Below, piece after piece: positions 1-46,658 of a DNA stretch of 46,658 bases. Numbering within the stretch: position 1 is the stretch's first letter; each line of letters opens with the position of its first letter. Where the stretch lies: NCBI GenBank assembly GCA_016787995.1, contig JAEUTB010000079.1, positions 1 through 46,658 of the forward strand. The letters run 5' to 3'. The translations under genes were made by a program, and so were the position numbers. The notes under the pieces were generated by a model, which was not told the origin of the DNA, searched no databases, and was given only the letters and a program-made list of their open reading frames with translations. Source of the DNA: Flavobacteriales bacterium (GTDB lineage Bacteria > Bacteroidota > Bacteroidia > Flavobacteriales_F > PHOS-HE28).

Positions 1-93
1 ATCATCGCCGCCGCCGGAACGGCATTCAGCATCATCGTTCCCTTGGTGTTCGCCTTGATGCCCGTTTCCATGTTCCTCGGTTGGATCAAGTGA
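1..93 (+). CDS. sdhC: Succinate dehydrogenase/fumarate reductase cytochrome b subunit, C-terminal end (partial)
   Basis: Only the last 30 codons are in the window, in frame 1 and ending in TGA. The peptide is hydrophobic with a long aliphatic run ([13 protein letters not shown]) and ends MFLGWIK, as expected for the last transmembrane helix of the membrane anchor of complex II. The call rests mainly on position: in Bacteroidota the order is sdhC-sdhA-sdhB, and sdhA starts 22 bases downstream. The heme-ligand histidines would lie upstream of the window and cannot be checked. Confidence 0.75.
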
Positions 94-115
94 TCCCTTG
101 AACGCATCGCATTCC

Positions 116-2131
116 ATGAGCAAGCTCGACAGCAAGATCCCTCCCGGTCCCATCGACAAGAAGTGGACCTACCACAAGGGTCACATCCGCATCGTAGCGC
201 CGGCCAACAAGCGCCGCATCGACATCATCGTAGTGGGCACGGGCCTGGCCGGTGGTGCTGCGGCCGCCTCGTTGGCGGAGATGGGCTACAACGTGAAAGC
301 CTTCTGCTTCCAGGATAGCGCCCGTCGCGCACACAGCATCGCTGCGCAGGGTGGCATCAACGCCGCCAAGAACTACCAGAACGACGGCGACAGCACTTAC
401 CGCCTGTTCTACGACACGGTGAAAGGCGGCGATTACCGCGCGCGTGAGGCCAACGTTTACCGCTTGGCCGAGGTCAGCGCGAACATCATCGATCAGTGCG
501 TGGCGCAAGGTGTGCCCTTCGCTCGCGATTACGGTGGATTGCTGGACAACCGCTCCTTCGGGGGCGTGCAGGTGAGCCGCACGTTCTACGCCCGCGGACA
601 GACCGGCCAGCAGCTGTTGCTCGGTGCCTACAGCGCCTTGATGCGCCAGGTAGGTAAGGGTACGGTGCAGATGTACGACCGCCACGAGATGCTCGATGTG
701 GTCGTGGTCGATGGCAAGGCTCGCGGGATCATCGCGCGCAACCTGCTCACCGGCGAGATCGAACGCCATGGCGCACACGCCGTGCTGCTGTGCACCGGCG
801 GCTATGGTAACGTGTTCTTCCTGAGCACGAATGCTATGGGCAGCAACGTCACCGCCGCTTGGAAAGCGCATAAGCGCGGGGCCTATTTCGGGAACCCCTG
901 CTACACCCAGATCCACCCCACGTGCATCCCGGTGAGCGGTACGCATCAGAGCAAGCTTACGCTCATGTCCGAATCGTTGCGCAACGATGGCCGCATCTGG
1001 GTGCCCGCGAAACTCGAAGACGCGAAGGCCATCCGCGACGGCAAGAAGAAGGGTAGCGACATCCCCGAGGCGGATCGTGACTACTACCTGGAGCGCCGCT
1101 ACCCGGCCTTCGGGAACCTCGTTCCGCGTGACGTAGCCAGCCGCGCTGCGAAAGAGCGTTGCGATGCGGGTTTCGGTGTGAACAAGACCGGTGAAGCCGT
1201 GTACCTCGACTTCAGCGCGGCCATTGAGCGCTACGGCAAGCTCGAGGCGAACGTGAAGAAGATCGAGAACCCGAGCAAGGAGAAGATCACGGAGCTCGGT
1301 CGCGCGGTGGTGAGCGAGAAGTACGGCAACCTCTTCGACATGTACGAGAACATCGTCGGCGAGAACCCCTACGACCACGCGATGAAGATCTACCCAGCCG
1401 TGCACTATACCATGGGCGGCCTGTGGGTGGACTACAACCTGCAGACCACGGTGCCGGGCCTCTTCGCGTTGGGTGAAGCCAACTTCAGCGACCACGGGGC
1501 GAACCGCTTGGGTGCTTCAGCGCTCATGCAAGGGCTGGCCGATGGCTATTTCGTGATCCCGTACACGGTGGGCGATTACCTGGCGGATGACATCCGCACG
1601 GGTCCGATCGACACCAAGCGGCCGGAGTTCGCTGCGGCGGAGAAGGAGGTGAAGGATCGGATCAACCACTTCATCAACAACAAGGGCACCAAACCTGTGG
1701 ACGACTTCCACCGCGCGCTGGGCAAGGTGATGTGGGACAAGTGCGGCATGGCGCGCAACGAGCAAGGCTTGAAGCAGGCCATCCAGGAGATCCGCGCCAT
1801 CCGCGAGGATTTCTGGAAGAACGTGCGCGTGCCGGGCAAAGCGGACGGTTTCAATCAGGAGCTGGAGAAAGCGGGCCGTGTGGCCGACTTCCTCGAACTG
1901 GGCGAATTGATGTGCATGGACGCGCTGAATCGGAACGAAAGCTGCGGTGGCCACTTCCGGGAGGAGTACCAGGAAATGGACGGTCCACAGAAAGGCGAAG
2001 CCAAGCGCGATGACGACAACTACGCTTACGTAGCCGCGTGGGAGTGGCTTGGCGAAGCCGGCAAGGCCGAGTTGCACAAAGAGCCGCTGGTGTTCGACGA
2101 AGTGAAACTGACGCAACGTTCATATAAGTAA
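116..2131 (+). CDS. sdhA: Succinate dehydrogenase/fumarate reductase flavoprotein subunit
   Basis: Catalytic flavoprotein of complex II, oxidising succinate to fumarate on the cytoplasmic face of the inner membrane and passing electrons to SdhB. The dinucleotide-binding motif [19 protein letters not shown] lies near residues 40-60, followed by [15 protein letters not shown], whose His is the usual covalent FAD attachment site. The HPTCIP and [14 protein letters not shown] segments match the substrate site and catalytic Arg region. I chose ATG 116 ([12 protein letters not shown]), which matches the usual flavobacterial N terminus; an in-frame TTG at 98 would add six residues. The length of 671 aa is normal for the B-type (SdhCAB) enzymes of this phylum. 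It is followed by sdhB after 53 bases. Confidence 0.97.
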
Positions 2132-2138
2132 ACGCACC

Positions 2139-2169
2139 GTAGCGTCGGCCCAATGGGTCGACATGCTAC
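2139..2169 (+). other. Hairpin in the sdhA-sdhB intergenic gap
   Basis: The 53-base gap is largely taken up by a dyad: GTAGC pairs with GCTAC at the outside, and GTCGGCCC pairs with GGGTCGAC (one G-T wobble) around an AAT loop. There is no following T-run, so it does not look like an intrinsic terminator. It could protect or process the polycistronic mRNA; that role is inference. Confidence 0.4.
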
Positions 2170-2184
2170 CAACAATACAGGCAG

Positions 2185-2943
2185 ATGGGCAACATGAAGC
2201 TGAACCTGAAGATCTGGCGCCAGAACGGTCCCAACGACAAGGGGAAGATGGTCGACTATCCGGTGAAGGATGTGTCGGAGGACATGTCGTTCCTGGAGAT
2301 GCTGGATGTATTGAACGACGACCTCGTACGCAAAGGCGACGACCCGATCGCCTTCGATCACGACTGCCGCGAGGGCATTTGTGGATCATGCAGCCTTTTC
2401 ATCAATGGTGAGGCGCACGGCCCCGCGCGGGGCATCACCACCTGCCAGTTGCACATGCGGCGCTTCAAGGATGGCGACACCATCTACGTGGAGCCTTGGC
2501 GCAGCGCGGCCTTCCCGGTGATCAAAGATCTTGCGACCAACCGCGGTGCCTTCGATCGCATCCAGGCGGCCGGCGGTTTCGTGAGCGTGAACACCAGCGG
2601 TAACCTCGTCGATGGCAACGCGGTACCCATCCCGAAGGACGATGCCGACAAGGCCTTCGATGCCGCCACCTGCATCGGTTGCGGAGCTTGTGTGGCCACC
2701 TGCCCGAACGGCTCGGCGATGTTGTTCACCGCGGCGAAAGTCTCACAGTTGTCACTGTTGCCACAAGGCAAACCCGAGAGCAAGCGCCGCGCGCTGGCCA
2801 TGGTGGAGCAGATGGACAAGGAGGGTTTCGGTAACTGCAGCAACACGGGTGCCTGCGAAGTGGAATGCCCGAAAGGCATCAGCTTGGAGCACATCGCACG
2901 CCTGCATCGGGACTATCTTGCTGCGACGGTGACGAAGGAGTGA
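2185..2943 (+). CDS. sdhB: Succinate dehydrogenase/fumarate reductase iron-sulfur subunit
   Basis: Iron-sulfur electron-transfer subunit of complex II, 252 aa. Three cluster motifs are visible in order: the plant-type 2Fe-2S set CREGICGSC with a later Cys in GITTCQ, the 4Fe-4S set [12 protein letters not shown], and the 3Fe-4S set [12 protein letters not shown]. The start at ATG 2185 (MGNMKLNL) is the longest plausible; ATG 2194 (MKLNLKIW) is equally possible and closer to the usual family start. It is the last gene of the sdhCAB operon; the next gene begins 22 bases on, has different character, and is probably not part of the complex II unit. Confidence 0.97.
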
Positions 2944-2965
2944 TTTCACAGATTCGCGAGCTACG

Positions 2966-3295
2966 GTGCACAACTGGAACTATGTATGCTTGGCATGCCG
3001 ATCCAGTGCGCGACGAGCAGCTTCTATCAGTGAGCCTCCTCAATGTCCTCAGTGTGGACAGTCTATGAGGGCCATTGGTGAGGAACTCCGTGTTCCCCCC
3101 AAGAGCGATGATTCAGGATGGAAAGAGCTCGTTGCCATGGTACTGGTTCCCTGGAGGAATGATCCGGCACAGTCTAGAAGGTTCGCGCTAGAGGCTCATC
3201 TTCGTTACTTGAATACGCTTGGAGTTACGGAAGAGCGATTGAATGAGATTCGTCAGATCGAAGCAGAGCTAAGTCGTTTTCCACCGAGAAGGTAG
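2966..3295 (+). CDS. Small zinc-ribbon protein of unknown function
   Basis: A 109-aa reading frame starting at GTG. Two CxxC pairs near the N terminus (C8/C11 in CLAC and C27/C30 in CPQC) make a four-Cys zinc ribbon, followed by a charged helical C terminus with a WRNDP segment near residue 64. I do not recognise a family. Base use is visibly less GC-rich and codon choice less regular than in sdhB or the genes downstream, which fits recent acquisition. The next ATG (codon 34) would delete the zinc ribbon, so the GTG start is preferred. Alternatives: a decayed fragment of a longer protein, or a chance open frame; the regular Cys pairs argue against the latter. Confidence 0.55.
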   Translation: MHNWNYVCLACRSSARRAASISEPPQCPQCGQSMRAIGEELRVPPKSDDSGWKELVAMVLVPWRNDPAQSRRFALEAHLRYLNTLGVTEERLNEIRQIEAELSRFPPRR

Positions 3296-3318
3296 GATGT
3301 TCGATGATCCTCCTGACA

Positions 3319-3411
3319 AGCAAACTCCCCCACGTCGGCACCACCATCTTCACGGTGATGAGACCGCCGTGCGGCGGAGCGGCTGAGTGCGGCGCCATCA
3401 ACCTCAGCAGA
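3319..3411 (+). repeat. Direct repeat flanking the toxin-antitoxin module, left copy
   Basis: Left copy of a roughly 90-base direct repeat; the right copy is 4079-4160. Core 3329-3362 is identical to 4089-4122 at an offset of 760 bases. After a diverged stretch (22 bases here, 13 in the right copy, here containing the small palindrome CCGCCGTGCGGCGG) the match resumes at GAGTGCGGCGCCATCAACCT. The repeats bracket the mntA-hepT pair. Confidence 0.85.
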
Positions 3412-3414
3412 CCT

Positions 3415-3422
3415 TATATTTG
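3415..3422 (+). promoter_or_regulatory. -7 promoter element for the MntA/HepT module
   Basis: TATATTTG fits the Bacteroidota -7 consensus TAnnTTTG exactly and ends four bases before the mntA ATG, so transcription would begin at or next to the start codon. It lies just past the point where the relic aminotransferase copy stops matching, so the module seems to bring its own promoter. I see no convincing -33 TTG at the usual spacing. Confidence 0.6.
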
Positions 3423-3426
3423 AGGT

Positions 3427-3729
3427 ATGTGGCTTAAACCGGAAGAGATCGAAGGTCTTCGTGCCTACTTCGCCACCAAGCCGGTGGTGAACGCCTACCT
3501 CTTCGGCTCCTTTGCGCGCGGTGAGGCGGATGAGAAGAGCGACGTGGACATTCTCGTGGACCTGGACCGCTCGGTGCCGTTCGGCCTTGGCTACTTCGGT
3601 ATGATCGGTGATCTGCAGGAGTTGCTGGGCCGTCCAGTGGATGTGGTCACGCGTGAAGCGCTATCTCCGCATGTGGAGCCCTATGTGAAGCGCGACCTAC
3701 TTCCGATCTATGCGCGACAAGCTCGGTGA
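3427..3729 (+). CDS. mntA: MntA-type minimal nucleotidyltransferase antitoxin
   Basis: 100-aa minimal nucleotidyltransferase. The signature GSX10DXD is intact: G27-S28, then D39 and D41 in GSFARGEADEKSDVDILVD. In the characterised type VII toxin-antitoxin system, MntA transfers AMP from ATP onto a Tyr of its partner HepT and so blocks the toxin. It overlaps the HEPN gene by 20 bases, the usual gene order and coupling. The module sits between two copies of the 5' end of the aminotransferase gene and has its own -7 box. I infer antitoxin function from the pairing; solitary MNT proteins can have other targets. Confidence 0.9.
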   Translation: MWLKPEEIEGLRAYFATKPVVNAYLFGSFARGEADEKSDVDILVDLDRSVPFGLGYFGMIGDLQELLGRPVDVVTREALSPHVEPYVKRDLLPIYARQAR

Positions 3730-4066
3730 TCGCATCCGCGTCCAGCATATCCTTGAGGCCATCGAAATGATCGAGGGTTTCATGAAGGGCCGCACCATCG
3801 AAGACCTCTCGAACGATGCCATGCTCCGCTTTGCAGTGGTGAAGCAACTGGAGATCATCGGCGAAGCGACGTCGCGGATCACGAACGATACGCTGGCATT
3901 GGAGTCGGCGATTCCTTGGAAGCAAGTGACCCTGATGCGGCATGTGCTTGTGCACGACTACTACCGGGTCGATGTGCCCACGGTCTGGAATACGGTGACC
4001 AATGATCTTGGAGCACTTAAGGCGGCGGTCCAACGTCTGCTTGCTGTGCTTCCACTTGCTCCTTGA
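3710..4066 (+). CDS. hepT: HepT-type HEPN ribonuclease toxin
   Basis: 118-aa all-helical HEPN-domain protein. The RNase motif RX4HXY is complete as R77-H82-Y84 in RHVLVHDYY, and Y84 is the expected target for AMPylation by MntA. HEPN toxins of this group cut RNA (mRNA or tRNA) when not modified. The gene overlaps mntA, and its TGA stop touches the ATG of the aminotransferase gene (TGAATG), so the metabolic gene downstream should be translationally coupled to the toxin. Motifs are intact, so I expect an active pair rather than a relic. Confidence 0.9.
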   Translation: MRDKLGDRIRVQHILEAIEMIEGFMKGRTIEDLSNDAMLRFAVVKQLEIIGEATSRITNDTLALESAIPWKQVTLMRHVLVHDYYRVDVPTVWNTVTNDLGALKAAVQRLLAVLPLAP

Positions 4067-5209
4067 ATGGCGATCATCAGCAAACTCGCCCACGTCGGCA
4101 CCACCATCTTCACGGTGATGAGCAAGCTCGCCGCCGAGTGTGGTGCCATCAACCTTAGTCAAGGCTTCCCGGATTTTCCGATCGATGGAAGGTTGAGCGC
4201 GTTGGTGGATGCGGCGATGAAGGCCGGTCACAACCAGTACGCACCGATGCCGGGGCTTCCTTCCTTGCGCGAGGCGATCTCCGACAAGATCCAGAGGTTA
4301 TATGGCTTCCGTTACGATCCTGATACGGAGGTCACCGTGGCGTCCGGTGGCACACAGGCCATCTTCACGGCCATCGGTGCAGTGGTGCATCCCGGTGATG
4401 AGGTCATCATCGTCGATCCCGCCTACGACTGCTATTCGCCCACGGTGGAGTTGTTCGGGGGCAAGCCGGTGCATGTGCGGCTTGGTATTGACATGAAATT
4501 CGACGCCGACGCGGTGAAGGCGGCGATCACCCCGAAGACGCGCATGCTGATGATCAACACGCCGCACAACCCGGCGGGCACGATCCTGCGCGATGCGGAC
4601 ATGAAGCGCATAGCCGGCATGCTGCGCGGTACGGACATCATCCTGTTGAGCGACGAGGTATATGAGCACCTGGTCTTCGATGGGGAGCCCCATGCTTCTG
4701 CGATCAATTATCCCGAGCTGCGCGATCGCGCGTTCGTGATCTTCAGCTTCGGCAAGGTGTTCCATACCACTGGTTGGAAGATGGGCTATGCCGTGGCGCC
4801 AAAGACCTTGATGTCCGAGTTCAGAAAGGTGCATCAGTTCAATGTGTTCAGCGTGAACACCCCCATGCAACACGCGTTGGCGACCTACATGAACGAGCCA
4901 TTGAGCTACGAGGCCGTTCCATCTTTCTATCAGGCCAAGCGTGATCGTTTCTCCACCGGCATGGTGAAGTCACGCTTCAAGCTGCTGCCCTGCGAGGGTT
5001 CCTATTTCCAAACCGCCGACTACAGCGAGATCAGCTTGGAAGACGACATGACCTTCGCGCAGCGCGTTACCCGCGAGTTTGGAGTGGCGACGATCCCGCT
5101 GTCACCCTTCTACAAGGAGCCGCCCAGCGAGCAACGCTTGCTTCGTTTCTGCTTTGCCAAGCAGGACGCTACCTTGGATGCCGCGATAGAGAAACTATGC
5201 AGGATCTGA
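4067..5209 (+). CDS. ybdL: PLP-dependent methionine/glutamine-type aminotransferase (YbdL-like)
   Basis: 380-aa fold-type I aminotransferase of the kynurenine/methionine aminotransferase group. The Schiff-base Lys is K230 in FSFGKVFHTTGWKMGYA; the PLP ring contacts N168 (NTPHNP), D196 and Y199 (SDEVYE) are in place; the substrate-carboxylate Arg is in LLRFCF near the C terminus. Its 3' end overlaps an omega-amidase gene by 13 bases. That pairing suggests transamination of keto acids such as keto-methylthiobutyrate with glutamine, the amidase then clearing alpha-ketoglutaramate. The first ~30 codons are duplicated upstream at 3304, and this copy carries SKLA in place of the usual SKLP. The start is fused to the hepT stop. 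Confidence 0.92.
   Translation: MAIISKLAHVGTTIFTVMSKLAAECGAINLSQGFPDFPIDGRLSALVDAAMKAGHNQYAPMPGLPSLREAISDKIQRLYGFRYDPDTEVTVASGGTQAIFTAIGAVVHPGDEVIIVDPAYDCYSPTVELFGGKPVHVRLGIDMKFDADAVKAAITPKTRMLMINTPHNPAGTILRDADMKRIAGMLRGTDIILLSDEVYEHLVFDGEPHASAINYPELRDRAFVIFSFGKVFHTTGWKMGYAVAPKTLMSEFRKVHQFNVFSVNTPMQHALATYMNEPLSYEAVPSFYQAKRDRFSTGMVKSRFKLLPCEGSYFQTADYSEISLEDDMTFAQRVTREFGVATIPLSPFYKEPPSEQRLLRFCFAKQDATLDAAIEKLCRI
4079..4160 (+). repeat. Direct repeat flanking the toxin-antitoxin module, right copy
   Basis: Right copy of the repeat described at 3319-3411; it forms codons 5-31 of the intact aminotransferase gene. Identity with the left copy is complete over 4089-4122, and after a gap it continues to about 4156. 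Confidence 0.85.
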
Positions 5210-5976
5210 AGGTCACCATCGCACAGAGCATGCTCCATTGGGAGGATGCGGAAGCGAACCGCAGGATGTTCGAGACGAAGCTTGCGATCCTCGCTGGCAA
5301 GACCGATGTGGTCGTGCTTCCGGAAATGTTCACCACTGGTTTCAGCATGCGCAGCGATGAGCTGGCGGAGGACATGACCGGTCCGACGGTGCGATGGATG
5401 CGCGAGCAAGCGAAGAAGCTCGATGCGGCGGTCTACGGAAGCGTGATCATCACGGAAGGTGGGAAGTGCTTCAACCGCGGTCTTTTCGTGAAGCCCGATG
5501 GCCAGGTGACGGTCTACGACAAGCGCCACCTGTTCCGCTTCGCCAACGAGACCGATCACTACAGTGCTGGTAGCGAGCGCGTGGTGGTGGATTGGCGCGG
5601 TTGGCGGATCCTGCTGCAGATCTGCTTCGACCTGCGCTTTCCGGTCTTCGCGCGGAACCGGAGCGACTATGACGCTATGCTGTATGTGGCCAATTGGCCG
5701 GAAGCACGCCGCTATCCATGGAGCCATTTATTGATCGCGCGTGCCATCGAGAACCAATGCTACGTGGCTGGTGTCAACCGCGTGGGCATGGATGGCAAAG
5801 GCATCCACTACACGGGAGATAGTGTGGTGATCGATCCACGCGGTGCGGTGATCGGTCAGGTGGAGCCCTCGATGGAAGGCACGGCGAGCGTGACTTTCGA
5901 CCGGGAAGCGTTGGAGGACTTCCGTGCGAAGTTCCCTGTGGCCTTGGAGGCCGACGACTTCGAGCTGAAGTGGTGA
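5197..5976 (+). CDS. yafV: Omega-amidase YafV (nitrilase superfamily)
   Basis: 259-aa C-N hydrolase. The Glu-Lys-Cys triad is visible: E43 in LPEMFTTGFSM, K109 in YDKRHLF and C143 in QICFDLRFPVF. Omega-amidases of this branch hydrolyse alpha-ketoglutaramate (and the succinamate analogue) to the dicarboxylate plus ammonia, which pulls glutamine-dependent transamination forward. The start overlaps the end of the aminotransferase gene by 13 bases, so the two are coupled. The gene converges on the T9SS adhesin with only eight bases between stops. Cytoplasmic; no signal peptide. Confidence 0.93.
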   Translation: MQDLKVTIAQSMLHWEDAEANRRMFETKLAILAGKTDVVVLPEMFTTGFSMRSDELAEDMTGPTVRWMREQAKKLDAAVYGSVIITEGGKCFNRGLFVKPDGQVTVYDKRHLFRFANETDHYSAGSERVVVDWRGWRILLQICFDLRFPVFARNRSDYDAMLYVANWPEARRYPWSHLLIARAIENQCYVAGVNRVGMDGKGIHYTGDSVVIDPRGAVIGQVEPSMEGTASVTFDREALEDFRAKFPVALEADDFELKW

Positions 5977-5984
5977 GCCCTTGC

Positions 5985-8900
5985 TTAGCGCATCACTTGG
6001 ATGTGGCCCATCTGTTCCTGCTCCATGCCTAGCGTACCATCCTTGTCCTGGAACTTGTAGGCGAGGCGCCAGACGTACATGTCGTTCTTCACCACGGAGC
6101 CTCCGTAAGTGCCGTCCCAACCCATGGTGGGGTCGTCGCTCTCGAACATCAGGTTGCCCCATCGGTCGAAGACCCACAGGTGCATGGTAGCGATGTTCTT
6201 ACCGACCGGGATGAAGATGTCGTTGGTGCCATCGCCGTTCGGCGTGAACGTGTTCGGGATGAAGATCGCCGAAGGACAGTATTCGATCACCTGAGCGGAG
6301 TCACGTGCGGTGCAGTCGAACTGGTTGGTCACTTCCACCACGTACCAGCCATAGGCGCCTGCAAGAATAACGCGCGACTGTTCGCCCGTGTTCCATTCAT
6401 AGCGTGAGCCTGGGTTACCTGCGTCGATACGCACGTATTCCTCATCCTCGCCGAGACAGGTATGGAACTGCTTGGCGGCCATTTGCACTGGTGAAGGATT
6501 GAACTGTACCGTGATGGCATCGGACCGTTGGCAGAGCCCATTACTCACTTGAACGGTGTAGGTGCCAGCTTGTCGGATCGGGATCGAGCGTGTGGTGGCG
6601 CCGTTGCTCCACGAATAGGTGGATCCTGGATTGCCAGCATCCACGAGGAGTACCTCACCCTCGCACAACACCGTGTCCATGCCGAGTTCCACTTGAGGAG
6701 GGGCGACGAAATGCACGTTCGCGGAGTAGGTCGCAGAACATCCGATGGCATTGGTGATGGTGACCGTGTAGGTTCCGCTGGTCTCTACCGTGATCGTGCG
6801 TGTGGTCCATCCTGCGTTCCAGAGATAGGTGGATCCTTCATTTCCTGCGTCCAGTGTTACGCTCTCCCCGATGCAGAGGGAAACATCAGCGAGCACATCC
6901 ACGGGTGCCGTCTGAACGGTGATGACACGTTGATCCGAAGCAGAGCAAGCCCCATTGCTCACGGTCACGGTGTAGATGCCTGCTTCACCCACGTCGATCG
7001 TGTTCGTGGTCTGTCCGGTGCTCCAAAGGATATCGAGCCCGGCATTCCCTGCATCGAGCGGGATGGTGCTTCCAGCGCAGATGGTGGTGTCCGCACCGAG
7101 GTCCACGGTGACTTCGGCGACCAGGTCCACGACGGCATCGAAGGTTGCGCTGCAGTTCTGTGCGGTGGTCACCGTTACGCTATAGGTTCCACTTGCTCCG
7201 GGTTGGATACTCTGTGTGGTAGCGCCGGTGCTCCAGAGGTAGGTGGCGCCAGGGTTACCCGCGTTCAATGTGACCGGGCTTGTGATGCAACTCGTGATGT
7301 TGGTGAGTTCATCCACGGGTAAGGCGTTGAGCGCGATGGTCACCGCATCCGCCGAAGCACAGCCTTGAGGGGAGGTGACCTGCACGGAATAAGTGCCGCT
7401 GGTGGTCACCATGAGCTGTTGCGTGGTGGCACCGGTGCTCCACGCGAAGGTGCTGCCGGCATTGCCCGCGTCGAGCGCCAATTGGGGTACGCCGCAGAGC
7501 GACACGTTCGGCCCAAGTTCAACGACCGGCATCGGATGTAATGTCACATTGAAGGTGGTCGATACCTCACAGCCTTGCGCATCGGCCACGGTCACGGTAT
7601 AGAGGCCCGAATTGTTGGGAACGATGCTTGGGATTTCTTCCCCGCTGGACCAGGTATAGCTCACCCCGGTTACGGGTGCGTTCAATGTGGGCGGGGTGTT
7701 CGCACACCCGCTGGCCACGGACTGCGTGGGTACACCAGCGAATGCACGGGTGATCACCACTTGGTCGCTAACGGAGCACCCGTTCGCATCGGTGATGGTC
7801 ACGGCGTAGGTGGCCGTAGCATCGGTAAGAATGGTGGGCGATTGGATGTTGCCAGCGTTCAGGTTCGCCGCGGGGGTCCAGGCGTATTGGGCGTTGGGCA
7901 CGTTGTGCTGAACGGTCAGCTGATGACCCAAGGCGGAGCAAAGCGTTACATCGTTCCCTGCGTTCGCAGTGTAGCCAGTGGTGACCACCACGGTCACGCT
8001 TTGGCTGAGCGCACAGCCGCTGGCCGTGTGGGTCACGGTGCAGGTATAGGTCGTTGTTTGGGTGGGCGTAGCGACGGGGTTCGCGATGTTGGCGTTGTTC
8101 AACCCGGCGCCGGTCCAGGCATAGCTCAAGCCCGATCCACCGGCCGCGGTCGCGTTCAACTGCACGGATTGGCCCTGGCACAAAGTGTCATTGGCGGTGG
8201 TCACATTCACGCTGAGCAACTGGCCCACGGTGATGGTGACCTGTCCGCTGGCTGTACAGCCGATACCCGATGTGGCCGTAACACTATAGGTCGTGGTAGT
8301 GGTCGGTGTGGCAATGGGCGACTGTACATCAGTGGCGCTAAGCGTTCCATTGTTAGGTGTCCACGCATAAGTGATATTGGTCCCTGATGACGGTGTGGCC
8401 GTGAGCGGAAGTCCCGCTATTGCGCAGAGGGTGGTGTTCGGGGTCACGGATAGGTTGAAGACCGGGTCCACTTGCACATACGCCGAATCACTGTAGACAC
8501 ATCCTCCGGTCGGATCGGTCCCTTGCAGCACGTACCAACCCGATGTGGTGGGGGTGGCTACGGGGTTATGGATGGTGGCATCGTTCAGTGTACCGGCTTG
8601 GCTCCAGGAGTAGTCAAGGTAGTTGTTGTCGTAACGTCCGATGAGGAAGTCGTCGATGGCCCAGTTGTCATGCCCTGCGCCGTTGTGTGCGATCTGGCGC
8701 AAGCGGAACGTGGTGTTCGTGCTTTGCGCGCCGGGTGGGATGGTGACATCAAGCGGCGTGAAATCCGGGTGATCGCTTTCGTCGTATGTGGTGATCGGGT
8801 TCCAGTTCAACCCGTTGTTCGTGGAATATTCCAGGACGATGTCCTCGCCCTCATCGGCGTCATCACAAGGAGCAGTGCCGTTGGCGATCTTCAGTAGGAA

Positions 8901-11003
8901 TCGCAGTTTACCGCCGCCGGTCGTGTTGAACGCGCTGGTTTGCGCATACCGTTGACCCGCGCCATTGAAATAGAGCGCCATGCCGTTGTTGCTGCCGCAG
9001 ACCGCGCTGGTGGTACCACCTTGGATGGCGGTCCACGTGCTGCCAGGCGCACCATCGAACAGGTCCATGGAAAGTGCACGGAGGGCCCGGCTTCCGAGTT
9101 GAACGGTGCTGCCTATGCAGATGGCCGTGGGTTGGGCAGTGGTTTCCAGATCGACGATGCTCGCTGGTATCACGTTCACACGGATGCTGTCGTCCAGGTT
9201 GCCACAACCCGTAGGGCTGAACACACGAGCGCGGTACCATGTGGTGGACATCGGCGTCGCTGTTGGAGAGGAAATGGTGTCGTTGTCCAGCGAGAATCCC
9301 GGTGTCCATTGGATCTCGAACCAGTCGGGATCCGGAGGCGGGACCAGTGCGAGTTGAACCGACTCGTATTGGCAAATGGTGATCTCCGGCTCATCATTGG
9401 CGGTCAGCCAAGTTGGGATGGTAAGAGGGAGGCCGACATGGTAGGTGAAGCTGCGGGGACAACCGCTCAAGGGTACGGTACCCGTTACGGTATAGCTGCC
9501 CGTCTGCGTTGGGGTGAACGTGTAGCTCGGTCCCGTGCCGAGTGTGGTCGATGGAGCGGAATCCTCCGTCCATACCGCGTTGTTCAGTGGTTCGGGTACG
9601 TTCAGGGTGATGGTCCCGCCGCCGCAAACGATGGAATCCTGTTGCACGGGTATGGCCTTCACGTCATGGATGCTCGTGGCATAACTCTCACCGTAGCCGG
9701 TACCGAAGGCATAGGCCTGGAATCCTGCTGCGGCCGTGAGTTCGTGCCTGCCTGCCGCCACGGGGAGTTTCACATGTCTACGATCGGCGCAGCCCGAGAA
9801 GGGCTGGAACTGCGCTGCCGGGACCACCACACCATCCAAGGTCAATTGGCCCACTGCAGCCAGTGGGACCACCACGCTAACGCTGTGCTGGGTGATCAGG
9901 GACGAACCGGAAGTATGCCATGATGCGCTCGTTGAAAGCCGCTCAGCAGGCGAAGTCAGCCATAGGGCCGGATCGCCGTTGCCAGCGCAACTGTATCCTT
10001 CCATCAATTGCGCCACGCTCACCGGTTTGTTCGCTTGGATGCAGGCGGGTGAAGTGGTGCCGTTCAGCTCGTGGCGCTGGCCCGCGTTCAGGACGATGGG
10101 TGCACCTCCGTTGATGGTCACCGTGGTGGCGTCGAATTCCGCCATCACACGTACGGTGCTCGTGTTCACGCCGAGGATCGGTGCGGTGTAGTACTGGGTG
10201 CCCCAGGCAGCCGTGGGGATCAGCTGTTCGAAGATCATGTCGCATGCCTGGCAGGCGCCCGGTACGGTAGCACACATCGAGCCGCCGATGACCGCGAAAG
10301 GGCGGCAGGTACCACTCGCTTCCGTGGCCTCTACGATGGTGTTGGTGAGGTCCGTGGCATCCGTGGCCGCTTGGAGTTGGTAGGTCTGACCGGCGTTGAG
10401 GGTCACCGTGAAGGGCACTCCGGCGGGCTGTCCGCTGGCGGTGTTCACCGATGGGGTGATGCGAACCTGTGTACCATCCTGGGTGGCCACCACAAGTAGC
10501 TCGCTCCGATGCAGGTTGTTGAAGTTGGGCAGACCTTGATAGGCGTCCACACGATAACGGTTCCCCAATGCTGCATCGGGCAGGACCTGTGAGGCTTCAT
10601 GGGTGAAGTTCTGGAGGCTGGTCGCCACCACGTTCACGCTATCCGCGGTCTGGATCAGGATGCCCTTGGGCGCAATGGTGCCCGAACCGGTGTTCTCCAC
10701 GGAAGTGGGCACATCGATGATCGTTGCACTGTTGGCGGCCACGCTGAAGGAAGTGCTCCATCCGGTCAGTGGAACGCTCACGGTGCCCGTGGTGGCGTTC
10801 CGGGTCAGTACCTGCAGGCGCAAGGTCTGAGCGCCGAATCCATTCTGCATGAAACCGGTCCAGAACCGTGTGCCGCGCGTGGGCACCATGGTGGCGGTCT
10901 GGGCCTGAAGTCCCAAGGAGAAGAGCACTGCGAAAGCCGGTAGGCACCAGCGCGTCCATCGGACGTTTCGGGTTATGTGAGCGACGTGACGGGTCATCGA
11001 CAT
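5985..11003 (-). CDS. Giant T9SS type B adhesin with IgGFc-binding-like and reelin-like domains
   Basis: 1672 aa, secreted. Signal peptide residues 1-35 (cleavage after LQAQ). An IgGFc-binding-protein-like N-terminal domain covers roughly 40-370 (from TRGTRFWTGFMQN), then Ig/PKD-like domains. A jelly-roll segment near 650-790 (LFDGAPGSTW... AGHDNWAIDDFLIG) looks like the reelin-type domain common in Bacteroidota surface proteins. About seven tandem units of ~70 residues with the pattern GNxGSTYxWSxGxTTxxIxVxxSGTYTVxVT..GC follow. The last ~94 residues (IFIPNTFTPNGDGTNDIFIP to the end) are the CHU_C gliding-motility-associated sorting domain, which routes proteins through T9SS. The role is probably adhesion; the ligand is unknown. 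A second ATG at 10997 is equally plausible. Confidence 0.93.
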   Translation of the reverse strand: MSMTRHVAHITRNVRWTRWCLPAFAVLFSLGLQAQTATMVPTRGTRFWTGFMQNGFGAQTLRLQVLTRNATTGTVSVPLTGWSTSFSVAANSATIIDVPTSVENTGSGTIAPKGILIQTADSVNVVATSLQNFTHEASQVLPDAALGNRYRVDAYQGLPNFNNLHRSELLVVATQDGTQVRITPSVNTASGQPAGVPFTVTLNAGQTYQLQAATDATDLTNTIVEATEASGTCRPFAVIGGSMCATVPGACQACDMIFEQLIPTAAWGTQYYTAPILGVNTSTVRVMAEFDATTVTINGGAPIVLNAGQRHELNGTTSPACIQANKPVSVAQLMEGYSCAGNGDPALWLTSPAERLSTSASWHTSGSSLITQHSVSVVVPLAAVGQLTLDGVVVPAAQFQPFSGCADRRHVKLPVAAGRHELTAAAGFQAYAFGTGYGESYATSIHDVKAIPVQQDSIVCGGGTITLNVPEPLNNAVWTEDSAPSTTLGTGPSYTFTPTQTGSYTVTGTVPLSGCPRSFTYHVGLPLTIPTWLTANDEPEITICQYESVQLALVPPPDPDWFEIQWTPGFSLDNDTISSPTATPMSTTWYRARVFSPTGCGNLDDSIRVNVIPASIVDLETTAQPTAICIGSTVQLGSRALRALSMDLFDGAPGSTWTAIQGGTTSAVCGSNNGMALYFNGAGQRYAQTSAFNTTGGGKLRFLLKIANGTAPCDDADEGEDIVLEYSTNNGLNWNPITTYDESDHPDFTPLDVTIPPGAQSTNTTFRLRQIAHNGAGHDNWAIDDFLIGRYDNNYLDYSWSQAGTLNDATIHNPVATPTTSGWYVLQGTDPTGGCVYSDSAYVQVDPVFNLSVTPNTTLCAIAGLPLTATPSSGTNITYAWTPNNGTLSATDVQSPIATPTTTTTYSVTATSGIGCTASGQVTITVGQLLSVNVTTANDTLCQGQSVQLNATAAGGSGLSYAWTGAGLNNANIANPVATPTQTTTYTCTVTHTASGCALSQSVTVVVTTGYTANAGNDVTLCSALGHQLTVQHNVPNAQYAWTPAANLNAGNIQSPTILTDATATYAVTITDANGCSVSDQVVITRAFAGVPTQSVASGCANTPPTLNAPVTGVSYTWSSGEEIPSIVPNNSGLYTVTVADAQGCEVSTTFNVTLHPMPVVELGPNVSLCGVPQLALDAGNAGSTFAWSTGATTQQLMVTTSGTYSVQVTSPQGCASADAVTIALNALPVDELTNITSCITSPVTLNAGNPGATYLWSTGATTQSIQPGASGTYSVTVTTAQNCSATFDAVVDLVAEVTVDLGADTTICAGSTIPLDAGNAGLDILWSTGQTTNTIDVGEAGIYTVTVSNGACSASDQRVITVQTAPVDVLADVSLCIGESVTLDAGNEGSTYLWNAGWTTRTITVETSGTYTVTITNAIGCSATYSANVHFVAPPQVELGMDTVLCEGEVLLVDAGNPGSTYSWSNGATTRSIPIRQAGTYTVQVSNGLCQRSDAITVQFNPSPVQMAAKQFHTCLGEDEEYVRIDAGNPGSRYEWNTGEQSRVILAGAYGWYVVEVTNQFDCTARDSAQVIEYCPSAIFIPNTFTPNGDGTNDIFIPVGKNIATMHLWVFDRWGNLMFESDDPTMGWDGTYGGSVVKNDMYVWRLAYKFQDKDGTLGMEQEQMGHIQVMR
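6290..7720 (-). repeat. Tandem coding repeats of about 210 bp in the adhesin gene
   Basis: The stretch coding for 'W-S-T-G-A-T-T ... G-T-Y-T-V' recurs at roughly 6604, 6817, 7019, 7230, 7438 and 7651, a period near 210 bases. The copies are diverged at the DNA level, so this is an old protein-domain array rather than a fresh DNA expansion. It is not a CRISPR: the spacing is codon-phased and inside one frame. Confidence 0.75.
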
Positions 11004-11090
11004 CCACCGAAGAGTAAGGGTGGTAGCGGCCGTTCTACGCTTGGCCGGTGAGGAAGGTTCCGGCGTGTCAAGGCAAGGCTTGCCGTGGTG

Positions 11091-12689
11091 TCAATGCGGT
11101 GGCAGCTCCCAGTCCACCTTCAGGTCCCAAGCAGCGCGCACGTTCACCGGGCCGGAGTGGTACCAGGTGCGTTCGGGTTGCTTCAGCGTGGACCATGCAC
11201 CGCTGTCCCATCGACCATTGCCGTTGGTGTCGAGCACGAGTCGCAGCGTGCGCACCCCTGGTGGGAGGAGCTTCCACACCACGTGCGGATCAGCAGTATC
11301 CACCGCTTCTTCCAATTGTACCCTTTGTTGGCCATCCAGCACTTGCAGGATATAGTCGGCTTCTGTCGAAAGCCCGCTCAAGTTCACCTGGAGCGCACCG
11401 GTTGAACCGACGGCCGCTGTGCCGAAGGAAGTACGCAGTGTATCGTTGGTTCCGCCGTAGATGTCGCGCACCGCTTTCGGCTGTACGAGTAACTGGATCG
11501 GTGCACCAGGAGTCGACTGGAAGGTGAGCTGGAGGGTGCGTGCGTCGACCTGTTCGGATCCGAAGGGTAAGGTCAGACTATCTTTCCGTAGAGTGATGCG
11601 CGTGGTGTCGAACGAAGCGATCGGTCGCGCGGCACTGATCAGGACACTGGAGCCGCTTTCTCGTTCGACGAGTGTTGCGACCAAGCCGGTATGGAAGGGC
11701 ATGCGTTTCGTGGGTCTATACCGGAGGGTATCGATCGCGGCACCGTTCAGGCTGATCTCATAAGCGCCTTGGGTGAGCAAGGTGGTGTCCGATGGCCAGA
11801 GGACCACCGTATCGCGGGTGGGTGCGAACTCGGCGCGCCATTCAAGTGAGCCGCCTTCACGTGCGATGTCCCGCACCGTGATCGTATCCGAGCTTCGCGC
11901 GAGCACCAGTTCCAATGCGCCATCGGCGATCACCGAGTAGGAGCGGATCTGCTGCTGGGCACTAACGGGCAAAAAGGCGTGCAGCGTGATCGCAGAGGCA
12001 GCGGTGTCACCTGGGTCCAAGGTCAATACGCTGTCAAGGATGGCGATCTCCTCATTGGGAAGGTCGTATTTGAAGTTGGCGTTCTTATCGCGCAAAGCGA
12101 GAACGCTGTAGGTCCGGTGGGGAAGGTTCGCGATCCTGAAAGAACCGGTCGCGTCAGACCGTGTCATGTAGGCGGGACGTCCGCGGCGGAATGCGGATGT
12201 ATCGTTCGGCGCATAGAGACCCACGATCATATCCTTCTCCACGGCTCCGGTGAAGGCGTTCATGACCAGGCCGCTCACCGAGGCACTGTCCAGCACGGCA
12301 CCAGTGCTGACCACATAGGTCAAGCTCGCAGCGGAGTTCCCTTCGGTAAGGTCTTTCACGCTTTCGCCCAGGTTGAAAGTGTACGTGGTGTTCGGCTCCA
12401 GTGGTGCCTTCAAGCCGATCTCCACGCTCCTCGGGCCTGCAAGGCGCACATCGGGAGCTTCCGAAAGGGGCGGTGAGATGAGGAGTCGATCGCGCACCCG
12501 TTCCAACTGGATGCGTTCATCGAATTCGAGTAGGATGGCTTTTGCATCGAACCCCGTACTGCGGTCCGCTGGCGATGCGCTCACCAGCTTGGGAGCTGTC
12601 TTGTCCTGCTCCCCCCCACTGATCTGCTGCACGCTGGCGCACGATCCCATCAGTGCAAGCCCACCGATAAGGATCACAGGATACCGCAT
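11091..12689 (-). CDS. Big_5 (Ig-like) domain lipoprotein
   Basis: 532 aa with a lipoprotein signal (MRYPVILIGGLALMGSC, lipobox LMGSC). Residues ~30-135 resemble the bacterial Ig-like Big_5 domain (KTAPKLVSASPADRSTGFD... LEPNTTYTFNLGESVKD), a domain often found in this phylum. The middle has a carboxypeptidase-regulatory-like fold segment (GSFRIANLPHRTYSVLALRDKNANFKYD) and the end has WELPPH. Probably periplasmic or outer-membrane anchored; the exact function is unknown. Its ATG overlaps the stop of the upstream methionine sulfoxide reductase gene (TGATG), so the two are co-transcribed. Confidence 0.8.
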   Translation of the reverse strand: MRYPVILIGGLALMGSCASVQQISGGEQDKTAPKLVSASPADRSTGFDAKAILLEFDERIQLERVRDRLLISPPLSEAPDVRLAGPRSVEIGLKAPLEPNTTYTFNLGESVKDLTEGNSAASLTYVVSTGAVLDSASVSGLVMNAFTGAVEKDMIVGLYAPNDTSAFRRGRPAYMTRSDATGSFRIANLPHRTYSVLALRDKNANFKYDLPNEEIAILDSVLTLDPGDTAASAITLHAFLPVSAQQQIRSYSVIADGALELVLARSSDTITVRDIAREGGSLEWRAEFAPTRDTVVLWPSDTTLLTQGAYEISLNGAAIDTLRYRPTKRMPFHTGLVATLVERESGSSVLISAARPIASFDTTRITLRKDSLTLPFGSEQVDARTLQLTFQSTPGAPIQLLVQPKAVRDIYGGTNDTLRTSFGTAAVGSTGALQVNLSGLSTEADYILQVLDGQQRVQLEEAVDTADPHVVWKLLPPGVRTLRLVLDTNGNGRWDSGAWSTLKQPERTWYHSGPVNVRAAWDLKVDWELPPH

Positions 12690-13174
12690 CAGAACAAGGG
12701 TTCCAGCAGTTCACACAGCTGCTCCAGCGCATGGCCGTCCACGATGGAGAAGTCGGCTTCCTTCACGCTGTCGATATCAAGCACAGCGGCGATCCTGCCG
12801 TCGCTATCGCGGATGGGCACCACGATCTCCGAGCATGTTTCAGCGCTGCAGGCGATGTGTCCTGGGAATTGTGTCACATCAGGCACGATGATGGTGCGTT
12901 CTTCCTGCCACGCGGCCCCGCACACACCTTTGCCGAACCCTATGCGCGTGCATGCGATCGGCCCTTGGAACGGCCCCAGCACGAGCTCTGCACCCATCAC
13001 GCGGTAGAATCCGATCCAGTGCCACCCGAAGGTCTGACGCAAGGCTGCGGCTACATTGGCCAATGCGGCGATCTGGTCGCGTTCTTCACGCAAGAGTTCG
13101 CGCAGCTGCGGCATCAGTGCGGTGAAGAGGATGACGCGGTCGTTCGTCTCGGGCAGGGTCAGTTGATCTTGCAT
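12689..13174 (-). CDS. msrC: Free methionine-(R)-sulfoxide reductase (GAF domain)
   Basis: 161 aa, one GAF domain. The three Cys of the fRMsr family are present with the right spacing: C75 (GPIAC), C85 (GKGVCG) and C109 (FPGHIAC), the same 10 and 24 residue intervals as in E. coli YebR/MsrC. The enzyme reduces free methionine-R-sulfoxide in the cytoplasm. I chose ATG 13174 (MQDQLTL) over an upstream extension to 13291, because a perfect -7 box lies at 13186-13193 and would be inside the longer frame. It overlaps the Big_5 lipoprotein gene by one base. Confidence 0.93.
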   Translation of the reverse strand: MQDQLTLPETNDRVILFTALMPQLRELLREERDQIAALANVAAALRQTFGWHWIGFYRVMGAELVLGPFQGPIACTRIGFGKGVCGAAWQEERTIIVPDVTQFPGHIACSAETCSEIVVPIRDSDGRIAAVLDIDSVKEADFSIVDGHALEQLCELLEPLF

Positions 13175-13185
13175 GCAGCGGGGCG

Positions 13186-13193
13186 CAAAGGTA
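13186..13193 (-). promoter_or_regulatory. -7 promoter element for msrC
   Basis: On the minus strand this reads TACCTTTG, an exact match to the Bacteroidota TAnnTTTG element, with the msrC ATG 12 bases downstream. It decides the start of msrC. No clear -33 TTG is seen. Confidence 0.6.
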
Positions 13194-13217
13194 TCCGGCG
13201 GAAGGCTTGTGCTTCGG

Positions 13218-13925
13218 TCAGGCGCAGGCCGCTGTGTAAACGCTGATGCGGATACCTGGTGCCGCGGCCAAAGCCCGAACGCACCCTTCAAGGGTGGCGC
13301 CGGTGGTCACCACATCATCCACGATCAGCACGTGCCGGTCGCGCAATTTCTCGGGATCGGGAAGCACGAACGCCTCCTTCACGTTCATCCAGCGATCCAA
13401 ACGGTTGCGCCGCGTTTGCGAGGGCGTGCGTACGACGCGCACCAGGCCTTCTCCGATGTTCTCCACGGGCCATACCTCGCGCATGCCATCCACCAGGAGT
13501 TGGCTTTGATTGTAGCCGCGGTGGTGTTCTTTCCGGGGATGCAGCGGCACGGGCAGGAGCAGGTCCACGGTGCTGAAACGTGCGCTGGCCTTCAGGTCCT
13601 CAGCCATATGGCGGCCGAGCTCGAGGCCCAGTTGCTGATCGTGTTGGTACTTGATCCGGTGCAACATCCGCTGGACCATGCCCGTGGGGTTGAAGTGCAG
13701 GAATGCGCTGGCGGCCTCCAGCAGCACCTTGCCGCGGAAGAGTTCTTCGACCCGGTTCCGGGGATCATCATGGAACCGCGTTCTCGGCAGATCATCCAGG
13801 CAGAGCAAGCACAGGGCCTGCTCGAATTGGCGTAGGCTCTGGTCGCATCCACCGCATCGGCGCGGCAGGAAGAGCCCACCTAAGTCGTGGATGGCCCTTG
13901 GGATGAAGGCTGTTGGCGGGTTCAA
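13218..13925 (-). CDS. comF: ComF family phosphoribosyltransferase-like protein
   Basis: 235 aa. An N-terminal Cys-rich patch (CGGC at residues ~24-27 and CLLC at ~39-42) forms the usual zinc site, followed by the PRTase domain with LLPVPLHPRKEHHRGYNQSQLL and the PRPP loop VLIVDDVVTTGATL. ComF proteins support DNA uptake and recombination. The start appears to be TTG at 13925 because no ATG precedes the zinc site in frame, so the true start is uncertain by a few codons. It ends 43 bases before the msrC start region. Confidence 0.9.
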   Translation of the reverse strand: MNPPTAFIPRAIHDLGGLFLPRRCGGCDQSLRQFEQALCLLCLDDLPRTRFHDDPRNRVEELFRGKVLLEAASAFLHFNPTGMVQRMLHRIKYQHDQQLGLELGRHMAEDLKASARFSTVDLLLPVPLHPRKEHHRGYNQSQLLVDGMREVWPVENIGEGLVRVVRTPSQTRRNRLDRWMNVKEAFVLPDPEKLRDRHVLIVDDVVTTGATLEGCVRALAAAPGIRISVYTAACA

Positions 13926-14008
13926 TACTTTGTTGATAAGCGACGCGTTGAACAGGAAGCCCCCCTTTCTGCGGCTGTAATTTAGCGCTCAGATCCTGCA
14001 GATCCCCT

Positions 14009-14923
14009 ATGGAACAGAACACCGGAAACTCCCCCGAATCGAAGAACCGTTCAAGCACCGGGCTACTCGTCCTGGTCGTGTTGTTGCTATTGAGCAATGT
14101 GGTCATGTTCTGGCTGCTGATGCAGCGGGGCAAGGAAGTAGAGCAGACCCAGCAGCAGGTGGCCGCTGTCACGAGCGAAAAGGAGAACGTCACCGTGATG
14201 CTGGAGAACATGCTGGCCAGCTACGACACCTTGAAGACCGACAACGAACAGCTCACCGTGGAGATGGAGGCGCAGCGTGAGCGCATCGAAGGACTGCTTG
14301 AGCAGGTGAAGCGTGGCAACTACGACCTCTCCAAGGCCAAGAAAGAGGCGGAGACGCTGCGGAAGATCATGAAGGGCTACGTGGTCACCATCGATTCCTT
14401 GAACCAAGCCAATGCAGCCCTCACCGCTCAGAATGTGGGCCTTACCCAGGAATTGGGGGAGGTGAAAGGCCAGAAGGATGCGCTGAGCACCGAGAAGGCG
14501 GCGCTGGAAGGGAAGATCGCCAAAGGCGCCATACTGCACACCACTGCGATCAACGCAGGTGCGCTCTTCATGCGCAACAACGGCAAACAAGTGGAGACGG
14601 ACCGCGCCAAGAAGGCCGAGATGGTGAAGTGTTGCTTCACGCTGGGTCAGAATTCCGTTACCGATGCCGGGGACAAGACCTTGTACATGCGGGTGATCAG
14701 CCCCGATGGCGCGGTGCTGCCTGCCGCCGACCCGAACAACCGCTTCAAGTTCAACGGCGTGGAAGGGGAGTACAGTGCGAAGCGCGAGGTGAATTACCAG
14801 AACCAGCCGGTGGATGCCTGCATCTTCTGGAACGGGACCGGCGAAATGCGCACGGGACAATACATCGTGGAGGTGTACGAGTCCGGGGCGAAGGTCTCCG
14901 AAGCCAAGTTCGAACTGAAATAA
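14009..14923 (+). CDS. Membrane-anchored coiled-coil protein, unknown function
   Basis: 304 aa. Residues ~17-37 form one transmembrane helix (STGLLVLVVLLLLSNVVMFWLLM), with a short basic/polar cytoplasmic tail before it. Residues ~40-170 are strongly heptad-patterned coiled coil (EKENVTVMLENML..., LKTDNEQLTVEMEAQRERI). The C-terminal ~120 residues form a globular domain (from KGAILHTTAINAGALFMRNN) ending in beta-rich sequence. Such proteins are widespread and uncharacterised in Bacteroidota and are sometimes misnamed SMC-like. A near-match -7 box (TAATTTAG, 13978-13985) precedes it. The gene ends in the terminator at 14944. Confidence 0.8.
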   Translation: MEQNTGNSPESKNRSSTGLLVLVVLLLLSNVVMFWLLMQRGKEVEQTQQQVAAVTSEKENVTVMLENMLASYDTLKTDNEQLTVEMEAQRERIEGLLEQVKRGNYDLSKAKKEAETLRKIMKGYVVTIDSLNQANAALTAQNVGLTQELGEVKGQKDALSTEKAALEGKIAKGAILHTTAINAGALFMRNNGKQVETDRAKKAEMVKCCFTLGQNSVTDAGDKTLYMRVISPDGAVLPAADPNNRFKFNGVEGEYSAKREVNYQNQPVDACIFWNGTGEMRTGQYIVEVYESGAKVSEAKFELK

Positions 14924-14943
14924 GCGTCGTAGAACGCGTTGGT

Positions 14944-14981
14944 AGAAGCCCCGGTGTGCACACCGGGGCTTCTGCTTTTTT
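14944..14981 (+). terminator. Bidirectional intrinsic terminator
   Basis: A perfect 30-base palindrome, AGAAGCCCCGGTGTG followed by its reverse complement, at 14944-14973, then a six-T run at 14976-14981. It lies between the convergent coiled-coil gene (ends 14923) and the outer-membrane protein gene (ends 14987), so it probably serves the plus strand most strongly and the minus strand as well. Confidence 0.9.
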
Positions 14982-14986
14982 CGTGC

Positions 14987-17900
14987 TCAGAAGAATGCGC
15001 GCACTTGCGCACCGCCCACATGCACGATCGGAACACCTTCCGAGCGACGACCGTTGTAGGTGAGGTCCACCTGAAGGTTGTTGCTCAAGTTCCGCTGGAT
15101 GCCAAGGCTCCATGTCAGGTTGGTGCCCGGCTTCAATCCGGAGAGGAGCTCGTTTCCGATGGGCGAGTTGGGCTCCCCGTTGAAGCGGATGGAGACCCGG
15201 TTCGCCGTTACCAGGATGCTACCCTTGCCTGCGGTGTTGTAGCGGAACTCCGCGCCGAAGTCCTCGATCAGGGCCCGTTCACCGCCGAACTCGGGCCGGT
15301 TCTGCTTGTCGGTGTATTTGAAGGAGGCGATGGCGCGCACCGACGTATTGGGCTGCCAGGTGATACGCGGTTTCAAACCGTCTTGCGCCACCCGGTAGGT
15401 TCGGCCTGTGAGCAGGTCGGAACCATTGCTCACCGTGCCTCGTTCAGCTTCGATGTCGGCCGTCCATTGCCGCGTGGTGTTCCAACGGATGCGGAACGTA
15501 TCGAACCGTCTGGAGCGGGATTCGAAACCGTTCACCAGCAAGCTTCGGCTCTGGTCGCTCTGCAGAGTGTGGTCCACACTCCACTTGCGACTGGTGCGGT
15601 CATAGAAGAACGTGTTCCGGATGGACGACGAATAGCTGGTGAGGTTCGTATCCGCCTCCTCCTGCACGAAAGGGTTCAGCGCATCGGCCACTTCAGCGGC
15701 CGCGGTCTTACGGTCGATGCGTAGCGAAGCCAGATCGGAGAATTTCCCGAGCCAGCGTTTGAAGCCTTTCGCATCGGCCCAGATCACCGCGGGGCGCAGG
15801 TCCAACGACGTGCTGAACTGGTTGCTGAAGCTGCGCACGTAGTCGGTGCTCGGCACGAAAACCCGTAAATGGTCCGCCTCATAGCTGAAGTTGGCCAGCT
15901 CGAATTCGTTCAGGTCCTTGATGCCATCACCGTTGTAATCGTTCCAGATGTAAAGTCCCTGCCCGGCGGGCACGCTCACATAGATGTACTCACGGCGTTG
16001 CTCCAGACCACTTCCGAGTTCGTAGAACAGGTCAAGGACGGCCACTCCTTTCAAGGCGGTCAGATCATGGTCGATGCGGGCGAGGTACGTGTTCTCCGGG
16101 CGTTGCGTGGTCAGGGTGCTGTCCGGTACATCCAGCCGTCGGTACGTGAAGGTGGTGGCGAGGCGTTTCCGCGGATCACGGGCCAAGTCCAGGCCCAGGC
16201 TGTAGCTGGTCGCCCGTGCGCTTTCCACCAGCGTGCTATCGGTCCAAGTCCGGTCCCAACGCTGACCACCAGCGATCCGCCATTTGTTCTTGAAGGTGTC
16301 GGGGCTTTGCACATAAGCCTCCCATTCGTGGAATTGGTAGCTGCCCGGACTCAGCCCTGCCGCGTTCTCCGGACGGAACAGGTTGCGCTCGTGTTCATCC
16401 TTATAGCCAACGGTGAGGTGCTTGAACCGGTGTTGAGCAAGGCCTTTGTGCCGCAGGAAGTCCGAATTGCGGGCATTCGCGGTGGTGAGCCAACTCGCCG
16501 TACCCACCACATCGGTACTACCGGCGTGCGCGTCGCTGGTGAGCTCGTGTTTCCAGCCGCGGTAGTTGTCCGCTACCTGGAAAGTGCCGATGCCATACCC
16601 AACGGTGCCTAGGCCTTTGCTGCGCAGTTTCAGCCCGGAGCTTGCGATCAATTGATCTCCGGTAAGGACCAGGCCGAGGATGTTCCAGTTCCGGTCGAAT
16701 TCCACTGCACGGTAGCGTTCCACGAACCGGAAGTTCTTCGAGATGGCCTCGGTCTCCGCACCTACCACGAGTTGGAAGGTGCTGTCCTTGCGGCTCAATC
16801 CAATGGCATGTTCGCCGCGTGCCATCAGTCCGTAGCCTTGATCGTCAGCGGCGTCATCAGCGCTGAACGTATTGCGGTCTTCGTTGCTGTACGCGAGTTC
16901 AACGGTCGCCTTCGTGCGGTCGTTGGGTACGTGGTCCAGCCCTATGGTGATGAGTTGCTGGTCGCGCGGTGCGATCAGAACACGCACCGGTGCGTGATCA
17001 CCGCGGCGCACGATCCGACCGTCCACCGTATCCGGAGCCACCCATTGGAACACCCGGCCGTTCGGGGTGAATTCCTGCTGCACGTAGTCCGCCGTGCCAC
17101 TTCCCGTCTGGGTGAAGGTGACGCGCCACAAGGCCGAGTCGGGGGAGGTGTTGTAGACATAGATCGGCGAATAGCCCAACGAGTCGGTGCGGTAATACAA
17201 CACTTGGTCGTTCGCATAACCGGTGCTGTCCACGCCGGGCACCGTCGCAGCCAAAGGGTCGTCGCCGGCTTGACGCAATACCTCGCGCTCCGGATCGCTC
17301 AACTGTTGTTGCAGCGGTTGGTTGCGATGGTCCTGCTCGCTGTACAGGTTGAAGCGCAGGGTGTTCTTGGCCCACTGCACGGAATGGTCCAGTCGCACCA
17401 AGGAGCGCGCGTAGTTCTTGTCCGAATACTGGAATTCCACGGTGATGCGGCGATCCTTCGTGATCAAGCGTTTGGCGGTGAAGGTGACCTCGGCGGTATT
17501 GTAGTCGATCACGTAGTCGTTCTCCTGACCTCGAACGAGCAGTTGTCCATCGATGAAGACCCGCTCGGTACCGGAGAGCACGATGATGATGGAGCCGGTA
17601 TCGTTACCCCGTAACCGGTAGGGTCCTTGCACGCCTTCGATCCCTTGGATCACGTTGCGGGCGAATTTTCCCTTGCTGATGGCAACGCTCGCTCCGATGC
17701 GCGCCTTCGCCTTGGCTCCGAAGTCCAACGGCGTGTCGAAGCTGAGGCCCTTGGTCTTCTTCAAATAGGTCAGGAAATGGCTTTTGGGTCGCTGAAGTAC
17801 GAGATCACCAGCGATCAACGACCATCCCTGCTGCTCATCGCCCTCGAACAGTTTGATGAACACCTGATCGAAGTCCTGCAACTCCAAGGTGTTCCCGCCC

Positions 17901-18517
17901 GCTTGGATGGGGATGTTGTTGTCCGTGATACTGGCCAGGATCTGGATGCGGTCTGTGAGGCGTCCGCTGAGCTCCAGGTTCAAGGTGGAGTTCACGGCCA
18001 GGTCCTGGTTATTACCGAACAATACGCCGCGCGAAATGCTGCCACTCTTGTTGAGACCACGGGTCCCCAGAAGATCACTGTTGAGTTTCGGAGGCTCGTA
18101 GCGGAAGGGATCCTTGCGGTCGCCAGCGGCGCTCGTCAGTCGGTCCGGATCCTTGTTCTGGTGGATGCGCCCGAAGGACAAGGGTAGTGTGCGGTAACGC
18201 ACGAGCAGGCTGTCGGTATCCGGAGGCGTGTTCCAATGGAGCACTGCGCGGTAGGGGTCCAGGCGATGATCCAGATCGCCTACCGGAAGGCCGTTGGCGA
18301 ACAGGTGCAAGCTTCCAGGGACGATGCTCAAGGAATCCAGCGTGATGCTGTCCTGTTGCATCTTGATGTACCGCACCCGGAGGTTCGTCGGGTACTGGGC
18401 CATGCTCACCAAACCGAAGAACATGGCGGCCAGTGCTGGTAACGCACGTCGGGCACCCCCAGGGATGACCCAGGAAGGGGTGCGAGAACGGAACGGGCCT
18501 GGGAACGGGCAGCACAT
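14987..18517 (-). CDS. Very large predicted outer-membrane beta-barrel protein (SprA-like N-terminal region)
   Basis: 1176 aa from ATG 18517. N-terminal signal ends near LVSMAQ (residue ~41). The segment GSISRGVLFGNNQDLAVNSTLNLELSG, then ITDNNIPIQAGGNTLELQDFDQVF, is reminiscent of conserved blocks in large flavobacterial cell-surface proteins of the SprA type, but the protein is half the length of SprA. The rest is rich in alternating aromatic/polar strands and ends in Phe (VRAFF), the usual outer-membrane barrel C-terminal signature. I prefer ATG 18517 to the longer TTG frame because a near-perfect -7 box (TACTTTTC, 18527-18534) precedes it. It could be a gliding/T9SS accessory or a porin; I cannot decide. 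Confidence 0.7.
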   Translation of the reverse strand: MCCPFPGPFRSRTPSWVIPGGARRALPALAAMFFGLVSMAQYPTNLRVRYIKMQQDSITLDSLSIVPGSLHLFANGLPVGDLDHRLDPYRAVLHWNTPPDTDSLLVRYRTLPLSFGRIHQNKDPDRLTSAAGDRKDPFRYEPPKLNSDLLGTRGLNKSGSISRGVLFGNNQDLAVNSTLNLELSGRLTDRIQILASITDNNIPIQAGGNTLELQDFDQVFIKLFEGDEQQGWSLIAGDLVLQRPKSHFLTYLKKTKGLSFDTPLDFGAKAKARIGASVAISKGKFARNVIQGIEGVQGPYRLRGNDTGSIIIVLSGTERVFIDGQLLVRGQENDYVIDYNTAEVTFTAKRLITKDRRITVEFQYSDKNYARSLVRLDHSVQWAKNTLRFNLYSEQDHRNQPLQQQLSDPEREVLRQAGDDPLAATVPGVDSTGYANDQVLYYRTDSLGYSPIYVYNTSPDSALWRVTFTQTGSGTADYVQQEFTPNGRVFQWVAPDTVDGRIVRRGDHAPVRVLIAPRDQQLITIGLDHVPNDRTKATVELAYSNEDRNTFSADDAADDQGYGLMARGEHAIGLSRKDSTFQLVVGAETEAISKNFRFVERYRAVEFDRNWNILGLVLTGDQLIASSGLKLRSKGLGTVGYGIGTFQVADNYRGWKHELTSDAHAGSTDVVGTASWLTTANARNSDFLRHKGLAQHRFKHLTVGYKDEHERNLFRPENAAGLSPGSYQFHEWEAYVQSPDTFKNKWRIAGGQRWDRTWTDSTLVESARATSYSLGLDLARDPRKRLATTFTYRRLDVPDSTLTTQRPENTYLARIDHDLTALKGVAVLDLFYELGSGLEQRREYIYVSVPAGQGLYIWNDYNGDGIKDLNEFELANFSYEADHLRVFVPSTDYVRSFSNQFSTSLDLRPAVIWADAKGFKRWLGKFSDLASLRIDRKTAAAEVADALNPFVQEEADTNLTSYSSSIRNTFFYDRTSRKWSVDHTLQSDQSRSLLVNGFESRSRRFDTFRIRWNTTRQWTADIEAERGTVSNGSDLLTGRTYRVAQDGLKPRITWQPNTSVRAIASFKYTDKQNRPEFGGERALIEDFGAEFRYNTAGKGSILVTANRVSIRFNGEPNSPIGNELLSGLKPGTNLTWSLGIQRNLSNNLQVDLTYNGRRSEGVPIVHVGGAQVRAFF

Positions 18518-18622
18518 GCGGGGCACGAAAAGTACCCCAAGGGGATCCCATGGGGCGCCTATCACCAACGCCTTGTTGATGCGGATAGTGCAGGTGTGCC
18601 ACCCGCGAGGCTACCCCCCGGA

Positions 18623-18630
18623 TACATTTG
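18623..18630 (+). promoter_or_regulatory. -7 promoter element for the oligopeptide-binding lipoprotein
   Basis: TACATTTG matches TAnnTTTG exactly; the ATG is at 18652, giving a 5' leader of about 16 bases. An in-frame TTG at 18628 lies inside the box and is therefore unlikely to be the start. Confidence 0.6.
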
Positions 18631-18651
18631 GCCGTCCTCCCCTTGACCTCC

Positions 18652-20343
18652 ATGCGCTTCGCCCTGCTCCTTTGCCTTGCCACACTTTCGGCTTGTTCCT
18701 CCCCGGAAAAAGCACGTGATCGCGAAGCAAAGGGGGGTAAGTACTACGGTGGGGTGTTCAACATGAACGAGGCGGCGGACCTGGGCACCATGTTCCCGCT
18801 AAGCCTCACTCGTTCCACGGCCCATCGTGTGGCCGCACAGGTCTACGAGGGTCTGGTGCGGTTCGATCAACGGGACCTCTCCGTACGGCCGTGTCTCGCG
18901 ACTTCATGGACCATCGACGAGAGCAAAACGGTCTACACCTTCACGCTTCAGAAGGGGGTGCGCTTCCATGATGACACCTGTTTCGCTGGTGGTGTGGGCA
19001 GAGCGTTCACCGCCTCGGATGTGGTGGATAGCTTCACCGCACTGTGTTCTTACAGCGACCAGAACCAGTTGTTCTGGCTCTTCCAAGACAAGGTGGTGGG
19101 CGCGAATGCCCAGTACGCGGCCACCTTGGCCGGTGAGATCGGTCCCGGGGTCAAAGGTTTGGAAGCGTTGGATGAGCACACCGTGCGCATCACACTGACC
19201 ACGCCATATCCGAATTTCCTGCAGATCCTGGCCCACCAGGGTTGTTGGATCCATCCCAAGGAGCTGATCGCACATCATGGCCCCGATGCATCGAAGCATC
19301 CAGTGGGCACAGGGCCCTTCAGGTTCGTGCGACACACCCCTGGTGAGGTGCTCGTGCTCGAGCGCTGGAAGGATTATTGGGGCGTGGATGAGCTGGGGAA
19401 CAAGCTGCCATTCCTCGACGCCATCCGCTGCACCTTCGTGAAGGACAAGGCAGAGGAGTTCGAGCAATTCGAGCAGGGCAATCTTTCGGTGATGTTCGAA
19501 CTGCCCGTGGACAGGACCGAACTGCTGAGCGATACCACCGCATACCAGGTCCAGAGCATACCAGGTCTAACGGTCCAGTTCTATGGCTTCAATCATCGTG
19601 AACCGCCGTTCAATGATGTGCGGATCCGACGTGCTTTCGCCCTGGCCATCGACCGGCAGATCTTGGTGGACAGTGTACTGAACGGCTTGGCGGTTCCGGC
19701 ACAACGCGGTGTGGTGGCACCAGGTTTCGCGGACTATCCCTACGATTCCATCCCCGAGTTGCGCTTCGATCCGGAGCAGGCGAAGGCCTTGTTGGTCGAA
19801 GCCGGCTATCCCGGGGGAGAAGGACTGCCCAGCGTGCACCTACAGATCAATGGCGACGGTTTCGGCTATGTACGCGTGGCTGAAGCCGTGCAGGAAATGC
19901 TTTCGCGGAACCTTGGGGTACAGGTGGTCTCCTCGGTGCTTCCTGCCGATCAACATTACAAGCGCGTGGAGATGGGACGCGCACAATGGTGGCGGGAAGG
20001 CTGGATCGTCGACCATCCTGATCCGGAGAACTTCCTGGCCTTGTTCTATGGCAAGAGCGTACCGAAGGATACTACGGAGCCCTCCTACATGAACAGCACA
20101 CGGTACCGGGACGCGACCTATGATTCACTTTTCGCCCGATCGTTGCGGACGGCGGACCATGAAGGGCGACTGCGCCTGTTGGTCGAAGCCGAGCGCCAGT
20201 TGATGAAGGACATGGTGGTATCCCCCTTGTACCATGAGCGCTCGGTGCGCTTGCTTCAACCTTGGGTCCGCGACATGCCGATCAACGGCATGGAGTATCG
20301 CGACCTCAGTGCCGTATGGTTCGACCCGAAGGCACGGGACTGA
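18652..20343 (+). CDS. ABC-transporter-type oligopeptide-binding lipoprotein (SBP_bac_5)
   Basis: 563 aa. Lipoprotein signal MRFALLLCLATLSAC (lipobox TLSAC). The body follows the family 5 solute-binding fold of peptide/nickel transporters: YEGLVRFDQRDLSVRPCLATSW, YTFTLQKGVRFHDD, and the late DVRIRRAFALAIDR and WWREGWIVDHPDPENFLALFYG segments. It probably binds oligopeptides at the periplasmic side of a membrane. No permease or ATPase gene is adjacent, so it is an orphan; its partner must lie elsewhere or it acts alone. It converges with no gap on the next gene. Confidence 0.88.
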   Translation: MRFALLLCLATLSACSSPEKARDREAKGGKYYGGVFNMNEAADLGTMFPLSLTRSTAHRVAAQVYEGLVRFDQRDLSVRPCLATSWTIDESKTVYTFTLQKGVRFHDDTCFAGGVGRAFTASDVVDSFTALCSYSDQNQLFWLFQDKVVGANAQYAATLAGEIGPGVKGLEALDEHTVRITLTTPYPNFLQILAHQGCWIHPKELIAHHGPDASKHPVGTGPFRFVRHTPGEVLVLERWKDYWGVDELGNKLPFLDAIRCTFVKDKAEEFEQFEQGNLSVMFELPVDRTELLSDTTAYQVQSIPGLTVQFYGFNHREPPFNDVRIRRAFALAIDRQILVDSVLNGLAVPAQRGVVAPGFADYPYDSIPELRFDPEQAKALLVEAGYPGGEGLPSVHLQINGDGFGYVRVAEAVQEMLSRNLGVQVVSSVLPADQHYKRVEMGRAQWWREGWIVDHPDPENFLALFYGKSVPKDTTEPSYMNSTRYRDATYDSLFARSLRTADHEGRLRLLVEAERQLMKDMVVSPLYHERSVRLLQPWVRDMPINGMEYRDLSAVWFDPKARD

Positions 20344-21096
20344 TCAACTCGGCCCGACCTCTGTTCCGGACCGTGCCTGTTCCAATACAAGGCACTTCGC
20401 CAAAGGCAACAAGGTCTCGATACGCGGGGCTTCCACCTCGGATTCCACGGCGAAGGTGGCCGGGTTCGGCATATGCGGGAAGCTGCGGATCAGTCCGCTC
20501 TTGATGCCCTCGTAGGTGCTCGATAGACCGATCGGATAGGTGGCGACGTACCGGGTGAACACTTTTCGATGATCATCCGCGCCCTGTTCTCCAACGACCA
20601 TGGGGATCGTGTACGTATAGGCATGCGCCTCGGAGCCCCACCGCAACAGCAGCCAACCTTCAGCGGTGTAAAGAGGGACCAGGCCGATGGGCGTCAGGCG
20701 AAGGCGTTGGGCGATGGTCTTGCGAAGATCGTTGCCCGTTGACAGGAAACGCTGCAGTTTGGGTAGCGCGAAGTCGATCACGTCATCGACCACGCGCAAC
20801 GGCTCGGGGTCCTCCGGCTTTGCATGTTTCGCTTGTCCTGTGGACCGATCGAAGCCCAGCAAGGGACCATGCAGATCCCGCGTGAAGGCCACCTTCGATC
20901 GTTGCAGATGCAGCAGCTCTTCGGTCTGCGTGTACAGGTCCGACAAGTAGGGGAAGAGCTTGCGTTCCTTGAAGCGGGCCTGCACGCGTTGCAGGTAACC
21001 CAACAGTACGTACTGTTTCAATTCCAGGTCGAAGGAAGGCGAATAGGCCCAATCCTTCGGTAGACCGGTGGACGAGGAGACCATCATCACTGCCAT
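20344..21096 (-). CDS. Conserved protein of unknown function
   Basis: 250 aa, no signal peptide or membrane segment visible. Composition is ordinary for a soluble cytoplasmic protein, with alpha-helical N-terminal half (LELKQYVLLGYLQRVQARFKERKL) and a mixed C-terminal half (VPLYTAEGWLLLRWG... TYPIGLSSTYEGIKSGL). I do not recognise the family. Start ATG 21096 is supported by the exact -7 box 15 bases upstream. Its stop abuts the stop of the peptide-binding lipoprotein on the other strand. Confidence 0.7.
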   Translation of the reverse strand: MAVMMVSSSTGLPKDWAYSPSFDLELKQYVLLGYLQRVQARFKERKLFPYLSDLYTQTEELLHLQRSKVAFTRDLHGPLLGFDRSTGQAKHAKPEDPEPLRVVDDVIDFALPKLQRFLSTGNDLRKTIAQRLRLTPIGLVPLYTAEGWLLLRWGSEAHAYTYTIPMVVGEQGADDHRKVFTRYVATYPIGLSSTYEGIKSGLIRSFPHMPNPATFAVESEVEAPRIETLLPLAKCLVLEQARSGTEVGPS

Positions 21097-21110
21097 TGGA
21101 ACGGCTTGTT

Positions 21111-21118
21111 CAAAAGTA
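21111..21118 (-). promoter_or_regulatory. -7 promoter element, minus strand
   Basis: Reads TACTTTTG on the minus strand, an exact TAnnTTTG match, 14 bases before the ATG at 21096. The plus-strand OmpA-like gene starts 64 bases to the right, so this gap is a divergent promoter region. Confidence 0.6.
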
Positions 21119-21181
21119 ATGTTGCTTTCCAGGCCTTTCTGCTGTGACCGTATGGACCTTTGGAGTCAACAAGAAAAAGCC

Positions 21182-22141
21182 ATGCCGATGTCCCGTTCCA
21201 CCGCTTGGATGTCCTATCCGATCCTGTTCAGTCTATTCTTCGTCGCCTGCGTTCCAGCACGCAAGTACGAGGAAGCCGATCAGCGTGCCAAGGCGCTACA
21301 AAGCGAGGCCGAGGCGGCGAACAAGAAGGCCCTCGACGCGCAGACGCGCATGGACGAGATGGGGGCGGAGCTCAGCGGTCTCAGCAAGCGCGTCGGAGAG
21401 CTTGAACGCGATACAACCGTGTTGGGCACATCGCTCCGGAAGATGACCGTGCAGTACGACAAGATCAATACGCTGAACGATGAGTTGTTGAGCAAGTACA
21501 ACGCTTTGCTCGCGGGGAATAGTAGTGAGAATCGAAAACTACTCACCGACCTGGAGGCCATGCGCCTGGACCTGCAGAACAAGGAGGATAGTGTGAACGC
21601 CCTGGCGAAGCGCGTAGGGGAGAAGCAAGCCGCACTGGCCGCGCTCCAAGCCGAGATCGATGCGAAGGATGCCGCCATGAAGGACCTGAAGAACCGCGTG
21701 AGCCAGGCGCTCTCCGGTTTCGAAGGCAAGGGGCTCACCGTGGAGCAACGCAACGGGCGCATCTACGTGAGCATGGACAACAAATTGCTCTTCCCCAGCG
21801 GTAGCGCGGCAGTGGATGCGAAGGGTCGTGATGCCATCGCCAAATTGGCCAAGGCCATCGAGAACGAAAAGGACCTCAGCATCCTGGTCGAAGGCCATAC
21901 CGATACCGATAAGATAGCGCCGGGAAGCGCCTACAAGGACAACTGGGACCTTAGCGTAGCACGTGCCACCAGCGTGGTCCGCATCATGCAGGAGAGCAGC
22001 GCGACGGATCCTGTGCGCATCACCGCTGCTGGTCGTGGTGAGTACGTGCCCGTGGACCCCGATGACAAGGCCAAGAACCGGCGGATCGAGGTGGTATTGA
22101 TCCCCGACCTCAAGGAGCTCTACAAGCTCGTAAAGGACTGA
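21182..22141 (+). CDS. OmpA-family lipoprotein with coiled coil
   Basis: 319 aa from ATG 21182 (MPMSRSTAW; ATG 21188 is also possible). Lipoprotein signal with lipobox FFVAC. A coiled coil covers roughly residues 20-185 (KARTEADQ-type heptads, NKEDSVNALAKRVGEKQAALAALQAEID). The C-terminal ~120 residues form the OmpA peptidoglycan-binding domain (LLFPSGSAAVDAKGRDAIAKLAK, LVEGHTDTDKI, DNWDLSVARATSVVRIM, AAGRGEYVPV, KNRRIEVVLIP), so it probably ties the outer membrane to the cell wall. An upstream in-frame extension to 21068 has no signal and is rejected. Confidence 0.9.
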   Translation: MPMSRSTAWMSYPILFSLFFVACVPARKYEEADQRAKALQSEAEAANKKALDAQTRMDEMGAELSGLSKRVGELERDTTVLGTSLRKMTVQYDKINTLNDELLSKYNALLAGNSSENRKLLTDLEAMRLDLQNKEDSVNALAKRVGEKQAALAALQAEIDAKDAAMKDLKNRVSQALSGFEGKGLTVEQRNGRIYVSMDNKLLFPSGSAAVDAKGRDAIAKLAKAIENEKDLSILVEGHTDTDKIAPGSAYKDNWDLSVARATSVVRIMQESSATDPVRITAAGRGEYVPVDPDDKAKNRRIEVVLIPDLKELYKLVKD

Positions 22142-22145
22142 GGGC

Positions 22146-22562
22146 TCAGGAGGCTGAAGGTGCAGGCAATCTCGTCTCCAGCCATTTCCGAGCATCCGCC
22201 TCCGAGATGAAGATCCCGGTGGAGTTCACACGCGGATGATAGCGGAAATAGATGCTGGAGATCCGCTCGTTGAACGGGCTTTGCGCTGCCAGTGCCAAAC
22301 GGCCTTCGCTGCCGCAACCGCCGTTCTCCGAGGCATGATCCACGCTGAGCACGTTCAGTTCGAAATCGATCTCGGGCGGTAGCACGGCCAATACATCAAC
22401 GTTCTTACCGGCGATCAACGCGCGCTTGGCGTGCACGATCTCGCTCATTCCCGCCACGTCCAACTTCACATCCGGCTTGAACCGCACCTCCACGAGCGCG
22501 TCGGAGACCAGCTCCAAGGTCGCGGTACGGGTGTCGATGACTCGGGGATGTTCCATTTTCAT
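22146..22562 (-). CDS. Small STAS-like (DUF7793-type) domain protein
   Basis: 138 aa from ATG 22562; ATG 22556 (MEHPRVIDT) is nearly as good. The pattern of an N-terminal strand pair (RVIDTRTATLELVSDALVEVRFKPDVKLDV), central LIAGKNVDVLAVL and the final FISEADARKWLETRL resembles the small SpoIIAA/STAS-like domain proteins frequent in Bacteroidota. The assignment is tentative. The start lies directly after a -7 box, so the mRNA would be leaderless or nearly so. A 16-base dyad sits just upstream and may be an operator. Confidence 0.6.
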   Translation of the reverse strand: MKMEHPRVIDTRTATLELVSDALVEVRFKPDVKLDVAGMSEIVHAKRALIAGKNVDVLAVLPPEIDFELNVLSVDHASENGGCGSEGRLALAAQSPFNERISSIYFRYHPRVNSTGIFISEADARKWLETRLPAPSAS

Positions 22563-22566
22563 CCTG

Positions 22567-22574
22567 CAAAGGTA
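22567..22574 (-). promoter_or_regulatory. -7 promoter element abutting a start codon
   Basis: TACCTTTG on the minus strand, an exact TAnnTTTG match, four bases before the ATG at 22562. Transcription would begin at or just after that ATG, which favours either a leaderless message or the ATG at 22556. Confidence 0.6.
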
Positions 22575-22579
22575 ATCAT

Positions 22580-22595
22580 AGTATGCGTGCATACT
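22580..22595. promoter_or_regulatory. 16-base dyad in promoter position (possible operator)
   Basis: AGTATGCGTGCATACT: perfect inverted arms AGTATGC/GCATACT around GT. It lies immediately upstream of the -7 box, i.e. between the expected -33 and -7 positions of the minus-strand promoter, where a dimeric repressor would block RNA polymerase. No regulator gene is adjacent. Confidence 0.45.
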
Positions 22596-22703
22596 ACTTC
22601 CTCCGAGAGCCTAACTCCTTGGATCTGGGAAGTTTTAACGATCGTAGAAGCCGTCGGATAGGGCCGCCTTAACAGGTTGTGGCGGGTGGCCTACCTTGCC
22701 GCC

Positions 22704-23819
22704 ATGCAACGCCGATGGGTGCTTTTCGTGCTGTTCGGCCTCCTGTTCGGAGGGTGTACCGTGGGGCGTTTCTTCATGTACAATTTCGCCGACACCCGCG
22801 ACCATCGGAAGTTCCCTTCCCGGTCGCTCACGCCCTCATCGGCGCCTTTTCAGTATCCGGTGGCCACGGTGGAAAAGGGTCCCAAGACCATCAAGGTAGG
22901 GGGAAAAGAAAGCGCCTTCGATGAGTTCCTGGAGGATCATGCCACGGTGGCCTTCCTCGTCATCCACCGAGATACGATCAAGTACGAGCGCTACTTCAAG
23001 GGATACGATCCAGCGCGCATCCACACTTCGTTCTCCATGGCCAAAAGCGTCATGAGCATGCTTATCGGATGTGCGATCGATGATGGGCTCATCACGAGCG
23101 TGGATCAGCCCATCTCCGACATCGTACCGGAGCTCAAGAAGAACGGATTCGACAAGGTCACTGTGGAGCACGTGTTGCAGATGACGAGCGGTCTCGACTT
23201 CGAGGAGAGTTATGTGAACCCCTTTGGCACGGCGGCGCGTTATTACTACGGGCGTCGACTTTACAAGAACATGGCGCGGATGCACTTGAAGCGCGCTCCG
23301 GGAGAACGTTTCGAGTACGTCAGTGGTAACAGTCAGTTGCTCGGCTGGGTACTGGAACGTGCCCTCCGGGCCAAGGGTGATCAACGCACGATCACACAGT
23401 ATCTACAGGATCGTATTTGGTCGCCATTGGGCATGGAATATGAGTCTTCGTGGAGCCTGGATAGGAGAGACGGTGGCATCGAGAAGACCTTCTGTTGCTT
23501 GAACGCACCAGCTCGCGATTTCGCCAAGCTGGGCTCGCTCTACCTACACAAAGGGCAGTGGCGAGGCCAACAGCTCGTGCCGGAAAGCTGGGTGGTACGA
23601 AGCACCGCCGTGGACACCGCCAACGGCAGTGCGGCACACTATCAGTACCAATGGTGGCTGCCTTCTTCTGAAGGTGACTTCATGGCGCAAGGGATCTTGG
23701 GGCAATTCGTGTTCGTGGACCCTGCGCGCGACCTGGTCATGGTGCGCCTTGGCAAGAAGTATGGCGGGGTGGGCTGGCCCTCGGTCTTTCGAAGCGTAGC
23801 CCGATACTACGAGCCGTGA
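22704..23819 (+). CDS. Serine hydrolase of the class C beta-lactamase family
   Basis: 371 aa from ATG 22704 (MQRRWVLFVLFGLLFGGC, a lipoprotein signal with lipobox LFGGC). The catalytic SxxK is SMAK in TSFSMAKSVMS, and the second motif YxN is YVSGN. LQMTSGLDFEE and WSPLGMEYESSW are typical for the 'beta-lactamase family' of esterases/peptidases. These act on ester or D-amino-acid peptide bonds in the periplasm; the substrate cannot be told from sequence. The TGA stop overlaps the GTG start of the next gene (GTGA), so they are one unit. A degenerate -7 box (TACCTTGC) is at 22692. Confidence 0.88.
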   Translation: MQRRWVLFVLFGLLFGGCTVGRFFMYNFADTRDHRKFPSRSLTPSSAPFQYPVATVEKGPKTIKVGGKESAFDEFLEDHATVAFLVIHRDTIKYERYFKGYDPARIHTSFSMAKSVMSMLIGCAIDDGLITSVDQPISDIVPELKKNGFDKVTVEHVLQMTSGLDFEESYVNPFGTAARYYYGRRLYKNMARMHLKRAPGERFEYVSGNSQLLGWVLERALRAKGDQRTITQYLQDRIWSPLGMEYESSWSLDRRDGGIEKTFCCLNAPARDFAKLGSLYLHKGQWRGQQLVPESWVVRSTAVDTANGSAAHYQYQWWLPSSEGDFMAQGILGQFVFVDPARDLVMVRLGKKYGGVGWPSVFRSVARYYEP

Positions 23820-25027
23820 GCGCGAAGCACGGGCGACGTGTGGTGGTGGTGGGCGGCGGACCTGCCGGCCTGATGGCAGCATCCATCCTGGCCCGGCATG
23901 TGGAGGTCGTGCTCTTCGAACAGGGCCGGACCATCGGCCGAAAGTTCCTGGTCGCTGGTGATGGTGGCTTGAACATCACCAACAGCGCGGTGGGCGATGC
24001 GCTGCTTGACCATTTCTCGCGTCCCGACCGCATGCACCCGATCCTGGAAGCGTTCGATCCGACCGCCTTGGGCCAATGGCTCGCATCGTTGGGTGTACCG
24101 ACTTTCACCGGAACGAGCGGTCGTGTTTTCCCGCAGCGCGGCATCAAACCAGCCGAGGTGTTGAAGGCGATCATGGAACAGGCGCGTGATCGCGGTGTAC
24201 GCATGCATACCGGCTACGCGTTCGTTGGCTTCAATGAGGAGAGGAGACCCATCATGGTGAGGGATGGCGCGCGCAGCATTCCAGAGGCGGACGCGTACCT
24301 CTTCGCCTTGGGTGGCGCGTCGTGGCCCAAGACGGGATCCACCGGGGCCTGGGTCGCTGCGTTCGAAGCCATCGGAGTTGATGTACGCGCTTTCGAGGCC
24401 AGCAACTGTGGTGTGGACGTGGATCTTCCCGCGAACCTGCTGCCACATGTGGGCAAACCGTTGAAGAACATCGCTGCGCGCTGTGGCACGAAGTCCGTCC
24501 GTGGTGAGATCACCGTCACCGCACATGGCCTGGAGGGCAATGCGATCTATCCACTGATCCCTGCGGTTCGTGGCCTGCTGGCCAGCCCCCACGAGGCGAC
24601 CATCACCATCGACCTGAAGCCTGATCTCACCGAGGAGCGTATCGCCGAGAGGTTGCGCGGTGCGGCTTGGAAGGAACGCAGTTCGGCCTTGCGCTTGGAT
24701 AGACCTGCGCTCGCGTTCTTGAAAGCCTTCACACCAGTGGAACGCTACTTGGACGGCCGCACCTTGGCCCACGATGTGAAGAATGTGCAGGTTCCGGTGC
24801 GCGCATTGCGCCCGATCGAAGAGGCGATCAGCACCAGCGGTGGTATCTCGTGGGATGCATTGAACGACGACCTTGCGCTCCGTGATCATCCGCATCTTTT
24901 CGTAGCCGGTGAAATGATCGATTGGGATGCTCCTACAGGAGGGTTCCTCCTCCAAGGTGCATTTAGTACCGGCTATTGGGCGGCGAACGGTATCCTGGCG
25001 AAGCTCGGCCTAGCCGAAGAGGTGTGA
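23816..25027 (+). CDS. BaiN/HI0933-like NAD(P)/FAD-dependent oxidoreductase
   Basis: 403 aa from GTG 23816. N-terminal FAD-binding motif VVVVGGGPAGLMAASILA, followed by GRKFLVAGDGGLNITN, the hallmark of the HI0933/YhiN branch, and the C-terminal APTGGFLLQGAFSTGYWAA flavin contact. The closest described branch is the TIGR03862 family; no substrate is known. The start codon GTG overlaps the previous stop by four bases. Its 3' end overlaps radA (opposite strand) by 18 bases. Confidence 0.9.
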   Translation: MSAKHGRRVVVVGGGPAGLMAASILARHVEVVLFEQGRTIGRKFLVAGDGGLNITNSAVGDALLDHFSRPDRMHPILEAFDPTALGQWLASLGVPTFTGTSGRVFPQRGIKPAEVLKAIMEQARDRGVRMHTGYAFVGFNEERRPIMVRDGARSIPEADAYLFALGGASWPKTGSTGAWVAAFEAIGVDVRAFEASNCGVDVDLPANLLPHVGKPLKNIAARCGTKSVRGEITVTAHGLEGNAIYPLIPAVRGLLASPHEATITIDLKPDLTEERIAERLRGAAWKERSSALRLDRPALAFLKAFTPVERYLDGRTLAHDVKNVQVPVRALRPIEEAISTSGGISWDALNDDLALRDHPHLFVAGEMIDWDAPTGGFLLQGAFSTGYWAANGILAKLGLAEEV

Positions 25028-26395
25028 GAGCACGTCGCTCACCTGGCCCACCTGCACCACCTCGATGGTCTTCAGCGGGACGATACCCTTTGTACCCTTG
25101 GGAACGAAGATGCGGGCGAAGCCGAGCTTGGCCGCCTCCGCGATGCGTTGTTCCGTGCGCGTTACGGGTCTGATCTCGCCGGTGAGGCCCACCTCGCCGG
25201 AGAAACAAACGTCCATCGGTACGGCGATATCAGCGTTGCTGCTCAGCACGGCACAGACCACGGCGAGATCGATCGCCGGCTCTTCCACACGGAAGCCACC
25301 GGCCAGGTTCAGGAACACATCCTTCTGCCCCAAACGGAAGCCGCAGCGCTTTTCCATCACCGCCAGCAACATGTTCAGTCTGCGCAGGTCGAACCCCGTG
25401 GAACTTCGTTGCGGTGTTCCATAGACCGCGCTGCTCACCAGCGCCTGCACTTCGATCAGCAACGGGCGCATGCCTTCCATGGTAGCGGCCACCACAACAC
25501 CACTGGGCCTTTCTTCACGGCGTCCGAGCAGCACCTGGCTGGGGTCCTCCACTTCAGCGAGTCCACTCCCTTGCATCTCATAGATGCCGAGTTCGTTGGT
25601 GCTGCCGAAACGGTTCTTCAGCGGGCGCAGCAACCGATAGGCGTGGTCGCGGTCACCTTCGAACTGCAACACGCAATCCACCATGTGCTCCAGCACTTTC
25701 GGTCCGGCGATGAACCCGTCCTTGGTGATGTGCCCGATCAACACCATCGGGATGCCGGTAGTCTTCGCGAAGCGCATCAGCTCCGCGGTACACTCGCGCA
25801 CCTGGCCCACACTGCCCGGGCTTGCGTCGAGCACGGCGGTATGAAGCGTCTGCACGCTGTCGATCACCACGAGCGACGGCTGTAGCGCATCGATGTGCTT
25901 GAAGATGTTCTGCGTATTGGTCTCCGTGAGGACGAAGCAGCCTTCGCTTTTTCCGTTCGGGCTTCCGCTGCTGGCTTGGAGCCGTTCGGCACGCATCTTC
26001 ACTTGATGCTCGCTCTCCTCGCCGCTCACATAGAGCGTCTTGAGGTGCGGGTTGCGCAAGGCGGTCTGCAACAACAAGGTGCTCTTGCCGATGCCGGGTT
26101 CGCCGCCCAGCAGGGTGATGCTGCCTGGTACAAGACCCCCACCGAGCACACGCGACAGTTCACGGTCGCTCAGCGCGATGCGCGGACCATCCTGAGCCGG
26201 TATCGCTTCGATCGCGACGGGCACGGGGTGCCTTCCCTTTACGCTGGCAGGCGTGCCGCGTTTCTCCTCCACACGGTCCACCACTTCCTCCACCAAGGTG
26301 TTCCATTCCTTGCATTGCGAACACTGGCCCAGCCACTGGGCGTAGCTGCTGCCGCAGTTCTGACAAACGAACTTCGAACGGAGCTTAGCGGCCAT
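25010..26395 (-). CDS. radA: DNA repair protein RadA/Sms
   Basis: 461 aa from ATG 26395 (MAAKLRSKFVCQNCG). Four-Cys zinc finger CQNCGSSYAQWLGQCSQC at residues ~10-28, Walker A GGEPGIGKSTLLLQ, the RadA-specific KNRFG motif (LKNRFGSTNELGIYEM) and a C-terminal Lon-protease-like domain without peptidase function. RadA is a branch-migration helicase in recombination. It is the last gene of the panC-panD operon and overlaps the stop of rfaE2 by 11 bases. A longer frame to 26434 is rejected since it would begin inside rfaE2 with no family match. Confidence 0.96.
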   Translation of the reverse strand: MAAKLRSKFVCQNCGSSYAQWLGQCSQCKEWNTLVEEVVDRVEEKRGTPASVKGRHPVPVAIEAIPAQDGPRIALSDRELSRVLGGGLVPGSITLLGGEPGIGKSTLLLQTALRNPHLKTLYVSGEESEHQVKMRAERLQASSGSPNGKSEGCFVLTETNTQNIFKHIDALQPSLVVIDSVQTLHTAVLDASPGSVGQVRECTAELMRFAKTTGIPMVLIGHITKDGFIAGPKVLEHMVDCVLQFEGDRDHAYRLLRPLKNRFGSTNELGIYEMQGSGLAEVEDPSQVLLGRREERPSGVVVAATMEGMRPLLIEVQALVSSAVYGTPQRSSTGFDLRRLNMLLAVMEKRCGFRLGQKDVFLNLAGGFRVEEPAIDLAVVCAVLSSNADIAVPMDVCFSGEVGLTGEIRPVTRTEQRIAEAAKLGFARIFVPKGTKGIVPLKTIEVVQVGQVSDVLSHLFG

Positions 26396-26891
26396 GGCGG
26401 ATCCGCTCGACCAGCGCGGTGGTGGAGAAGCCATCCACCAACTTCAGGGAACGCACTTCGCCGCCGCGTGCCTTCACGAGATCGGCGCCTACGATGCGAT
26501 CTTCGGTCCAGTCACCACCCTTCACCAGCACATCGGGTCCGATGGCCTGGATGAGTTCGAGCGGCGTGTCCTGGTCGAAGATGATCACCGCATCCACCAA
26601 GCGCAATGCGCACAACACCTTCGCGCGGCTCACCTCGTCGTTGATCGGCCGGTCCGGTGCTTTGCCCAAGCGCCGTACGCTGGCATCGCTGTTCACGCCG
26701 ATGATGAGCCTATCGCCGAGGGCGGCCGCCTCTTGCAGGTATTCCACGTGACCGCGATGCAGGATGTCGAAGCACCCATTGGTGAACACGATCCGGTCGC
26801 CTTTCATGCGCCAAACGTTGACGGCACGCTGCACCTGGACCAGGTCCATGATGCGTTTATTGGTGATGGCTTGTGCGGTATCGGCGTTCAT
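26385..26891 (-). CDS. rfaE2: D-glycero-beta-D-manno-heptose-1-phosphate adenylyltransferase
   Basis: 168 aa single-domain nucleotidyltransferase, equivalent to the C-terminal half of E. coli HldE. The family motif FTNGCFDILHRGHVEYL contains the HxGH (HRGH) of the cytidylyltransferase fold, and the later segment GADLVKARGGEVRSLKLVDGFSTT is typical of RfaE2. It makes ADP-heptose precursor for lipopolysaccharide core. The kinase half (RfaE1) is not in the window. Its ATG overlaps the previous stop by four bases (ATGA). Confidence 0.93.
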   Translation of the reverse strand: MNADTAQAITNKRIMDLVQVQRAVNVWRMKGDRIVFTNGCFDILHRGHVEYLQEAAALGDRLIIGVNSDASVRRLGKAPDRPINDEVSRAKVLCALRLVDAVIIFDQDTPLELIQAIGPDVLVKGGDWTEDRIVGADLVKARGGEVRSLKLVDGFSTTALVERIRHGR

Positions 26892-27916
26892 ATGGCGGCA
26901 GGTTTCCGGTCCCTGGCCGCCAAAAGTAGCGATAGCCCCCCGAGCACGATGAGCATCAACGTCTGGGCCACCCAGAGCAGCCAGCCGATGGCGAGCGCAT
27001 CAGGGCGGATGAGGCCACCACCGTCGGGCGGCGCCATGTACATGCCCACCACGAGCGCCACGAAAGCCGGGAACACGCCGATGCCCCCCTGTACCAGGAT
27101 GATGCCCACGGAGCCAGCGATGAAGCCAGCGAGCAAGCCTCCCACGGGAATGCTCGTGGTGGAGGGCAGCGCTTGGAAGCCGATGATGAAGGAGCCGATG
27201 TAGAGGCCCCATATCAGGAAGGTGTGTGCGATGAAGGCTCCTTTCTTCTTCGTGCTCAGCACCGAACGTACTCCCGCGATGAAACCACGGATACCGTCCA
27301 TCGCCCTTGCACGCAAGGCCGGGCGTGACCAGATGATGTAGGCCGCTCCGATCATAGCGATGACCACCACCACACCGATCCATAGACCCCAGGGAATGCC
27401 CGGCTCGTCCGTGCTGATCGCACCTTGCGCGGACTTGAACGTTTCGATGCGCGCCTGCAGCATGGGCATCTTATCCAACTGAAGCGCGAGGGTGAGGGCC
27501 GTGATACCGATCAGCATGAGCATGTCCACCGCCCGTTCGGCCAGGATGCTTCCGAAGCCCCGCTCGAACGGCACACCTTCGAGACGGTATAGGGTGACCG
27601 CCCGGCTGGCCTCACCGGCCCGAGGCAACAACATGTTCATGAAGTAGCCTGCCATCACAGCGTGGTAACTGCTCCAGAAGCGGACCTCATGGCCCAACGG
27701 TTCCAGCAGATATCGCCATCGCCAGGCGCGGCTCACGTGGCTCAACCAGCCCAAGAGCACACAGAGGATGAACCAGCCAAGGTGCGCCTGATCGAAGGCC
27801 GCGAAGAGTTCACTGCGCTGTTTCTCATCGAGCTGTGCGTAGGAGTAGTGGATCAACCATACGCCCAAGGCGATGGGCACGATGATCTTGAGGGCGCCAA
27901 AGACGACCTTCTTCAT
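26888..27916 (-). CDS. UPF0104 (lysylphosphatidylglycerol synthase TM-region-like) membrane protein
   Basis: 342 aa with about eight hydrophobic helices (for example [56 protein letters not shown] and [22 protein letters not shown]). The RAWRWRYLL and GGIGVFP motifs are typical of the UPF0104/AglD family, the membrane part related to MprF flippases. Probably moves or handles a lipid intermediate; the substrate is unknown. It overlaps panD and rfaE2 by four bases each, so all three are one operon. Confidence 0.88.
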
Positions 27917-28266
27917 GAACGCAACCGGTTGGTGCTTTCGTCGGGGAAGATGATGTTGGGTCGGAACGCACGCGCTTCTTCGATGCTCATGTGCGCATAG
28001 GAAACGATGATCACGATATGGCCCACATGCACCTTGTGCGCGGCCGGACCGTTCATGCAGATCACCCCGCTCCCTCGAGCGCCTTTGATCACGTAGGTCT
28101 CCAAACGTTCACCGTTGTTCACGTTCAGCACCTGCACCTTTTCGCCTTCCACAAGCCCCACGGCATCGATCAGGTCCTCGTCGATGGTGATGCTTCCGAT
28201 GTAGTCGAGGTTGGCCTCGGTGACACGTACACGGTGGATCTTCGTCCGAACGACTTCGATGGTCAT
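27913..28266 (-). CDS. panD: Aspartate 1-decarboxylase
   Basis: 117-aa pyruvoyl enzyme precursor making beta-alanine for pantothenate. From ATG 28266 the self-cleavage site falls exactly at Gly24-Ser25 ([10 protein letters not shown]), the known position, which fixes the start over a six-codon-longer frame. Other family marks: K9 (RTKIHRV), [32 protein letters not shown]. It lies 43 bases downstream of panC, so the two pantothenate genes are together. Confidence 0.96.
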
Positions 28267-28309
28267 GACCGGGAAATGGGCCACGAAGGTAGGCGAGCGT
28301 CCCTGCGGA

Positions 28310-29161
28310 TCAGGCCGGCCGGGACAAGGTGATGTTGTCTATCAAGCGCACCGGTCCCACCTGCGCGGCGATCAACGCTACTGCCTGCTCATGGTCTCCC
28401 CAGTCCTCCAGCGGTACCAGCGTATCGTGGTCGGCGATGCCGAAGTAGTCCAACTTCACGGCAGGCTCTTCTGCCAGTACTTCGCTCACCCTTTGGTTCA
28501 CGGAGGCGATCGGTCCATGGAAGGCCATTGATGCCGCCTGTCGAAGTGCCTTGTAGAGGATGGTGGCTTGTTGCCGCTCCTCCGGGTTCAGGCGGGCGTT
28601 CCGAGAACTAAGGGCCAGACCGTCTGCAGCGCGCACGGTAGGGCAGCCCGTAACCCGTTCGGGCCAGTGTTCTTGAGCGGCCATGTACCGGAGCAAGGTC
28701 AATTGCTGCCGGTCCTTTTCGCCGAAGTAGGCCTCATCCGGCCGCACGTAGTGGAACAAACGCTCCACCACGTTCACCACCCCTTGGAAATGGTTGGGGC
28801 GTGAAGGACCCTCCCAATGGTCGTTGAGCACACCCAGATCGTAGGTCAATGGGATGAAGTCAGCGAAGATGGCCTCCTTCTCCGGCGCAAAGAGCGCATC
28901 GCAGCCGGCCTCGTAAAGGAGTTCGCGGTCCAGCTCCAATTGCCGAGGATAGTGCTTTAGGTCATCTAAATTGTTGAATTGCAGCGGATTGACGAAAATA
29001 CTACAGGCGACTTTCGCATGGTCGCGTTTGGCTCGACGCACCAGGTCCAGGTGCCCTTGGTGCAAGGCGCCCATGGTGGGAACGAACCCTACGGAAGCCC
29101 CGGAACGACGGGCTTCAGCGGTCCAACCGGCCATACGGGTGGGGGAAGTGACGAAGTCCAA
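28310..29161 (-). CDS. panC: Pantothenate synthetase
   Basis: 283 aa. Joins pantoate and beta-alanine with ATP. Visible marks: the HIGH-like [23 protein letters not shown], the [30 protein letters not shown] block with the KMSKS-equivalent, and [15 protein letters not shown]. The start seems to be TTG 29161, giving 25 residues before FVPTMG as in relatives; ATG 29134 ([10 protein letters not shown]) is the alternative. A weak -7 box (TAGCTTCG, 29196-29203) is upstream. First gene of the panC-panD-UPF0104-rfaE2-radA operon. Confidence 0.94.
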
Positions 29162-29213
29162 GCGGGACGCGGGTTCCGTGAAGAGGGGAAGGGGGCGAAG
29201 CTAGGTTTCCATG

Positions 29214-29244
29214 TTGAAGTTCCGCCGAAAAGTCTATATTTTTG
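29214..29244 (+). promoter_or_regulatory. Complete Bacteroidota promoter for the glycogen-synthase-like gene
   Basis: TTG at 29214-29216 (-33 element), a 20-base spacer, and TATTTTTG at 29237-29244, an exact TAnnTTTG (-7 element). The leader to ATG 29269 is about 20 bases. Divergent from panC. Confidence 0.7.
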
Positions 29245-29268
29245 TACCCGCAATTTCCTAACCCTACC

Positions 29269-30096
29269 ATGAGCTTGAAGAACGTGAAGGTCCTTACCAT
29301 TTCCCAGTCGATTCAACCTTTCATGGACGGACCTGAGGAGATGGCGAAGGTCGCGCGGCATTTGCCGCAGGGCATCTTGGACCTCGGAAACGAGATCCGG
29401 GTGTTCATGCCCAAGTTCGGTTGCATCAACGAGCGTCGGCACCAATTACACGAGGTCATCCGCTTGAGCGGGATGAACCTCATCATCAACGATACCGACC
29501 ACGCGCTGCTGATCAAGGTGGCCAGTGTGCCCAGCGCCCGCATGCAGGTCTACTTCATCGACAACGAGGAGTACTTCAAGCGCAAGGCCGATACCCACGA
29601 CGCCGAAGGCAATTTCTTCCCGGACAACGATGAGCGTGCCCTGTTCTTCGGACGGGGTGTGCTCGAGACCGTGCGCAAGCTGGGCTGGGTGCCCGATATC
29701 ATCCATTGCCATGGCTGGATGACGGCGTTCGTGCCGCTGTATGTACGACACCACTTCGCGGACGACCCGCACTTCGAGAATACCAAGCTGGTATTTAGCG
29801 TGCACGACCAGAAGGCGGAGCCGCTGGACAAGGACCTGGCCAAGAAACTGGCCATGGAAGGCTTCGACAAGGAGCTGCTCAAAGGCTTGAACAAACCGAC
29901 CACGGATGACCTGGTGAAGTTCGCCATGGGCCTGTCTGACGCCGTGGTGCGCTCCACCGCGAAGTTGAGCAAGGGTATGGAGACCGCCCTGAAGGCGTAT
30001 GAGAAGCCCGTGATGCCCTTCGTGGCCGAGGGTGCTGACGCCGTGAAGGCGCACGCGGATTTCTACCACAGCGTTCTGGAGGAAGCACTCGTCTGA
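29269..30096 (+). CDS. Half-length glycogen/starch-synthase-like protein (GT5 N-terminal domain)
   Basis: 275 aa from ATG 29269 (MSLKNVKVLTISQS). It matches only the N-terminal catalytic lobe of GT5 glycogen synthases: RHLPQGILDLGNEIRVFMPKFGCINERR, VYFIDNEEYFKRK and IIHCHGWMTAFVPLYVR. The second (C-terminal) nucleotide-sugar-binding lobe is absent, and the N-terminal KxGGL motif expected for ADP-glucose binding is replaced by QSIQPFMDG. This short form next to a DUF4270 gene is common in flavobacteria, so the shape is not a recent truncation. Whether it has glycosyltransferase activity is doubtful; a regulatory or binding role is possible. Confidence 0.85.
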   Translation: MSLKNVKVLTISQSIQPFMDGPEEMAKVARHLPQGILDLGNEIRVFMPKFGCINERRHQLHEVIRLSGMNLIINDTDHALLIKVASVPSARMQVYFIDNEEYFKRKADTHDAEGNFFPDNDERALFFGRGVLETVRKLGWVPDIIHCHGWMTAFVPLYVRHHFADDPHFENTKLVFSVHDQKAEPLDKDLAKKLAMEGFDKELLKGLNKPTTDDLVKFAMGLSDAVVRSTAKLSKGMETALKAYEKPVMPFVAEGADAVKAHADFYHSVLEEALV

Positions 30097-30100
30097 ACCG

Positions 30101-31453
30101 GTGAGCGCAGCATTTCCGCACCGGCGCACCGGCACGTACTACGGGCTGTTGGCCGCTGTGCTTTGCATGGCCTTGTTCCAAAGTTGCAGGAAACCAGAGG
30201 AGGACCTCGGCTTGGAGCTGTTGCCGGGTGCACCGCTCGGGCTGGTGAGCGACACCACTGAGGTGGAGGCGTTCACCTTCGCGGACAGTGCGGTGCAGAC
30301 TAGCGGCTTGTCGCGCAGCTTGGTCGGCTCCTATGTGGATCCAGACTTCGGTCTGCTCAAGGCCAGTCTGGTGGCTCAGCTGCGCCTTACGGCCAATAGC
30401 ATCGGGCAAGGGCAGGACAACTCGGGCCTCGTGGCCGATAGTATCGTGCTGGCGCTGGCCTTCGAAACGCCCAACACGCACTACGGCAACCTCGATCCCC
30501 AGCATTTCATGGTGCAGGAGTTGAGCGCTGGCCTGTCCATCGACTCCGTATACCGCAGCGATCGTCAGCCGGCCGTGCTCGAGGAGGACCTGGTCGCGTT
30601 GCACGGTGGCGAGATCACCCCGAATCCCTTCGTCAATGCTTTCGTGGGCGACGATACGCTTGGCCCACAAGTGCGCATTCCGTTGAAGTTGTCCCTGGCC
30701 GAGCGCTTCCTGGACGCCTTTGGTACCTCGGACCTAGCGGACAACACCTCCTTCCTGGAGTTCTTCAAGGGGATCAAGGTGTCGGTGTCGAACCCGAGCC
30801 AGTTGCCTTACCAGGGTGGCATCCTCCATATCAACACCATCGGAACAGGCACCAAGGTCACCGTATACTATCACGATGAGTTAAACCAGCCCGAACTGGG
30901 GCGCACGTTCGATCTGCTCATTTCGACCGGAAGTGTGCGCTACAATGCGGTGGAGCGCGACCGTTCATTGGCGGTGAACCCCGGTCTGGCACAAGCGCTT
31001 GCCGACCCTGATGGTGAGCAGGCAACCGTGTTCCTGCAAACCTTGGGTGGGTACCGGACAGCGGTGCGGTTCCCCGAATTGCTCGCTTTGGCGGGTCAGG
31101 ACCGTATCGTTTCCAAGGCCGAGCTCATCGTTCCGTTGAATGGCTCGTTCTACCCCTACTACGCGCCACCGCCCACCATCCTCTTGTTCCGGGATAACAA
31201 TGGTGCCGATGCGTTCTTGCCGGACCAATTGGCCGGTGTCACGGGTATCGGGGGTGACTTCTCGGTCTCTGAAAAGGTCTATCGCTTCAACATCACCCGG
31301 TATGTGCAGCAGGTGATGAACGGCACCTTGCCCGATGATGGTATCATGCTGGTCGCCGGGAGTTCGGGGGTGAGCGCCAACCGCGCCGTGATCTGTGGCC
31401 CGGACCATCCCTCCACGCCCATGCGGCTGCTGCTTACATTTACCACGTACTGA
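30101..31453 (+). CDS. DUF4270 lipoprotein
   Basis: 450 aa from GTG 30101, four bases after the previous stop. Lipoprotein signal with lipobox LFQSC (residues ~25-29). The body agrees with DUF4270: SDTTEVEAFTFADSAVQTSGLSRSLVGSYVDPDFGLLKASLVAQLRL near the N terminus and YRFNITRYVQQVMNG near the C terminus. Surface-exposed or outer-membrane lipoprotein of unknown function, restricted to Bacteroidota. Co-transcribed with the GT5-like gene; glmS follows after 36 bases. Confidence 0.88.
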   Translation: MSAAFPHRRTGTYYGLLAAVLCMALFQSCRKPEEDLGLELLPGAPLGLVSDTTEVEAFTFADSAVQTSGLSRSLVGSYVDPDFGLLKASLVAQLRLTANSIGQGQDNSGLVADSIVLALAFETPNTHYGNLDPQHFMVQELSAGLSIDSVYRSDRQPAVLEEDLVALHGGEITPNPFVNAFVGDDTLGPQVRIPLKLSLAERFLDAFGTSDLADNTSFLEFFKGIKVSVSNPSQLPYQGGILHINTIGTGTKVTVYYHDELNQPELGRTFDLLISTGSVRYNAVERDRSLAVNPGLAQALADPDGEQATVFLQTLGGYRTAVRFPELLALAGQDRIVSKAELIVPLNGSFYPYYAPPPTILLFRDNNGADAFLPDQLAGVTGIGGDFSVSEKVYRFNITRYVQQVMNGTLPDDGIMLVAGSSGVSANRAVICGPDHPSTPMRLLLTFTTY

Positions 31454-31489
31454 ACCTGAACGCCTACGCCGGGCCTCGGCGTCAAACGC

Positions 31490-33317
<1,828 letters not shown>

Positions 33318-33331
<14 letters not shown>

Positions 33332-33686
33332 GCTGTTCTTTCGGTCGCCCCCACATGATAACCCGGTCGTTGTGCTGATAGGGCCCTAGGTCCTTGGTGA
33401 AGAGCAAGTGCCCCAGGTCGATCAGCGGAAGAACGCCGAAGCCCCCGAAGGTGAGGCCGTAGATGATGGCCACTTTTGGGGTGGTTCCCAGATAGATCCG
33501 GTGCGCCCCGAACGGACCCAATAGTAGGGCCAACGCGCTCCCCACCAAACGCTGGTCTTCCAGCACCACCTCGATACTGTCCGCAGGAGGCATGGATCGG
33601 AGCGGAACGAACGGACCACCAGCCAGGGCACTGTGCCCCAGGGTCAGGCAGACAAGAAGGGTCAACGTGTTCAGTGCGCTGCGCAA
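33318..33686 (-). CDS. TM2 domain membrane protein
   Basis: 122 aa. Signal peptide MRSALNTLTLLVCLTLGHSALA, then a short exported stretch, then a TM2 domain: two helices with GPFGAHRIYLG between them and a final FGVLPLIDLGHLL. TM2 proteins are small inner-membrane proteins of unknown function common in Bacteroidota. A -7-like box TACATTTA (one mismatch) at 33703-33710 lies 17 bases upstream. Its 3' end overlaps glmS on the other strand. Confidence 0.85.
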
Positions 33687-33702
33687 CTCGGTAGGGTGGG
33701 TA

Positions 33703-33710
33703 TAAATGTA
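33703..33710 (-). promoter_or_regulatory. -7-like promoter element for the TM2 gene
   Basis: Reads TACATTTA on the minus strand, one mismatch from TAnnTTTG. It overlaps the tail of the sodB terminator region. Confidence 0.4.
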
Positions 33711-33742
33711 GAACGGGCATCAGCGCAAGCCGATGCCCGTTC
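33711..33742 (-). terminator. Hairpin terminator after sodB
   Basis: GAACGGGCATC at 33711-33721 pairs perfectly with GATGCCCGTTC at 33732-33742 across a ten-base loop. On the minus strand, the direction of sodB, the stem is followed by an A/T-rich tail (TACATTTATA). Placed 18 bases past the sodB stop. Confidence 0.65.
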
Positions 33743-33759
33743 GAACGCTGTCTTCGCGG

Positions 33760-34368
33760 TCACTTGCCGGCGGCGAAGCGGCGGGCCACCTCGGGCCAGT
33801 TCACCACGTTCCAGAAAGCTGCGATGTAATCCGGGCGGCGGTTCTGGTAGTGGAGGTAATAGGCATGTTCCCATACGTCCATACCCATGATCGGGGTGCC
33901 GCCGCAACCGGTGTTGGGCATCAGTGGGTTGTCCTGGTTCGGGGTGCTGCACACCTCGAGCTTGCCGCCTTTGTGCACGCAGAGCCACGCCCAGCCACTG
34001 CCGAAACGGGTGGCACCGGCGGCCGCGAATTTCTCCTTGAAGGCATCGAACGAGCCGAACGCGGTATCGATGGCTGCTGCCAGGTCTCCTTCGGGTTTGC
34101 CACCAGCGTTCGGGGCCATGATGGTCCAGAACAGGCTGTGGTTGTAGTGGCCGCCTCCGTTGTTTCGGACGGCCATGTTGTTCATGTCCAAGCCCTTCAT
34201 CAGGTCCTCGATGGACTTGCCGGCGTCCGGCGTGCCCTCCAAGGCCTTGTTCAGGTTGGTCACGTAGGCGTTGTGGTGCTTTCCATGGTGGATCTGCATG
34301 GTCAGCGTGTCGATATGGGGCTCCAACGCATCGTGTGCGTAGGGCAGCTCTGGTAAGGTGAAGGCCAT
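33760..34368 (-). CDS. sodB: Iron/manganese superoxide dismutase
   Basis: 202 aa. Metal ligands are in place: H27 (MQIHHGKHH), H77 ([11 protein letters not shown]), D164 and H168 ([12 protein letters not shown]). Start ATG 34368 matches the family N terminus ([20 protein letters not shown]). It removes superoxide in the cytoplasm. Fe versus Mn use cannot be settled by eye. Divergent from the small lipoprotein gene; a weak -7 box (TATCTTCG, 34409-34416) may drive it. Confidence 0.97.
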
Positions 34369-34437
34369 TTTGGTCGGTTTCTGGCGGGTTTTTGTCGAAA
34401 GGACCGCACGAAGATACGGTCAGAGTGAAGTTCTCAC

Positions 34438-34467
34438 TTGCACGGATCGGAAACCCCATTACTTTTG
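34438..34467 (+). promoter_or_regulatory. Complete Bacteroidota promoter for the small lipoprotein
   Basis: TTG at 34438-34440, a 19-base spacer, then TACTTTTG at 34460-34467, an exact TAnnTTTG. The ATG is at 34496. One of the two best -33/-7 pairs in the window. Confidence 0.7.
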
Positions 34468-34495
34468 CGCCCACTTTCACCAAAAAACACAGGGA

Positions 34496-34747
34496 ATGTT
34501 CAAGAAATTCGCACTGCTCGCCACCATGGCGGCCTTCTTCGTTGCTTGCGGTAGCAGCACCCAGGAGAACATGGAGAACAAAGCCGACGAGGCTGCAAAC
34601 TCCGCTCAGGAAATGATGGACAAGGCTGCTGCTGAAGCTGAAGCTGCTGCCGCTGAAGCTGCCAAGGCTGCTGAAGCTGCTGTTGACACGGCTGCCGCTG
34701 CTGCTGAAACGGCTATCGACGCTGCCAAGGACGCAGCTGCTCACTAA
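34496..34747 (+). CDS. Small Ala/Glu-rich lipoprotein
   Basis: 83 aa. Lipoprotein signal with lipobox FFVAC (MFKKFALLATMAAFFVAC), then ~65 residues almost entirely of Ala, Glu, Asp and Lys in repeating AAxEAEAAA, EAAKAAEAA, AAKDAAA units, a single amphipathic helix. It resembles envelope-spanning Lpp-like or stress (entericidin-like) helices in shape only; no family is assigned. It has a strong promoter and a strong terminator of its own, which suggests a highly expressed small protein. An upstream extension to 34358 has no signal peptide and is rejected. Confidence 0.82.
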   Translation: MFKKFALLATMAAFFVACGSSTQENMENKADEAANSAQEMMDKAAAEAEAAAAEAAKAAEAAVDTAAAAAETAIDAAKDAAAH

Positions 34748-34767
34748 GCCTTTACCGAATATGTACG

Positions 34768-34795
34768 CGAAAGGGGCCGCAAGGCCCCTTTTTCG
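34768..34795 (+). terminator. Intrinsic terminator after the small lipoprotein
   Basis: AAAGGGGCC (34770-34778), GCAA loop, GGCCCCTTT (34783-34791), then T's; flanked by CGA/TCG. It lies about 20 bases past the stop and could also work on the minus strand. Confidence 0.85.
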
Positions 34796-34925
34796 TTGAC
34801 CCTATCGCGGGTATACCGCGTAACGAGGGATGCCCTATCGGGTCAGCACGTTGATAGGGATGGATGGACACTCCGGTCAGCGCAACAGGATCCCCGCCAA
34901 CCCTACTTGAAGAGGGGTCGCCGTA
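34796..34925. other. Non-coding gap with two more small hairpins
   Basis: Between the terminator and the S41 protease stop I see no gene. CGCGG-GTATA-CCGCG (34806-34820) and CCCTATC/GATAGGG (34833-34859) are short inverted repeats without T-runs; they may end the protease message on the minus strand. Confidence 0.4.
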
Positions 34926-36563
34926 TCAGTTCACGGGGGTGGTGCGCCCTGCTGCGAGCTCGTCCCGTGCCCTTAGGTACATCCGGTCCTTTTGGAGCAG
35001 GATCCGGTAGTAGCCATCATCCCCCCACACATTGCGTGCGATACCGGCCTTGATGCGCATGGCGATCTGCTCGCGCGAACGTGCGGCATCCGCCGGCCTG
35101 TGCTCGATGCCCTCCTTCTTGGCGAAGCGTTCGAGCTCGGTGAGCAGATCCGTTGATACTTGATACCGCCGTGCGAAATCCTCGCTGGAGCTGTACCGGG
35201 CTTGAAGGGATTGCCGCTCCCGGTCGGCCACGTTGAAGGCGAACTGGTTCAGGGCCCCGCTGAAGAACAGGTCGGTGAGGTAGGCCGAGGTTTCCAGCGT
35301 ATCGGCCGGCACGAAGATGTCCGGGACCACACCTCCTCCACCGTAAACGGTCCTTCCTTTCAGGGTCTTGAACACCTGCGAACTGTCCTTGGGTATGCTG
35401 TCCACACTGAGCAGTTCGCCATGGCTGGCACGCGCCTCGAAATCCTCCATGTAATCGATGCCTTCTCCGTAGGGCCGTTGGATGGACCGCCCGCTCGGGG
35501 TGTAATAACGCGCTGTGGTGATACGCACGGCACTGCTGTCCGGCAGAGGCACATGTTCTTGCACCAATCCCTTGCCGAACGTGCGTCGCCCCACGAGCAA
35601 CCCGCGGTCATTGTCCTGCACGGCCCCGGCTACGATCTCGCTGGCGCTGGCCGAGCCTTCATCCACGAGTATCGCCAATGCGATATCCTCGAACCCACCG
35701 GCACGCGTGGCATCGGCATCCTGTCGGGGAGAGTTCCTTCCTTCGGTGTAAACGATGGCGCGCCCGCTGGGGAGGAACTCGTCGGAAAGGTCGATCGCAG
35801 CGTTGAGGAAGCCGCCGCCATTGCCTCGAAGGTCCAGTACCAACCTTTTCATGCCTAGCTCCTTCAAGCGCTGGGCGGCTTTCACGAATTCCTCATGCGT
35901 GTTCTTCGCGAAGCGGACCAGCTTGATGTAGCCGGTGCCATCATCATCGAGAATGGTGGCCGCCACACTGTGGATGGGGATCTTTCCGCGTTCGATGGTC
36001 ACTTCGAAGGGCTTCATCTTTCCGCGCCGGAGTATCTCGACCACCACTTCGGAGCCTTTCGGGCCGCGCAGGTTCTTCATCACCTGATCGTTGGTGATCC
36101 CGATCCCGGCGAGTAGTGCGCCATTCGCTTTCACGATACGGTCACCAGGTCGGATGCCAACGGCAGCGCTCGGTCCGCCTTCCACCGGAGAGATCACCAC
36201 CACGGTATCCTGCTGGATGGCGAATTCCACCCCGATGCCGTCGAAGCTACCTTCCAACGGTTCCTGTGCAGCGCGCAGCTCGGCGGCGCTGATGTAGTAA
36301 CTGTGCGGGTCGAGGCGCTGGAGGAGGTCTTGGAGCACTTCATCCACCAGTGCGTTCTTTTCCACGGTATCCACGTACTGTGCGTCGATCAGATCGATCA
36401 CCTGGCCGATCTTGTCCGAGGAGGAGGGTTGGCGCAGGTTGAAGACCGTGAGGGGGCCTGAAGAAGAGGAGCCCATGTCACGACCGATGAACAGCCCGGC
36501 GACGAGGGCCAAGGCGATCAGTGCGGGATAGAAGGGCGAGGGGCGCCTGGTTCGTTCGTTCAT
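34926..36563 (-). CDS. S41 family C-terminal processing peptidase (CtpA/Prc-like)
   Basis: 545 aa. N-terminal membrane anchor at residues ~13-26 (PALIALALVAGLFIG), a PDZ domain near 105-175 (FDGIGVEFAIQQDTVVVISPVEGGPSAAVGIRPGDRI), then the S41 core with LDLRGNGGGFL and the catalytic Ser/Lys pair in DEGSASASEIVAGA and RRTFGKGLVQ. It cuts envelope proteins near their C termini in the periplasm. Its ATG follows the dCMP deaminase stop after one base, an arrangement typical of Bacteroidota, so the two form an operon. Confidence 0.95.
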   Translation of the reverse strand: MNERTRRPSPFYPALIALALVAGLFIGRDMGSSSSGPLTVFNLRQPSSSDKIGQVIDLIDAQYVDTVEKNALVDEVLQDLLQRLDPHSYYISAAELRAAQEPLEGSFDGIGVEFAIQQDTVVVISPVEGGPSAAVGIRPGDRIVKANGALLAGIGITNDQVMKNLRGPKGSEVVVEILRRGKMKPFEVTIERGKIPIHSVAATILDDDGTGYIKLVRFAKNTHEEFVKAAQRLKELGMKRLVLDLRGNGGGFLNAAIDLSDEFLPSGRAIVYTEGRNSPRQDADATRAGGFEDIALAILVDEGSASASEIVAGAVQDNDRGLLVGRRTFGKGLVQEHVPLPDSSAVRITTARYYTPSGRSIQRPYGEGIDYMEDFEARASHGELLSVDSIPKDSSQVFKTLKGRTVYGGGGVVPDIFVPADTLETSAYLTDLFFSGALNQFAFNVADRERQSLQARYSSSEDFARRYQVSTDLLTELERFAKKEGIEHRPADAARSREQIAMRIKAGIARNVWGDDGYYRILLQKDRMYLRARDELAAGRTTPVN

Positions 36564-36564
36564 C

Positions 36565-37020
36565 CTACTGGGCTTCCAGTTTGGTTACCATCACCCCACC
36601 AGCGGTGAGCAGATCAAGGCCTGCGGGGTCCTTGTACGCCTCTTGGTAGACGAGTCTCTTGATGCCCGCCTGTAGGACAAGCTTGCTGCATTCCTTGCAC
36701 GGGGAGTGTGTCAGGTATAACGTAGCACCCCTTGCGTTGTTCGTGCTTTTGGCCACCTTCAAGATGGCATTGGCTTCGGCATGCAACACATACCAGTGGG
36801 TCAGTCCGGCAGGGTCCTCGCAATCGTTGGGGAAGCCGGTGGGCGTGCCGTTATAGCCATCGCTGATGATCATGCCATCCTTCACGATGATGGCACCGAC
36901 CTTCTTCCGGGTGCAGTGGCTAAGCTTGGCCCATTCCAGCGCCATCCGCATATAGGCGCGGTCGTACCGGTCCTGCTTGGCAGGTTCGGCATGCACGATG
37001 GCGTCTTGCGCGGTCGACAT
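36565..37020 (-). CDS. dCMP deaminase (ComEB-type)
   Basis: 151 aa from ATG 37020 (MSTAQDAIVH). Zinc-dependent cytidine/deoxycytidylate deaminase fold: HAE in VLHAEANA and PCxxC in SPCKECSK bind zinc, and the third His/Cys loop RKKVGAIIVKDG is typical of the dCMP group. It makes dUMP for thymidylate synthesis. A frame extending to 37119 reads through the tRNA relic and palindrome and is rejected. A hairpin at 37036-37062 lies just upstream. Confidence 0.93.
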   Translation of the reverse strand: MSTAQDAIVHAEPAKQDRYDRAYMRMALEWAKLSHCTRKKVGAIIVKDGMIISDGYNGTPTGFPNDCEDPAGLTHWYVLHAEANAILKVAKSTNNARGATLYLTHSPCKECSKLVLQAGIKRLVYQEAYKDPAGLDLLTAGGVMVTKLEAQ

Positions 37021-37035
37021 CAGGGGCGTGAAAGT

Positions 37036-37062
37036 AGTACGGCCGCAAGGTGCGGCCGTACT
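37036..37062 (-). other. Strong 12-bp hairpin between the tRNA locus and dCMP deaminase
   Basis: AGTACGGCCGC (37036-37046) pairs with GCGGCCGTACT (37052-37062), with an extra A-T pair at the loop. It stands between the tRNA relic and the deaminase start. No T-run follows on either strand, so I cannot call it a terminator with confidence; it may separate or process the tRNA transcript. Confidence 0.5.
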
Positions 37063-37066
37063 GGTG

Positions 37067-37112
37067 TACCCAGGGCGGGACTCGAACCTGCCTTCGGCAG
37101 GCAGGCCCGCCG
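37067..37112 (-). pseudogene. 3' relic of tRNA-Leu(CAA) joined to a palindrome
   Basis: Bases 37067-37088 are identical to 37166-37187, the discriminator base, acceptor strand and T arm of the intact tRNA-Leu, 99 bases away. At 37087 the match runs into CCTGCC-TTC-GGCAGG and then diverges. Only the 3' end of a tRNA is preserved, so it cannot be functional. It lies on the same strand as the intact gene. Confidence 0.8.
37087..37105. repeat. CCTGCC/GGCAGG palindromic repeat, copy 1
   Basis: CCTGCCTTCGGCAGGCAGG: hairpin arms CCTGCC and GGCAGG around TTC, followed by a further CAGG. Closely related to the perfect palindrome at 37537-37556. It replaces the 5' strand of the T stem in the tRNA 3' relic. 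Confidence 0.75.
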
Positions 37113-37165
37113 AACCCATTTAGGGTAAAAGGCAAACCCGTTCCTGCCCCCTTTCAACATTACAG

Positions 37166-37247
37166 TACCCAGGGCGGGACTCGAACCCGCACGACTTGCA
37201 TCACTGGTGTTTGAGACCAGCGCGTCTACCGATTCCGCCACCTGGGT
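37166..37247 (-). tRNA. tRNA-Leu (anticodon CAA)
   Basis: Class II tRNA on the minus strand. Acceptor arm 5' ACCCAGG pairs with CCTGGGT; discriminator A at 37166; D arm with GAATCGGTAGA; anticodon stem CTGGT/ACCAG with loop CTCAAAC (anticodon CAA, reading UUG); long variable region; T arm GCGGG-TTCGAGT-CCCGC. CCA is not encoded. It lies seven bases downstream of the GIY-YIG gene stop. It appears intact and functional. Confidence 0.95.
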
Positions 37248-37253
37248 AGGTGT

Positions 37254-37511
37254 TCAAACTCGTTCGCGGTTGCGAATTTCTCGAAGAAACTCCTTTCCCG
37301 CGCCGGACTTGAAGAACTTTTCTCGTTTCCGAGCCTCGATCCTGTCCGGCAAATACTCGACGATCAATACTTCAAACGGTCGATACGCACGAGTGGTTCT
37401 TTCTTTTCCCCGCTGATGCTCATCGATCCTACGTGTAACATCCAAACTCAGCCCCACATAGATGTACTCCTTTTCCACACTGGCCAAAGCGTACACTGCG
37501 CAGGACATCAT
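37254..37511 (-). CDS. Small GIY-YIG nuclease-domain protein next to tRNA-Leu
   Basis: 85 aa from ATG 37511 (ATG 37508 and TTG 37514 also open). The GIY-YIG core is VYALASVEKEYIYVGLSLDVTRRIDEH: VYA and IYVG stand for the two halves of the signature, the first Arg is in TRRIDEH and the catalytic Glu in RIEARKREKFFK. This single-domain URI type is frequent in Bacteroidota genomes, and its role is unknown. The stop lies seven bases from the 5' end of the tRNA-Leu gene, and the start lies just past the anticodon arm of a tRNA-Leu 5' relic, so the whole gene is boxed between tRNA-Leu sequences. Confidence 0.85.
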   Translation of the reverse strand: MMSCAVYALASVEKEYIYVGLSLDVTRRIDEHQRGKERTTRAYRPFEVLIVEYLPDRIEARKREKFFKSGAGKEFLREIRNRERV

Positions 37512-37514
37512 CAA

Positions 37515-37583
37515 AACTGGTGGTCAGGCCAGCGCGCCTGCCTGCCGGCAGGCAGGTCTACCGATTCCGCCACCTGGGTAGGT
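37515..37583 (-). pseudogene. 5' relic of tRNA-Leu interrupted by a palindrome
   Basis: Bases 37556-37583 are identical to 37224-37251, i.e. the 5' acceptor strand and most of the D arm of tRNA-Leu plus four flanking bases. A 19-base insert (37537-37555) then breaks the D stem, after which the tRNA pattern resumes as GCGCTGG...CCAG, an anticodon arm whose loop no longer reads CAA. It ends at the start codon of the GIY-YIG gene, for which it forms the leader. Confidence 0.8.
37537..37556. repeat. CCTGCC/GGCAGG palindromic repeat, copy 2
   Basis: CCTGCCTGCCGGCAGGCAGG, a perfect 20-base palindrome. Copy 1 (37087-37105) has the same arms with a TTC loop. Both copies sit inside tRNA-Leu relics. 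No other copy is seen in this window. Confidence 0.8.
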
Positions 37584-37621
37584 ATTGGGGCTGCGAAGAT
37601 AGTGGTCCAAGGGGTTCCACA

Positions 37622-39148
37622 CTACCTCCCGAGCCACCAGGACCTCAAGCGCTCCTGCCGTCTGGTCGCCTCTGGGATGACCCTTAGACTTCCCTTGTCA
37701 TCGGAGGCGATACCAGCTCTGCCCAACCATTCGTCCAAGGGTAGCGCGCCGGGTTCGTTCAGGTGGCGTTGGAGTAAGTCACCGATCTCGGGCCCCGTGA
37801 GCCGAGCGATGGTGCTGAAGAGTTCTTCGTCCTTGAAAGGAGTTCCTATGCCGTATTGCTTCTGAAGGTCTTGGATCAGCTGCTGGACACCGTATTTGCC
37901 GTTGGAGCGTTCGCGTAGGGCGATGTCCAACCCCATGCAGAAAAGCGTGCCCTTCAGGTAGAAGTTGTAGTACTGGTCTTGCTGCTCCATAGCCTGCTGG
38001 CTTAGGGTGGTCAGCGCCATGTCATCGGGGAATTTGCGCATCAGGCGGATCTTCTCATTCACCACGGCGAGGAACTCATCCACCGTTTGACGACCTTGTT
38101 TCACGGGCATGTGGATGGCGAAATACTCGGTCATGCCTTCGTAGAGCCAGAGGTGTCGGCTCATGCGAGGTGCATTGAAGTCGTATCGCTCGATTTCTTC
38201 GCTGTGAATGCTCAGAGGTAGTATGGTGTGGAAGAATTCGTGGCTGGCGATGCCATACACGCTGTGCGCGATCGCTTCGGGATCCAGTGGCATGCAGAGA
38301 AGGATCAGCGTGGAGGCGGAGTGCTCCAAGCCGTCGCCCATGCTGCTACCCTCCCGGTCGCTCGGGTTGTGGTAGATCAGGAAGGTGTAGTCCTTCACCG
38401 GTAGCGCGCCACCCAGGTAGTCGCGTTGATCGGAAAGCAGTGGGCGTATGTGTTCGGCCACTTCGGTCGCGATGGAACGGCCAGTAGTGCTATGGCAGGC
38501 GACCATCACGTTGATGTCTTTCAGGTGGATGTGTGCGGTATCTGCAGGGGCGATCAATATCGGGTTGTCCACCAAGTGTCGGTAGCTCCTTGCGTGGAAA
38601 GTGATGGCCTCGGGTCGTTCCTCCTCGCGCGGCAAGCTGGTGGCGGCGTAGAGCCGGTCGGGCTTCTTCAATTCGATGGCATAGGGCAACTGCTCATATC
38701 CTTCGAAATAGCCGATCACCGTGTTGTGGTTGAGCACGATCGCATCGGGTTTCACCGTGCCCTCCGACGAACGATAGTTCCCCTGCGTGAACCGGATGTC
38801 GAACTCCTCCCAACCATCGTCGACTGAATAGGTGATGCGATACAAGGCACGCGCTTCGGGGATCGACCACCGGTTCACATCCAGCCGCCGCAGGGGCACG
38901 GGTTCGCCGTTCGGGTCGAAGGCGGCGATGCTGCCCAGTAGTCTGCCGTGGTCCATGGCGCCATAGATCCCCGGTACGATGCGCGGCAGGGCGAAGGTCA
39001 CTTCATCCGCGTCGAATGGCGGCACGATCAGTTCCACCGCCAAGCGGTCGTTGCGTTGGTCGCGTAGGTCGATGGTGACGGCGATCGGATCCTGTGCGAA
39101 AGTGAGGCATGCGATACCGAGTAATACAATGAGCACGTGTGCCCGCAT
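37622..39148 (-). CDS. M61 family metallopeptidase (glycyl aminopeptidase type), PDZ-less
   Basis: 508 aa with a signal peptide (MRAHVLIVLLGIACLTFAQ). Beta-rich N-terminal domain, then the zinc site HEFFH in GIASHEFFHTILPLSIHSE, with the third ligand Glu in LWLYEGMTEYFA. Both blocks are the M61 hallmarks. The protein stops after the LPLDEWLGRAGI segment, where relatives continue into a C-terminal PDZ domain, so the PDZ is missing. Periplasmic or secreted peptidase; preferred substrates are not clear. A hairpin lies four bases upstream of the ATG. Confidence 0.88.
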   Translation of the reverse strand: MRAHVLIVLLGIACLTFAQDPIAVTIDLRDQRNDRLAVELIVPPFDADEVTFALPRIVPGIYGAMDHGRLLGSIAAFDPNGEPVPLRRLDVNRWSIPEARALYRITYSVDDGWEEFDIRFTQGNYRSSEGTVKPDAIVLNHNTVIGYFEGYEQLPYAIELKKPDRLYAATSLPREEERPEAITFHARSYRHLVDNPILIAPADTAHIHLKDINVMVACHSTTGRSIATEVAEHIRPLLSDQRDYLGGALPVKDYTFLIYHNPSDREGSSMGDGLEHSASTLILLCMPLDPEAIAHSVYGIASHEFFHTILPLSIHSEEIERYDFNAPRMSRHLWLYEGMTEYFAIHMPVKQGRQTVDEFLAVVNEKIRLMRKFPDDMALTTLSQQAMEQQDQYYNFYLKGTLFCMGLDIALRERSNGKYGVQQLIQDLQKQYGIGTPFKDEELFSTIARLTGPEIGDLLQRHLNEPGALPLDEWLGRAGIASDDKGSLRVIPEATRRQERLRSWWLGR

Positions 39149-39152
39149 GGTT

Positions 39153-39190
39153 GGTAGCGTTGGTGGTCAGTAAGACGCACCAACGCTACC
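39153..39190 (-). other. Hairpin ending just before the M61 start codon
   Basis: GGTAGCGTTGGTG (39153-39165) pairs perfectly with CACCAACGCTACC (39178-39190), 12-base loop. It lies between the stop of the T9SS gene (39223) and the M61 ATG (39148), both on the minus strand. There is no T-run after it. It may end the upstream message or fold over the ribosome-entry site of the M61 gene. Confidence 0.55.
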
Positions 39191-39222
39191 GAAGTTACCA
39201 GCGTCCGTGATCTTGACCGGGT

Positions 39223-41025
39223 TCACTCCTTGATGAAGCGTCCGTTGAGGATCGCACCATCGGTGTTCGCTCGGACCGAATAAGCGCCCGGGGGAAGTGC
39301 GCTGATCTCGATCCGTGTAGTGGGGCCTTGGGCCTGAGAGGTGAGCACCAGGCGACCTTGCATATCATGGATGGAAATGAGGTCGGTCGAACGGAGTGCC
39401 AGCGCATGCAGGTAGACTTCACCGTCGGTGGGAACGGGGTACAGCGTCAGTCTTGGGCGCTGCATTTCATCGATGGCGTTCGGCGCATCGGGTACAGCAC
39501 AGGGCATGGCCCCATTCGTCTGCTCGTTGAACATGCCAGGTATGCTCTGTGCGAATGTGGTGATGCTATCCACACGAGCTTGGAGCGCTGTTACATTGGA
39601 AAGTGGATCCGATGCACCACTGCGCACGTACGTATAGGCGACCAGCAGGTTGATGTGCTCGCCGGGTTCCAAGGTGCCTGGGCCCATGCTGGCCACTACG
39701 CGGGGATCGCGGGATGTTCCAAGGACGTTGAGGTCCGCGTTCCAAGCGGGTTGTGGGTCACCCCCAGTGCCAAGGCCCTCGGGGTCCGAGTCGCCCGGGA
39801 AGCAGAATAAGGCGGGGATGGTGCCTGATGATGCATCGTAGCCAGTACCCCCATAGGTCTGCGGTAAGGTGCTCTTCCACATCATCCGGCTATAGGTCAT
39901 GAAATGGCTGGGGATCTCAGGATCCGTCATGAACGCCGACCCCTCTCTGTAATACGCGATCGAGCCGCTGAGCCCAAGGCGCTCATTGTCGATCGTCCCA
40001 TCGGCATAGCCGGTGCCGTTCACATAGAGCTCTTCGGCGGTCTGGGCATTGTCCAGTCCATCCTGTTCGAGGAGGGGCCCTTTGAGCACTGCCATCCCGA
40101 AGATCGGGGGAGCAGCACCATAACCGTCAGCCCCCATACAATCCTCATCCATGTCATCACCGTTCAGTACGTATACCAGACTGCGAAGCACATCGGTGCC
40201 GATGATGTCGTCATTGCTACAGCCGATATCGAAGTCGACATAGTGCCCGATCCGGAGGTCGGTCAATGACTGGGAGCCGCGCTGGATGATCTTGTGTTGC
40301 ATGAAAACGGTTTGATCCAACGCGGGGTTGTTGTCGTAGGCGAAAGCCATCAGGTGTACTTCCAGGCCGATCGCCGGACTTCCTGAGGCGAGGTGTTCTC
40401 CTCCGACATCATTGAAGATGGCATAGAGCGCCTTATCGCCCAGGATACAGGGGTGGTCCCCGTTCTCGGGTTCATAACTGCCGTCGGCCCCGATGTCCAC
40501 GAATGGGGCGAGGTAGGTGGCTTGTCCCGCGCTCACGTCGCCCATTGCAGGCCAGCTCAAGAAGGTGGGTGGAATGGTGTATCCGCCCGGGAACTCAGCG
40601 TTCACGTCACAATCAGGGTCCTGCAGACAAGCGAAGTAGGCTTGGTGCAGTTCGATCTGCGCCGCCGACACCACCCAAACGCGGTCATATTGCAGCATCG
40701 TTTCCGGCGTGATACTGGCGGAGCCGTCGGTGGTGAGGGGGCCGGGGACGAAATCTTGTGCACCGGGATACAGGTGCGCCGCCACCCGCGCTTGGCCATC
40801 CAAGGTCATTCCGGTCACCCATAGCCCGCCAGCGCTCATGGTGTGCAGCCCGCTGAAGGCCGGTACCTCCACACCGACCGGAACGCCTGGGTTATCGCCG
40901 ATGAATCCATTGGCGTGTACGACCATGCGCACATCATTCGCGTCGAGGGTGCCGAAGCCTTGAGCATGTCCTAGGAAGCTCGTGCTGAGCAGAAGGCTTG
41001 CGAGGAGGGGTCTTGGTATACGCAT
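39223..41025 (-). CDS. Secreted protein with T9SS type A sorting domain
   Basis: 600 aa with signal peptide (MRIPRPLLASLLLSTSFLGHAQ). No known enzymatic motif; the body holds an acidic, Gly/Asp-rich beta structure with CDVNAEF, DIGADGSYEPENGDHPC and DIGCSNDDIIGTD segments. The last ~75 residues (LTLYPVPTDGEVYLHALALRS, ISIHDMQGRLVLTSQ, IEISALPPGAYSVRA) are the T9SS type A sorting domain, which sends the protein across the outer membrane and is then cleaved. The role is unknown. An inverted repeat covers the start codon and the bases just upstream. Confidence 0.88.
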   Translation of the reverse strand: MRIPRPLLASLLLSTSFLGHAQGFGTLDANDVRMVVHANGFIGDNPGVPVGVEVPAFSGLHTMSAGGLWVTGMTLDGQARVAAHLYPGAQDFVPGPLTTDGSASITPETMLQYDRVWVVSAAQIELHQAYFACLQDPDCDVNAEFPGGYTIPPTFLSWPAMGDVSAGQATYLAPFVDIGADGSYEPENGDHPCILGDKALYAIFNDVGGEHLASGSPAIGLEVHLMAFAYDNNPALDQTVFMQHKIIQRGSQSLTDLRIGHYVDFDIGCSNDDIIGTDVLRSLVYVLNGDDMDEDCMGADGYGAAPPIFGMAVLKGPLLEQDGLDNAQTAEELYVNGTGYADGTIDNERLGLSGSIAYYREGSAFMTDPEIPSHFMTYSRMMWKSTLPQTYGGTGYDASSGTIPALFCFPGDSDPEGLGTGGDPQPAWNADLNVLGTSRDPRVVASMGPGTLEPGEHINLLVAYTYVRSGASDPLSNVTALQARVDSITTFAQSIPGMFNEQTNGAMPCAVPDAPNAIDEMQRPRLTLYPVPTDGEVYLHALALRSTDLISIHDMQGRLVLTSQAQGPTTRIEISALPPGAYSVRANTDGAILNGRFIKE

Positions 41026-41061
41026 GGGACTAGGTGGTTATACCACCAACCTATGCCCATG
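41023..41061 (-). other. Nested inverted repeat at the T9SS gene start
   Basis: Outer arms CATGGG (41023-41028) and CCCATG (41056-41061); inner arms GGTGGT (41033-41038) and ACCACC (41042-41047) around TAT. The start codon of the T9SS gene is part of the outer arm on the minus strand. It may act in mRNA folding at the start. The remaining ~100 bases to glyQS hold no gene that I can see. Confidence 0.5.
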
Positions 41062-41167
41062 TGATGTGCGGGCGTTATCGTCACACAGCCAACGGCGCTA
41101 ACCGTTCGTCCAACGGTCGATACAGATACAGTACGGATGCGCTCCCGCAACGCGTATGCGCGAATGC

Positions 41168-42709
41168 TCAGAGCCGCTTCAGCAACCCTCGAAGATCCAC
41201 TTTTTCCCCCACGATCCGCACCACCTCACTGATGGGCACCCGCTCCTGCTTCATGCTGTCGCGTTCGCGGATGGTGACGGCATTGTCCGTCAGGGTTTCG
41301 TGGTCCACGGTGATGCAATACGGCGTGCCAATGGCATCCTGACGGCGATAGCGCTTACCGATGCTGTCCTTGTCGTCGTACTGGCAATTGTGGTCCAGCT
41401 TCAAGGTGTCGATGATCGCACGCGCTTTCTCGGGCAGTCCATCCTTCTTGATCAGCGGCAGCACGGCCACTTTCACAGGGGCCAAGGCAGCGGGTATACG
41501 GAGCACCACGCGTTCCTCGCCGTTCTCCAATTTCTCCTCCTCGTACGCCGCGCTCAGCATGGCCAAGAACATGCGATCAAGACCGATGGAGGTCTCCAAC
41601 ACGTAGGGCACGTAACTCTCGTTGGTCTCCGTGTCGAAGTACCGCAGCTTCTTGCCGCTGAACTTCTCGTGGTTGCCCAGGTCGAAATCGGTGCGGCTGT
41701 GGATGCCTTCGAGTTCCTTGAAGCCCATCGGGAACTTGAACTCGATGTCACAAGCCGCATCGGCGTAGTGCGCCAATTTGATGTGGTCGTGGAAGCGGTA
41801 ATTCTCCGCAGGGAGGCCCAAGGCACGGTGCCATGCCATCCGTTTCGCCTTCCAGGTCTCGTACCATTCCTGCTGGGTGCCGGGCCGGATGAAGAACTGC
41901 ATCTCCATCTGTTCGAACTCGCGCATGCGGAACAGGAACTGCCGCGCCACGATCTCGTTGCGGAAGGCCTTGCCGGTCTGCGCGATGCCGAAGGGGACCT
42001 TCATCCGCGCGCTCTTCTGCACGTTGAGGAAGTTCACGAAGATGCCTTGCGCCGTTTCAGGACGCAGGTAGATGGTGCTGCTTTCGCCGCTCACACTGCC
42101 GAGTTCAGTGGCGAACATCAGGTTGAACTGACGGACCTCCGTCCAGTTGGCCGTGCCGCTGATGGGGCACTTGATCGCCTCGTCGATGATCAGTTGGCGC
42201 ACGGCTTCGAGGTCGTTCGCTTCGAGGGCGGCCTTCATCCGGCCTTCCACCGCATCGATGCGCTCCTGCGAACGCTTCACGTTGGGGTTGGTGGCCCGGA
42301 ACTGCGCCTCATCGAACGCCTCGCCGAACTTCTTCTTCCCCTTCTCCACCTCCTTCTCGATCTTGTCGGCGTACTTGGCCATGTGCTCTTCGAGCAGCAC
42401 ATCCGCGCGGTACCGCTTCTTACTGTCCTTGTTGTCGATCAGTGGATCGTTGAAGGCGTCCACGTGGCCGCTGGCCTTCCACGTGGTGGGGTGCATGAAT
42501 ATGGCCGCGTCGATGCCCACGATGTTCTCGTTGAGCTTCGTCATCGCCTCCCACCAGTAGCGGCGGATGTTGTTCTTCAGCTCCACGCCGTACGGCCCGT
42601 AGTCGTACGTGGCGCTGAGGCCGTCGTAGATCTCGCTGCTGGGGAACACGAAGCCATACTCTTTCGCATGGCCGATGAGGGTCTTGAGGCGGTCTTCTTG
42701 GTTGCTCAT
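41168..42709 (-). CDS. glyQS: Glycine--tRNA ligase (class II, dimeric type)
   Basis: 513 aa. Class II core with motif 1 region near GLSATYDYGPYGVELKNNIRRYWWEAM, motif 2 FRNEIVARQFLFRMREFEQMEMQFF and motif 3 EPSIGLDRMFLAML-like (ETSIGLDRMFLAML), followed by the C-terminal anticodon-binding domain (APVKVAVLPLIKKDGLPEKARAIID). This is the eukaryote/Bacteroidota alpha2 type, not the alpha2beta2 type of E. coli. Start ATG 42709. A -7-like box CATCTTTG (42752-42759, one mismatch) precedes it. Confidence 0.97.
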   Translation of the reverse strand: MSNQEDRLKTLIGHAKEYGFVFPSSEIYDGLSATYDYGPYGVELKNNIRRYWWEAMTKLNENIVGIDAAIFMHPTTWKASGHVDAFNDPLIDNKDSKKRYRADVLLEEHMAKYADKIEKEVEKGKKKFGEAFDEAQFRATNPNVKRSQERIDAVEGRMKAALEANDLEAVRQLIIDEAIKCPISGTANWTEVRQFNLMFATELGSVSGESSTIYLRPETAQGIFVNFLNVQKSARMKVPFGIAQTGKAFRNEIVARQFLFRMREFEQMEMQFFIRPGTQQEWYETWKAKRMAWHRALGLPAENYRFHDHIKLAHYADAACDIEFKFPMGFKELEGIHSRTDFDLGNHEKFSGKKLRYFDTETNESYVPYVLETSIGLDRMFLAMLSAAYEEEKLENGEERVVLRIPAALAPVKVAVLPLIKKDGLPEKARAIIDTLKLDHNCQYDDKDSIGKRYRRQDAIGTPYCITVDHETLTDNAVTIRERDSMKQERVPISEVVRIVGEKVDLRGLLKRL

Positions 42710-42780
42710 GATGATGGGCGAACGCTCTGGAATGCTTCAGCGTCGCGGCCGCAAAGATGGCGACCGCCACCGAATCACCC

Positions 42781-42788
42781 TAACTTTG
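42781..42788 (+). promoter_or_regulatory. -7 promoter element abutting the DUF6922 start codon
   Basis: TAACTTTG, an exact TAnnTTTG, four bases before ATG 42793. The mRNA of the DUF6922/AbiEii module should be leaderless or nearly so, as for mntA. Confidence 0.6.
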
Positions 42789-42792
42789 GGGC

Positions 42793-43092
42793 ATGTCCAA
42801 GCCCCGCCCGGTCTTCGCCCGCCGCATCTTCTGGGATGTGGACTTCGACAAGCTGGACTACGAGGGCAAGGCGAGCTTCATCATCGAGCGTGTGTTCGAT
42901 CGCGGTGATGTGGAGGATATCCGGCAGTGCAGGCGATACTATGGTGATGAACGGGTGATCGACGCCTTGCTGAAGGCGAAGTCCCTTCGACTGGATACGC
43001 TTCATTTTGTGAGCGCCATTTTTGACAAGCCCATTGTGGCGTTCCGATGTTATGCACTGAGACAGTCGAACCCGGAGCTCTTTCCGTATTGA
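42793..43092 (+). CDS. DUF6922 domain protein (putative antitoxin of an AbiEii module)
   Basis: 99 aa. The RRIFWDVDFDKLDYEGKASFIIERVFDRGDVEDIRQC start is typical for DUF6922, small proteins encoded directly upstream of AbiEii/AbiGii-type nucleotidyltransferase toxins in Bacteroidota. The reading frame is complete, from ATG 42793 to TGA. It overlaps the toxin start by 46 bases. The antitoxin role is inferred from position. The partner toxin is broken (next entry). Confidence 0.8.
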   Translation: MSKPRPVFARRIFWDVDFDKLDYEGKASFIIERVFDRGDVEDIRQCRRYYGDERVIDALLKAKSLRLDTLHFVSAIFDKPIVAFRCYALRQSNPELFPY

Positions 43093-43617
43093 AGCGGCTG
43101 ATGCGGATGCCCATCCTCCAGGACTTTTGCCTGGTCGGCGGCACGGCGCTTTCGCTTCGATATGGTCATCGTAAGTCGGTAGACTTGGACTTGTTCTCCA
43201 CAAGCCCGTTCGATCGAGAGGTGGTGATCGAAGCACTTGAGAAGGAATTCGGCTCTTCCTTCGTACGAATTGCTTCCAAGGCTACGTGGGCCATTTTCGG
43301 ATTCATTGATGATGTCAAGTGAAGTTCCCTCATGCGCGGATCGCCGACATCGTGTCGAGGATGATATCCGCATGTATTCCGACGCGGATATCGCCGCGAT
43401 GAAAGTGCAGGCCATACTAGGCCGAGGGAAGAAGAAGGACTTCTGGGACATGCACGAACTGCTGAAGCATCACTCCCTACAATGGGTGATGGATAGACAT
43501 CGCGAGAAGCACCCGAACCAGCTACTCGCGATCAGCGTTCCGAACGCACTAACTTGGTTCAGTGACGCTGAGGAAAGCGAAGATCCAGTGAGTCTGAATG
43601 GGCTTACTTGGTCCTAA
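43047..43617 (+). pseudogene. AbiEii-type nucleotidyltransferase toxin gene with two frameshifts
   Basis: The frame from ATG 43047 runs MLCTETVEPGALSVLKRL..., LVGGTALSLRYGHRKSVDLDLFS (the GS-like nucleotidyltransferase signature) to FGFIDDVK, then hits TGA at 43320. Reading continues in the next frame (VKFPHARIADIV from 43319) and then in the third (VEDDIRMYSDADIAAMKVQAILGRGKKKDFWDMHELL to 43617). Each shift equals loss of one base. The conserved C-terminal blocks are all present, so this is one gene broken by two small deletions near 43318 and 43352, or by sequence errors there. If real, the toxin is inactive. Confidence 0.8.
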
Positions 43618-43667
43618 GTGAAGCGCTCTATTTCACGGATGGTGAACAGCTTTCTCCAATAGCTCCA

Positions 43668-43675
43668 TTCCTTTG
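43668..43675 (+). promoter_or_regulatory. -7-like promoter element for the DUF3109 gene
   Basis: TTCCTTTG, one mismatch from TAnnTTTG, ten bases before ATG 43685. Confidence 0.4.
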
Positions 43676-43684
43676 CGATCCCCC

Positions 43685-44293
43685 ATGATCGAACACCGCG
43701 GCACCCTCATCAGCGAAGATCTCTTCGACAAACGGTTCGTGTGCGACCTCAATGCGTGCAAGGGTGCATGTTGTGTTGCCGGGGAGAGCGGCGCTCCGCT
43801 GGAGAAGGACGAAGAAGTGCTTTTGAAGAAGCTGTGGCCCAAGATCAAGCCGTACATCCCTGAGAAGGGCCAGCGGGCCATCGAAGCACACGGTGTAAGC
43901 GAGGTGGACGACGATGGTGATCTGGTGACCACTCTTGTTGAGGGCCGCGGCGAATGCGCCTTCACCATCTTCGAGAACGGCATCGCATTATGCGGGATCG
44001 AGAAGGCGTGGAAGGATGGCGCTGTTCCCTTCCGCAAGCCCATCAGCTGCCACCTCTATCCGATCCGTGTAGTGAAGCTCGCCGAACACCACGGATTGAA
44101 TTACCACAAATGGCCCATCTGCAAGCCGGCCTGCACGTGTGGCGCCAAGCTGGACGTGCCCGTTTTCCGGTTCTTGAAAGATGCCCTTACCCGGGCCTAT
44201 GGTAAGGATTGGTACGATGAACTGGAAGAGGTGTACACGGCATGGACGGCATCGGAGCACAGTCGCGGTCCTGCCCGAAGCGCCAAGCGCTGA
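43685..44293 (+). CDS. DUF3109 family Cys-rich protein
   Basis: 202 aa from ATG 43685. Conserved Cys groups CDLNACKGACC (residues ~20-31), CHLYPIR and CKPACTCG match DUF3109, which resembles the YkgJ/CxxCxxCC type of putative zinc or Fe-S proteins. Cytoplasmic, function unknown. A TTG at 43673 in frame lies inside the -7 box and is an unlikely start. Confidence 0.88.
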   Translation: MIEHRGTLISEDLFDKRFVCDLNACKGACCVAGESGAPLEKDEEVLLKKLWPKIKPYIPEKGQRAIEAHGVSEVDDDGDLVTTLVEGRGECAFTIFENGIALCGIEKAWKDGAVPFRKPISCHLYPIRVVKLAEHHGLNYHKWPICKPACTCGAKLDVPVFRFLKDALTRAYGKDWYDELEEVYTAWTASEHSRGPARSAKR

Positions 44294-44980
44294 TCAGTCC
44301 ACCGACTTTTTCTTCGGCTGGGTAATATTGGCCGCTTTCCCGTAAGTGGGCACGAGGTAGGCCACATCATCGAACGCCCCTTGTGCGTAGCGCCGTTCGG
44401 CTTCCTGTGCCATGGCCGAAGCGTGCGGCCTGATACCAGGGATGTGCGTGATGCCTTCCCGTAGCCAGAGGTCCCCGGCCTTATCGGCACCATCACCGAA
44501 GACCAGAGCTGGAGAGAACGATACGGCCCGATCTTCATCAAGCACCAGTGGCACAGGCGCATCGATCCCTTGGCCGTTCACGCTGAACCGTTGGGTGAAG
44601 ACCTCCATGCGGCGGGCATCGATCATGGGCCAGGCGTCCACCGACAGGGTCGGCTGCTGGGCACGAGCGGAGTCATGGAGCGTACGCAACGTACTGATGC
44701 CGATGATTGGGATGTCCAACGCGTAACAAAGTCCCTTCGCCGCACTAAGTCCGATGCGCAAGCCGGTGTAGGAGCCTGGTCCGATGCCCACAGCGACGGC
44801 ATCCAGATCGTTCAAGCGTGTGCCAGCTTCCGTCATCACCGCGTCGATGAAGACATTGACCTTCTCGGCATGCACATGTTGGTCGCTTTCGAGATCGCGG
44901 GCAGCCAGCACCACACCATCGCGGGATGACGCCACCGAACACAGCTTCGTAGCGGTCTCTATGCAGAGGATGAGGGGCAC
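44294..44980 (-). CDS. tsaB: tRNA threonylcarbamoyladenosine biosynthesis protein TsaB
   Basis: 228 aa ASKHA-fold protein. N-terminal ILCIETATKLCSVA and VAVGIGPGSYTGLRIGLSAAKGLCYAL are the family signatures; it lacks the metal-binding His pair of the catalytic partner TsaD, as expected. It acts with TsaD and TsaE to make the t6A base at position 37 of ANN-reading tRNAs. Upstream bases 44995-45009 hold overlapping palindromes (AATTAGCTAATT, GCTAATTAGC). No promoter box is clear. Confidence 0.94.
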   Translation of the reverse strand: MPLILCIETATKLCSVASSRDGVVLAARDLESDQHVHAEKVNVFIDAVMTEAGTRLNDLDAVAVGIGPGSYTGLRIGLSAAKGLCYALDIPIIGISTLRTLHDSARAQQPTLSVDAWPMIDARRMEVFTQRFSVNGQGIDAPVPLVLDEDRAVSFSPALVFGDGADKAGDLWLREGITHIPGIRPHASAMAQEAERRYAQGAFDDVAYLVPTYGKAANITQPKKKSVD

Positions 44981-44994
44981 GGCGCGAAGGATGG

Positions 44995-45088
44995 AATTAG
45001 CTAATTAGCGGATGGGGCGATCAGTTGATGAAATGCCTGCCGGGCGAACCATCAGCGAAATAACACATGATCACATCGGCTGATCACA
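44995..45088. other. Short palindromes between tsaB and the TolC-family gene
   Basis: AATTAGCTAATT (44995-45006) and overlapping GCTAATTAGC (45000-45009) lie 15 bases upstream of the tsaB start; TGATCACA occurs twice (45068-45075 and 45081-45088), the second overlapping the TolC-gene stop. They could be a binding site for tsaB and a weak terminator. Nothing else is seen in this gap. Confidence 0.35.
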
Positions 45089-46502
45089 ACGTCACCGGAA
45101 TGCCCTGAAGGATGTCCAGGTATTTGCTGGCCATCAGGTACTGGTACTTCGCGTTGATCAGGTTCGCGGTCGAGGTGTTCAACATGGTCTTCGCCGAGTT
45201 CAGTTCGATCACCGTGATCACGCCTTGATCGTACCGTTCCTGGGCGAATTGCAAGGCCACCGTTCCGCTTTCCACCGCCTTTGAAGCCGCCAGGAACTGC
45301 CGGTGTGCCGAACGCTGCTGCACCAACGCATCAAGCACGTTGCGCTGCAGGTCGTTGCGCAGGCTCACCACGTTGTTGCGCACCTTCTCATGCTGCACCC
45401 GAGCTTGCTGCACAGCGTAGCGGTTGCGCATGTTATTGAAGATGGGGATGTTCAAGGTGAAGCTGATCGACTCGTTCAAGTTCTGGTCGAGCTGTGCGTT
45501 GAAGGGCGTGAGCTCCGTATTGAAGGAGATGTTGGGAGCGAAGACGGCTTCACCACTGGCCGTGGCTCCTACGACCACGGGATCACCGACGATGGGTTCG
45601 CCCACGGTGCGGATATCACGGCCGCTATAGCCCGTACCGAGTGAACCGTTAAGGGTAATCGAAGGGATCCGTCCCGCTTGCGCGATGGCCACGGACTTCT
45701 CGGCACTGCGTTCCTGTAATTCTGCTTGGGCATAAGCGGGGTGCGAACGAAGCACGTTCTCGAGCACTTGCTGCTGCGAAGCGGTGGGGGCGACCACTTC
45801 AAGGTCGCTGATCGCCGGCGCCACGATGTCGAATTGCGCCATTTCGTTCGCCTCCAGCTGCATGGTCCGTGCCAGTACGAGCAACTGTTGATCGTGCTGG
45901 TTCTGCACATCCGTCACATTGAATTCCTCCTGAGCCAGCTGTGCTTCGAGGGTCAGTTGCTCTGCCCGCGCGATACGACCGGCCTCCACCAATGCACGGG
46001 TACGTTCGATCTGTTCGCGCGTGTTAGCTGCTTGTGCTTCCGCCGCCGCGATGCGTTCGCGCAGGCCGAGCACGTTCAGGAAGCTCTGCACAACGGAGAC
46101 GCGCACATCGTTCCGGGCCGCCTCAATGCCCTTCATGGCCGCTTCCGCATCGAAGCCGGCTTGTTTGATCGCGTTCTGCTTGCTGAAGCCTCGGAACAGG
46201 TCCACCTGACTGCTCAGGAAGAAGTTGTTGGTGCGAACGCGGTCCGTGGCGAAGGTGTTGGTGAAACGGTCCACCACCCGGCCGTAGTTGTAACCGTGGG
46301 TGGCCGCGCCATTGAGGTCGGGAAGCAGGTCCCAGTAGGTGCGCTCCCGGTTCTCGCCGGCCAGATCGGCGTCCAGCGCGGCGTTCAGTACGGCCAGGTT
46401 GCGTTCATCGGCACGTGCGATGCATTGTTGAAGGGTCCATGCCTGTTGGGCCATGGCACCGGTGCCGAGGAGCAGGGGGAGGAGGAAGTAGGCGATGCGC
46501 AT
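45084..46502 (-). CDS. TolC-family outer-membrane efflux protein
   Basis: 472 aa. Signal peptide MRIAYFLLPLLLGTGAMAQ, then the two TolC repeats of long helices and beta strands: WTLQQCIARADERNLAVLNAALD starts repeat 1 (outer-membrane efflux domain), SFTLNIPIFNNMRNRYAVQQARVQ is the second barrel strand set, and RYDQGVITVIELNSAKTMLN is the repeat-2 helix. It forms the exit duct of a tripartite efflux or type I secretion system; the adaptor and pump genes would lie upstream, outside the window. An exact -7 box is at 46531-46538. Confidence 0.94.
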   Translation of the reverse strand: MRIAYFLLPLLLGTGAMAQQAWTLQQCIARADERNLAVLNAALDADLAGENRERTYWDLLPDLNGAATHGYNYGRVVDRFTNTFATDRVRTNNFFLSSQVDLFRGFSKQNAIKQAGFDAEAAMKGIEAARNDVRVSVVQSFLNVLGLRERIAAAEAQAANTREQIERTRALVEAGRIARAEQLTLEAQLAQEEFNVTDVQNQHDQQLLVLARTMQLEANEMAQFDIVAPAISDLEVVAPTASQQQVLENVLRSHPAYAQAELQERSAEKSVAIAQAGRIPSITLNGSLGTGYSGRDIRTVGEPIVGDPVVVGATASGEAVFAPNISFNTELTPFNAQLDQNLNESISFTLNIPIFNNMRNRYAVQQARVQHEKVRNNVVSLRNDLQRNVLDALVQQRSAHRQFLAASKAVESGTVALQFAQERYDQGVITVIELNSAKTMLNTSTANLINAKYQYLMASKYLDILQGIPVTL

Positions 46503-46530
46503 GAGGGTACCCGATGAATGCGATGGGACC

Positions 46531-46538
46531 CAAAAGTA
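46531..46538 (-). promoter_or_regulatory. -7 promoter element for the TolC-family gene
   Basis: TACTTTTG on the minus strand, an exact TAnnTTTG, with a leader of about 25 bases to ATG 46502. It shows that the TolC gene has its own promoter and is not only read from the OmpA-family gene upstream. Confidence 0.6.
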
Positions 46539-46605
46539 CCGGTGCGCCGCGGCTGTGACGGGCGGTTATGACGAACGGTGGTCGGGCGGGGCGAAAGGTG
46601 CGGGC

Positions 46606-46658
46606 TCAGGTACCGAGCACCTTCACTTCCACGCGGCGGTTGGCCTCGCTCTGCTCCT
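46606..46658 (-). CDS. OmpA-family protein, C-terminal end (partial)
   Basis: Only the last 16 codons are inside the window, reading EQSEANRRVEVKVLGT and ending in TGA. The SEANRRVEVKVL string is the final strand of an OmpA peptidoglycan-binding domain. The gene runs in from the right on the minus strand. Confidence 0.75.
   Translation of the reverse strand, partial: EQSEANRRVEVKVLGT

Follow-up and report, generated by a model that had tools for sequence, protein, structure and literature searches.

Small GIY-YIG nuclease genes that stand beside tRNA and tmRNA genes look like a widespread and apparently undescribed minimal mobile gene. The window, by which we mean the whole 46,658-nt stretch of Flavobacteriales contig JAEUTB010000079.1 analysed here, carries one such gene at its tRNA-Leu(CAA) locus together with tRNA-Leu fragments and palindromes, an arrangement that an earlier note had read from the sequence and that ARAGORN, Rfam, Pfam and repeat matches confirm. 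We favour, with a probability of about two thirds, the reading that the unit is a minimal selfish gene of a homing-like kind, one that has no integrase and parasitises tRNA and tmRNA genes. Comparative data suggest that the unit is mobile, as the earlier note had proposed, but they place the 3' tRNA relic outside it and extend the targets beyond tRNA-Leu and the hosts beyond the Bacteroidota. Searches of open-licence papers that paired GIY-YIG with tRNA genes or tmRNA, with palindromes and with the CPR or Flavobacteria yielded no account of such genes in bacterial chromosomes.

The tRNA-Leu locus of the window

The features of the locus, in their order on the minus strand, are as follows.

37594..37601, minus: promoter-like element TATCTTCG, native to the tRNA-Leu gene and today upstream of the 5' relic; its spacing before the intact tRNA at empty sites equals that before the relic at occupied sites
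37557..37583, minus: distal (host-facing) part of the 5' tRNA-Leu relic, 4 nt of leader plus tRNA positions 1-23; exact 28-nt repeat with the intact gene (37556-37583)
37537..37556, minus: perfect 20-nt palindrome CCTGCCTGCCGGCAGGCAGG in the D arm of the 5' relic; identical sequence at GIY-YIG loci in other phyla
37515..37536, minus: proximal (GIY-facing) remainder of the 5' relic, diverged in sequence and truncated in the anticodon arm
37254..37514, minus: small GIY-YIG (UPF0213/Slx1-like) nuclease gene, from PF01541, conserved residues, AlphaFold2 and purifying selection
37165..37247, minus: intact tRNA-Leu(CAA), from ARAGORN and Rfam
37106..37164, minus: spacer between intact tRNA and 3' relic; a similar spacer without a GIY-YIG gene occurs in genomes G041 and G015
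37087..37105, minus: second palindrome CCTGCCTGCCGAAGGCAGG, 19 nt, at T-arm position GGG|TTCGA; a relative of the D-arm palindrome
37066..37088, minus: 3' relic of tRNA-Leu, which spans 23 nt from T loop to acceptor end and matches exactly throughout
36565..37020, minus: flanking dCMP/cytidine deaminase gene (PF00383), landmark for the orthologous site in 43/45 genus genomes

The 28-base exact repeat described in the earlier note (37556-37583 and 37224-37251) is present, but it is a tRNA copy only in part, since its first four bases are leader 5' of the tRNA; its end at base 37556 is common to the repeat and to the palindrome, which the note had correctly placed within the D arm. The 3' repeat is likewise exact but 23 nt long, one more than had been claimed. 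Relative to the intact tRNA, the 5' relic matches at 22/22 positions on its distal side and at 13/22 on its proximal side. In shuffled windows, chance matches to either palindrome average 0.04. The promoter-like element is one that we take to resemble the Bacteroidota -7 box TAnnTTTG.

The GIY-YIG ORF, which likely starts at an ATG at about 37508-37511, encodes 86 amino acids matching Pfam GIY-YIG (PF01541) over residues 6-70 (E=6e-14), with no second Pfam domain and no separate DNA-binding domain. Residues Y19, R29, H33 and E65 are invariant among 27 proteins, and AlphaFold2 predicts a single compact fold (pLDDT 95). The nearest solved structure by sequence is 1zg2 (UPF0213 protein BH0048; E=3.6e-17), with Slx1 next (1.5e-9), and Foldseek ranks the two in the same order; NCBIfam and PHROGs hold no family for the protein.

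The GIY-YIG gene is the sole gene between the 5' relic and the intact tRNA, with no integrase there. The intact tRNA is the only one that ARAGORN and Rfam find in the window, and no other CAA copy was found in the 74%-complete assembly; nor is any promoter evident in the window between the GIY-YIG gene and tRNA-Leu(CAA). From the last two points we infer that the GIY-YIG gene may be shielded through co-transcription with an essential tRNA. The Rfam search of the window returned the tRNA and no group I or II intron, and homing of a group I intron is rejected on this ground.

The 3' relic with its palindrome is a separate event from the GIY-YIG unit, because genomes G041 and G015 carry the relic without a GIY-YIG gene and G042 and G037 carry the gene without the relic. 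At the neighbouring deaminase gene, the mechanical ORF (36565-37119) begins within the 3' tRNA relic. Translation more likely starts at 37020, and an automatic annotation of this gene may thus overstate its length.

Occupied and empty sites within the genus

Comparison of close relatives, which the earlier note had proposed as a check, found that the arrangement is not common to all and that, across the genus, occupied sites alternate with clean empty ones. With the deaminase gene as landmark, the tRNA-Leu(CAA) site could be placed by orthology in 43 of the 45 genomes of the genus, many of which have clean empty sites, and on a 23-genome genus tree the Leu-site GIY-YIG gene requires 5 changes for 5 carriers. 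The source genome (G000) has a second such gene beside tRNA-Met, where the tRNA-Met copy is interrupted by a different palindrome. This site, upstream of era, is filled in G000, G015 and G022, whereas most of the other congeners examined have it cleanly empty, so that both sites of the source genome are patchily occupied across the genus.

Flanking sequences at empty and filled sites show insertion within the tRNA gene. Between filled G042 and empty G038, the stretch of 25 nt ahead of the relic is 96% identical to that ahead of the empty tRNA. For the 25 nt ahead of the intact tRNA identity is only 57%, and over the 45 nt that follow the intact tRNA it is 95%, which indicates that the relic holds the native promoter and 5' end and that the intact copy joins the native 3' flank. 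This evidence is clearest for G042 and for G037, which resembles G042 in its flanks. In G000 the promoter still precedes the relic, with the downstream flank obscured by the 3' relic, and G031 and G024 hold decayed tandem arrays whose flanks are uninformative for insertion. The flank pattern at the tRNA-Met site upstream of era is similar to that at the tRNA-Leu site.

GIY-YIG genes beside tRNA and tmRNA genes

The earlier note had also suggested looking for enrichment of this GIY-YIG group beside tRNA genes, and the enrichment is overwhelming, co-oriented and accompanied by partial tRNA copies. Among 98 relatives, a co-oriented tRNA or tmRNA gene stands within 300 bp at 24 of 30 tabulated loci. 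In a class-wide search, 273 of 396 genomes gave a GIY-YIG match, and a tRNA or tmRNA gene accompanies 88 of 111 non-redundant loci (within 200 bp at 80/111, where ~1% is expected), figures that describe this clade of ~85-aa proteins and not all GIY-YIG proteins, as the 111 loci are mostly best-scoring matches. All 88 associated loci are co-stranded with their tRNA or tmRNA. The targets include tRNA-Met (31), Leu, tmRNA (9), Ala, Arg, Ser, Asp, Val, Phe, His, Asn and Glu, and near 72 of 79 tRNA loci there are partial copies of the same tRNA, usually interrupted by a palindrome of 14-40 nt. At GIY-YIG loci without a called tRNA, Rfam found little other RNA, and inspection by eye reveals tRNA relics at nine or more of them. 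The tree also contains several further lineages of small GIY-YIG genes that do not neighbour a tRNA.

When named genomes were scanned independently, using a profile built on the GIY-YIG type of the window, 80 loci emerged, 73 of them within 300 bp of a tRNA and all of these on the same strand; 72 are at tRNA-Leu (five anticodons) and one is at tRNA-Ser. The hosts belong to the Bacteroidota, Ignavibacteriota, Chlorobiota, Balneolota, many Patescibacteria and Omnitrophota, and outside the Bacteroidota tRNA-Leu relics occur at 23 of 26 loci, often with the identical 20-nt palindrome.

A tmRNA-associated clade (L029, L032, L111, L118, L121, L128, L137 and L143) has its GIY-YIG genes 117-515 bp downstream of tmRNA, with differing repeats in the spacer. 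At two further loci (L019 and L157), related GIY-YIG genes lie apparently inside other coding sequences and not at tRNA genes; at L019 the host coding sequence is a tyrosine-recombinase-like gene. A tblastn search of phages at 1e-5 found no relatives of the Leu-type or Met-type proteins, and collections of plasmids and viral contigs held no relatives either; an origin from phage, plasmid or virus is rejected for this reason.

Target specificity and protein evolution

Clades of the GIY-YIG protein track tRNA isotype much more than host family. On the protein tree, isotype changes 29 times, compared with 55.7 times when shuffled (0/200 shuffles as low), and host family changes 76 times, compared with 87.8. 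Proteins from different families that share an isotype are 50.6% identical, compared with 40.0% for those from the same family with different isotypes. Such tracking is expected of target-specific selfish genes and less so of a host gene. Nor does GIY-YIG similarity correspond to host similarity: between G000 and G037 the GIY-YIG proteins are 85.5% identical and the Era proteins 75.9%, and between G000 and G042 the values are 63.8% and 93.5%. For the G000-G037 pair, a dN of 0.08 indicates purifying selection on the GIY-YIG protein, and synonymous divergence near saturation (dS about 2.6) means that no recent transfer has been caught.

A vertically inherited, often lost host gene that profits from its linkage to tRNA, for example in tRNA processing, tRNA-gene recombination or defence, would account for the strong purifying selection, for the co-orientation and co-transcription geometry and for the long-lived isotype-specific clades. 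We nevertheless consider it improbable, because nearest relatives alternate between filled and empty at two loci, GIY-YIG similarity departs from host similarity, and truncated tRNA copies and arrays are unexpected for a housekeeping gene.

Unit anatomy and tandem arrays

The units come in two mirror-image layouts. In the first, as in the window, a palindrome-bearing 5' part of the tRNA is followed by the GIY-YIG gene and then by the intact tRNA; in the second, the order is intact tRNA, terminator, GIY-YIG gene, palindrome-bearing 3' part of the tRNA and a further terminator, and the T run of the tRNA terminator often abuts the GIY-YIG start codon. Palindrome events in relics comprise 74 pure insertions and 30 replacements; among the replaced segments are tRNA-Met positions 38-47 and, in tRNA-Ala and tRNA-Phe, the entire anticodon arm. 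Identity to the local tRNA is 95-97% on the host-facing side of the relic and 74-77% on the GIY-facing side, with the host-facing side the better match in 67 palindrome events and the worse in 10, an asymmetry that is partly truncation, since GIY-facing windows can run into the start of the GIY-YIG gene.

Tandem arrays have up to 10 units (at a spacing of 457 bp), with further arrays of 5 (365 bp) and of 3 (369 bp). Each unit consists of the GIY-YIG gene, relic and terminator, and the repeating units are 0.3-0.5 kb long and have no integrase. The ten 457-bp units (L089; G144:C9:904000-912500) lie downstream of tRNA-Met with identical spacer sequence between them.

We regard it as very improbable that these loci were left as scars by conventional islands integrating into tRNA genes, or arose by chance tandem duplication with a GIY-YIG gene as the remnant. 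A regenerated target with a displaced fragment is indeed the known footprint of integrase islands (Islander, PMC4383910). Against such an origin stand the short, integrase-free repeating units, the pairing of specific GIY-YIG clades with specific tRNAs across phyla, the displacement of a 5' half in the upstream layout, and the several other small GIY-YIG lineages that have no tRNA.

Palindromes across genomes

Each of the 18 host genomes tested from outside the Bacteroidota carries the 20-mer of the window, with up to 2 mismatches allowed, at 1-36 copies, where a reversed control gave 0. Within the class, the 20-mer or a near variant occurs in 54/273 genomes with a GIY-YIG match and 5/123 without, counts that include copies at GIY-YIG loci and are uncorrected for relatedness, and all 16 genomes with four or more palindrome copies have a GIY-YIG match. 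Met-type loci have a different palindrome, TCCGNN..NNCGGA, in 20/36 cases, and Met-type host genomes are enriched for the TCCGCC..GGCGGA type (23/29 compared with 10/31), again with GIY-locus copies counted and relatedness uncorrected. At many GIY-YIG loci there is no strict palindrome within 200 bp. Strict placement of palindromes at stem-loop boundaries is not supported: 37 of 74 lie within 1 nt of one, compared with 34% expected, and the positions are not independent.

Palindrome-bearing tRNA copies also occur without a nearby GIY-YIG gene, at two contigs of the source genome (G000:C126 and G000:C20) and in G041 and G015, and any model has to leave room for the gene having been lost or acting in trans. 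At G000:C20 (L050; 1732-1823 and 1907-1999), tRNA-His and tRNA-Lys in a tRNA cluster are each interrupted in the T arm, precisely at GGG|TTCGA, by a CCTGCCT..AGGCAGG palindrome, and no GIY-YIG gene is seen nearby. At G000:C126 (L053; about 470-650), an intact tRNA-Ala is followed immediately downstream by a tRNA-Ala relic whose anticodon arm and T arm contain palindromes, with no GIY-YIG gene between the two. A ~96-bp tandem repeat at G000:C83 (L052; about 600-900) has a CCTGCCTACCGG..AGGCAGG palindrome in each copy and is unrelated to tRNA.

These distributions bear on a further explanation, in which the palindrome itself is the mobile entity: a REP-like hairpin family would be moved by the GIY-YIG nuclease into tRNA-gene arms or swapped for them, and the GIY-YIG gene would stand at tRNA genes because its hairpins collect there. 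The occurrence of the 20-mer in every non-Bacteroidota host tested speaks for this, as do the enrichment of palindromes in genomes with a GIY-YIG match and in Met-type hosts, the replacement of whole anticodon arms or of positions 38-48, and the fact that the nearest solved structures after UPF0213 are the Slx1 branched-DNA nucleases. We think it unlikely, given that many GIY-YIG loci lack a strict palindrome nearby, that the case counts take in palindromes inside GIY-YIG loci, and that stem-loop boundaries are not clearly preferred.

Proposed mechanism and significance

Under the favoured reading of a homing-like selfish gene, a small UPF0213/Slx1-type GIY-YIG nuclease would promote a break in a particular tRNA gene that is without the cassette, and the break would be repaired from a cassette-bearing copy, with the tRNA itself as the homology. 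The inserted piece would consist of the palindrome, the GIY-YIG gene and a replacement part of the tRNA; one intact tRNA would be regenerated, and the displaced native half would stay on the far side of the GIY-YIG gene with the palindrome at the junction. The GIY-YIG gene and the tRNA would be co-transcribed, either from the tRNA promoter or through the tRNA terminator, and repeats between unit copies would permit tandem amplification and clean loss. Cutting, homing repair and participation of the palindrome in recognition or at the junction are presumed steps. A point against homing is that the intact tRNA beside the GIY-YIG gene retains whatever site would be cut, which leaves self-protection unexplained. 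The palindrome-bearing tRNA copies with no GIY-YIG gene close by also count against it, as does the failure of the phage, plasmid and viral collections to yield a relative that might point to a vehicle.

More tentatively, and as a possibility that we take seriously, the units may form a so far undescribed class of minimal mobile elements spread over several phyla, each of which would pair a free-standing GIY-YIG nuclease of the UPF0213/Slx1 type with its cognate palindrome and have one tRNA or tmRNA target per lineage, splitting the gene at a hairpin arm and regenerating it, and amplifying in tandem without integrase, transposase, intron or phage. If our reading is true, one of the commonest small unassigned nuclease groups in the Bacteroidota and several other phyla would be a selfish family on tRNA genes, a cellular counterpart to phage SegB, and it would account for numerous partial tRNA genes and palindromes in genomes. 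It would also provide dozens of isotype-specific natural variants for studying how an 85-aa nuclease picks out a single tRNA gene, and it would tie a palindromic repeat to a nuclease lineage in a way that is open to test.

Comparison with known systems

Among solved structures, the best sequence and fold matches are UPF0213 proteins (1zg2, BH0048; 1ywl, EF2693) and Slx1. The solved UPF0213 proteins are labelled hypothetical in the structure database, and to our knowledge no link of this family to tRNA genes has been described; Slx1 is a structure-specific nuclease whose eukaryotic partner is Slx4. REP sequences, which go with RAYT transposases, and the Rickettsia palindromic elements are short dispersed palindromes, some of them tied to a nuclease lineage. 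The nuclease here is GIY-YIG, in contrast to the Y1 (HUH) transposase of REP/RAYT systems, and the present palindromes differ from both groups in being inserted into tRNA copies and in recurring with the same sequence in several phyla. An intron-encoded homing endonuclease would lie in a group I or II intron, where this gene does not lie.

Tyrosine-integrase islands in tRNA and tmRNA genes (Islander, PMC4383910) regenerate the target and leave a displaced fragment at the other end. The GIY-YIG units share the regenerated tRNA and the displaced fragment; they differ in having no integrase, in their size of 0.3-0.5 kb, in the palindrome within the displaced fragment and in displacing 5' as well as 3' halves.

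SegB of phages T4 and T6 is a free-standing GIY-YIG homing endonuclease (PMC13096335, Nat Commun 2026;17:3468), whose gene neighbours tRNA genes of many isotypes. SegB cleaves inside tRNA genes at the motif RAWTSGAAC, the complement of the T-loop box, and drives tandem amplification of a 718-bp tRNA + segB unit (PMC13096335). The bacterial units resemble it in placing a nuclease gene beside tRNA genes of many isotypes and in forming tandem arrays. As in a free-standing homing endonuclease of the SegB type, we find the GIY-YIG catalytic domain, a lineage-specific target and patchy presence at orthologous sites, but not a separate DNA-binding domain. Whereas SegB is a phage gene, the bacterial proteins are ~85 aa, the catalytic fold alone, reside in cellular chromosomes and are closest to UPF0213/Slx1; they accompany tRNA genes split with palindromes, which they would presumably cut. 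Phage SegB is the closest functional analogue of the bacterial GIY-YIG units, and there is a real chance that these, while akin to the free-standing GIY-YIG homing genes, are a class of their own.
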